In this document: positions 1 to 50,916 of the stretch, piece by piece
Layout: the number at the start of each line of letters is the position of its first letter
Position numbering within the stretch: the stretch's first letter is position 1
Origin: Tropicimonas isoalkanivorans
GTDB lineage: Bacteria > Pseudomonadota > Alphaproteobacteria > Rhodobacterales > Rhodobacteraceae
Direction of reading: 5' to 3'
DNA length: 50,916 nucleotides
Assembly: GCF_900112335.1 (NCBI RefSeq)
Contig: NZ_FOLG01000022.1
Coordinates: 1-50,916 of the forward strand
Notes under the pieces: generated by a model
What the model saw: the letters and a program-made list of their open reading frames with translations, nothing else
Told to the model about the DNA's origin: nothing
The model's database searches: none
Program-made: the position numbers and the translations under genes

Positions 1-44
1 CTAGAAAAAATCCAAAACTCTCTTACGATCAAAAATCAAAAAAC

Positions 45-81
45 ATAACGCCCCGCTCGGTCAAACCAAGCGGGGCGTTAT
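45..81 (-). terminator. Terminator-like 13-bp hairpin at left edge
   Basis: A perfect 13-bp inverted repeat (45-57 with 69-81, arms starting ataacgccccgct) encloses an 11-base loop. Only the minus-strand reading is followed by a T-rich stretch (the A-rich bases 28-43 on the plus strand). The plus-strand side runs into GC-rich sequence. It may close a plus-strand gene left of the window as a tract-less terminator, or act in both directions. No minus-strand gene that would use it is visible. Confidence 0.55.
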
Positions 82-229
82 CGCGTCAGGGGGGGCCGGA
101 AAGAGCGCAGATCGACGATACCGAATTGGGGAAATGACGCCCCTGTGCATCGTCCGGCGCCGCCTTTTCAGTGGCGGAAGGGCCTTGCGCGCCGTAGAGG
201 TGACAGCGAGCAAGAGAGGAGTTTCTGCG

Positions 230-1363
230 ATGCCCGGCCTGCGCCCCGATGTCGATCCTGACGGCCTGAGCGAGTTTTCGGTGGTCTTTACCGACCGCTC
301 GTTGAACCACATGTCGGCGAAGTTCCAGGGGGTGATGCGCGACATCTCGGCGATGCTGCGCGAGGTCTACGGAGCCGACGCCGTGGCATTGGTGCCGGGT
401 GGCGGCACGTTCGCGATGGAGGCGGTCGCACGGCAGTTCGCCACCGGCCGCCGCGCGCTGATCGTCCGCAACGGCTGGTTCTCCTATCGGTGGACGCAGA
501 TCTTCGAGGCCGGCGGTTTTGCCGAAGAGACGCAGGTGGTGATGGCCCGGCCTGCAGGGAATACCCCCAAGGCCCCCTTCGCACCGCCGCCAATCGAGGA
601 GGTGACCAGCGCGATCCGCGAGGCGCGGCCGGACCTCGTCTTTGCGCCGCACGTGGAGACCTCGTCTGGCATCATCCTGCCCGACGCGTATGTGCGCGAC
701 ATGGCGGCGGCGGCCCATGAGGTGGGAGCATTGATGGTGCTCGATTGCATCGCGTCGGGCTGCGTCTGGGTGGACATGGCCGACACGGGTGTGGATGTCC
801 TGATTTCCGCGCCGCAGAAGGGCTGGTCTGCCTCGCCGTCGGCCGGGATGGTGATGCTGTCGGCTCGGGCGGCCGAACGGCTGGAGGAGACCGTCTCGAC
901 CTCCTTCGCGATGGACTTGAAGAAATGGCGCGCGATCATGACGGCGTACGAGGATGGCGGGCACGCCTATCACGCCACCATGCCCACCGACGCGCTGGTC
1001 GGGCTGCGCGACGCGATGGCCGAGACCAAGGCGATGGGCTTCGACGCGGCGAAGGCGGCGCAATGGCGGCTGGGGACGGAGGTTCGGGAGATGCTGGCGG
1101 CGATGGGCGTGGCCTCGGTCGCCGCTCAAGGGTACGGCGCACCGGGCGTCGTCGTCTCCTACACCGACGATCCGGAGATCCAGACCGGGCGCAAGTTCCT
1201 CGCCGAAGGGATGCAGATCGCGGCTGGCGTGCCCCTGCAGGTTGGCGAGGGGGCCGAGTTCCGCACCTTCCGTATCGGGCTCTTCGGGCTCGACAAGCTG
1301 AACGACGTCGACGGCACGGTGGCGCGGTTGCGCGACGTGCTGGACCGGGTGATCGACGGCTGA
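230..1363 (+). CDS. Class V PLP-dependent aminotransferase (alanine/serine-glyoxylate type)
   Basis: The 377-aa product belongs to the fold type I, class V aminotransferases that move an amino group between small amino acids and keto acids such as glyoxylate or pyruvate. The motif SAPQKGWS puts the PLP-binding lysine at K197. D172 in LMVLDCIASG is the expected residue facing the pyridine nitrogen, and VPGGGTFAMEA (55-65) is the phosphate-binding loop region. I start at ATG 230, preceded by GAGAGGAG at about 213-220 with good spacing. A longer reading from 134 adds 32 unlikely residues and has no ribosome site. The exact substrate cannot be read from sequence. The gene stands alone, 108 bp before an aldo/keto reductase on the same strand. 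Confidence 0.85.
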   Translation: MPGLRPDVDPDGLSEFSVVFTDRSLNHMSAKFQGVMRDISAMLREVYGADAVALVPGGGTFAMEAVARQFATGRRALIVRNGWFSYRWTQIFEAGGFAEETQVVMARPAGNTPKAPFAPPPIEEVTSAIREARPDLVFAPHVETSSGIILPDAYVRDMAAAAHEVGALMVLDCIASGCVWVDMADTGVDVLISAPQKGWSASPSAGMVMLSARAAERLEETVSTSFAMDLKKWRAIMTAYEDGGHAYHATMPTDALVGLRDAMAETKAMGFDAAKAAQWRLGTEVREMLAAMGVASVAAQGYGAPGVVVSYTDDPEIQTGRKFLAEGMQIAAGVPLQVGEGAEFRTFRIGLFGLDKLNDVDGTVARLRDVLDRVIDG

Positions 1364-1471
1364 CGTCGCGGGCGCCGGGCGCTGGCGGCTTGAAGTGCCC
1401 CGGCGTTTTGGCAATGGTCTCTGTCGGAGGGCGCGCGGGGGAGCCGCGCCCGGAAGACCGGGAGAGATCGC

Positions 1472-2503
<1,032 letters not shown>

Positions 2504-2504
2504 C

Positions 2505-3170
2505 TCAGGCGGCGAGCGGCTCGATGAGGTGCGCACCCTGGGCGCGGTTCGAGTTGACCTCCGGGTCAACGCGATGCCACGCGAGGGAGCCGTCGGGCGC
2601 AGGGCGCATCAGCCGGGCAGCGCCCTTTCCGCTCTCGCCAAGCCAGAGCGGCCAGTCCTCCGGCGCGAGGATCACAGGCATCCGGCTGTGCAACGCCTCC
2701 ATCCCGTTCCCGGCGGCGCAGGTGACGATGGCCACGGTCGTCATCGCCTCGCCGTCCCGCTCCCAGTCCTGCCAGATGCCGGCGAGCGCCATGGGGCCAC
2801 CATCGGCTGGGTGTATGAACCACGGCAGCCGCGCACCCTCCGGCCCCTTGGTCCATTCATAGAACCCGTCCGCCGGGACGATGCAGCGCCGTTCGCGCAC
2901 CGCCTCTCGAAAGGCCGGTTTCTCGGCCACGGTTTCGGCGCGGGCGTTGATGAGGAGCGGGCCGTCGGTGGGCGTCTTGTACCACTTCGGCATGAAGCCC
3001 CACCGCATCGCCCGCAGGCGGCGTTGGCCACCCTCGGTGACGGCAGTCGTCAGTTGATTGGTGGGGCAGACGTTGTAGCGGTCACCGTCCGGCAGATCGT
3101 TCGACGGCACGGCATCGAAGAGCCGCGCCATGGCGTCGATGGGCATGGTGTTCACGAGGCGTCCGCACAT
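2505..3170 (-). CDS. SOS response-associated peptidase family protein (SRAP; YedK/HMCES-like)
   Basis: This 221-aa protein belongs to the SRAP family. Members use the N-terminal cysteine to form a thiazolidine crosslink with abasic sites in single-stranded DNA and so shield them during replication. The defining residues are all present: C2 in MCGRL (exposed after Met removal), N75 in LINARAE, E105 in DGFYEW and H161 in LHSRMPVIL. Length and domain order are normal for the family. Gene ends are convergent with the aldo/keto reductase. No LexA box was identified upstream, so SOS control is not shown here. Confidence 0.93.
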   Translation of the reverse strand: MCGRLVNTMPIDAMARLFDAVPSNDLPDGDRYNVCPTNQLTTAVTEGGQRRLRAMRWGFMPKWYKTPTDGPLLINARAETVAEKPAFREAVRERRCIVPADGFYEWTKGPEGARLPWFIHPADGGPMALAGIWQDWERDGEAMTTVAIVTCAAGNGMEALHSRMPVILAPEDWPLWLGESGKGAARLMRPAPDGSLAWHRVDPEVNSNRAQGAHLIEPLAA

Positions 3171-3206
3171 GGGACCAATCTAGGGTCTCGAAGGGGACGT
3201 GGAAAG

Positions 3207-3230
3207 GTGCCCGGCGCAGCCGCCGGGCAC
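3207..3230 (-). terminator. Hairpin downstream of the 5'-nucleotidase gene
   Basis: A perfect 10-bp stem (3207-3216 with 3221-3230) carries a 4-base loop. It lies 15 bases past the stop codon of the minus-strand 5'-nucleotidase. In that direction it is followed by a short CCTTTCC stretch, so it is a plausible but weakly T-tailed terminator. Confidence 0.55.
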
Positions 3231-3244
3231 GAAAAGGCCATGGG

Positions 3245-4816
3245 TCAGTTGGCGAGCGTGATGCGGCCGTCGGTGTAGGGCGCATAGGGGCCCTGCTCGG
3301 CGAGGTACTCCGCGGTCACGTCGGCAAGGTCCGGGCCATAGTCATAGGCGTTCTCGGCATCCACGAACATCTTGTAGCCGTCCCCGCCGGTGCGCACGAA
3401 GTTGTTCGAGACCAGCGTATAGGTCGCCTCCGGGTCGATCGGCGCCCAGCCGTCGCCATCGGCCACCATCACGTCGGAGATCCGGCTGCCCGGTTCGGCC
3501 GAGGGATTCCAGGCGAACTTCAGACCGGCCACCTGCGGGAATCGGCCGGCGCCTTCCTCCACCTGGCTGACGCCGTTTTCCAGCGCGTCGATCACCGTCT
3601 GGCCGGACGTCTGGAAGGTCGAGAGCGTGTTCTGGAACGGAAGCACGGTCAGCACCTCGCCCATGGTCACTTCGCCCGCGTCAATGGAGGCGCGCAGGCC
3701 GCCGCCATTGGTGATGGCGATCTGCACGCCCTGGTCCTTCACCCGGTCGAGCATCGCATCGGCCACCAGGTTGCCCATGGCGCATTCCTGCGTCCGGCAG
3801 ACTTCGCGGCTGCCTTCGATGGCCTCGGAGGTCTCGGCCACGACCTTGCCCCGGATCTCGTCCAGAGGCTTTGCCAGTTCGGAGATCCGGTCGAGAGTGG
3901 CCTGATCCTCCGTCACCGAAGCGTCCATGATGAGCGGCTCGCCGGTCGCCTCGACGATCTTGCCCTCGTCGTCGAAGGTCACGTTCAGCTCGCCCAGGAA
4001 CTTGCCGTAGGCATAGGCCTGCACGATGGCGGTGTCGCCCACCATGGTCGGGTAGGGGCCGCGGGCCTTGTCCGACGTGTTGGAGAGGTAGGTGTTGTCG
4101 TGCCCGCCCACGATCACGTCCACACCGGTGGTGTTTTCAGCAACCCGCTGGTCGACGAGGTAACCGGAGTGGCTGAGCACGATGATCTTGTTCACGCCCT
4201 GCTTGGTGAGCTTGTCCACCTCGCCCTGCACGGCCTCCGACGGGTCGCCGAAGATGACGTTCGGGCCGGAGCTCGACAACTCACCGGTGTCCATCGGCGT
4301 CAGCCCGATCAAGCCGAGCTTCTCGCCGCCCCGCTCGATGACGGTGGATTTCTCGATGGCGTCGGCCAGATGTTCTTCGCCGCTCACGTCGGCGTTCGAC
4401 ATCAGGACGGGGAAATCGACGGTGTCCATGAAGCCGCGCAGCACTTCGGGGCCGTCGTCGAACTCGTGGTTGCCGACGGTCATCGCGTCGTAGCCGAGCT
4501 TGTTCATGAACTCGGCGGCCATCTTGCCCTTGTAGTAGGTATAGAAGAGCGAGCCCTGGAACTGGTCGCCACCGTCCAGAAGAACGGAATTGTTCGAGCG
4601 CGTGCGGGCCTCCTCGATGGCCGTCACAAGGCGCGCGGTGCCGCCGAAACACTCGCCGGCTTCGTTGTCCTCGGCGGCGCAGGTCGAGTCGTATTTCGAA
4701 ATCGGCTCGAAGCGGGAATGGAAATCGTTGGTGTGTAAAATGGTCAGGCTGTAGTCGGCCGCGGCCGGTCCGGCAAGGACGGCGGCCATGGCGGCCAGCA
4801 GATGGCGTGAAGGCAT
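3245..4816 (-). CDS. Secreted 5'-nucleotidase / metallophosphatase, CD73-like
   Basis: This 523-aa exported enzyme probably hydrolyses nucleoside 5'-phosphates in the periplasm. A signal peptide ends after about residue 20 (GPAAA|DYS). The N-terminal dinuclear-metal domain has D31 and H33 (LHTNDFHSR), D84 (DGGDQFQGS), N116 and H117 (GNHEFDDG), a SHSGY histidine and VGGHDNTYL. The C-terminal nucleotide-binding domain has NGGGLRASID and NNFVRTGGDGYKMF. Several features match animal ecto-5'-nucleotidase (CD73) more than E. coli UshA: GGH followed by x-N rather than x-H, the cysteines before GGTARL, and the CRTQECAMGNL segment. It likely feeds scavenged nucleosides to pathways such as the cdd-deoA-deoB-add-upp operon elsewhere in the window. 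Confidence 0.92.
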   Translation of the reverse strand: MPSRHLLAAMAAVLAGPAAADYSLTILHTNDFHSRFEPISKYDSTCAAEDNEAGECFGGTARLVTAIEEARTRSNNSVLLDGGDQFQGSLFYTYYKGKMAAEFMNKLGYDAMTVGNHEFDDGPEVLRGFMDTVDFPVLMSNADVSGEEHLADAIEKSTVIERGGEKLGLIGLTPMDTGELSSSGPNVIFGDPSEAVQGEVDKLTKQGVNKIIVLSHSGYLVDQRVAENTTGVDVIVGGHDNTYLSNTSDKARGPYPTMVGDTAIVQAYAYGKFLGELNVTFDDEGKIVEATGEPLIMDASVTEDQATLDRISELAKPLDEIRGKVVAETSEAIEGSREVCRTQECAMGNLVADAMLDRVKDQGVQIAITNGGGLRASIDAGEVTMGEVLTVLPFQNTLSTFQTSGQTVIDALENGVSQVEEGAGRFPQVAGLKFAWNPSAEPGSRISDVMVADGDGWAPIDPEATYTLVSNNFVRTGGDGYKMFVDAENAYDYGPDLADVTAEYLAEQGPYAPYTDGRITLAN

Positions 4817-4964
4817 CGAATGTCTCCCTATGGGTTATCGGCCCAGCTTGTCGTGTCCGGCGGCGGAGGTCAAATGGACCTGCGCTGCCTTCCGCCAAGG
4901 AACCGGCGCCGCACGCGGAAGGAGCGCGCTTGACCGCGTCGCATCCATTGGGCAGAGGTCTCGC

Positions 4965-5303
4965 ATGTTGATCTTCAAGATATTCCGCCGCCCCGAGTGG
5001 GAGGCGTTCCGCGCCGAGGGCCAGACGCCGGGGGCGCCGGTCGATCTGGCCGACGGGTTTATCCACCTGTCGACGGCGGGGCAGGTGGCCGAGACGGCGG
5101 AAAAACACTTCGGAACCGAGAGCGATCTGGTGCTGGTGGCGCTGGACGTGGACAAACTCGGCCCGGCGCTGAAGTGGGAAGCCTCGCGCGGGGGCGCGCT
5201 GTTTCCGCATCTCTACCGGCCGCTGGAGATCGGCGAGGTCGTCTGGGACAAGTCGCTCCCGCTCGGCGCCTCCGGCCACATCTTTCCCGAGGGCGTGGTG
5301 TGA
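4965..5303 (+). CDS. DUF952 family protein
   Basis: The 112-aa protein matches the DUF952 family, small proteins of unproven function. Conserved family segments are present: [12 protein letters not shown] at 31-42, KHFG soon after, then LKWE and [14 protein letters not shown] start at ATG 4965 behind GCAGAGGT. The longer open frame from 4788 reads through the divergent promoter region. The stop overlaps the pyrD start (GTGTGA), so the two genes are translationally coupled, a pairing that suggests co-expression rather than a known functional link. Confidence 0.85.
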
Positions 5304-6346
5304 ACTGGGTCGAGCGGGCGGGCATGGCCGCGTTTCACCGCATGGACCCGGAGGTGGCCCACGGCCTGTCGCTGAAGGCGCTGAACGCGGGTCTGGTGCC
5401 GCTGCCCGGCCCGATCACCTCGCCCCGCTTGCGGACGACCGTGGCGGGCCTCGACCTGCCGAACCCGGTGGGCTTGGCGGCGGGGCTGGACAAGAACGCC
5501 GTGGCGCTCGGGCCGCTCTCGCGGGCGGGCTTCGGCTTTCTGGAGGTGGGGGCGACCACCCCGCGCCCGCAGCCGGGCAACCCCAGGCCGCGACTCTTCC
5601 GCCTGAAGGAGGACCGCGCCGTCATCAACCGGTTCGGTTTCAACAACGAGGGCATGGAGGCGATGGCGGCCCGGCTGGCCAAGCGGCCCCGGGAGGCCGT
5701 GATCGGCCTGAACCTCGGCGCGAACAAGGACAGCGCCGACCGCGCCGCCGATTTCGCCCGGGTGCTGGAGACCTGCGGGCCGGATCTCGATTTCGCGACC
5801 GTCAACGTCTCCTCGCCCAACACCGAGAACCTGCGCGACCTGCAGGGAAAGGCCGCGCTGGAGGCGCTGCTGCGTGGCGTGCTGGAGGTGCGGGACGGCC
5901 TCTCCCGGCGCATTCCGATCTTCCTGAAGATCGCGCCCGACCTGACGGGGGCGGAGATTGCCGACATCGCGGCCGTTGCGGCCACCGTCGGGGTGGACGG
6001 GATCGTCGCCACCAATACGACGCTCTCCCGTGATGGGCTGCAAAGCCGGAACGCCCGGCAGGCCGGCGGCCTCTCCGGCGCGCCGCTTTTCACCATGTCC
6101 ACCTCCGTGCTGGCCCGGCTCCATGCGGAGACCGGTGGGGCAATACCGCTCATCGGGGTGGGCGGCATCGCGTCGGGCGAAGACGCCTACGCCAAGATAC
6201 GCGCCGGTGCGTCGGCGGTGCAGCTCTATACCGCGCTGGTCTATGGCGGCATCGGTCTGGTGGCCCGGATCGTTCGGGACCTCGACGCCCTGCTGGACCG
6301 CGACGGGTTCGCCAATGTGGCGGACGCCGTCGGCATCGACCATTAG
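5300..6346 (+). CDS. pyrD: Dihydroorotate dehydrogenase (quinone), class 2
   Basis: The 348-aa enzyme oxidises dihydroorotate to orotate with FMN and passes electrons to membrane quinone, the fourth step of pyrimidine synthesis. The class 2 hallmarks are an N-terminal helical membrane-association segment (about 1-40), AAGLDKNA (60-67), [23 protein letters not shown], and [14 protein letters not shown], in which S172 is the catalytic base. [14 protein letters not shown] and [13 protein letters not shown] bind FMN. I chose the GTG at 5300 because it overlaps the DUF952 stop and keeps the full membrane helix. An ATG at 5324 would remove eight residues of it. Confidence 0.93.
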
Positions 6347-6383
6347 CGCGGGCGCGGCGGCAGCGGGCGGTCAGGCCCGTCGC

Positions 6384-6635
6384 CTACTTGCAACCGACAA
6401 GTTGATAGACCGTCGTGCGGTGAATTGCCGGCGCATCGCCGCCGTCCCGCCACATGGCCCAGCTTGAGACGTACTCCTGCCGGTATCGCGGGAAATAGAC
6501 GTAACGGAACGCCTCCGACGTCGTCCCGTCCGCAGCGGCAATCGTCATGCGGTTCACACAGGACCGCTGGACGCAGTCGAAAACGGTCGTGACCGGGCCG
6601 TTCGACGTGGTCCGGTCCAGTTGCCTTGATGCGCG
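6384..6635 (-). pseudogene. Possible decayed or unrecognised small exported-type ORF
   Basis: An open minus-strand frame of 83 codons runs from just after a TGA at 6636-6638 to a TAG at 6384-6386. The only ATG is internal (6546-6548), leaving 54 codons. The translation looks protein-like: DCVQRSCVNRMTIA, then SEAFRYVYFPRYRQEY and a terminal VGCK, with three cysteines. No start with a ribosome site or signal peptide remains upstream, so I read it as the 3' part of a degraded gene of unknown family. The rest of the 6347-6775 gap shows nothing I can name. Confidence 0.3.
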
Positions 6636-6775
6636 TCATCGGGGGCGTCCGCCGAATGTTCGGATTAGGGGAGGGACGCCGGGCGTGGTATGATCCCGCA
6701 TCGCCGGGGCAACGGTGTGCGCGGCGCGAACCGCCACCCTGGGATGGCCCGGCGCATTCGCAGCGGGAGGACACC

Positions 6776-7117
6776 ATGGCTGTATTCGAGAAAATTCAGG
6801 CGGCGCGGCGGGCGAAGGACATGAAAGCGTACGGCGATCTCATGGCCGACGATTGCGTCTTCGTGCGTCATCAGAGCGGCACGGAGATGAAGAAGTCCGA
6901 AATCACCGCGATGCTCGACAAGATGATGGAGGGCGGCGGCTCTTTCGGCGACGAGCGGAAGATCTACGAGAACGACGACATCCTCGTGATGCACTCCATC
7001 AACGACTACCCGGACGGCTCGCGGGAGGCGGTTCTGGCCTGCTACACGCTGAAAGACGGCAAGATCACCCGTCTGGAAACCGGGGCCACGCCGCTGCAAG
7101 CGCCTGCGCACGCCTGA
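6776..7117 (+). CDS. NTF2-like (SnoaL/DUF4440-type) small protein
   Basis: The 113-aa product has the length and pattern of NTF2-like cone-fold proteins: an N-terminal helix pair (QAARRAKDMKAYGDLMADDCVF), then alternating strands ending in LACYTLKDGKITRLETG, the usual last strand. Such proteins can be small enzymes, ligand-binding domains or dimerisation modules, and no catalytic residues stand out. The start ATG 6776 follows a strong GGGAGGA site. The gene converges on the MATE transporter gene with 18 bp between stops. Function unknown. Confidence 0.7.
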   Translation: MAVFEKIQAARRAKDMKAYGDLMADDCVFVRHQSGTEMKKSEITAMLDKMMEGGGSFGDERKIYENDDILVMHSINDYPDGSREAVLACYTLKDGKITRLETGATPLQAPAHA

Positions 7118-7135
7118 GACAGACCTGCGCCGCCC

Positions 7136-8470
7136 TCACGCTCCGACGGCGGCGCGTTCCAGCGCGGGATAGCGCGCGCCCAACGTCGCGCCGCGCGCCA
7201 CGAAGCAGACCATCAGCGCCGCCCAGAGGCCGTGATTGCCGAAGGGCGGCATCAGCAGCGCCAGCGTCGCTGCGTAGATCGCCGTCGCGACGATCATCAT
7301 GTTGCGCATGTCGCGCGAGCGGGTGGCGCCGATGAAGATGCCGTCGAGCATCCACGCCGGCCCGCCCAGCAGCGGCGCCGCCACCATCCACGGCAGGTAG
7401 GTGCGGGCCTCCGCGCGGACGGTTTCGGCCGTGGTCATCGTGTCGATGATGGCGCCCCCAAGCAGCGCGAAGGCCACGGCCAGCAGCACCCCGCACCCCA
7501 TGCCCCATTGGCTCGTCCGAATGGCCGAGATGCGCAGCAGCCCCAGCCTGTGGGCACCGATCGCCTGTGCGACAAGGGCCTCCGCGGCAAAGGCGAAGCC
7601 GTCCATCGCGAAGGCCGTGACCTCGAGGAACTGCAGCAGCACCTGGTTGGCTGCCAGCGTCACGTCGCCGAAGTCCGCCCCGTAGAACAGGAAGGATACG
7701 AACACCGCCTGCAGCAGCAGCGAGCGGATCAGGATGTCGGTGTTGACCGACGCCATGTGCCGGAGCCGTTCCCGGTCGAAGACGCGGGCCCAGTCCCGCC
7801 ACGCGGGCGAGGCGAAGGCCGCGCGGCAGAGCCACAGCCCGAGCGCCGCGCCGGACCATTCGGCAAGGAACGTCGCGCTCGCCACCCCCTCCACGCCCCA
7901 GCCGAACCCCAGCACGAAGAGCAGGTCCAAAACGATGTTCGTCCCGTTCATGGCGATCTGAAGGACCAGAACCGACCGCGTCCGCTCCTGCGCGATCAGC
8001 CAGCCCGTCAGCCCGTAGACGGCGATGGCCGCAGGCGCGGACCAGACCCGGATCGCCATGTAGCGGCGGGCAAGCCCCTCCACCTCCGGCGAGGCGGGCG
8101 AAATGCGGAAGGCCCCGGCGAAGATCAGCGGTTGCAGCAGGATCAGGCCGAGCCCCGCCACCGCCGCGATCATCAGCGCCCGGGTCAGCAGCGCCGACAC
8201 CTCGGCCGAGTTTCCCGCCCCGAGCGCCAGCCCGACCAGCCCCGTGGTCCCCATGCGCAGGAAGCCGAAGGCCCAGTAGACCGTCGTCAGAATGATCGCG
8301 CCGATGCCCACCGCCCCGATGGGGGCCGCCTCGCCCAGTTGCCCGACAACGCCGGTATCCACCAGGCCGAGGATCGGGACCGTGGCATTCGACAGCACGA
8401 TGGGTGCCGCCACCGCGAGAATGCGGCGATGACTGACCGGCACCCCGCCGGCCTGCGCGGCCTCACTCAT
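7136..8470 (-). CDS. MATE family efflux transporter (DinF-like)
   Basis: The 444-aa integral membrane protein has about twelve hydrophobic segments arranged as two halves, typical of MATE exporters that expel drugs or metabolites using Na+ or H+ gradients. Recognisable pieces are RRILAVAAPIVLSNATVPILGLVDT at the N-terminus and the repeat-like VNTDILIRSLLLQ at the start of the second half. The DinF subgroup is the best fit. It is the last gene of a three-gene operon: its ATG lies eight bases inside the end of the upstream thioesterase gene, indicating coupled translation. Substrate unknown. Confidence 0.88.
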   Translation of the reverse strand: MSEAAQAGGVPVSHRRILAVAAPIVLSNATVPILGLVDTGVVGQLGEAAPIGAVGIGAIILTTVYWAFGFLRMGTTGLVGLALGAGNSAEVSALLTRALMIAAVAGLGLILLQPLIFAGAFRISPASPEVEGLARRYMAIRVWSAPAAIAVYGLTGWLIAQERTRSVLVLQIAMNGTNIVLDLLFVLGFGWGVEGVASATFLAEWSGAALGLWLCRAAFASPAWRDWARVFDRERLRHMASVNTDILIRSLLLQAVFVSFLFYGADFGDVTLAANQVLLQFLEVTAFAMDGFAFAAEALVAQAIGAHRLGLLRISAIRTSQWGMGCGVLLAVAFALLGGAIIDTMTTAETVRAEARTYLPWMVAAPLLGGPAWMLDGIFIGATRSRDMRNMMIVATAIYAATLALLMPPFGNHGLWAALMVCFVARGATLGARYPALERAAVGA

Positions 8471-8966
8471 GGGCGGGCATCAGGAAATGGCCGGTCGCTT
8501 GTGCGAAGGGGCGGGCGCGGTTGTCCTGCCAGGCTTCCACATGCACACTGGAATACCGCCGCCCGGAGCGGTTCACCCGGGCGCGGGCGTAGGCATCGCG
8601 TGGCAGGCCGGTGCGAAGGAAATCGACGGTCATGTCGATGGTCTTCGGCTGGCGGGGCAGGCTCTCCGGGCCGATGGCGGCGGCATCGACCGCCCCGCTC
8701 TCGATCTGCTCCCAGAGGATCGACCAGCCCAGCCCAATGATCGCCGTGACCTCCAGGAAGGAAGCGATGGCGCCCCCGTGCAGGGCCGGCAGGAGCGGGT
8801 TGCCGATGTGGGTGTCCCGATAGGGCAGGATCGCGGTCAACTCGTCCCCCCGCCGGTCGAACTCGATCCCGAGAAAAGTGATGTAGGGCACCCCTTGCAC
8901 CAGCGCGTGCAGCGCCCGGTCGCGCCGCTCCTTGACCACCTGCACGGGTTCCGGCTGCTGCCTCAT
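8463..8966 (-). CDS. PaaI-family hotdog thioesterase (second of pair)
   Basis: The 167-aa hotdog-fold protein probably hydrolyses acyl-CoA thioesters. The central helix motif HGGAIASFLEVTA follows NPLLPALHGG, as in PaaI/YigI-like enzymes, and the last strands YSSVHVEAW and ATGHFLMP are typical. I start at ATG 8966, which overlaps the stop of the upstream thioesterase gene as ATGA. Longer frames include unrelated sequence. Its length and a long insert before KTIDMTVDFLR distinguish it from its neighbour, so the two likely act on different acyl groups or form a mixed complex. Chain-length preference cannot be judged. Confidence 0.82.
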   Translation of the reverse strand: MRQQPEPVQVVKERRDRALHALVQGVPYITFLGIEFDRRGDELTAILPYRDTHIGNPLLPALHGGAIASFLEVTAIIGLGWSILWEQIESGAVDAAAIGPESLPRQPKTIDMTVDFLRTGLPRDAYARARVNRSGRRYSSVHVEAWQDNRARPFAQATGHFLMPAHE

Positions 8967-9397
8967 TGTCCCGCCCCGCGTTTCTCGAAGGTGAAGGCGC
9001 CCACGGCGGAGGCCACGGGCGTCACTTCCCCGCCGTCCGCCTCCGTGGCCGTCGCCCGCACGAAGGCGACGGTGCGCGTCGTGTGATAACAGATCGCCTC
9101 GCAGACGATCCGCGCCCCCTTTCGCGCTGGCCGCATGTAGTCGATCCGCAGGTCCAGCGTCGCGGTGATGCCGGAGCCGTCCGGCACGGTCATCACCGCG
9201 GTGCCGCAGCAGGTGTCCATCAGGGCCGAAACCGCGCCGCCGTGGATCACGCCGGAGCGCGGATCGCCCACCAGGCGCGCATCGTAGGGCAGGGAGACGA
9301 CCGCGCGCCCGTCGCCGCTCTCCTCGAGCCGCATTCCGAGCGCTTTTGAGAAGGGCAGGGCGTCGATCAAGCCCCGCAAGTGCGTGCCTCTGTCCAT
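8963..9397 (-). CDS. PaaI-family hotdog thioesterase (first of pair)
   Basis: The 144-aa product is a standard-length PaaI-type acyl-CoA thioesterase with the core motif GVIHGGAVSALMDTCCG and the strands TATLDLRIDYMRPA and ATATEADGGEV. It opens the minus-strand operon thioesterase-thioesterase-MATE. The last four bases (ATGA) are shared with the next gene. It is divergent from the MerR gene at 9545. The 147-bp spacer has a palindrome TGTCCGGACA (9442-9451) inside a larger imperfect repeat (9424-9454), a candidate regulator site for either direction. Confidence 0.85.
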   Translation of the reverse strand: MDRGTHLRGLIDALPFSKALGMRLEESGDGRAVVSLPYDARLVGDPRSGVIHGGAVSALMDTCCGTAVMTVPDGSGITATLDLRIDYMRPARKGARIVCEAICYHTTRTVAFVRATATEADGGEVTPVASAVGAFTFEKRGAGQ

Positions 9398-9544
9398 GAT
9401 CCTGCTCCAGCTTGGCGTTCAATGCGTGTTATCCGGCCCACTGTCCGGACACGCAAGGCGAGATAGTGCGATATCGCCATTGAACCGACCGGGAGGGAGG
9501 TCTAGCGTTGCGTCAATCGATTTAGCGATGGGATGTAGGCAGCG

Positions 9545-9913
9545 ATGCCTGACACGCCGCTCGGTTTCAAGCAGATGTGCGCAAAGTTCGATGTCACGCC
9601 ACGAACCTTGCGATACTACGAGTATATCGAACTGCTGCAGCCTGAAAAGGACGGCCGCGTCCGCCGGTACGGCCCGCGCGAGGTGGCGCGGATGACCCTG
9701 ATCCTGCGGGGCCGCCGGTTCGGGTTCAGCCTGGAGGAAATCCGGCGCTGGCTCCTGCTCTACGAGGAGGAGGGCGCACGCTCCCAACTCGGCGCCTGGA
9801 TCGAGATGGCGGACCGCCAGTTGACGGTGTTGCGCGCGCAACGCGCCGAGCTAGATGAAACGATACTGCACCTGCAGAAACTCCGCGACGAGACGGCGAG
9901 GGATTTGGTATGA
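9545..9913 (+). CDS. MerR family transcriptional regulator (paralogue 1)
   Basis: The 122-aa protein has a winged helix-turn-helix of the MerR type: [19 protein letters not shown] (about 8-26), then [27 protein letters not shown] coiled-coil dimerisation helix fills the C-terminus. There is no metal-binding cysteine cluster and almost no effector domain, as in the short MerR proteins that control acyl-CoA or branched-chain catabolism in proteobacteria. It lies upstream of, and on the same strand as, a very similar MerR gene and the fatty-acid oxidation cluster, so control of that cluster is the likely role (inference). Confidence 0.87.
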   Translation: MPDTPLGFKQMCAKFDVTPRTLRYYEYIELLQPEKDGRVRRYGPREVARMTLILRGRRFGFSLEEIRRWLLLYEEEGARSQLGAWIEMADRQLTVLRAQRAELDETILHLQKLRDETARDLV

Positions 9914-10131
9914 TCAAAAGGGGAAATCGATTTACCGCGACCGCGTGCCTACGCTCAAAGCGTTTTGAATACTGGTACACTGCACTCACGCGATGCCCTC
10001 CCGTGAATGCAGGGGCAGAAAGTGACGCAGCGTCCAGCATACCTGTGCGCCTGGCCGCGGTGTAGGAAGGTTTTGATTGAGAATTGAGGGCCTCCGAGGG
10101 CCTGAGCCTCGGTTGGCGCAAGGAAGAGACG

Positions 10132-10527
10132 ATGACTGACGAGTTGATGACCATCCGGGAAATGTGCGACGCGTTCGACGTGACGCCGCGGACGTTGCGC
10201 TTCTACGAGGCCAAGGAGCTTCTGTTTCCGATTCGGCAAGGCACCAAGCGGCTGTTCACCCGGAGGGACCGTGCCCGCCTGACCCTGATCCTGCGCGGCA
10301 AGCGCTTCGGGTTCAGTCTGGAGGAAATCCGGCAACTGCTCGACCTCTACGACCGCGACGAACGCATGACGCAGCTTGCCAAGACGTACGAATTGGCCAA
10401 ACATCGGCTGGCCGACATGGAACGTCAGCGGCGGGACCTCGACGAGTCAATCGCCGAGCTGAAAGAGCATCTGGTCTGGGGAAAACAGATGCTTGAGTCG
10501 ATGTCGTCGCGAGAAGCCGCGGAGTAG
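10132..10527 (+). CDS. MerR family transcriptional regulator (paralogue 2)
   Basis: The 131-aa protein repeats the plan of the MerR gene 218 bp upstream: [19 protein letters not shown], then [26 protein letters not shown] and a long coiled coil. About half of aligned residues appear identical, and the stretch around [16 protein letters not shown] is nearly the same at DNA level, so the pair arose by tandem duplication. I start at ATG 10132 behind AAGGAAGAG. The frame continues upstream to 10084 without a better site. It lies 31 bp before the acyl-CoA dehydrogenase gene and may be cotranscribed with it. Confidence 0.87.
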
Positions 10528-10558
10528 ACCGGCACCGCGCGAGGGAGGAGAGCGCCGT

Positions 10559-12337
10559 ATGCCGACCTATACCGCCCCTGTGGCCGACATCCAGTTCGTC
10601 CTGCACGACGTCCTGAAAGTGGCCGGGCAGGATATTCCCGGCTACGCCGATCTGGACCCAGACTTTACCGCGGCGGTGTTCGAGGAGGCCGGCAAGATCG
10701 CCTCGCACGTCCTGGCCCCGCTGAACCGCGTCGGCGACGTGGAGGGCTGCATGCTCGAAAACGGCGTCGTGCGCACGCCAACCGGGTTCCGCGCGGCCTT
10801 CGAGCAGCTCAAGGCCGGCGGCTGGCCCGCGCTGGAGTGTGATCCGGCGTACGGCGGACAGGGGATGCCCGCGCTGCTCGGCACGGCGGTGGGAGAGATC
10901 TTCTCCGCCGCCAACCAGTCCTTCACCATGTACCACGGCCTGACCCACGGCGCCTATTCCGCGATCCGCTCGCACGGGACCGCGGAGCAGATGGCGACGT
11001 ACCTGCCAAAGCTGGTCTCCTGCGAGTGGACCGGCACGATGAACTTGACGGAACCGCATTGCGGCACCGATCTGGGCCTCATGCGGACGAAGGCCATACC
11101 GCAGGCCGACGGCACCTACCGGATCACCGGGCAGAAGATCTTCATCTCTGCCGGCGATCACGACCTGGCCGAGAACGTGGTGCACCTCGTTCTGGCGAAG
11201 ATCCCGGGCGGGCCCGAAGGGATCAAGGGCGTGTCGCTGTTCATCGTGCCGAAGATCCTCGTGAGCGACGATGGCGCGCTGCGCGGCCGCAACGCCGTCT
11301 CCGTCGGCAAGCTCGAAGAGAAGATGGGCGTGCACGGCAACGCCACCTGCGTGATGAACTACGACGAGGCCGAGGGGTACCTGCTGGGCGCCGAACACAA
11401 GGGCCTGCGGGCGATGTTCACCATGATGAACGAGGCCCGGCTCGGCGTGGCGATGCAGGGCCTGGCGCAGGCGGAGGCCGCATACCAGAACGCCGCCGCC
11501 TATGCGAAAGACCGCCTGCAAGGCCGCGCTGTTACGGGGCCGGAAAACCCCGACGGGCCGGCCGACCCGATCATCGTGCACCCCGACGTCCGCCGGATGC
11601 TGCTGGACCAGAAAGCCTTCATCGAAGGGGGGCGTGCCTTCATGCTGTGGGGCGCGACGTTGCTCGACCGGGTGCGCCGTAGCGGCGACGCGGAGGCCGA
11701 GGGGCTGGTCTCGCTGCTGACACCCGTGCTGAAGGGGTTTTTGACGGACAAGGGCTTCGAATGCACGATCGCCGCCCAGCAGGTATTGGGCGGGCATGGC
11801 TATATCGAGGAATGGGGCATGTCCCAGTTCGCCCGCGATGCCCGCATCACCCAGATCTACGAGGGCGCGAACGGCATCCAGGCGCTGGACCTCGTGGGCC
11901 GCAAACTCGCATCCGACGGCGGGCGCCACATGAGCGGCTTCTTCGGGCGGGTTGAGAGCTTCATCGGTGCCTGCGCGCAAAAGGACGCCCTGGGAGAGGA
12001 TTTCCTAGACCCCCTCGCGGCCGCGGCCCGGGATTTGCAGGCGGCAGCAGCATATTTCCTCAAGGTCGGCATGACGGACCCGAACGCCGCGCTCGCCGGC
12101 TCCTACGATTTCATGCACCTCCTGGGACATGTCGCGCTCGGCCTGATGTGGTCACAGATGGCCGACGCCTCCGCCAGCGCGCTCGCCGCCGGCGAAGGCG
12201 CCGCCGCGTTCCACCAGACCAAGCTCGCCACCGGCCGCTACTACATGGCCCGCCTCCTGCCGGCGACACGCCTCCACCTCGCCCGCATCGAAAGCGGCGC
12301 GGAGCCGGTCATGGCGCTCGGCGCGCACGCATTCTGA
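10559..12337 (+). CDS. Acyl-CoA dehydrogenase with extra C-terminal domain (DmdC/FadE-like)
   Basis: The 592-aa FAD enzyme introduces the alpha-beta double bond into acyl-CoA. It has the usual N-terminal helical, central beta ([20 protein letters not shown]) and C-terminal helical domains. The base is probably the glutamate in [18 protein letters not shown]. It also has an additional C-terminal helical domain of about 120 residues, typical of the ~600-aa group that includes 3-methylmercaptopropionyl-CoA dehydrogenase DmdC. The ATG at 10559 follows GGGAGGAGA. Position ahead of thiolase and FadJ argues for general fatty-acid beta-oxidation. A DmdC role in DMSP breakdown is possible but not shown. 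Confidence 0.9.
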
Positions 12338-12353
12338 CGCGAGAGGACTGCGG

Positions 12354-12572
12354 ATGGCAAAGCGGCTCCATTTCACCCGGCGGCTCAACGTCGCCCTGAG
12401 CGAAGACGCCTACCGCACCCTGCGTCGTTTCTCTGACCATGCGGGCATCAGCCAGGACGAGGCGCTGTGCTTTCTCTTCGAACATTTCGGGAGCGTCACG
12501 GACCAGGACGCGCTGCCCCACCGGCTCCGGCTCTTCAAGGCGGATCTGGCAGAGCGGAAACGTCAACCGTGA
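12354..12572 (+). CDS. Small conserved-type protein, possible ribbon-helix-helix fold
   Basis: The 72-aa basic protein begins 16 bp after the acyl-CoA dehydrogenase stop with a GAGAGGA site. RRLNVALSEDAYRTLRRFSDHA followed by SQDEALCFLFEHFG has the strand-helix-helix pattern of Arc/MetJ-type DNA-binding proteins: alternating residues in the strand, then two amphipathic helices. That reading is an inference from pattern only. Placement inside the beta-oxidation cluster suggests a regulator or a small partner protein. The following 267 bp to the GST gene contain no other gene that I can support. Confidence 0.6.
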   Translation: MAKRLHFTRRLNVALSEDAYRTLRRFSDHAGISQDEALCFLFEHFGSVTDQDALPHRLRLFKADLAERKRQP

Positions 12573-12839
12573 CGGGACCGGCGAGGAAGGGACGCCTTCG
12601 GCGAGGGTATTTGGGCCAACAAGAAGGGGCGGCGGGTCCACCCTGCCCCCGGCCGGGTGACGAAGCTGGCCGTCGCCGGGGCCCGCGGGGCAGGGCTTCT
12701 CGTTGGGCGGTCATCGGCTCCCCAGCCTGTACCGCGGCGTCAGATTAGCCCGAACTTAATTAACAGGAGATTGACCGTTCTTCTTGTTGGGAAAAATACC
12801 CATAATAGACGGAGCGGCTGGGAGGAGACGCTGGTGAGG

Positions 12840-13469
12840 ATGCACCTTTATTGTTTTGGAGAATCCGGAAACGCCTACAAGGCGGCGCTGTCGCTGGAGC
12901 TTGCCGGGCTCGAGTGGCAGCCCGTCTGGGTGGATTTCTTCCACGGGGAGACCCGTACGCCCGATTATCGCGCGCTGAACCCGATGGGCGAAGTGCCGGT
13001 GCTGGTCGACGGCGACCTGGTACTGACCCAGTCCGGTGTGATTCAGGACTACGTCGTGGAGATTTCCGGGAAGCTGGGGTGGCGGGACTCTGCGGAGCGG
13101 CGCGACATCCTGCGCTGGATCCTGTTCGACAACCACAAGAATTCCGGCGTCTCCGGGCCGGTTCGCTTCAACATGAACTTCCTGCCGGAGGCGAAGCGCG
13201 ATGCGGGGGCGAATGCGTACCTGATGGCCCGGCACGGGGCGGCGATGAAGGTGCTCGATGGCTGTCTGGACGGGCGGGACTGGTTGGTCGGGGACCGCCC
13301 GACCATCGCGGACATCGCCAACTGCGGCTACCTCTACTACCCGGAGCCGTTTGGGTTCGACCGGACGACATATCCCAATATCGACGCGTGGCTGGACCGG
13401 ATCGCGGGCCTGCCCGGTTGGAAGCACCCCTACGACCTGATGCCCGGCTCGCCGGCGGACCGGGCCTGA
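12840..13469 (+). CDS. Glutathione S-transferase family protein
   Basis: The 209-aa protein has a thioredoxin-like N-terminal domain (LYCFGESGNAYKAALSLELAG, with NPMGEVPVLVDGDLVLTQSGVI carrying the cis-proline and the SxxI glutathione site) and an all-helical C-terminal domain with the N-capping GDRPTIADIANCGY. It probably conjugates or isomerises an electrophile using glutathione. A GTG at 12834 (two codons upstream) has better spacing from the GGAGGAGA site at 12821-12828 and may be the true start. The gene lies between the acyl-CoA dehydrogenase and thiolase genes, so it is likely part of the same cluster. Confidence 0.86.
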   Translation: MHLYCFGESGNAYKAALSLELAGLEWQPVWVDFFHGETRTPDYRALNPMGEVPVLVDGDLVLTQSGVIQDYVVEISGKLGWRDSAERRDILRWILFDNHKNSGVSGPVRFNMNFLPEAKRDAGANAYLMARHGAAMKVLDGCLDGRDWLVGDRPTIADIANCGYLYYPEPFGFDRTTYPNIDAWLDRIAGLPGWKHPYDLMPGSPADRA

Positions 13470-13485
13470 ACGGAAGGATCACCCG

Positions 13486-14697
13486 ATGACCGATGCCTAC
13501 ATCTATGACGCCGTGCGCAGCCCCCGGGGCAAGGGCCGCAAGGACGGGGCGCTGCACGAGGTGACGGCCGTCCGGTTGTCGGCCCTGATGCTCGACGCAA
13601 TCCGCAGCCGGAACGGTCTGGATGGCCATGCGGTGGAGGATGTGATCTGGGGCAATGCCACCCAGGTGGCGGAGCAGGGCGGATGCCTGGCGCGGACGGC
13701 CGTGCTGGCCTCGGATCTGGACGAACGCATCCCGGGCCTCTCGATCAACCGCTTCTGCGCCAGCGGGCTGGAGGCCGTGAACCTGGCGGCCAACCAGATA
13801 CGCGGCGGCGCCGGGCAGGCCTATATCGCGGGCGGCGTGGAGATGATGGGTCGCGTTCCGATGAGTTCGGACGGGGCGGCGATTGCCGTCGATCCGTCGG
13901 TCGCGATGGAGACCTATTTCGTCCCGCAGGGGATTTCGGCCGATATCATAGCGACCGAATTCGGCTTCACCCGCGATCAGGCGGACGCGCTGGCCGTGGA
14001 AAGCCAGCGCCGCGCGAAGATGGCGTGGGACGAGGGCCGCTTCGACAGGTCCGTCGTGCCCGTGACGGACCGGAACGGCCTGACGATCCTCGACCGGGAC
14101 GAGTACATGCGTCCCGGCACGGACATGCAGGCGCTGGGCGCGCTCAGTCCCGCCTTCGAGCAGATGGGCACAGCGATGCCCGGTTTCGACAAGGTGGCGC
14201 TCATGAAGTACCCGCACCTCGAGGAGATCCGGCACATCCACCACGCGGGAAACTCCTCCGGCATCGTGGACGGGGCCGCGGCGGTCCTTGTCGGGTCCCG
14301 GCAGTTCGGCGACGAGTTCGGGCTGACGCCCCGCGCGCGCATCCGCGCCACTGCCAAGATCGGCTCGGACCCGACGATCATGCTGACCGGCCCCGTGCCC
14401 GCCACGGAGAAGGTCCTGGCCGACAGCGGCATGGGCATCGGCGATATCGACCTATTCGAGGTCAACGAGGCGTTTTCCGCCGTTGTCCTGCGCTTCCAGC
14501 AGGCCTTCGACGTGTCGCCGGAGAAGGTCAATGTCAACGGAGGCGCGATTGCGATGGGCCATCCGCTCGGCGCGACAGGCGCGATCATCCTCGGCATGTT
14601 GCTGGACGAACTCGAACGCTCGGACAAGCAGGTCGGGCTGGCGACCCTTTGCGTGGCCTCCGGGATGGGCGCCGCGACGATTATCGAGCGGGTGTGA
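13486..14697 (+). CDS. Acetyl-CoA acyltransferase (thiolase)
   Basis: The 403-aa enzyme performs the last beta-oxidation step, cleaving 3-ketoacyl-CoA with CoA (or the reverse condensation). All thiolase signatures are present: nucleophile C91 in NRFCASGLEA, VNVNGGAIAMGHPLGATGA with H359, and C389 in LCVASGMGAA. NEAFSAV is also conserved. The start follows GGAAGGATCACCCG, 16 bp after the GST stop. Close spacing to GST upstream and the double-cupin gene downstream places it in the fatty-acid oxidation operon. Sequence does not decide between short-chain acetyltransferase and broad FadA-type activity. Confidence 0.92.
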   Translation: MTDAYIYDAVRSPRGKGRKDGALHEVTAVRLSALMLDAIRSRNGLDGHAVEDVIWGNATQVAEQGGCLARTAVLASDLDERIPGLSINRFCASGLEAVNLAANQIRGGAGQAYIAGGVEMMGRVPMSSDGAAIAVDPSVAMETYFVPQGISADIIATEFGFTRDQADALAVESQRRAKMAWDEGRFDRSVVPVTDRNGLTILDRDEYMRPGTDMQALGALSPAFEQMGTAMPGFDKVALMKYPHLEEIRHIHHAGNSSGIVDGAAAVLVGSRQFGDEFGLTPRARIRATAKIGSDPTIMLTGPVPATEKVLADSGMGIGDIDLFEVNEAFSAVVLRFQQAFDVSPEKVNVNGGAIAMGHPLGATGAIILGMLLDELERSDKQVGLATLCVASGMGAATIIERV

Positions 14698-14722
14698 CCA
14701 TGGGGCTGCGGAGATTTCGGAC

Positions 14723-15658
14723 ATGCCGGTGATCGACCTTGCCCGCGCGCCGCGTGAAAGCGCCGGGGCGGAGGACCCGCTGGGCGCCTACGACCGGGTC
14801 TCCGTCGGAGACGCCGGCGGGCTCACGCAGTACGGCGTGGTGCTGGAGACGCTCGGGCCGGGCGCGCGCTCGTCCGACCGGCACTGGCACGAGGCGGAGG
14901 ACGAGTTCCTCTGGATGCTGGAGGGCACGGCCCTGCTGGTCGACGTCTTCGGCGAGACGCCGCTCACGCCGGGCGATGCCGTGGCGTGGAAGGCAGGCGT
15001 GCCCAACGCCCACCAGATCGTCAACCGCAGCGACGGCCCCGCCCGGTTCCTCGTGGCCGGCTGGCGCGCGGAGCGGGACGTTGTGCAGTACCCGGACCTG
15101 GGCCGCCGCGCCATCGTCGAGGCGGGCGGCAGCCGGACGATGAAAGACGGATCGGCCGGGGAGCCGGACGTCGGCACCATGCCGCGGGCCGTCATCGACC
15201 GTGCCACATGTCCGGTCAAAACCGGCTCGATCTATCCCGCTCCCTATGCCGCGATGATGGCGGGGCGCAGTTCGCTGCGCTTTGGCCAGGCGGGCGGGCT
15301 GACCCAGTTCGGGGCCAACCTGGTCCGGCTCGAGCCCGGCGCGCTGTCCTCGCTGCGCCACTGGCATGCGCGGGAAGACGAGTTCGCGATGGTGACGGAG
15401 GGCATCTGCACCCTCGTCGACGACACCGGCGCGCAGGATCTGGGGCCCGGCGCCTGCGTGGCCTTTCCCGCCGGCGATCCCAACGGCCACCATTTCGTCA
15501 ACCGTACCGATCGGCCGGCAACCTTCCTCGTCCTGGGGGCGCGAATGGACCCGGAGACGACGACCTATTCCGACCTCGACCTGCAGATGGAACTGAAGGA
15601 CGGTCGCTCGACCTTCACGCGCCGGGATGGCAGCCCTTATCATGGAGACAGCGCATGA
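14723..15658 (+). CDS. Two-domain cupin protein
   Basis: The 311-aa protein consists of two tandem copies of a metal-binding cupin barrel (about residues 25-130 and 183-290). Both start with GLTQ(Y/F)G and have the ligand set HWHxxxDEF plus a later histidine: H54, H56, E61 and H97 in the first, H213, H215, E220 and H256 in the second. PN(A/G)H and FVNR/IVNR segments also repeat. Such proteins may be dioxygenases, isomerases or sugar/acid-binding proteins, and no substrate can be assigned. It starts at ATG 14723 behind GGAGA, 25 bp after thiolase, and its stop overlaps the fadJ start (ATGA). Confidence 0.8.
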   Translation: MPVIDLARAPRESAGAEDPLGAYDRVSVGDAGGLTQYGVVLETLGPGARSSDRHWHEAEDEFLWMLEGTALLVDVFGETPLTPGDAVAWKAGVPNAHQIVNRSDGPARFLVAGWRAERDVVQYPDLGRRAIVEAGGSRTMKDGSAGEPDVGTMPRAVIDRATCPVKTGSIYPAPYAAMMAGRSSLRFGQAGGLTQFGANLVRLEPGALSSLRHWHAREDEFAMVTEGICTLVDDTGAQDLGPGACVAFPAGDPNGHHFVNRTDRPATFLVLGARMDPETTTYSDLDLQMELKDGRSTFTRRDGSPYHGDSA

Positions 15659-17850
15659 GCGATTTTACCATGGAGACCGGCGCCGACGGCGTCGCGATCA
15701 TCACCTGGGACACGCCGGGGAAATCCATGAACGTGATGAGCGAGCAGGGGTTCGATGACCTCGACGCGCTGATCGACCGGGTGCTGTCCGACGACGCGAT
15801 CAAGGGCGCCGTCCTCACCTCCGGCAAGCCGGGCAGCTTTGCCGGCGGGATGGACCTCAACGTCATCGCCCGGATGAAGGAGCGCGACGAGGACCCGGCG
15901 AAGGGGATCTTCGAGGGGATCATGCGCGTGCACGGCATCCTGCGAAAGATCGAGCGCGCCGGGATGGACCCCAAGACCAACGCGGGCGGCAAGCCCATCG
16001 CGGCGGCACTGCCGGGCACGGCGCTGGGCATCGGGCTTGAACTGCCGCTCGCCTGCCACCGCATCTTCGCCGCGGACAATCCGAAGGCCAAGATCGGCCT
16101 GCCGGAGATCCTGGTGGGCATCTTCCCCGGGGCAGGGGGCACCACGCGGCTGGTGCGCAAGCTGGGCGCGATGGGGGCCTCGCCCCTGCTGCTGGAAGGC
16201 AAGCTGAACATCCCGGCCAAGGCGAAGGCGGCGGGCGTGGTGGACGAAGTCGTCCCCGCCGAGGACCTGCTCGACCGGGCGCGGGAGTGGGTCCTGTCGG
16301 AGCCGAAGATCGTCAAGCCGTGGGACGAGCGGGGCTACAAGATGCCGGGCGGGGCACCCTATCACCCCGCCGGTTTCATGACCTTCCTCGGCGCTTCCGC
16401 GATGGTGAACGGCAAGACGCAGGGCGTCTACCCCGCCGCCAAGGCGCTGCTGTCCGCGGCCTACGAGGGCGCGCTCGTGCCCTTCGATACGGCGCTGAAG
16501 ATCGAGGCGCGCTGGTTCACCGGCATTCTGCTCAACCCGTCGTCCTCCGCCATGATCCGCGCGCTCTTTCTCAACAAGGAGGCGCTGGAAAAGGGCGCGA
16601 ACCGCCCCGACGTGCCGAAACAGACCGTTGAGAAGCTCGGCGTCCTCGGCGCGGGCATGATGGGGGCCGGCATCGCGCTGGTCGCGGCGCAGGCCGGCAT
16701 CGAGGTGGTGCTGCTCGACCAGAGCCGGGAGGCGGCCGAGGGCGGCAGGGCCTATGCCGAGCGCTACATGGACAAGGGCATCCAGCGCGGCAAGGCCACG
16801 GCAGAGTCCAAGACGGCGCTGCTGGCGCGCATCACGCCCACGGACGACTACGCCGCCCTTGCCGGATGCGACCTGATCGTCGAAGCCGTGTTCGAAGACC
16901 CGAAGATCAAGGCCGAGGTCACCGCGAAGGCCGAGGCGGTCGTGGGCGAGGACTGCATCTTCGCCACCAACACCTCCACCCTGCCCATCAGCAGCCTCGC
17001 GAAGGCCAGCCGCCGGCCGGAGCAGTTCATCGGCATCCACTTCTTCTCGCCCGTCGAACGGATGCTGCTGGTGGAGATCATCAAGGGAAAGCAGACCGGC
17101 GCGCGTGCGGTGGCCAAGGCACTCGACTTCGCCCGCCAGATCCGCAAAACGCCCATCGTGGTGAACGACGCCCGGTTCTTCTACGCCAACCGCTGCATCA
17201 TTCCCTACATGAACGAAGGCATCCGGATGGTGGGCGAAGGCGTCAGCCCGGCACTGATCGAGAATGCCGCGAAGCTGGTCGGAATGCCGGTCGGGCCGCT
17301 GCAGCTCGTCGACGAGGTCTCCATAGACCTCGGCGTGAAGATCGCCAAGGCCACGCGCGCCGCGATGGGCGACGCTTACCCCGATGCGGAGGTGGACGAG
17401 GTCGTCTTCTGGCTGGCTGACGAGGGGCGGCTGGGCCGCAAGGCAAAGGCGGGGTTCTACGACTACGACGCGCGCGGAAAACGCACCGGCCTCTGGCCCG
17501 GGCTGACGGAGAAATTCCCCCGCGCCGCCGAGCAGCCCACGCTGATCGACGTGCAGCACCGCCTGCTTTTCATCCAGGCGCTGGAAGCGGTCCGTGCGCT
17601 GGAGGATGGCGTGCTGGAGGACATCCGCGAAGGCGACGTGGGGGCCATCCTCGGCTGGGGCTTCGCCCCATGGTCGGGCGGGCCGTTCAGCTGGCTCGAC
17701 ATGCTGGGCACGCCCTACGCCGCCGCGCGCAGCGCGCAACTGGCCGAAGCCTTCGGGAGGCGCTTCGCGGTACCGGAGCTGCTGGCCGAGATGGGCCGCA
17801 AGGGACAGACGTTCTATGGCCGTTTCGGCCGCAGCGAAGACGCGGCCTGA
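15655..17850 (+). CDS. fadJ: Multifunctional fatty-acid oxidation protein (enoyl-CoA hydratase / 3-hydroxyacyl-CoA dehydrogenase)
   Basis: The 731-aa fusion carries an N-terminal crotonase domain (about 1-190) and a C-terminal NAD-dependent 3-hydroxyacyl-CoA dehydrogenase. The hydratase acids are E129 (GIGLELPL) and E151 (IGLPEILVG). The NAD site is LGVLGAGMMGAGIAL near residue 330, and the dehydrogenase histidine is in GIHFFSPVE near 462. NRCIIPYMNEG and the second helical repeat with GWGFAPWSGGPFSW complete the family plan. It works with the thiolase two genes upstream. Start ATG 15655 overlaps the cupin stop. A strong terminator follows, so this is the last gene of the cluster. FadB versus FadJ naming is not certain. 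Confidence 0.92.
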   Translation: MSDFTMETGADGVAIITWDTPGKSMNVMSEQGFDDLDALIDRVLSDDAIKGAVLTSGKPGSFAGGMDLNVIARMKERDEDPAKGIFEGIMRVHGILRKIERAGMDPKTNAGGKPIAAALPGTALGIGLELPLACHRIFAADNPKAKIGLPEILVGIFPGAGGTTRLVRKLGAMGASPLLLEGKLNIPAKAKAAGVVDEVVPAEDLLDRAREWVLSEPKIVKPWDERGYKMPGGAPYHPAGFMTFLGASAMVNGKTQGVYPAAKALLSAAYEGALVPFDTALKIEARWFTGILLNPSSSAMIRALFLNKEALEKGANRPDVPKQTVEKLGVLGAGMMGAGIALVAAQAGIEVVLLDQSREAAEGGRAYAERYMDKGIQRGKATAESKTALLARITPTDDYAALAGCDLIVEAVFEDPKIKAEVTAKAEAVVGEDCIFATNTSTLPISSLAKASRRPEQFIGIHFFSPVERMLLVEIIKGKQTGARAVAKALDFARQIRKTPIVVNDARFFYANRCIIPYMNEGIRMVGEGVSPALIENAAKLVGMPVGPLQLVDEVSIDLGVKIAKATRAAMGDAYPDAEVDEVVFWLADEGRLGRKAKAGFYDYDARGKRTGLWPGLTEKFPRAAEQPTLIDVQHRLLFIQALEAVRALEDGVLEDIREGDVGAILGWGFAPWSGGPFSWLDMLGTPYAAARSAQLAEAFGRRFAVPELLAEMGRKGQTFYGRFGRSEDAA

Positions 17851-17871
17851 CACTGCTCACGGCAACGAGCG

Positions 17872-17900
17872 ACGGCGCGCCACCCCTGGCGCGCCGTTTT
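17872..17900 (+). terminator. Intrinsic terminator after fadJ
   Basis: A perfect 10-bp stem (17872-17881 with 17888-17897, arms acggcgcgcc) with a 6-base loop is followed by TTTT then CGTTG. It lies 21 bases after the fadJ stop and closes the fatty-acid oxidation cluster. On the other strand it may also stop the convergent Hint gene. Confidence 0.8.
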
Positions 17901-17958
17901 CGTTGTCCCGCTGGGTCGGGGACTGCTCGATTGTTCCTCAATGACCGCCGGTGACCGC

Positions 17959-18630
17959 TCAGGCGCCCCCGGGATGCGGCGTCAGGCGCGGACCCTTGGG
18001 CGCATGGAGATCCCGGATCTCCAGACTGGCCACCACCATCTCTGCCGTCGCCTTCGGCAGCACGGGGTAGCGAACGTCTTGCCGCCCCCAGACCGCGGCC
18101 TCCAGCGTGACGGGGCTGGGCGCTTCCTCGGACGGGCAGTAGATCAGCGCCTCGCCCTCCACGAAGATCATCTGCGGCGTCTCGAAGGTCAGCGTGACCG
18201 TGGTGACCGGCGCTTGCGGCCGCATCTTGCGCGTGCCGCCCAGGCGCGACAGCGTCTTTGCTTCGATCAATGCAAAGGGCTCCCCAAGGATCGCCTTCGC
18301 CATGTCGCTCTCTACCATCACCGCCTGTTTCTGGGTCACCAGGATCGGGCGGCGGTTGCCAATCACCCCGGCCGGAACGGAGATCATGGGGGTGGGTGCC
18401 GCTTCGTCCCCGTGCGGGGCCTCCAGCCGGCTGTTCACGCCGGTGACGGCCTGCATGCCGTCGTCAAATGTGATGATCTCGTCCCCGACGCGGATTTCCT
18501 CGACCGGGCACCAGCCCTTGGCCGTGGCCACGAACGTTCCGGCTGCGAGCCCTCCACCGGCGTTGGTCGCCCGTGTGGACCGCCCGGCGTCTGCGGCCTT
18601 TCCCGCTCTTCCGTATAGCCAGTGCAACAT
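17959..18630 (-). CDS. Hint-domain protein lacking the usual N-terminal cysteine
   Basis: The 223-aa protein contains a Hint_2-type (Hedgehog/intein-like) module common in Rhodobacteraceae: GTFVATAKGWCPVEEIRVGDEIIT (about 36-60), then PVLPKATAEMVVASLEIRDLH near the end in the place of the usual last strand. Standard Hint modules begin CFxxGT with a cysteine or serine nucleophile. Here the same place reads GLAAGT, so protein self-cleavage looks lost. I start at ATG 18630 behind AAAGGACG. No fused passenger domain is present: the module follows a short basic N-terminus (WLYGRAGKAADAGRS). Role unknown. Confidence 0.75.
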   Translation of the reverse strand: MLHWLYGRAGKAADAGRSTRATNAGGGLAAGTFVATAKGWCPVEEIRVGDEIITFDDGMQAVTGVNSRLEAPHGDEAAPTPMISVPAGVIGNRRPILVTQKQAVMVESDMAKAILGEPFALIEAKTLSRLGGTRKMRPQAPVTTVTLTFETPQMIFVEGEALIYCPSEEAPSPVTLEAAVWGRQDVRYPVLPKATAEMVVASLEIRDLHAPKGPRLTPHPGGA

Positions 18631-18959
18631 TCGTTCCGTCCTTTGCGTCCGGCCGGGACATCCGGTCGTGATTATGTTCAATGAAGACCTACCGAGCGGA
18701 CGTGATTTCGGTCGCAACGCGTCGAAAATGAGGCATTGGCCTCATTTACAGATTAAATGCCCACCTATCGCCGAAATTGTTTCCCTAAACAGAACACGCG
18801 GCTGAAAAATCCCGAGCGTTTCGCCACTTGGCGGCGCGGAACGGTCACGCATTCGGCCCGGGATTGCCCTTTTCGCGCAGATCGAATCGCGAACATTCGC
18901 CCGATTGTTCCGGAACCGGCGCTGCGCTATTCTCCGCCCATAATAGGCAGAGCAGACAG
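18631..18959. other. Divergent intergenic region, 329 bp
   Basis: This spacer separates the Hint gene (minus) from the membrane-protein gene (plus). It is clearly less GC-rich than its surroundings near 18660-18800. Apart from a candidate promoter at 18905-18933 and the ribosome site of the Hint gene at its left edge, I see no gene, repeat or structured RNA in it. Confidence 0.5.
18905..18933 (+). promoter_or_regulatory. Candidate promoter for the M48-like membrane protein gene
   Basis: TTGTTC (18905-18910) and TATTCT (18928-18933) are separated by exactly 17 bases and end 26 bases before the ATG at 18960. The match to sigma-70-type hexamers is moderate and no supporting operator is visible. 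Confidence 0.35.
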
Positions 18960-19976
18960 ATGACCGCCCTCAAGCAATATGCCAAGCTGGAGTCCCAGGG
19001 TGTGTGGAGAGCCCATCCAGACGCCCAGCGGCAGAACGTCATCGTGGCTTTCGGCGACGCGTCGCTGGTGATCGTGGCCAGCAACGGGCAGCCGCTCAGC
19101 CACTGGTCCCTTGCGGCCGTGGTGCGCGTCAACCCCGGCGACCTGCCCGCCCTCTACACCCCCTCGGCCGATGCGATCGAAACGCTCGAAGTCGACGACG
19201 ACATGATGATCGACGCCATCGAGCAGGTGCGCACCGCGATCCTCAGATCCCGCCCGCGCCACGGCCGGCTGCGCGTGATCCTCACGGCCGGCGTGGCGGC
19301 GGCCACGGTGGCGGCGGCCGTCCTGTGGCTGCCCGGGGCGCTGATGCGGCACACCCTCGGCGTGGTGCCCGAACCGACCCGGAGCGAGCTCGGCACGCGC
19401 CTTTTCACCGCCATCGGCCGCGTCTCCGGCGCGCCCTGCCGCTCGCGGGAGGGCGACCTCGCGCTCGCGCGCCTGTCGTCCCGGCTTCTGGCTCCGGGGA
19501 GCGCCGGGCTGCTGGTCATGCCGGGCGGCATTCCGGACACGATCTCCTTGCCGGGCGGGGCGATGCTGCTCAACAGCCGGCTGGTCGAGGACAACGAAAG
19601 CGCCGAGGCGGTCGCGGGCTTCGTCCTCGCCGAAGACGTGCGCCGCCACCAGGAGGACCCGCTGCGCCCGCTTCTGGAAAGCGCCGGCCCCGCCGCGACG
19701 ATCCGCTTGCTGACCACGGGGCATATGCCGGACTCCGCGCTTCGCGCCTATGCCGAAACCCTGACCACAGCCGAGCCGGCCCGTCCGCCGGACGCCGCCC
19801 TGCTGCAGCGTTTCGAGGCCGCGCAGGTTCCCTCCACACCCTACGCCTACGCGCTCGACATCACCGGCGAGGAGACGCTGGGCCTGATCGAGGCCGACCC
19901 CATGCGCAGCGGCGATGCCCGCCTCGTCATCGGCAAGGCGGACTGGGCGGCGCTCCAGCAGATCTGCGACGGTTAA
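18960..19976 (+). CDS. Single-span membrane protein with inactive M48 peptidase-like region
   Basis: The 338-aa protein has a cytoplasmic N-terminal domain (about 1-95), one membrane span (VILTAGVAAATVAAAVLWLPG, about 105-125) and a C-terminal domain. Within that domain, DTISLPGGAMLLNSRLVED followed by VAGFVLAEDVRRHQED follows the M48 peptidase pattern (LPGG...lxxxxL..., LAHExxH), but the zinc motif HExxH is replaced by EDVRR. I infer a peptidase-like fold that has lost catalysis, perhaps a binding or scaffold protein. Start ATG 18960 is the first M after the promoter-like region. Alternative: an unrelated family with chance resemblance. Confidence 0.6.
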   Translation: MTALKQYAKLESQGVWRAHPDAQRQNVIVAFGDASLVIVASNGQPLSHWSLAAVVRVNPGDLPALYTPSADAIETLEVDDDMMIDAIEQVRTAILRSRPRHGRLRVILTAGVAAATVAAAVLWLPGALMRHTLGVVPEPTRSELGTRLFTAIGRVSGAPCRSREGDLALARLSSRLLAPGSAGLLVMPGGIPDTISLPGGAMLLNSRLVEDNESAEAVAGFVLAEDVRRHQEDPLRPLLESAGPAATIRLLTTGHMPDSALRAYAETLTTAEPARPPDAALLQRFEAAQVPSTPYAYALDITGEETLGLIEADPMRSGDARLVIGKADWAALQQICDG

Positions 19977-20009
19977 TCCCCTCAAACGGCCGGCCCCCTC
20001 GAAACGGCG

Positions 20010-20035
20010 ACGCCCCGCCGCAAGGGGCGGGGCGT
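20010..20035. terminator. GC-rich hairpin between convergent genes
   Basis: A 10-bp stem (20010-20019 with 20026-20035, arms acgccccgcc) with a 6-base loop lies between the convergent membrane-protein and SPOR-domain genes. No direct T run follows on the plus strand, and a T-rich CTT repeat begins about 30 bases later. A shared bidirectional terminator is likely. Confidence 0.5.
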
Positions 20036-20083
20036 TAGCCTGAATGAGACCTGCTTCCGTCTCTCGTTTTCTTCTTCTTCTTG

Positions 20084-21034
20084 TTATTTCGGTTGTCTGG
20101 GAAAGGCGTCCGTGAACCCGGCGCGCCGCGCCGTGGTCAGCGCCGAGCGCACCTGCGCCTCGGTGGCGAACGGGCCGGAGACCACCACCTTCAGCTCCCG
20201 GCCGCCGCTGGTGTACCGCGCGGTGCCGGCGGGCAGGCCTGCCTGCTGCAGGCGGGCGACGGCGGCCTGCGCGTTGCTCGGAACCGCATAGGTGCCGACC
20301 TGGACATACCGGCGCGACGCGGGCGCCATGGTGGACAGGCGGGCGCCCGTCTGCGGCTCGGCGAGCTTCTGGGGCACGTCGTTCGTCCAGACCCGGTTCA
20401 TCTGCGCCGAACCTTCGGCCGTGCGCTCCCCCCGGTCGGGATTGTACTGGCCTTCGTCGAAGGCATAGGTGTACCCGGCCGGCGGCGTCGGCAGCTTGGT
20501 GCGCGGCGTGGCCGCGGCGGTCTTGGCCGGGCTGCACCAGATGGTGACCTTCCCGTCGTTCGCCTTGCGGTACATCACCGGCGCGTCGTCCGGGCAGCGG
20601 ATCTGGAGCGCGGGCGCGTTGTAGGTCGGGCTGGCGGGCGCGGGGGCCTTGGCGCGCGGCGCCTTCCGGCTGGGTGCGGGCGCGGGAGCAGGGGCCTGCG
20701 CGACCTGCGTCGTGGTGGCCGCCGGCGCAGCCTTGGCAGGGGCGGGGGCTGATGGCGCGGCAACCTCCACCGTTGCCGTCCCGGCTGCGGTCGAGGTCGG
20801 GGCCATGCCGCAGACAGGCGTCCGCTCCCGCGTCATGCGCGGAATCCACGCGGTGGCGCCATTCAACTCCGCCCGCACGAAGGCGCAGCCGGAACTGTCG
20901 ACGTACTGCGTCCCCTCGAACGAGGCAGGCGGCAGCTCCGCCGGAGTCCCGGTCTGGGCATTTGCAGTGACCGGAGCGATCCCGCTGGCGATGGCAGTCG
21001 CCAGAAGGGCCGAACGAACGGTTCGGATCATCAT
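20084..21034 (-). CDS. Exported SPOR-domain protein
   Basis: The 316-aa protein has a signal peptide (cleavage near VTANAQ, residue 27), two conserved regions with paired cysteines (SSGCAFVR...PVCGM and IRCPDDAPVMYR...VTIWCSP), a low-complexity Ala/Pro linker (about 80-140), and a C-terminal SPOR domain (about 245-316: RYVQVGTYAVPSNAQAAVARLQ ... LKVVVSGPF). SPOR domains bind glycan strands lacking stem peptides at division sites, so a cell-wall role is likely. MMIR is the only reasonable start, with TGTGGGGAT upstream. It is followed by a convergent membrane-protein gene. Confidence 0.88.
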   Translation of the reverse strand: MMIRTVRSALLATAIASGIAPVTANAQTGTPAELPPASFEGTQYVDSSGCAFVRAELNGATAWIPRMTRERTPVCGMAPTSTAAGTATVEVAAPSAPAPAKAAPAATTTQVAQAPAPAPAPSRKAPRAKAPAPASPTYNAPALQIRCPDDAPVMYRKANDGKVTIWCSPAKTAAATPRTKLPTPPAGYTYAFDEGQYNPDRGERTAEGSAQMNRVWTNDVPQKLAEPQTGARLSTMAPASRRYVQVGTYAVPSNAQAAVARLQQAGLPAGTARYTSGGRELKVVVSGPFATEAQVRSALTTARRAGFTDAFPRQPK

Positions 21035-21128
21035 TCATATCCCCACAAGATGTTGGGGCGGAGATTGCAGGACGGCCCTAATCGAGTAAAGCTTTTTTTC
21101 CCCTGCGCGGTCCCGAATTTGGAAACAC

Positions 21129-21761
21129 TTATTTCGTGCCGAACATCCGGTCGCCCGCGTCGCCCAAACCCGGTTCGATATAACCGTGATCGTTCAACCG
21201 TTTGTCGAGCGAAGCTGTGATGATGGGCACGTCGGGGTGGGCCTCCTTCATCCGCGCGACGCCCTCGGGTGCGGCGAGCAGACACAGGAAGCGGATGTTG
21301 GTGGCGCCAGCCTTCTTCAGCAGGTCGATCGTCGCGACGGCGGAGTTGCCGGTCGCCAGCATCGGGTCCACAACGACCACGAGGCGGTCGGCGAGGTCCT
21401 CGGGCACCTTGAAATAGTACTGCACCGGCTGCAGCGTCTCGGGGTCGCGATACAGCCCGACGAAGCCCACGCGCGCCCCGGGGATCAATTCCAGAATGCC
21501 GTCCAGCAAGCCGTTGCCCGCCCGCAGGATGGAGATCAGCGCCATCTTCTTGCCGGAGAGCTTCGGCGCCATCATCTTGCACAGCGGCGTTTCGATCTCG
21601 ACCTCCTCCATTTCCATGTCGAAGGTCACTTCGTAGGCGAGCAACTGGCTGATCTCGCGCAGGAGCTGGCGGAACTTGGCTGTGGAGGCGCTTTTGTCCC
21701 GCATCAGCGACAGCTTGTGTTGTACCAGCGGGTGATCGACGACGGTCAGGTGGTCATACAT
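21129..21761 (-). CDS. upp: Uracil phosphoribosyltransferase
   Basis: The 210-aa enzyme converts uracil and PRPP into UMP. The PRPP-binding loop [14 protein letters not shown], the N-terminal [29 protein letters not shown] and the uracil-binding C-terminus [16 protein letters not shown] are all standard. It is the last gene of the minus-strand nucleoside-salvage operon. ATG 21761 lies within the end of add (8-base overlap), which excludes the longer frame starting at 21890. It completes recycling of the bases released by the upstream phosphorylase. Confidence 0.96.
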
Positions 21762-22740
21762 CGGCGGCCTCCAATCGTTTGAGGATCTTCTCCCGGGTGT
21801 CGGCATCGCAGAACGCGGCCTCCGCGGCAACCCGGTTGAGCGCGGCAAAATCCACCGCCTCCCATCCGAAGGCGTCGGCAAGGCGATCATACTCCTGCGT
21901 CATGGTCGTGTGGAAGAACGGCGGATCGTCGGTGGAAACGGTCACCTTCACCTCCCGGTCGCGCAGCCGCGCGATGGGGTGGGCGCGTAAGTTCGGGTAC
22001 AGGCCAAGCGCGATGTTCGACCCGGGGCAGACCTCCAGCACGATGCCGCGCTCGGCAAGCGTGTCCACCAGCGCCAGATCCTCGATCGCCCGCACGCCAT
22101 GGCCGATGCGTTCGACGCCCAGATCCTCCACCGCCCCGCGCACGCTGTCCGGCCCCCGCCACTCGCCTGCGTGGCAAGTGAGCCGCAACCCGGCCTCCCG
22201 CGCGCAGTCGAACGCCCAGGCGTAGTCTTTCGGCTCGCCCACGGCTTCGTTGCCGCCCAGGCCAAGCCCCACGATCCACGCGCCCGCCGTTTCGGCGGCG
22301 CAGAGGGCCGGCGCCTTGGCCCGCTCCGGGCCGAAATGGCGGATCGGGGTGACGATCCCGCGCAGCACGGGGCCGCCCTTCGCCGCCACGTCCTCCGCCG
22401 CCTCCCGCATCGCCGCGAGGTAGTCCCGCCAGGCCGACAGGTCCCCCCCGCCGCAGAAGTCGGGGGAGACGAAGGTTTCCGCATAGATCACGCCCTGCGC
22501 GTCCAGCTCTTCCAGCACCGTGCGGACCAGCCGGGCGTAGTCCTCTGGCGACCCGATGACGGAGGTCGCCGCCTCGTACACTCGCAGGAAATCTACGAAC
22601 CCGTCATAGGCATAGGCGCCCCGCTCGTCGAAGATCCCGGACAAGTCGACCTTCTTCTCCGCCGCCAGCCCGCGCACGAACGCCGGCGGCGCCGCGCCCT
22701 CCAGATGCAGGTGCAGTTCGACCTTCGGCATGTCCCGCAT
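21754..22740 (-). CDS. add: Adenosine deaminase
   Basis: The 328-aa zinc enzyme deaminates adenosine or deoxyadenosine to inosine. The metal ligands H10 and H12 are in [18 protein letters not shown] carries the catalytic histidine region, IGHG is present, and [10 protein letters not shown] supplies the final aspartate. The start ATG shares one base with the deoB stop (TGATG). MPKVEL three codons later is an alternative start. Alpha-proteobacterial relatives sometimes act on adenine instead, but the context between deoB and upp fits nucleoside salvage. Confidence 0.92.
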
Positions 22741-23951
22741 CAGAGAAAACTCCGCCCCGGCCCCTGCGCCGGCACGCCCAGATGCGCGGCGACGCTGGCC
22801 GCCACATCGACGAACGCCACGTTGCCCAGCGGCCCGGTGCCCACGCCGTAGCAGAGGACCGGAACCCGCTCCCGGGTGTGATCGGTGCCGGACCACGTCG
22901 GGTCGTTTCCGTGATCGGCCGTCAGCAACAACAGGTCGCCCTCCCGCAGGCGCGGCAGCAGCCGGCCCATGCTCGCGTCGAACCATTCCAGCGCGGCGGC
23001 ATAGCCGGAGACGTTCCGGCGGTGGCCGTAAAGGCTGTCGAATTCGACGAAGTTGGCAAAGGTCAGGCTGCCATCCGGGGCCTCGACCACGAAGTCGAAC
23101 AGGTGGTCCATCAGGACGGCGTCGCGCCCCTTGCGCACCTCGTCGATGCCGCGCATCGAGAAGATGTCCCCGATCTTGCCCACGCCCTGCACCCGCCGGC
23201 CCGCGGCCTGCACCCAGTCGCAGAGCGTCGGTTCCGGCGGTTCGATGGCATAGTCGTGCCGGTTGGTGGTGCGGGTGAACCCCTCCTCCGGCGTGCCGAC
23301 GAAGGGGCGGGAGATCACGCGCCCCACCTTCATCTTGTGCAGGATCGGCGCGAGGTCCGCGCAAAGCTTCTGCAGCCGCGCCTCCCCGAACGTCTCTTCG
23401 TGGCAGGCGATCTGGAACACGCTGTCGGCGGAGGTGTAGCAGATCGGCCAGCCGGTCCGCATGTGCTCCGCGCCCAGATCGGCGATGATCTTCGTGCCGG
23501 AGGCGTGGCAATTCCCAAGCGTGCCGCCGACGCCCGCCATGGTGCAGACCGCCTGCACCAGCGGGGGCGGAAAGGCGGGCTGGGTGTCCGGGAAATAGTA
23601 CCAGTCCCATGGCACCGGCACCCCGGCCAGTTCCCAGTGGCCGGAAGGCGTGTCCTTGCCCGGCGAGACCTCAGTCGCCGCGCCGAACCGGCCCTGCGGC
23701 TCCGCGTCCAGCCCCGGCGCGCTCTCGCCGCAGGCCGTCCGGAGCGCCGCGTTCAGGCCAAGCCCTGCCAGAACCGGCATCCGCAGCGGCCCGCTGCGCC
23801 CGTCCTCCGCGCGGCCCTCCGCACAGGCCCGCGCGATATGAAGCAGGGTGTTCGCGCCGGTGTCTGGCACGTCGCCGTTGAAGAACCGATCCGCGTCCGG
23901 CGCGCCACCGCACCCGACGGAATCCATCACCACAAGAAAGGCACGGCTCAT
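22740..23951 (-). CDS. deoB: Phosphopentomutase
   Basis: The 403-aa alkaline-phosphatase-superfamily enzyme interconverts (deoxy)ribose 1-phosphate and 5-phosphate. Metal-site residues include D10 (VVMDSVGCGG). KDTPSGHWE holds the phospho-threonine, and TADHGNDPTWSGTDHTRE supplies the second set of metal ligands. YTSADSVFQIACHEE is typical of DeoB. It overlaps deoA upstream by four bases (ATGA) and add downstream by one, so it is translated within the operon. It handles the sugar phosphate made by DeoA. Confidence 0.95.
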   Translation of the reverse strand: MSRAFLVVMDSVGCGGAPDADRFFNGDVPDTGANTLLHIARACAEGRAEDGRSGPLRMPVLAGLGLNAALRTACGESAPGLDAEPQGRFGAATEVSPGKDTPSGHWELAGVPVPWDWYYFPDTQPAFPPPLVQAVCTMAGVGGTLGNCHASGTKIIADLGAEHMRTGWPICYTSADSVFQIACHEETFGEARLQKLCADLAPILHKMKVGRVISRPFVGTPEEGFTRTTNRHDYAIEPPEPTLCDWVQAAGRRVQGVGKIGDIFSMRGIDEVRKGRDAVLMDHLFDFVVEAPDGSLTFANFVEFDSLYGHRRNVSGYAAALEWFDASMGRLLPRLREGDLLLLTADHGNDPTWSGTDHTRERVPVLCYGVGTGPLGNVAFVDVAASVAAHLGVPAQGPGRSFL

Positions 23952-25258
23952 GGGGCGATCCTTTCGTGGACCAAAGGCGGCTCAGAAACCTCGCCGTCCC
24001 CCACCACGTAGGCCGCGCGAATGGCGGCCGCGGCGGCGCCGGCCGCGTCTTCGGTCGCCGCATGGACGCGGGCGAGGGGCCAGGCGTCGGACACGGCGGT
24101 GCCGATCGTCGCCAGCCGGTCGAAGCCCACCGACGGGTCCAGAACGTCCCCCTCCCGGAGCCGCCCGCCGCCCAGGTGCACCACCGCCATGCCGACGGCG
24201 CGCGTGTCCACCCGTTGGACCGTCCCGGCCTGCTCGGGGAAGATGTCGCGGATCACCGGCGCCTCCGGCAGGTACCGCCGCCAGCCGCCCACGAAATCTG
24301 ACGGCCCGCCAAGCGCAGCGATCATCCGCTCGAAGCCCTCGACCGCGCGCCCGCTCTTCAGCGCCTCCTCGATCATCGCCGCCCCGGCGTCGCTGTCGTC
24401 AGCCAGCCCGCCGATGGCGAGCAGCACCCCGCCCAGGTCCACCGTCAGCTTCCACAGCGGCTCCGCGATGCCTTCGCCCGTCAGCGTCCGCATCACCTCC
24501 GCCACCTCCAGCGCGTTCCCGGCGCTCTCCATCAGCGGCTGGCTCATGTCTGTGATGAGCGCCTCCGTCCGGCAGCCGGCGCCGTTGGCGGTGTTCACCA
24601 GCGACTCCGCCAGCGCCCGCGCGCTCTCCGCGTCCGGCATGAAGGCGCCGGAGCCCACCTTCACGTCCAGCACCAGCCCCTCCAGCCCCGCCGCGAGCTT
24701 CTTGGACAGGATAGAGGCGGTGATCAGGTCGATGCTCTCCACCGTGCCGGTCACGTCGCGGATGGCATAAAGGCGCTTGTCGGATGGCGCGATGTCGCCC
24801 GAGGCGCCGACGATGGCGCAGCCCACATCCGCCACGATCTGCCGCAGCCGGTCCTGCGGCACCTCGGCGGTGTAGCCGGGAATCGCCTCCAGCTTGTCCA
24901 GCGTGCCGCCGGTGTGGCCCAGTCCGCGCCCGGAGATCATCGGCACATAGGCCCCGCAGGCCGCCAACGCGGGCGCCAGCGGCAGCGACACACTGTCGCC
25001 CACGCCGCCGGTGGAGTGCTTGTCGAGCACCGGCCCGGGCATGTCCCAGCCCATCACCTGGCCGCTGTCGCGCATCGCCTCCGTCAGCGCCACCCGCGCG
25101 GGCACCGGCAGCGGCGCGCGGCACACACCCATGGCAAAGGCGCCAACCTGCGCGTCCGTCACCCCGCCGCTGCCGATCGCCGCCCCGAACCACGCCGTTT
25201 GCTCCGGTGACAGGTCGCCCCCCTGCCGAAGCACGGCCAGAATTTCCTTCGCGTCCAT
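23948..25258 (-). CDS. deoA: Thymidine phosphorylase
   Basis: The 436-aa enzyme cleaves thymidine or deoxyuridine with phosphate into base and deoxyribose 1-phosphate. The phosphate-binding segment DKHSTGGVGDSVSLPLAP (79-96) and the SGRGLGHTGGTLDKLEAIPG signature are complete, and KVGSGAFMPD and the C-terminal domain ending near VGDGEVSEPP are as expected. It follows cdd by one base and overlaps deoB as ATGA. In the pathway, Cdd makes deoxyuridine, DeoA splits it and DeoB converts the sugar phosphate. Confidence 0.95.
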   Translation of the reverse strand: MDAKEILAVLRQGGDLSPEQTAWFGAAIGSGGVTDAQVGAFAMGVCRAPLPVPARVALTEAMRDSGQVMGWDMPGPVLDKHSTGGVGDSVSLPLAPALAACGAYVPMISGRGLGHTGGTLDKLEAIPGYTAEVPQDRLRQIVADVGCAIVGASGDIAPSDKRLYAIRDVTGTVESIDLITASILSKKLAAGLEGLVLDVKVGSGAFMPDAESARALAESLVNTANGAGCRTEALITDMSQPLMESAGNALEVAEVMRTLTGEGIAEPLWKLTVDLGGVLLAIGGLADDSDAGAAMIEEALKSGRAVEGFERMIAALGGPSDFVGGWRRYLPEAPVIRDIFPEQAGTVQRVDTRAVGMAVVHLGGGRLREGDVLDPSVGFDRLATIGTAVSDAWPLARVHAATEDAAGAAAAAIRAAYVVGDGEVSEPPLVHERIAP

Positions 25259-25259
25259 G

Positions 25260-25661
25260 TCACTCGGCCTCCATATGTGCGGCCGTAAAGGCCCCCGGCA
25301 GCAGCTCCGCCACGGTCATCGTCAGCGTTTCGCCCGCCGTCGTCGCCATCGTCACCCGCACGTCGCCCGCCGCGAACTCCTTCAGCTTCTGCCGGCAGCC
25401 ACCGCAGGGCGGCACCGGGGCGGGGCTGTCGGCGATCACCGCCACCTCCGCGATTCGATACTCCCCCGCGGCCGCCATCGCGGCAATCGCCCCGGCCTCG
25501 GCGCAGGTCCCTTCCGGGTAGGCCACGTTCTCCACGTTGCAGCCGGAATAGACGGCGCCGGATTCCGTGCGAATCGCCGCGCCGACCTTGAAGTTGGAAT
25601 AGGGAACATAGGCGCGGTCACGAACCGCCCGCGCCGCGGCCATCAGCTGAGAATCGTTCAT
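25260..25661 (-). CDS. cdd: Cytidine deaminase
   Basis: The 133-aa protein is the short homotetrameric type that deaminates cytidine and deoxycytidine. Zinc ligands are C53, C86 and C89 and the catalytic glutamate is E55 (TCAEAGAI and PPCGGCRQKL). The residue after CAE is alanine rather than the arginine found in many tetrameric enzymes. SGCNVENVAYPEG binds ribose. It is the first gene of the salvage operon, and a promoter should lie in the 208-bp spacer before prpE. I could not assign its hexamers with confidence. Confidence 0.94.
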   Translation of the reverse strand: MNDSQLMAAARAVRDRAYVPYSNFKVGAAIRTESGAVYSGCNVENVAYPEGTCAEAGAIAAMAAAGEYRIAEVAVIADSPAPVPPCGGCRQKLKEFAAGDVRVTMATTAGETLTMTVAELLPGAFTAAHMEAE

Positions 25662-25814
25662 CAGGTGCTTCCTTTTTCACCAATCTTTCGATCCGAACCG
25701 GCGGATGCAACCCACCGCGACCCGCCACCGCCTGGATTGCTGCAGTGCGGCAAATTTAAGTGGATTTTCGGTATACTTTTGCGTACAGTCAGCGTGCCGG
25801 GAGGGCGCGGAAGC

Positions 25815-25843
25815 TTGCGGGACGCCCACACGTTCCGTATTTC
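25815..25843 (+). promoter_or_regulatory. Candidate prpE promoter
   Basis: TTGCGG (25815-25820) and TATTTC (25838-25843) are 17 bases apart and end 26 bases before the prpE ATG. The ribosome site GGGAGGAAG falls between. This is pattern-based only. Confidence 0.35.
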
Positions 25844-25869
25844 TTGGAGCATTGTAAGGGAGGAAGATC

Positions 25870-27774
25870 ATGGGGTATTCAGACATCTATCGGGAGTGGC
25901 AAACCGATCCGGAAGCATTCTGGATGAAGGCTGCCGAAGACATCCACTGGTACAAGAAACCGTCCAAGGCGCTCTTCGACGAGAACGCGCCGGTCTACGA
26001 ATGGTTCTCCGACGGGCTGACCAACACCTGCTACAACGCGGTGGACCGGCACGTCGAAGCGGGGCGTGGCGGCCAGCTCGCCATCATGCACGAAAGCCCG
26101 ATCACCCACTCCACCAAGGGGCTCACCTACCGCGAACTTCGCGACCGTGTGGCCTCCCTGGCCGGCGCCCTCAAGATGCGCGGCGTGGAGAAGGGCGACC
26201 GCGTCATCATTTACATGCCGATGATCCCCGAGGCGCTGGAGGCGATGCTCGCCTGCGCCCGGATCGGCGCCGTCCACTCGGTCGTCTTCGGCGGCTTTGC
26301 CGCCCATGAGCTGGCCGTACGGATCGACGACGCCAAGCCCACGGCCATCATCGCCGCCTCCTGCGGCCTGGAGCCCAACCGCGTCGTCCACTACAAGCCG
26401 CTGCTCGACGAAGCGATCGAACAGGCCGAGCACAAGCCCGACTTCTGCGTCATCTTCCAGCGCGAGCAGGAAGTGGCGAAACTGGTCGAAGGCCGGGACT
26501 TCTCCTGGCACGGCTTCCAGTATGGCGTGAAGCCGGCGGACTGCGTGCCGGTGGAGGGCAACCACCCCGCCTACATCCTTTATACCTCCGGCACGACCGG
26601 CCAGCCGAAGGGCGTCGTTCGCACCACCGGTGGCCATCTCGTCGCCCTGCAATGGACGATGAAGAACATCTACAACGTCGGCCCCGGCGAGCGCTTCTGG
26701 GCCGCCTCCGACGTGGGCTGGGTCGTGGGCCACAGCTACATCTGCTACGGTCCGCTGATCGCTGGAGCGGAGACCCTCGTCTTCGAAGGCAAGCCCATCG
26801 GCACCCCCCACGCCGGCGTCTTCTGGAAGATCATCCAGAACCACCGCGTGAAAAGCTTCTTCACCGCGCCGACCGCGCTCCGCGCCATCAAGCGGGAGGA
26901 CCCGAAAGGCGAGTGGATCAAACGCTACAAGCTGCATGACCTGCAAGCGCTGTTCCTGGCCGGCGAGCGCGCCGACCCCGATACGATCAAATGGGCGCAG
27001 GAGCACCTGAACGTGCCCGTGATCGACCACTGGTGGCAGACGGAAACCGGCTGGGCCATCGCCGCGAACCCGATCGGGGTGGAGACCTTGCCCGTCAAGA
27101 TCGGCAGCCCGTCCGTGGCCATGCCGGGTTACGACGTTCACATCCTCGACGAGGGCGGCCACGAGGTGCCGGACGGCACCATGGGCGCCATCGCCATCAA
27201 GCTGCCGCTGCCCCCGGGCACGTTGCAGACGCTCTGGAACGCCGAGGAGCGCTACCGGAAGTCCTACCTCGAGCACTTCCCCGGCTACTACGAGACCGGA
27301 GACGCGGGCTACAAGGACGAGGACGGCTACCTCTACATCATGGCCCGCACCGACGACGTCATCAACGTCGCCGGCCACCGGCTCTCGACCGGCGCCATGG
27401 AGGAAGTCCTCGCCGCGCATCCGGACGTCGCGGAATGCGCCGTCATCGGCGTGCACGACGACCTCAAGGGCCAACTCCCGTTCGGGTTCCTCTGCCTGAA
27501 CTCGGGCAGCGACCGGAAGCCGGAGGATGTGATCGCCGAATGCGTCTACCAGGTTCGCGACCAGATCGGCCCGGTCGCCGCGTTCCGCCATGCCTGCATC
27601 GTGGACCGTCTGCCCAAGACCCGTTCTGGCAAGATCCTGCGGGCCACCATGCAGAAGATCGCGGACAGCGAGGAGTACAAGATGCCGGCGACCATCGACG
27701 ATCCGGCCATCCTTGACGAAATCACCGCCGCCCTGCGGGACGCGGGCTACGCAAAGGTCCGCGAACCGCAGTAA
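25870..27774 (+). CDS. prpE: Propionyl-CoA synthetase (acyl-CoA synthetase family)
   Basis: The 634-aa adenylate-forming enzyme activates propionate (or a related short acid) to its CoA ester through an acyl-AMP. Features in order: N-terminal [27 protein letters not shown] typical of PrpE, P-loop [39 protein letters not shown] and the acylatable K588 in [11 protein letters not shown]. Compared with acetyl-CoA synthetase, the [12 protein letters not shown] start and [12 protein letters not shown] segment favour PrpE. A strong GGGAGGAAG site precedes ATG 25870. It is divergent from the cdd operon and converges on nadK. Confidence 0.88.
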
Positions 27775-27809
27775 GCGCGGGGGCCAACACGGATCGTCCG
27801 GCCCCGCGC
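27775..27809. terminator. GC-rich hairpin between prpE and nadK
   Basis: A stem of about 10 bp with one bulged G (27775-27785 with 27800-27809) starts right after the prpE stop codon and lies between two convergent genes. It has no T run on either side, so its strength as a terminator is uncertain. Confidence 0.4.
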
Positions 27810-27835
27810 CGGGCGGTCCCTCTGCCTGCGATCCG

Positions 27836-28597
27836 TTAGACGAACTGTTCCCGGATCAACCGTTCCTCGAGCCCGTGACCGGGGTCGAAAAGCAGCCGGT
27901 GCCGGATCTCCGGCTTGCTGCGAATGATGACCTCCAGAACATCGCGCACCGAATTGCGGCTGTCGGCTTCGGCCATCACCGGGCGCTTCTCGTGCTCCAG
28001 CACGTCGAACCGAACCTCCGCCCGCGCCGGCAGCAACGCCCCGCGCCAGCGCCTGGGGCGAAAGGCCGACATGGCCGTCAGCGCCAGCACCCCGGACCCG
28101 ATGGGCAGGATCGGCCCGTGCGCGGAATAGTTGTACGCCGTCGAGCCCGCCGGCGTGCTGACCAGCGCCCCGTCCGCGACCAGCTCCTCCATCCGCACCC
28201 GCCCGTCGACCGATATGCGCAGCTTCGCCACCTGCGGCCCCTGCCGCAGCAGGGAGACCTCGTTGATGGCCAGACCATCGTGCACGTCGCCCGCGCTGGT
28301 CGTCGCTTGCATCGCGAGCGGGTGGATCACCTCCTCCTCGGCCTCGTCAAGCCGCTCGATCAGCCCGTCGGGGGCGTATTCGTTCATCATGAACCCGACC
28401 GTGCCGCGGTTCATGCCATAGACCGGCGTGTCCAGGTGTTGCATTCCGTGCAGTGTCTGCAGCATGAACCCGTCGCCGCCGAGCGCGACGATCACGTTGG
28501 CGTCCTCCGGGTCGTGATCGCCATACGCGTCGGCCAGGGTGCGCTTGGCCGCCTGCGCGACGTCCGCCGCACTCGCCAGGAAGGCGATCTTGGTCAT
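27836..28597 (-). CDS. nadK: NAD kinase
   Basis: The 253-aa enzyme phosphorylates NAD to NADP. The motifs are complete: GGDG at 40-43 in [30 protein letters not shown], and [20 protein letters not shown] in place of the usual TPTGSTAY segment. Length is normal for the short alphaproteobacterial form. I start at ATG 28597 (MTKIAFLAS). The open frame continues far upstream into the antisense of glyA and must not be taken as coding. It is divergent from glyA, with a 189-bp spacer. Confidence 0.93.
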
Positions 28598-28786
28598 CTG
28601 AAACTCCCCGGGCTGCGCATCCGTTTCCGGTCCGACCGTCCGACGCCTGCATCGGAAACGCAAGCCGCGCATTTTGCCGCGTGCAGGCCGCTTACCGGGC
28701 TTTTGTCGCGGCCCGGCTTGGGATACATCCGCCGCAACGGAAACCATGCGACCCCGCGTCAGGTCCGCTGCCCTGGAGAGCTGCCC

Positions 28787-30073
28787 ATGAGCCTTGATAC
28801 CGGATTCTTCACTGAAACCCTCGCCGAAACCGACCCCGAGATCGCCGAGGCCATCGCCCTCGAACTCGGCCGTCAGCGGGACGAGATCGAACTCATCGCC
28901 TCGGAAAACATCGTCAGCCGCGCCGTGATGGAGGCGCAGGGCTCGGTGATGACCAACAAATACGCCGAGGGCTGCCCGGGCCGGCGCTACTATGGCGGCT
29001 GCCAGTTCGTCGACATCGCCGAGACCCTCGCCATCGAGCGGGCCAAGCAGCTCTTCGGCTGCGCCTTCGCCAACGTCCAGCCCAATTCCGGAAGCCAGGC
29101 CAACCAGGGCGCCTTCACCGCCCTCATCAAGCCCGGCGACACGATCCTGGGCATGAACCTCGCCTCCGGCGGCCACCTCACCCACGGCGCGCCGCCGAAC
29201 CAGTCGGGCAAGTGGTTCAACGCGGTCCAGTACGGCGTGCGCCAGCAGGACAGCCTGATCGATTTCGACGAGGTCGAGGCGCTGGCGCAGGAGCACCAGC
29301 CCAAGCTCATCATCGCCGGCGGCTCCGCCATTCCCCGCCAGATCGACTTCGCCCGCTTCCGCGCCATCGCCGACAGCGTCGGTGCCTACCTGCTGGTGGA
29401 TATGGCCCACTTCGCCGGCCTCGTGGCCGCAGGCGAGCACCCCTCGCCCTTCCCGCACGCCCACGTCGCCACCACCACCACCCACAAGACCCTCCGCGGC
29501 CCCCGTGGCGGCATGATCCTGACCAATGACGAGGCCATCGCCAAGAAGGTCAACTCCGCGATCTTCCCCGGCATCCAGGGCGGCCCGCTGATGCACGTCA
29601 TCGCCGCCAAGGCCGTGGCCTTCGGCGAGGCGCTCCGGCCGGAGTTCAAGGACTACGCCAAGCAGGTCCGCGCCAACGCCGTCGCGCTGGCCGACGAGCT
29701 GATGAAGGGCGGGCTCGACATCGTCACCGGCGGCACCGACACGCACGTGATGCTGGTGGACCTGCGTCCCAAGGGCGTCAAAGGCAACGCCACCGAAAAG
29801 GCGCTGGGCCGTGCCCACATCACCTGCAACAAGAACGGCATCCCGTTCGACCCGGAAAAGCCCACCGTCACCTCCGGCGTCCGCCTCGGCACCCCCGCCG
29901 GGACGACCCGCGGCTTCGGCGAGGCGGAATTCCGGCAAATCGCCCGGATGATCGTGGAGGTCGTCGACGGCCTCGCCGCCAATGGCGAGGACGGCAATGC
30001 CGAGGTCGAGGAAAAGGTGAAAGCCGAAGCCATGGCCCTCTGCGCCCGCTTCCCGGTCTACCCCGACCTCTGA
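28787..30073 (+). CDS. glyA: Serine hydroxymethyltransferase
   Basis: The 428-aa PLP enzyme interconverts serine and glycine and loads one-carbon units onto tetrahydrofolate. Features: [40 protein letters not shown], the PLP lysine K234 in [11 protein letters not shown], and the C-terminal [18 protein letters not shown] site precedes ATG 28787. Two mild differences from common alphaproteobacterial versions are visible (for example [11 protein letters not shown] in place of the usual GxSAYxRxxDF), though all catalytic residues are intact. Confidence 0.95.
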
Positions 30074-30079
30074 CGCACC

Positions 30080-30102
30080 TGTCGCCCCCACGCGGGGCGA
30101 CA
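30080..30102 (+). terminator. Hairpin after glyA
   Basis: A perfect 9-bp stem (30080-30088 with 30094-30102, arms tgtcgcccc) with a 5-base loop begins 7 bases past the glyA stop. There is no T run. It probably ends or stabilises the glyA transcript before the GST-like gene. Confidence 0.5.
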
Positions 30103-30133
30103 TCACCCACCGCTGGGGCAGGGGAGGGCACCC

Positions 30134-30844
30134 ATGGCGACGGACTACACGCTCTACTACTGGCCACTCCCCTTCCGGGGCCACTTCGTCCGCTACGTCC
30201 TCGCCCATGCCGGTGCCGACTGGCGGGATGCCTCCACCGGCGATCTGGTCGCGCTGAAAGGCGCCCCCGTCGCGGAGCAGCCCGTCCCCTTCATGGCGCC
30301 GCCGCTCCTGCACGACCGGCCGGGCGATCTCTGGCTCGCCCAACTTCCCGCGATCCTCGGCCATCTCGGCCGCACCTTCGGCCTCTATCCCGGAACACCG
30401 GCACAGGATGCCCTGACGACCGCGCTGATCGGCAATGCGGGCGACGTGCTGGAGGAGATCACTTGCAATTGCGGCCGCACCATGTGGACGCGGCCCGCAT
30501 GGGAGGAGTTCACTTCCGACCGCCTGCCGCGCTGGATGCAGATCTTCGAGGAAATCGGTCGTCGCCACGGGCTGACCGAAACCGACGGGTTCATTCTCGG
30601 CACACCGGAGGCCGGACTGGCGGACCTCGCCACCGCCGCGCTCTGGTTCACCATGACCGACACCCTTCCGGGACTGGCGCCCCTGCTGGACCGGCACGCC
30701 CCCTCCATCTCCGCCCTCTCCCGCCGCATCGCCACCACACCCGCCATCGCAGACATGCGCGCCGCGTGGGACGCGCAACACGACCGCGCCTACTGCGGCG
30801 GCCAGATCGAAGCGTCCATCCGCAGCATGCTGGACGGGCGCTGA
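30134..30844 (+). CDS. Glutathione S-transferase-like protein
   Basis: The 236-aa protein resembles sigma/alpha-type glutathione transferases at its start ([23 protein letters not shown]) and has a helical C-terminal domain with [19 protein letters not shown]. The cis-proline loop is [10 protein letters not shown]. The SxxI glutathione site is not obvious ([13 protein letters not shown]), so ligand binding may differ from classical enzymes. It follows glyA by 60 bp with its own GGGGAGGG-like site. Role unknown, perhaps detoxification. Confidence 0.75.
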
Positions 30845-31088
30845 CCGCCGGACCGACGACCGAGCCTTGGTTTCAGCGGCACACTGCACCGCGGCGACAG
30901 TTCAGCCCGACCGGTGGTTCCAATTACCCGCCTTGGCTAGGTCTTTCTCCGCAAGACCGAAGTTGCTTGGTTTACGGTCACAGTCGGCTGTCCCGACAAA
31001 CCCAATCCGTCTTCTTGGCAAATTTCGAGGCGACAATGCACACCCAGCGGTCTGCAGTTTGCGACGCCACGTCCTGGCATTCCACCGA

Positions 31089-31619
31089 TCACGTCGTTTG
31101 CTGCTGGACCTCCAACGCGACCGGAACGGTATTCGCCACGATGTCGCGGAGCGGGCAGTGGGTGTCTGAAGCCGTCCGGAGCATCTCGATCTGGTCCCTT
31201 GGTGCGTCGGACACCAGACGGACCTTTACGCGAAGCGCCTCAAACCCCGGCCGGACGCTATCGTCCACCGCCAGGAACCCGCGCAGATCTATATCCCCTT
31301 CAACCTCGACCTCGATCTCCTCTAGGGGAATGTCCATCGCGGTTGCGTAGGCACGGTACGTCATTGCTTGGCACGTCCCGATGGACGCCAGGACAAGTTC
31401 CACCGGGCTCGGCCCGGCGTTATGACCTCCCAACGCTTCCGAAAAGTCTGCTGTCAGTTTGTGATCGCGAATTTTTGCTTCGGTGCGGAAACCTTCCGCC
31501 GACGTACAAGCCGATCTGAAGGTCACCTTGCCCTTCTCGGGGTCGGCGCGAATGGCGTCTTGAGTGCCCAGTATGATGGATTTCAGATCGTTGTCTGAGG
31601 TTCTGGTCGCGAGTGTCAT
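31089..31619 (-). CDS. OsmC/Ohr family protein
   Basis: The 176-aa protein belongs to the OsmC superfamily, thiol-dependent peroxidases for organic hydroperoxides. The two redox cysteines are C83 in SIGTCQAMTYRAYA and C155 in DTHCPLRDIV. GPSPVELVLASIGT matches the family core. ATG 31619 follows GAGAGGGGGAAA, and the frame upstream to 31754 has no good site. Base composition and codon choice (ATA, TCA, AGA) are noticeably less GC-biased than in neighbours, a hint of transfer. Its 3' end faces the GST-like gene across 244 bp that hold no gene I can support. Confidence 0.88.
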   Translation of the reverse strand: MTLATRTSDNDLKSIILGTQDAIRADPEKGKVTFRSACTSAEGFRTEAKIRDHKLTADFSEALGGHNAGPSPVELVLASIGTCQAMTYRAYATAMDIPLEEIEVEVEGDIDLRGFLAVDDSVRPGFEALRVKVRLVSDAPRDQIEMLRTASDTHCPLRDIVANTVPVALEVQQQTT

Positions 31620-32140
31620 GACGATTTCCCCCTCTCGACCGATGACACCAAGCGCCGTCCCGAGACGAACTGTGACGCGCAGACAGGACGACCAAAGTGC
31701 CATTGGCCGCTGTTGTTTCGATGCGAGAAGTATACGCCGAAGGGGACGTTGCACCCATGACGGCCGTCAACCGGTTCTGCTTTTCGGGCCAACCATCCCG
31801 CGAAGCCGGAGCAAGCTGCAAGCACCTGGAGTAACTGCCCGGGGAAATACGATTTCAGGCCGCGATGGCAGAGAGGCAGTCATCCGGCCTAAACCGTCAG
31901 ATGACCGCAAAGCTGGCATGGCCGCCTCGCACCGTGTTTGCTCCGGACGTCCGAAATTAGGGCGTCGAGGCCGGCTATAGATCTCGTCCCGGGATATTTC
32001 ATCCCACGGTTCGGTCTGGCCCCACGCGCCGGGAAAATCTTGCCAAATCGTTACTACGCCTCCCTAAGTCACTGATTTTCTTTGTTGTAGGTCCTGTCTC
32101 ACACGTGGGACGCCCCCCGGCGCCAAAGAAACCGCCCCAA
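31620..32140. other. Long non-coding spacer between osmC-like gene and rpoC end
   Basis: About 520 bp with lower GC than the surroundings. Its right end borders the rpoC terminator, and its left end should hold the promoter of the OsmC-family gene. Open frames here have no ribosome sites or recognisable products, and I find no tRNA, repeat or clear structured RNA. It may hold an eroded gene. Confidence 0.4.
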
Positions 32141-32173
32141 AGAAAAAGGCCCCCGCCGATCCGGCAGGGGCCT
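32141..32173 (-). terminator. Intrinsic terminator of the rpoB-rpoC operon
   Basis: Read on the minus strand, a 12-bp stem with one mismatch (arms 32162-32173 and 32147-32158, aggcccctgccg-type, 3-base loop) is followed by TTTTTCTTT. It lies 25 bases beyond the rpoC stop codon and is the best-formed terminator in this half of the window. Confidence 0.9.
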
Positions 32174-32197
32174 CTCGATTTTTTCAGGTCGCCCCGA

Positions 32198-36445
<4,248 letters not shown>

Positions 36446-36488
36446 GATGTGTCCTTTCGAAGCACAGACGTTCGGCAATCTATTATTC

Positions 36489-36512
36489 GGCGACCCGGAA
36501 ATCGGGCCCGCC
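36489..36512 (-). promoter_or_regulatory. Hairpin ahead of rpoC
   Basis: In the 81-bp spacer between the sulfotransferase stop and the rpoC start, an imperfect stem pairs ggcgggcccg with cgggtcgcc around a short loop (36489-36512). It could affect processing or translation of rpoC mRNA. It lacks a T run and is unlikely to be a full terminator. Confidence 0.4.
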
Positions 36513-36526
36513 AAGGGATTACGACG

Positions 36527-37407
36527 TTAAGTTGCAGCGACCGCCTGAGGGCGTTTCTTCGCGAGTTTCGATTTCCGCCGCGCACCGGCCTTTCCGGGCT
36601 TTGCGCCCGAAGGCTGTCCTCTGGCCCCGACCCTGCTTTCTGCAAGTTTACCGGACAGGATGCAGTGGTTGCGCACGATCCGCCTGTAAGAGGCGATATC
36701 GGCCTGCAGGGCGATCTGGCGGCGAAGACTTTCATCCCGTTCGCGCGCCTTGGACACGATCGATTCGTTGTACTCTTCGACAAGCCCGGTCAGCACGGCC
36801 TGGTCGGCATCCTTGATGTCCAGACCGAGTGCACCGAACAGTTTGCCGAACGCCTCCAGCGAACTGAATAGCTCCTCGTAGCTCACGACCGTGATCGGCC
36901 TTCCAGCGCGGAGGCACTCAAGTGTCTTCGAGACGCTGTTGTTCCACTCTCGGATCGCGGTCTTCGCCGACCTATTCCAGCGATCGTCCGCATCCGCCCT
37001 GCGGGCTTCGTAGCTCTCGGTCACCGAGATCGGGTTGCGGACGATATAGACCACTCTAATCCCCGGAAACCGGTCGAACAGGTAGTCGTATGTCAGACCG
37101 AGCGCCGGAACCTTGTCGCCGATGAACCGGGCGCGGTCATAGGCCGCCCCGACATCGTCGTACATATTCTCGAACCGTGCCTTCCCGATCCGCTCCGGAA
37201 GCGGCGCAGCATCACCCGCGTCCCGCTCCGAAAGATCGGAAAGGAACTTTTCCTTCTCAAAATCCTCGACCTCAATCGTCCCTTTCCGGAACTTCTGCAG
37301 GTAGCGTTCACTCCCGAGAAAGATATCCGGATGGGCGTTCAACGCCTTGGCCAGAGCTGTGGTTCCGCTTCGCGCGCATCCCCCCGCAACGAGGAATGAC
37401 TTATCGA

Positions 37408-37411
<4 letters not shown>
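36527..37411 (-). CDS. PAPS-dependent sulfotransferase inserted between rpoB and rpoC
   Basis: The 294-aa protein has the sulfotransferase fold: a 5'-phosphosulfate loop [11 protein letters not shown] (10-20) at the start and the 3'-phosphate site [16 protein letters not shown] with R125 and S133. It would move sulfate from PAPS to an unknown acceptor. The last ~45 residues are rich in Lys/Arg ([16 protein letters not shown]), an unusual tail. Its ATG overlaps the rpoB stop (ATGA), so it is translated from the rpoBC mRNA. Codon choice is much less biased than in rpoB or rpoC, which suggests later acquisition. Acceptor could be a polysaccharide or small molecule. No other sulfation genes lie in the window. 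Confidence 0.9.
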
Positions 37412-41544
<4,133 letters not shown>

Positions 41545-41640
41545 GTGGGTTTTTGAACCTTTCGTCTGTTGCGGATCGCGCATGCCGTCGGGGCTCGGCT
41601 GCGCGCCGCTCACGAATGAAGGGGGCCAGGTTCCATTCCC

Positions 41641-41757
41641 GCTGCCGTCCCACCGGCAGCTCCCGAACCTGTTGAACCGCGCCTTGGTAAGGGCTCGGGC
41701 AAAAGAGCCCTTGCCAAGACAGGTTCGGCTGAAGCCGGTATTTCACCGGCTTCAGCC
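41641..41757 (-). promoter_or_regulatory. Array of hairpins in the rplL-rpoB spacer
   Basis: Three clear stems lie in 117 bases: 41727-41739 with 41745-41757 (perfect 13 bp, 5-base loop, first met by polymerase after rplL), 41686-41696 with 41705-41715 (11 bp with one G-T, enclosed by an 8-bp outer pair 41665-41672 with 41719-41726), and 41641-41647 with 41654-41660. In E. coli this spacer holds a partial terminator and an RNase III site that lower rpoBC expression relative to the ribosomal genes. I infer the same role here. Confidence 0.7.
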
Positions 41758-41780
41758 TCGCAAACAGGGGTGTTCCCCGA

Positions 41781-42161
<381 letters not shown>

Positions 42162-42227
42162 TTTATGGTTTCCGTTTTCCTAGATGTGTTCCAACGCCGG
42201 AATTGCAACCCCGGGTCGGTCTCGCGA

Positions 42228-42746
42228 TCAGGCGGCCTCGCCGCGCTCCTCGATGGTGCTGAGAATGCTCGCGATGTTCGAAGCAGGTGCGCCAATAGCC
42301 CCGGCGATGTTGGATGCGGGCGCGCCGATGCAGCCGGCGATGGAAGCGATAAGCTCCTCGCGGGACGGCATTTTCGACACGGCCGTGACACCAGCACGGT
42401 CCAGGGGGTTCTCGCCCATCGCCCCGCCAAGGATCTCGAACTTCTTGTTGTCCTTGGCGAAGTCCTCGGCCACCTTGGCTGCTGCCACGGGGTCCTCGGA
42501 AAAGGTGAGAACGGTCATGCCCGTCAGATACTCGCCGATGCTTTCGCAGGGCTTTCCGTCGAGGGCGATTTTGGCGAGCCTGTTCTTGGCAACGCGAACG
42601 GACGCTTCGGCACCGCGGGCGCGGGCGCGAAGATCCTGCATCTCTGCAACCGTGAGACCCTCGTAGCGGGCAACCACCACGACGCCAGAGCTTTCGAAGA
42701 TCTGGCCGAGTTCGTCGACCAATTTCTCTTTCTGGGCTCTATCCAC
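42228..42746 (-). CDS. rplJ: 50S ribosomal protein L10
   Basis: The 172-aa protein anchors L7/L12 dimers to the ribosome and, in many bacteria, represses its own operon. [32 protein letters not shown] starts the rRNA-binding domain. The C-terminal helix carries a nearly exact duplication, [21 protein letters not shown], as seen in relatives. I take the GTG at 42746 as start: it aligns with MDRAQKEK in homologues and has TTGGAGTG eight bases upstream. Longer frames on this strand are not coding. It is the first gene of the rplJL-rpoB-rpoC transcript, and a promoter candidate lies about 230 bp upstream. Confidence 0.95.
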
Positions 42747-42966
42747 AGTTTCACTCCAAGTATGGGAGGTGTGCACCCCCCGGCTCATGTTTGCCGGATT
42801 GCTCCGGCGTTCAGGTCCGTTGTACGGGGCTGCGCCAAACCGCCCGAGGGAACCCTCGGCCAATCTTGTCGTATCCCGTCTCAGGCAGGAAATTAAGGCG
42901 AAGTCGCCACCCACCGTCTTGGACGAAACGCAAAGCAGCGTGCGACGAATCGCACGCTGGTTCGCG
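42747..42966 (-). ncRNA. Putative L10 (rplJ) mRNA leader
   Basis: The region from the inferred transcription start to the rplJ GTG holds several stems: 42936-42959 (10 bp, UUCG loop), 42844-42859 (7 bp) and 42793-42808 (6 bp), the last two close to the start codon. Bacterial L10 leaders bind the L10-L12 complex to control translation. Position and fold are suggestive, but I could not confirm the kink-turn consensus by eye. Confidence 0.45.
42936..42959 (-). repeat. UUCG-loop stem upstream of rplJ, matched upstream of nusG
   Basis: On the minus strand a perfect 10-bp stem (cagcgtgcga paired with tcgcacgctg) has a TTCG loop and is followed by CTTTGCGTTTCG. A similar stem followed by GCTTTGTGTT lies upstream of nusG at 50622-50648. 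It starts about ten bases after the predicted start of the rplJ transcript. It could instead be the terminator of the L,D-transpeptidase gene that ends 92 bases before it. Confidence 0.6.
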
Positions 42967-42973
42967 AGAGAGT

Positions 42974-43002
42974 GTGTTATTCGTAAACCACCCGATTGCC
43001 AA
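42974..43002 (-). promoter_or_regulatory. Candidate promoter of rplJL-rpoB-rpoC
   Basis: On the minus strand TTGGCA (42997-43002) and TAACAC (42974-42979) are 17 bases apart. The predicted start falls just before the UUCG-loop stem. Since rplA has its own terminator and 5.5 kb of other genes intervene, rplJ needs a promoter in this spacer. Confidence 0.4.
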
Positions 43003-43051
43003 GGGCAGATCTTCCTACGTGGCCGCCTCCGGCAAGAATGGGCGTCGGCCC

Positions 43052-43750
43052 TCAGTAGAGCGGGCCGATTTCCGGTGGAGCGAGAGATGGAAGCACCCAG
43101 ACTTTCGCGCCGTCCTGGGCGCGCTCGTACAGGTCTATGGCGTCTTGATCCAACAGACGGACACAGCCGGAGGAAACGGCTTTGCCGAGGTGCTGCGCCT
43201 CGCAGCCGCCGTGGATGCGGTACAGCGTGTCTTCGCCATTCTGGTAAAGATAGAGCGCACGCGCGCCCAGCGGGTTGCCCGGCCCCGGGTCCATTCCGCC
43301 GTTGGCGACGGTGTAGGGCTCTAGTTCCGGATGACGCTCGGCCATCTCTTGCGGGACCTTCCAGCGCGGCCATTTCCGCTTGAATTGCAGCTTTGCCACG
43401 CCGGACCACGAGAACGCCTGCCGCCCGGTGCCGGCCCCGTAGCGCAGCGCCATTCCATCCGCCTCGACGAGGTAGAGGTAGCCATTGTCGGGGTCGACGA
43501 TGATGGTGCCGGGAATCTCCTGCGGGTAGGGGTTTTCGACCTGTTGCCGCCAGAGGCGTTCCGGCACGACCCCTTCGGGCACAGCTGGAACCGGGTAGGG
43601 CTCGTCGAAGTTTGCGCCGTAGAAGGCCGGAAGCGGGGGGATCGGCTCGAGCGGAACGGGCTGGCGGGTCACGGTCTCCGGTACGGGCTGGGTACAGGCC
43701 GACAGAGCGGCGGCGCTGCCCACGGCAAGGAAACTGCGTCTTGTGAACAT
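43052..43750 (-). CDS. L,D-transpeptidase (YkuD domain lipoprotein)
   Basis: The 232-aa protein crosslinks peptidoglycan between diaminopimelate residues or attaches lipoproteins. It starts [19 protein letters not shown]: a twin-arginine-type motif TRRSFL and a lipobox with C19. The YkuD catalytic motif near the end is [11 protein letters not shown]...SSGCVRLLD with H180 and C196. A linker rich in proline (20-50) joins anchor and enzyme. ATG 43750 follows AGAGGA with nine-base spacing. It lies between rplA and rplJ in the split ribosomal cluster, downstream of a small exported protein with which it may be cotranscribed. Confidence 0.9.
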
Positions 43751-43803
43751 ATGGAAATTCCTCTGGTGTCTCATCTGGTAAAGGCCTTTCGGCGGCATTT
43801 TGT

Positions 43804-44166
43804 TCAGATAAGACGGGGCGGATCGAGCTGACCCGGTGGGGCCATACCTGTCCGGCGGCACCCCGGATCAGGCCGGAGTAGGCGCAGGGCCGGTGCGCGC
43901 GCGCACCGCGCGGCCGTGATGGGGATGGCGAGGTCCGGGCCGCAGGGTGATCCGGGGAGCATTCCCTTGCGGCAGGCCTTCGGCGGGCGTTCCGCCTTGA
44001 GCGTGCTCCCGGCCTCTGCGGCGATAACGGCCATATCATCCGATGGGTGTTGTGTGGCGACGGCCCATTTGGGCGTCGCTTTCGCCGATAGGGCGCCGGC
44101 ATAGGCGCCCCACGGCAGCACGCAGACCACCAGGATCAGGATCACGATATTGTGCAAATTGCGCAT
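43804..44166 (-). CDS. Small exported protein of unknown function
   Basis: The 120-aa product begins with a clear signal peptide ([24 protein letters not shown], cleavage near residue 24). The mature part has four cysteines ([21 protein letters not shown] and a late one near GCRRTG), many arginines and prolines, and no family I recognise. ATG 44166 has GGAGGG immediately upstream, while ATG 44178 lacks one. It is read toward the L,D-transpeptidase gene with 53 bp between, so a shared transcript and cell-wall role are plausible. The odd composition of the last third leaves some doubt about its true end. Confidence 0.6.
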
Positions 44167-44249
44167 GGCGCCCTCCATGCCCCAGTGCGCCGGAACGGTC
44201 CAGAGGCGGCGGGCCCCTCGGACTGCAATTTGCCGTGAGCGTGGGCGGT

Positions 44250-45479
44250 TTACCGCAGCCGTCGGAGCAGATCGAGCGACGGCTGGCCGGTGACCGGCAG
44301 GCCCTGGCTCCGCTGGTAAGCGGAAATGGCGGCCTCGGTATTGCCACCGATCACGCCATCGGTCCCTTGCGTGTCGAAGCCTTTGGCGGTGAGCCTCTGC
44401 TGCAACTCCTTCCGGTCGTCGATACTCATCCCCCGTGCGTCAGGAGGAAAGCCCGCCTGGATGGGCGGGCGGCCGATGAGCCGGTCCGAGAGATGCCCCA
44501 CGCCGAGCCCGTAGTTCTCCGCATTGTTGTAGCGCAGGATCACGTTGAAGTTGCGGTAAGTGATGAAGGCCGGGCCATTTGCGCCCTGTGGCATCAGGAT
44601 TGCGGCGCTTCCATAGTCCGGCACCGGCCGTCCACTGACATCCGTCACGCCCATCGTCGCCCAGCTTGACGCGCTGCGGGCGTTGCCCCGCCCGGTGAGG
44701 CCGGTGGAGAAGCCTGCGGGCAGGCGGACCTCCATGCCCCATGGCTGACCCTGCCGCCAGCCGTTGCGTTTCAGGTAGGATGCCGTGGACGCCAGCGCGT
44801 CGGCCGGGTTGTCCGACCAGATGTCTCGCCGTCCGTCGCCAGTGAAGTCCACCGCGAAGGCCTCGAAAGACGTCGGGATGAACTGGGTGTGGCCCATCGC
44901 ACCGGCCCAACTTCCCGTCATCCGCTCCGGCGTGATGTCCCCGCGTTGAAGGATGCGCAGCGCGGCCATGAGCTGCTTTTCCATGAAGGCACCGCGCCGG
45001 CCGTCGAAGGAGAGTGTCGAGAGCGAGGAAATGACCGGGATGTCGCCTCTGCGCGTGCCGTATTTGCTCTCCAGCCCCCAGATCGCGGCAACCACCTGCT
45101 GGTCAACGCCATACTGCGCCTCGATGGCCGCGAGGGTGGAGCCGTACTGCCGCATCGCGGCCTTGCCCATGCGCACCCGCTCGTCGGAGGCGGCGATCGC
45201 CAGGTAATCTTCGAGGCTGCGAGTGAATTCCGTCTGGTTGCGGTCCTTTTCGATCACTTCGGGCAGGTAGCCCACATTGCGGAACGCCCGGTCAAGCGTT
45301 GCCTGAGAAATGCCGCGAGATGCGGCGCGCGATTTGAAGCTCACCACCCAGGCATCGAACGCGGGGTTGGGGACGGCGCGCACGCGGGTCACCTGCGGCG
45401 CGGTGCCCGTTCCGCCACCGGCACAGGCAGCGAGCGTGGCGAGAACGCCGAACGAAGCGGCGCGTCTGGTGATCGTCAT
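44250..45479 (-). CDS. Lytic murein transglycosylase (MltB-like) with peptidoglycan-binding domain
   Basis: The 409-aa lipoprotein cleaves glycan strands, leaving anhydro-muramic ends. A signal peptide with twin arginines ends at a lipobox cysteine (LAACAGGG, C19). The SLT_2 catalytic domain (about 38-335) has the acid E137 in AIWGLESKYG, then GAMGHTQFIPTSF and YLKRNGW. The C-terminal 60 residues (DRKELQQRLTAKGFDTQGTDGVIG) form a PG_binding_1 domain. I start at ATG 45479. MQDKS twelve codons upstream is an alternative. Divergent from the ankyrin gene. Confidence 0.93.
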   Translation of the reverse strand: MTITRRAASFGVLATLAACAGGGTGTAPQVTRVRAVPNPAFDAWVVSFKSRAASRGISQATLDRAFRNVGYLPEVIEKDRNQTEFTRSLEDYLAIAASDERVRMGKAAMRQYGSTLAAIEAQYGVDQQVVAAIWGLESKYGTRRGDIPVISSLSTLSFDGRRGAFMEKQLMAALRILQRGDITPERMTGSWAGAMGHTQFIPTSFEAFAVDFTGDGRRDIWSDNPADALASTASYLKRNGWRQGQPWGMEVRLPAGFSTGLTGRGNARSASSWATMGVTDVSGRPVPDYGSAAILMPQGANGPAFITYRNFNVILRYNNAENYGLGVGHLSDRLIGRPPIQAGFPPDARGMSIDDRKELQQRLTAKGFDTQGTDGVIGGNTEAAISAYQRSQGLPVTGQPSLDLLRRLR

Positions 45480-45684
45480 GGGCGTTGTCCTGCTCGTATT
45501 GCTTTTGTCCTGCATAGCCGACACCGGCTGGTCGGCAAAGCGCCGCGAGGGGACATAAGCAGGAAGCCACCAAGCGCCGCGGCCGTGAAGGTGAAAGGGA
45601 CCCGGCATTTTCCGATTGGAGAGCGCCGGAGTCCCGGATTCGTGGTATGGTCCTGACCTAAGGTCAATCGGCGCGGAGGTGGCC

Positions 45685-46470
45685 ATGTTGAGGACGCACG
45701 CTCGTATTTCATGGCGAACAGTCCCACTGTTCGGCATCCTGCTGGCAGGCAGCGCAGCGACGGCCGGCCCCCTGCACGACGCCGTTCGGATGGGCGACCG
45801 GGCGGCAGTATCGGAGGCGGTAGCCAATACCGACGATCTGGATGAGACCGACTTCATTATCGGCACGCCGCTCCACGCCGCCGTTGCGGAAGGCCATGCC
45901 GACATCGCCCGCCTTTTGATTGAAACTGGCGCCGACGTGAATGCTGTCAGCGAAATCAATGGCAAGACGGCCCTGCACCTTGCTGCCGAACTGGGCGACT
46001 TCGACACGGTTCGCCTTCTGCTGGAGAACGAAGCGGATGTCGCGGCCCGGGACAAGACCGGCCTTGCCGCCATCCACCATGCGACGGTGGCCGGGCATCC
46101 GGCGATCGTTACGGCGCTTCTGAACGCCGGGGTGGAGGTCGACACTCGCGAATTTGCCGAGAACATGACGCCGCTTATGATCGCGAGCCTTGTGGGCGAT
46201 CATGAGTTGGTCGAACTGCTTGTGGATGGCGGTGCCGATATCGAGGCAGAGAGCGGGAACGGCCGGACGCCATTCTACTACGCAGCATCCTGGGAATCCT
46301 ACATCAATGTCGGCGGGGATGCCTTGTTACGGTATCTCGCGAACCTCGGGGTGGACATGTCGCCGGAGGATGAATCGGGCCTCACGCCGCTGACGTGGGC
46401 GATGGCAAGGAATATGCCGACGTATCGCGAGATCGTCGAAGTCTTGATAGACTTGGGCGTGGAGCGCTGA
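45685..46470 (+). CDS. Exported ankyrin-repeat protein
   Basis: The 261-aa protein has a signal peptide (PLFGILLAGSAATAG, cleavage near residue 29) and about six ankyrin repeats filling the rest: GTPLHAAVAEGHADIARLLIETGADVNA, KTALHLAAELGDFDTVRLLLENEADVAA, AIHHATVAGHPAIVTALLNAG, TPLMIASLVGDHELVELLVDGGADI and two weaker ones. These modules bind other proteins, and an exported location is typical of periplasmic ankyrin proteins. ATG 45685 follows GCGGAGGT. No catalase or other known partner gene is adjacent. Function unknown. Confidence 0.85.
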   Translation: MLRTHARISWRTVPLFGILLAGSAATAGPLHDAVRMGDRAAVSEAVANTDDLDETDFIIGTPLHAAVAEGHADIARLLIETGADVNAVSEINGKTALHLAAELGDFDTVRLLLENEADVAARDKTGLAAIHHATVAGHPAIVTALLNAGVEVDTREFAENMTPLMIASLVGDHELVELLVDGGADIEAESGNGRTPFYYAASWESYINVGGDALLRYLANLGVDMSPEDESGLTPLTWAMARNMPTYREIVEVLIDLGVER

Positions 46471-46577
46471 CCGTGCCTTGGGCCGCCGGGGCGCCACGCA
46501 GCCTCCGAAAGAATAAGACACCGCCAGATTGGGGCAGGATCTTCTTGCGTTTGCTGTACCGGGATTCCGGCGGCGGG

Positions 46578-46687
46578 CTACTGCGCCGTGACGTTGGCCA
46601 CGTCGACGGTGACGCTCGGTCACATGGTGGAGCGCAGGGACACCTTCAGCATGGAGGTGCCCTTGGCGCCCAAGAGCTTGGCCCGAG
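46578..46687 (-). pseudogene. rplA: Decayed duplicate of the rplA 3' end
   Basis: Bases 46580-46687 match the last coding bases of intact rplA (48249-48356) with about nine mismatches in 108 by eye, no gaps. Read on the minus strand it gives SRAKLLGAKGTSMLKVSLRSTM, a TGA in frame, then [13 protein letters not shown] and a TAG. The similarity stops at the stop codon on one side and abruptly at 46687 on the other. It has no start, so it is a remnant, 1,669 bp from the true gene and on the opposite side of the RTX gene. Confidence 0.93.
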
Positions 46688-46848
46688 ACGCTGACGTCTG
46701 CCGCCTCCGATCATGCCTGGCGTTGATGGCTGTCAATGCGAGCGAAGGCGCCGAGGTTTAGTCTCGCGCCAGCGATTTGACGGGGTAGGAGCGCCCGAAG
46801 GTCTTAAGGTGGAGTGACGCCTGCCCCAGAACATCACGGGAGGCGGCC

Positions 46849-48141
46849 ATGAATTACATCTATGGAACGTGGGGCCCCGATTGGCTCCAAGGCACAGCCA
46901 CTGCGGATTACATACGCGGCTTTGGTGGCGACGACATTATCTGGGCCAGAGGTGGATACGATATGGTCCGGGGTGACGGTGGCGATGATCTCATCTTCGG
47001 CGAAGGGGCCGACGACGAACTCAGGGGCGGCGTTGGAGACGATACCGTCTATGGGGGCCTGGGACATGACACGCTGATCGGTGGCGGGGGCAACGATCTG
47101 CTGGTCGGCGAAGACGGTAAAGACAAACTGGTCGGGAACGATGGCGACGATATGCTCGTCGGCGGCAACGGCAATGACACGCTGCGCGGCGGCACGGGCG
47201 ACGATCTTTTGTTCGGGGATGGCGGCGCGGACGTTATTCGCTTTGCCGGGGCGGGCAGCGACATCGCTGTGGGTGGCGCCGGGGACGACACAGTGATCTG
47301 GTCCCAGTCGGGTGACGGGGGCGACGGCCTGTGGGATTTTGCCATCGGTGGCAAGGCTGTTGCGCTGACCGGCTACGGGGGCAGCATCCGTGATGTCGCC
47401 GCGACCACGGAGCCCTGGGAACGGACACTCAATCCCGATTTCGCCTTCGGGGCCGATGACGGAACGGCGCCGGTCGTTTTCAATGCATCCGATGGGCTGA
47501 CTTTCGTGGCTGGAACCACGATGACAATCGAGGTGCTTTCGGGGCTGACCAACGCCTTCGGCGGAGTTGGCGAAGTGGACGGCGACGGCTACGTCGATTC
47601 GGGCTATCAGAAGAATGGCGACCCGGGCAGTAGCGGACGATTTTTCCCCAGCCTCTATACCCCTGAAGACTGGGATACCTTCCTGAACGCGCTCATGGGC
47701 ACGTTCACGGATGGCGACGGTGTGATCGTTGGGACGCCGTTCGAGGTTGGCAACGAAGCCACCGTCACCGTACCGGAGGGCGCAGAAGAGTTGCAGCTCG
47801 GCCTGAATGACGACTTCTTCAACGACAACACGGGCAGCCTCGAGGTGCGTGTGACCGGGACAGCCACACTGGAGACTGGCAGTCCCACGGTGCGCGGAGA
47901 TGACACCCTGCGTCTGACGGTCATCGACGAGGCCACGGCATCCGCGCTCGAGGAGGAGATACGATCCGAGTACGACGGCCTGAGTTTTACCCAGCTCGAC
48001 ACGATCGGCATGGTCATCGCGGAGTTCGAGTCGATCGAGATCCGCGTCGAGGGGCAGAAGGGGATCTATGCCGAATTGGACGATATGGACTTCACCGGAA
48101 CCCCGGTCGTAGACGATTTCGTCTTCGACTACCTGGCCTGA
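46849..48141 (+). CDS. RTX calcium-binding protein with lectin-like C-terminal domain
   Basis: The 430-aa protein starts with about 140 residues of RTX nonapeptide repeats (GGxGxDxU type: GFGGDDIIW, GDGGDDLIFG, GGGGNDLLVG, GGNGNDTLRG and others) that fold as a Ca2+ beta-roll. The C-terminal region (about 210-345) has VTVPEGAEELQLGLNDDFFNDNTGSLEVRVTG, resembling the Ca/galactose-binding PA-IL lectin type. Such proteins leave the cell by a type I secretion system with no N-terminal signal, and none is present, nor is an exporter nearby. GGGAGG precedes ATG 46849. It lies, alone, between rplA and its decayed 3' duplicate. Confidence 0.85.
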   Translation: MNYIYGTWGPDWLQGTATADYIRGFGGDDIIWARGGYDMVRGDGGDDLIFGEGADDELRGGVGDDTVYGGLGHDTLIGGGGNDLLVGEDGKDKLVGNDGDDMLVGGNGNDTLRGGTGDDLLFGDGGADVIRFAGAGSDIAVGGAGDDTVIWSQSGDGGDGLWDFAIGGKAVALTGYGGSIRDVAATTEPWERTLNPDFAFGADDGTAPVVFNASDGLTFVAGTTMTIEVLSGLTNAFGGVGEVDGDGYVDSGYQKNGDPGSSGRFFPSLYTPEDWDTFLNALMGTFTDGDGVIVGTPFEVGNEATVTVPEGAEELQLGLNDDFFNDNTGSLEVRVTGTATLETGSPTVRGDDTLRLTVIDEATASALEEEIRSEYDGLSFTQLDTIGMVIAEFESIEIRVEGQKGIYAELDDMDFTGTPVVDDFVFDYLA

Positions 48142-48198
48142 TCGGCACGAGCCCTCGCGGAGCCGGATAGCTCCGCATCATTCCGGTCGCCAAAAACA

Positions 48199-48222
48199 AA
48201 AGGGCGCCGAGAGGCGCCCTTT
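48199..48222 (-). terminator. Intrinsic terminator after rplA
   Basis: A perfect 10-bp stem (48199-48208 with 48213-48222) with a GAGA loop, read on the minus strand, is followed by TTGTTTTT. It starts 25 bases after the rplA stop, so the nusG/rplK-rplA transcript ends here. It can also serve the convergent RTX gene. Confidence 0.88.
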
Positions 48223-48246
48223 CTGGATCGGTGCATTGAAGATGCT

Positions 48247-48945
48247 TCACTGCGCGGTGACGTTGGCCACGTCGACGGTGACGCCCGGCCCCATGGTGGA
48301 GCTCAGGGACACCTTCTGCATGTAGGTGCCCTTGGCGCCCGAGGGCTTGGCCCGAGCCACCGCGTCACAGAAGGCGCGAACGTTTTCTACCAGTTTGGCC
48401 TCGTCAAAGCTCGCCTTGCCGACGCCGGCGTGCACGACGCCGCCCTTTTCGGCGCGGAACTGAACCTCACCGCCCTTCGCGGCCTGCACGGCGGCAGTCA
48501 CGTCGGGGGTCACGGTGCCGACCTTCGGGTTCGGCATCAGGTTGCGCGGGCCGAGGATCTTCCCGAGGCGGCCGACGATCGGCATCATGTCCGGCGTCGC
48601 GATGCAGCGATCGAACTCGATGGTGCCGCCCTGGATGGTTTCCATCAGGTCTTCCGCGCCCACGATATCGGCGCCGGCGGCCTTGGCTTCTTCGGCCTTG
48701 TCGCCACGGGCGAAGACGGCCACACGGACGGTCTTGCCGGTGCCGTTGGGCAGGGTGACGGTGCCACGGACCATCTGGTCCGCGTGACGGGTGTCCACGC
48801 CGAGGTTCATCGCGAGCTCGATCGTCTCGTCGAACTTCGCGTTGGCGTTGCCCTTCACGAGGCTCACGGCCTCTTCGACGGTCAGGTTCTCCTTGCCGTC
48901 GAAGGCTTCACGGGCGGCGCGGGTGCGTTTTCCAAGCTTCGCCAT
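48247..48945 (-). CDS. rplA: 50S ribosomal protein L1
   Basis: The 232-aa protein binds 23S rRNA at the E-site stalk and represses the L11 operon by binding its m[28 protein letters not shown] starts it. Conserved [44 protein letters not shown] and [15 protein letters not shown] are complete. It follows rplK by 3 bp. A diverged copy of its last ~36 codons lies 1.67 kb away at 46578-46687. The intact gene is complete, so any event that duplicated the end restored a full reading frame. Confidence 0.98.
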
Positions 48946-48948
48946 GAC

Positions 48949-49377
48949 TTACCCCTTCACCTCGATACCCATCGACCGTGCGGAGCCGAGGATGATCTGC
49001 ATCGCGGCTTCGACGTCGTTGGCGTTCAGGTCTTTCATCTTGGCCTCGGCGATCTCCTTCACCTGGGCCACGGTCACGGAACCGACCGTCTCCTTGCCCG
49101 GGTTGTTGGCGCCCGATTTCTTCTTGGCGGCCTTTTTCAGGAAGTACGACGCCGGCGGCGTCTTGATGTCCATGGTGAAGGACTTGTCCTGATAGTAGCT
49201 GATGATCGTGGGGCAGGGCGCGCCCGCATCCATGTCCTGCGTCTTGGCGTTGAACGCCTTGCAGAATTCCATGATGTTGATGCCGCGCTGACCGAGAGCG
49301 GGGCCCACGGGGGGGGACGGGTTCGCCTGTCCGGCGGGCACCTGAAGCTTAAGGGTGCCGACGAGTTTCTTGGCCAT
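48949..49377 (-). CDS. rplK: 50S ribosomal protein L11
   Basis: The 142-aa protein forms the GTPase-associated centre with 23S r[43 protein letters not shown] and the C-terminal domain [33 protein letters not shown] are canonical. ATG 49377 follows AAGGAGAGG. The open frame continues to 49782, but that part belongs to a dead gene (see pseudogene). Two perfect palindromes lie 25 and 70 bp upstream, where the L1 autoregulatory mRNA site is expected. Confidence 0.97.
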
Positions 49378-49401
49378 CTGGCCTCTCCTTTTCTCAACAC
49401 A

Positions 49402-49460
49402 TCCGGAACGCGTTCCGGACGTTTCGGTTGATGTGGTCTGGGTCGGCGGACGCGTCCGCC
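49402..49460 (-). promoter_or_regulatory. Two perfect palindromes in the rplK leader (possible L1 site)
   Basis: Palindromes of 18 bp (49402-49419, tccggaacgcgttccgga) and 16 bp (49445-49460, ggcggacgcgtccgcc) stand in the rplK 5' region. Both centre on ACGCGT. As RNA they give stable stems just before the ribosome site. In other bacteria L1 binds a stem in this leader. No further support is visible. Confidence 0.5.
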
Positions 49461-49584
49461 TTGCCTCCCACATGTCCCGGCAACTGAGCTGCGCGAATCG
49501 AGAGACACGCACTGCCGGGAGTGGCGGGCACTTACACCCTGGCGAATGCCAATTCAACCCGTGCCCCGTAACGGTCACGTTGCT

Positions 49585-49937
49585 CATGCCGATCTGCCAT
49601 CGGGCGCCGCAGCGGGACAGATCACCGGCGAGCGCCTCAGCGTCTTCGGCATTGCCCGTGCTCAGGTCCACTACCGTGCCTCCGGAGAGCACGTCGCCAA
49701 GCTCGGCGCAGAGCGCGCGGGTGTCCTTGCGTGACGTGACACAGAAAATCGTGACAGGGCTGGCCGCGACAGCCGCCGCCAAATCCTCGACAGACTGCGC
49801 GCCCGCTTCGGCCAGGCGCGCGGTTTTTTCGGGCGTTCGGTTTCAGACGGTGACGGTTTCACCTGCCGCCAGCAGGGTGTGCGCCAATGCGCTCCCCGTT
49901 GCGCCAAGGCCTACGACGGTCGTTCCAGTCGTTGGAG
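49585..49937 (-). pseudogene. Remnant of a NAD(P)-binding dehydrogenase (6PGDH/imine-reductase type)
   Basis: On the minus strand the frame reads VVGLGATGSALAHTLLAAGETVTV, a TGA stop at 49843-49845, then [35 protein letters not shown] and [22 protein letters not shown]. That is the N-terminal Rossmann domain of the 3-hydroxyisobutyrate dehydrogenase/imine reductase group. The TGA occupies the position of a usual tryptophan or similar residue (VxVWNRT), consistent with a TGG to TGA change. Similarity ends near 49585, so the C-terminal two thirds are missing. It lies between nusG and rplK, where most genomes have only a short spacer. Confidence 0.85.
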
Positions 49938-49993
49938 GTCCTCCCGCCAGTGAGCATATCACAGCGGGGAGGGGCGATCAGCCGACGGGCTGG

Positions 49994-50527
49994 TCAGGAG
50001 CCCTTGGTCACCTGGGTAAATTCCAGCTCGACCGGAGTCGCGCGGCCGAAGATCGACACCATCACCTTCAGGCGCTGGTTGTCTTCGTCAACTTCCTCGA
50101 CCATGCCCGAGAAGCCCTCGAAGGGCCCGTCGGTCACGTTTACTTGCTCGCCGATTTCGTAGGTGATGAGCGAGCGCGGTGCTTCGACGCCTTCCTCGAC
50201 GCGGTTGAGGATCTGGTTCACCTCCGCGTCGCGCATCGGCATCGGCTTGCCCTGCGGTCCGAGGAACCCGGTCACGCGGTTGATCGAGTTGATCAGGTGG
50301 TAGCCGCGGTCGGTCATCTCCATGTGTACCAGTACGTATCCGGGCATGAAGCGGCGCTCGGCGGTCACCTTTTTGCCACGACGAACCTCGATGACCTCTT
50401 CGGTGGGCACCAGAACCTCGTCGATCTCTTCCTCGAGACCGGCCTGGGCCACGTCGTGGCGGATCTGTTCGGCGATCTTCTTCTCGAAGTTCGAGAGGAC
50501 GCTAACCGAATACCAACGCTTCGCCAT
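49994..50527 (-). CDS. nusG: Transcription termination/antitermination protein NusG
   Basis: The 177-aa factor binds RNA polymerase and Rho or the ribosome. The NGN domain is AKRWYSVSVLSNFEKKIAEQI with MPGYVLVHMEMTD, and the C-terminal KOW domain is GEQVNVTDGPFEGFSGMVEEVDEDNQRLKVMVSIFGR. It is normally cotranscribed with secE upstream and rplK downstream. Here secE is not found in the 349 bp upstream, and a pseudogene separates nusG from rplK. A promoter candidate lies at 50669-50697. Confidence 0.98.
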   Translation of the reverse strand: MAKRWYSVSVLSNFEKKIAEQIRHDVAQAGLEEEIDEVLVPTEEVIEVRRGKKVTAERRFMPGYVLVHMEMTDRGYHLINSINRVTGFLGPQGKPMPMRDAEVNQILNRVEEGVEAPRSLITYEIGEQVNVTDGPFEGFSGMVEEVDEDNQRLKVMVSIFGRATPVELEFTQVTKGS

Positions 50528-50621
50528 GACCTGTAATTACCCTTCGTTCCGCCCGACGCACGGCCGCGCCCGGTGCCTTGATTTCAATGGCCGCTCAACG
50601 GCCCTTTCGCCAACACAAAGC

Positions 50622-50648
50622 GGCGTGCGACCCGAATCGATGCACGCC
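50622..50648 (-). repeat. Stem upstream of nusG, matching the one upstream of rplJ
   Basis: On the minus strand ggcgtgc pairs with gcacgcc (50642-50648 with 50622-50628), and the stem is followed by GCTTTGTGTT. The rplJ upstream region has GCGTGC...GCACGC followed by GCTTTGCGTT at 42936-42959. The shared parts are the inner stem sequence, GATTCG in the loop region, and the trailing GCTTTG.GTT. Confidence 0.6.
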
Positions 50649-50668
50649 AACCCATGTGGAGTTGCAGG

Positions 50669-50697
50669 GCCATAGCGCCGGGAAGGCCGGGATTCAA
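50669..50697 (-). promoter_or_regulatory. Candidate nusG promoter
   Basis: On the minus strand TTGAAT (50692-50697) and TATGGC (50669-50674) are 17 bases apart, placing the start about 14-20 bases before the stem at 50622-50648, the same layout as at rplJ. The remainder of the 50528-50876 gap shows no gene or tRNA. Confidence 0.4.
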
Positions 50698-50876
50698 GGC
50701 GAAATCCGGCGGATGCAAGCGGCTCAACATTGATCGGACGGCCCCCTGGCGCTCGCTATCTACGCCGAACGGGCGATGTCCAAGCAGGAGAAAACGCTTG
50801 CTTCGTCAAGAGCCGTCGATACGGCGTTGTTGTAGAAAGGCGGCCCGAGGCGTGAGTGCCCCTTTCCCGTTCAGGC

Positions 50877-50916
50877 TCAGGCCACGCGGACGACCTCGGC
50901 AGTGCCGATCGCGTTG
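50877..50916 (-). CDS. C-terminal end of an unidentified protein (cut by window edge)
   Basis: The last 40 bases, read on the minus strand, end an open frame: NAIGTAEVVRVA followed by TGA. Codon usage fits coding DNA here, but 12 residues do not allow identification. It does not look like the hydrophobic C-terminus of SecE, the usual neighbour of nusG. Confidence 0.4.
   Translation of the reverse strand, partial: NAIGTAEVVRVA

Follow-up and report, generated by a model that had tools for sequence, protein, structure and literature searches.

A sulfotransferase gene between rpoB and rpoC in Tropicimonas isoalkanivorans marks a recurrent cargo site in Rhodobacteraceae

INTRODUCTION

The genes rpoB and rpoC encode two large subunits of one enzyme, RNA polymerase, and are usually regarded as inseparable neighbours. 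What, then, is a sulfotransferase gene doing between them? The gene lies in a 50,916-nucleotide stretch of Tropicimonas isoalkanivorans DNA (contig NZ_FOLG01000022.1, positions 1 to 50,916), which we refer to as the window. An earlier note on the window, made from the sequence alone, drew attention to the arrangement and raised a possible tie between the enzyme and the transcription machinery. None of the titles listed by our searches of open-access literature pointed to a gene inserted between the two, in Rhodobacteraceae or elsewhere. Here we ask what the inserted gene encodes, where its relatives sit, and whether the junction itself is unusual.

RESULTS

An intact sulfotransferase gene separates rpoB and rpoC

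Sequence and Pfam matches gave the minus-strand order rplL (41781..42161), rpoB (37408..41544), sulfotransferase (ST; 36527..37411), and rpoC (32198..36445). The rplL gene precedes rpoB, as in the normal rplJL-rpoBC arrangement, and Pfam placed RNA polymerase domains in both RpoB and RpoC. We took the rpoB start at 41544 (MAQSF...), although a GTG in the same frame occurs farther upstream, at 41613. Positions 36446-37411 comprise the ST gene plus a spacer. The ORF reported there previously, with no strand given, is intact, encodes 294 residues, and carries the PAPS sulfotransferase family PF13469. As had been claimed, its ATG overlaps the rpoB TGA stop, in a 4-nt ATGA at 37408..37411 (minus strand), and rpoC restarts after 81 bp from a GTG at 36445 with a likely ribosome-binding site of its own, AAAGGA, at 36452..36457 (minus strand). 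The start codon of rpoC is ATG in the eight congeners, and the 81-bp ST-rpoC spacer (36446..36526, minus strand) is, by eye, unlike the rpoB-rpoC spacers of the seven of these eight that were read. No sigma-70-like promoter or terminator pattern was found within 36300-37600, and the ST-rpoC spacers of the window and of Loktanella salsilacus fold little better than shuffled sequences (z of -0.77 and -0.99).

The weaker codon bias described for ST was borne out by a codon adaptation index (CAI) of 0.39, compared with 0.75 for rpoB and 0.73 for rpoC, which score against themselves, since the reference set consisted of rpoB, rpoC, rplL, and rplA. The ST value is close to that of the neighbouring OsmC gene (0.33), and ST therefore resembles an ordinary gene. 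Judged from its position, strong expression of ST is plausible, and the arrangement might, as the earlier note proposed, tune the beta to beta' ratio. The OsmC-like protein gene (31089-31754) follows rpoC, and rpsL, which usually occupies this place, was not observed; at the other side of the cluster, the rplJ-rplA interval (44250-48141) holds a lytic transglycosylase-like gene and, on the opposite strand, an RTX calcium-binding repeat gene.

The insert encodes a likely PAPS-dependent enzyme

PF13469 (Sulfotransfer_3) matched ST with 59.5 bits, against a curated cutoff of 27, and was the sole Pfam family found. Both PAPS-binding motifs that had been recognized earlier are present on the minus strand: the GGxxRSGTTAL loop (residues 10-20; 37352..37384), which we take to bind the 5'-phosphosulfate, and a region containing R125 and S133 (residues 119-133; 37013..37057), which presumably binds the 3'-phosphate. 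Residues R14, S15, G16, T17, R125, and S133 are kept in all seven STs found at rpoB-rpoC junctions (see below). Across twelve homologues the invariant residues include G11, T17, E35, R36, G98, D99, K100, P102, S133, and R137, and R14 and R125 are nearly invariant. E35 and K100, invariant in all twelve, match the catalytic Glu and Lys in alignments with tyrosylprotein sulfotransferase (TPST) chains.

A PDB search using a profile of four junction homologues returned human TPST2 first (2e-13) and TPST1 second (1.5e-12), followed by a tick tyrosine sulfotransferase and then CurM. The AlphaFold model of ST gave a pLDDT of 82 and a pTM of 0.79, with pLDDT below 50 at residues 257-294. The top 31 Foldseek matches to this model were all sulfotransferases (best E value, 9e-8), and the predicted fold is that of a sulfotransferase, although TM-scores by query length were low (0.31-0.52). 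Tyrosylprotein sulfotransferases ranked first by E value, with modest TM-scores of about 0.4; a sulfotransferase from Alicyclobacillus (3rnl) gave a higher TM-score (0.52/0.60). Given the profile, fold, and conserved-residue evidence, ST is very likely an active PAPS enzyme. The enzyme family is a known one, and what is extraordinary is where the gene sits.

The Lys/Arg-rich C-terminal tail, earlier put at about 45 residues, spans 41 (residues 254-294; 36530..36652, minus strand), with 12 K/R and 1 D/E, in a low-confidence part of the model. It has no counterpart in length and charge among the other six junction homologues, whose last 45 residues contain 4-9 K/R and 4-7 D/E.

Homologues of ST occupy the junction in seven genera

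A first-pass contig search with the single ST protein found no relative, and a second, using a two-row alignment, matched only L. salsilacus. The single-sequence query matched 6 of 100 genomes, its own included; the T. isoalkanivorans genome contains one ST match at E <= 0.001. A four-sequence ST profile matched 48 of 394 family genomes at 1e-6, with the four profile members topmost. At 1e-20 it matched 11 of 390 genomes from the order. Some genomes belong to both sets, and the family set contains approximately one genome per genus. In a class-wide draw of 220 genomes, the own genome was the sole match at 1e-20.

To establish where the homologues lie, we ran tblastn with RpoB and RpoC as queries. 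Among the 13 homologues with E <= 1e-20, seven sit between rpoB and rpoC, in T. isoalkanivorans (G000), L. salsilacus DSM 16199 (G014), G263, G397, G671, G647, and G468; the other six lie elsewhere (G182, G192, G548, G057, G053, and G051). Four of the seven junction STs built the profile, and G671, G647, and G468 were found by it without having contributed to it. All seven genomes belong to Rhodobacteraceae, and the search for the spread of the rpoB-ST-rpoC order within the family, which had been left to be mapped, thus yielded six further genomes, each from another genus. These six STs are 29-44% identical to that of the window, and the seven are 25-44% identical to one another; near the junction, the stretches of RpoB and RpoC that were read in the carriers are 86-88% and 93-96% identical to those of the window.

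The ATGA overlap with rpoB recurs in four of the seven (G000, L. salsilacus, G397, and G671), and ST starts 1-4 nt past the rpoB stop in G263, G647, and G468; the G263 gene has an additional in-frame ATG 15 nt upstream. From the ST stop to the rpoC start there are 81 nt in G000, 65 in L. salsilacus, 18 in G263, 22 in G397, 1 in G671, 13 in G647, and 5 in G468.

The insertions are patchy within genera. One of nine genomes in the genus of the window carries it, and all eight congeners are empty, with gaps of 73-95 bp. The genus of L. salsilacus is represented by nine genomes, eight with a match and one with the insertion; the remaining seven have gaps of 68-95 bp. Empty near relatives are thereby established for the genera of two ST carriers. 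G263 and G397 are the sole members of their genera in the set surveyed, and the gap in G192 (L166), which shares a genus code with G647, measures 82 bp.

Immediately before rpoC, the empty spacer terminates with TTCAAGGA(A/T)TTGAA in six of the seven congeners read (the exception is G006) and in all seven from the Loktanella genus, and this ending is absent from both carriers, the window and L. salsilacus. Most congener spacers resemble one another and not the spacer of the carrier. By eye, many empty spacers (L017-L023 and L078-L084) contain a G+C-rich inverted repeat, not seen in the two carriers examined.

Flanking identity was followed in 90-bp steps. The flanks in the window are as near to its congeners as the congeners are to each other. 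For L. salsilacus, the resemblance to congeners extends over the final 360 bp of rpoB and approximately holds in rpoC; two steps 360-630 bp before the junction, in rpoB, fall 12-15 points below the mutual similarity of the congeners, and these showed no consistent excess similarity to other carriers. A donor-derived tract extending into rpoB or rpoC was also sought by sliding third-position identity and set aside, the flanks being near those of the congeners in both carriers tested; in these two, no donor tract, as a direct trace of homologous recombination, was seen. Since the flanks look native and the spacer differs, the foreign part appears, as far as this comparison resolves, to be only the interval from the rpoB stop to the rpoC start. 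The coding ends that border this interval are nearly invariant across both genera.

The rpoB-rpoC junction is a recurrent cargo site

We surveyed the junction in 140 Rhodobacteraceae genomes, those nearest to the RpoC of the window among the RpoC matches listed; this is not a random draw, and junctions were chosen without regard to gap size. Ten listed genomes fall outside the 140: G000 itself; G007, G038, and G120, with separately measured gaps of 74, 53, and 49 bp; G409, G177, G040, G140, and G256, in which the junction query matched as one stretch; and G282, at a contig edge. The rpoB-rpoC gap was 197-1740 bp in 17 of the 140 family genomes listed (12/100 and 5/40 by batch) and 43-128 bp in the other 123. 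Every one of the 17 large gaps contains, on the same strand as rpoB, an ORF 55 codons long or longer. In 12 of them the start of an ORF overlaps the rpoB stop by 4 nt; in nine of these (L106, L107, L112, L140, L142, L148, L152, L220, and L231) that ORF overlaps the rpoC start by 4 nt as well. Carriers have TGA as the rpoB stop codon in 12/17 cases, versus 43/123 among the others (Fisher p = 0.007).

The cargo is diverse. A Pfam scan of eight cargo proteins gave one family above the cutoff, the hexapeptide transferase repeat (L135), and no recombinase appeared among the Pfam matches of these eight or of ST. Several cargo proteins of 98-192 residues have, by eye, a start resembling a signal or lipoprotein peptide. 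Comparison of the 17 proteins revealed three homologous pairs: L131-L148 (8e-50), L189-L232 (2e-28), and L106-L112 (1e-6). L131 (G027) has a 1740-bp gap with several ORFs, among them one for a 294-residue protein without a Pfam match; its homologue, the 304-residue junction protein of L148 (G425), comes from a different genus. The homologous 63-codon ORFs of L189 (G306) and L232 (G103) look membrane-like by eye and end 1 nt before rpoC. A number of the smaller ORFs may have arisen recently or be chance open frames. Unrelated genes fill the same junction in several lineages, as would be expected of an insertion hot spot, and the rpoB-rpoC junction in Rhodobacteraceae is a recurrent cargo site with largely unrelated ORFs.

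Outside the family the junction looked closed. In a class draw, the junction query matched 61 of 72 genomes, two of which are Rhodobacteraceae. The 59 others comprised 49 in which it matched as two stretches 15-199 bp apart, nine in which it matched as one stretch, and G703, with a gap of 95 bp at a contig end. None of the 59 had a gap above 199 bp, compared with large gaps in 17/140 family genomes (Fisher p = 0.004, with family and class samples drawn differently); for gaps of at least 250 bp the counts were 14/140 and 0/59 (p = 0.012). The gaps of 187-199 bp in a few outside genomes could accommodate an ORF the size of the smallest cargo. The premise of the earlier note, that rpoB and rpoC are adjacent in nearly all bacteria, thus fits the 59 non-family genomes of the class that could be read and fails in about one in eight of the sampled Rhodobacteraceae. 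In G076, a 0.6-Mb genome, the junction query matched as one stretch (C1:113930-114319) within a 2712-residue open frame without a stop, and rpoB and rpoC look fused; rpoB-rpoC fusion is known for some Rickettsiales.

Other junctions of the cluster were measured in the family. The rplJ-rplL gap was 65-82 bp in 20/20 genomes and the rplK-rplA gap -3 to 6 bp in the 16/16 measured; rplL-rpoB gaps were 233-511 bp, and rplA-rplJ gaps were 239-2043 bp in 16 measured of 20. The last is variable and an operon boundary and so cannot be used as a closed control.

From these data we favour the reading that ST is horizontally acquired cargo, probably surface-modifying, in a Rhodobacteraceae junction that repeatedly holds cargo genes, and that it is read out with RNA polymerase; we consider this reasonably likely. 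Alternatively, insertions might arise at a background rate and persist neutrally for a while, the junction being a location without function. Patchy occurrence, diverse cargo, and a CAI as low as that of an ordinary gene would all fit such passive tolerance, and the control junctions are too few to establish an excess (0/20 insertions at rplJ-rplL against 17/140 at rpoB-rpoC, not significant at p = 0.13). We nonetheless think it unlikely: no insertion was seen at rplJ-rplL or at rplK-rplA (20 and 16 genomes), 9/17 cargo ORFs have double 4-nt overlaps, and the PAPS-site residues are kept in all seven junction STs despite their low mutual identity.

The junction sulfotransferases are scattered across the family

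A tree of rpoB 3' DNA was built with 163 rows, L131 having been dropped as too short. The seven ST carriers require seven changes on this tree and all 23 carriers require 22, in both cases no fewer than shuffled labels; the rows are mostly one per genus, so the tree shows scatter, not rate. Two trees were made of the STs themselves, both with long branches that weaken them, and the G051 homologue was kept out of them because its frame looked broken. In the 12-row tree, forcing a single junction clade costs 21 log units (p-AU = 0.031), and a five-member junction subgroup is not rejected (p = 0.127). In the 24-row tree, which includes distant sulfotransferases, the junction STs need three changes and are more clustered than shuffled labels (0/500 as low). 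One clade of junction STs is, on the 12-row tree, weakly rejected.

A single ancient origin is consequently not the reading that the trees favour (p-AU = 0.031; seven changes for seven carriers), and because of the patchiness, repeated arrival, or exchange from site to site, is simpler. An ancestral rpoB-ST-rpoC order, inherited vertically and then lost in almost all lineages, would account for the ATGA overlap common to 4/7 and the tight spacing, and for the clustering in the 24-row tree, whose starred branches are compatible with one origin. It would require losses in nearly every genus, however, and it sits poorly with the changes counted on the rpoB tree, with the weak rejection of a single clade, and with congener spacers that are mostly alike and unlike that of the carrier. 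We regard it as improbable, more so than passive tolerance.

Neighbours of non-junction homologues suggest a possible envelope substrate

Genes flanking five of the six non-junction homologues (all except G051) were scanned, giving ten neighbours, three of them without a Pfam match. The G548 homologue has as neighbours a TupA-like ATP-grasp protein and a protein matching Sulfotransfer_1. That of G192 lies beside another Sulfotransfer_1 match and a protein of the DAHP_synth_1 family, which is likely to be a KDO-8-phosphate synthase. Each of the two Sulfotransfer_1 matches scores slightly below the cutoff. The neighbour is an RgpF rhamnan synthesis protein in G053, an SIS plus CBS protein, likely an arabinose-5-phosphate isomerase, in G057, and a methyltransferase in G182. 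As we read them, 4/5 have an envelope- or polysaccharide-related neighbour. By analogy this suggests envelope glycans as the substrate, through guilt by association and across homologues 24-36% identical to the ST of the window. A peptide substrate is possible, because the nearest solved structures are protein-tyrosine sulfotransferases. We do not class ST as a TPST despite the aligned Glu and Lys.

The tie to the transcription machinery raised in the earlier note would have ST sulfate beta, beta', a factor associated with RNA polymerase, or a small molecule directed against the polymerase. Consistent with this are the position between rpoB and rpoC, the first rank of protein-tyrosine sulfotransferases in both profile and fold searches, the basic tail, and the recurrence of the ST subfamily at the junction (7/13 homologues, of which four of the seven built the profile). 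The wider survey did not uphold it: the junction holds other genes in 17/140 family genomes listed and is empty in 8/8 congeners, 6/13 homologues are elsewhere, with 4/5 of those examined near genes that we read as envelope-type, and the tail is not common to the junction STs. RNA polymerase as the substrate of ST, for which position and resemblance to tyrosine sulfotransferases are the sole support, was set aside, and we give any such role very little credence. An assembly or sequencing artefact is practically negligible as an explanation, for although assembly GCF_900112335.1 is a draft in 51 contigs, the ORFs are intact and the same rpoB-ST-rpoC order in six other assemblies, including that of L. 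salsilacus DSM 16199, makes a local assembly error, which the earlier note had wished to see checked, very unlikely.

DISCUSSION

The main finding is the place more than the enzyme: a junction that is normally closed admits cargo in a single bacterial family. If ST is acquired cargo, as we propose, donor DNA would enter by recombination, with the nearly invariant rpoB and rpoC ends possibly acting as short homology arms. Insertions that preserve translational coupling would then be tolerated, because beta and beta' synthesis would stay linked, and would be expressed along with RNA polymerase. With less certainty, we suggest that ST uses PAPS on an envelope polysaccharide or another surface molecule and not on RNA polymerase.

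A more specific version, which we offer tentatively, is that the junction acts as an exchange slot: acquired genes may be swapped in, with the native spacer replaced and stop-start overlaps at both ends, and their output may thereby be locked to the synthesis of RNA polymerase and, through it, to growth rate. Among the recognized cargo of such a slot, sulfotransferases would be the most frequent.

If Rhodobacteraceae repeatedly tolerate, or perhaps use, cargo at this junction, strict adjacency of rpoB and rpoC is a weaker constraint than has been assumed, and the family would provide many natural replicate experiments on the balance of beta to beta'. The junction is also a possible natural expression site coupled to growth, and a simple case in which to ask how an essential operon can take up new genes and still work.

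Several known systems resemble parts of this picture. In the conserved rpoBC cluster of Gammaproteobacteria and Bacilli, one study describes insertions at junctions other than rpoB-rpoC (PMC8046335). As at the ST locus, genes have been inserted into a conserved operon cluster, for example tusDCB between rpoBC and str and nrdHEF between rplL and rsmC; in contrast to Rhodobacteraceae, the events described there are at clade level and do not fill one junction repeatedly (PMC8046335). Work on overlapping gene pairs indicates that short overlaps couple translation tightly (PMC10666635). The same -4 nt stop-start overlaps occur at cargo boundaries, but here the cargo is tied to two subunits of one complex, where direct coupling would tie the subunits to each other.

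RaxST of Xanthomonas is described as a bacterial sulfotransferase that acts on tyrosine (PMC6637879). Unlike ST, it is encoded in a dedicated cluster, raxX-raxSTAB, and we liken the two by description, not by sequence. Human TPST1 and TPST2, CurM, and 3rnl share with ST the profile match, the predicted fold, and both PAPS-binding regions, and the two human enzymes have a Glu and a Lys that match E35 and K100. Identity to ST is low (18-22% in the best Foldseek alignments), and of all these enzymes ST alone is encoded between rpoB and rpoC.
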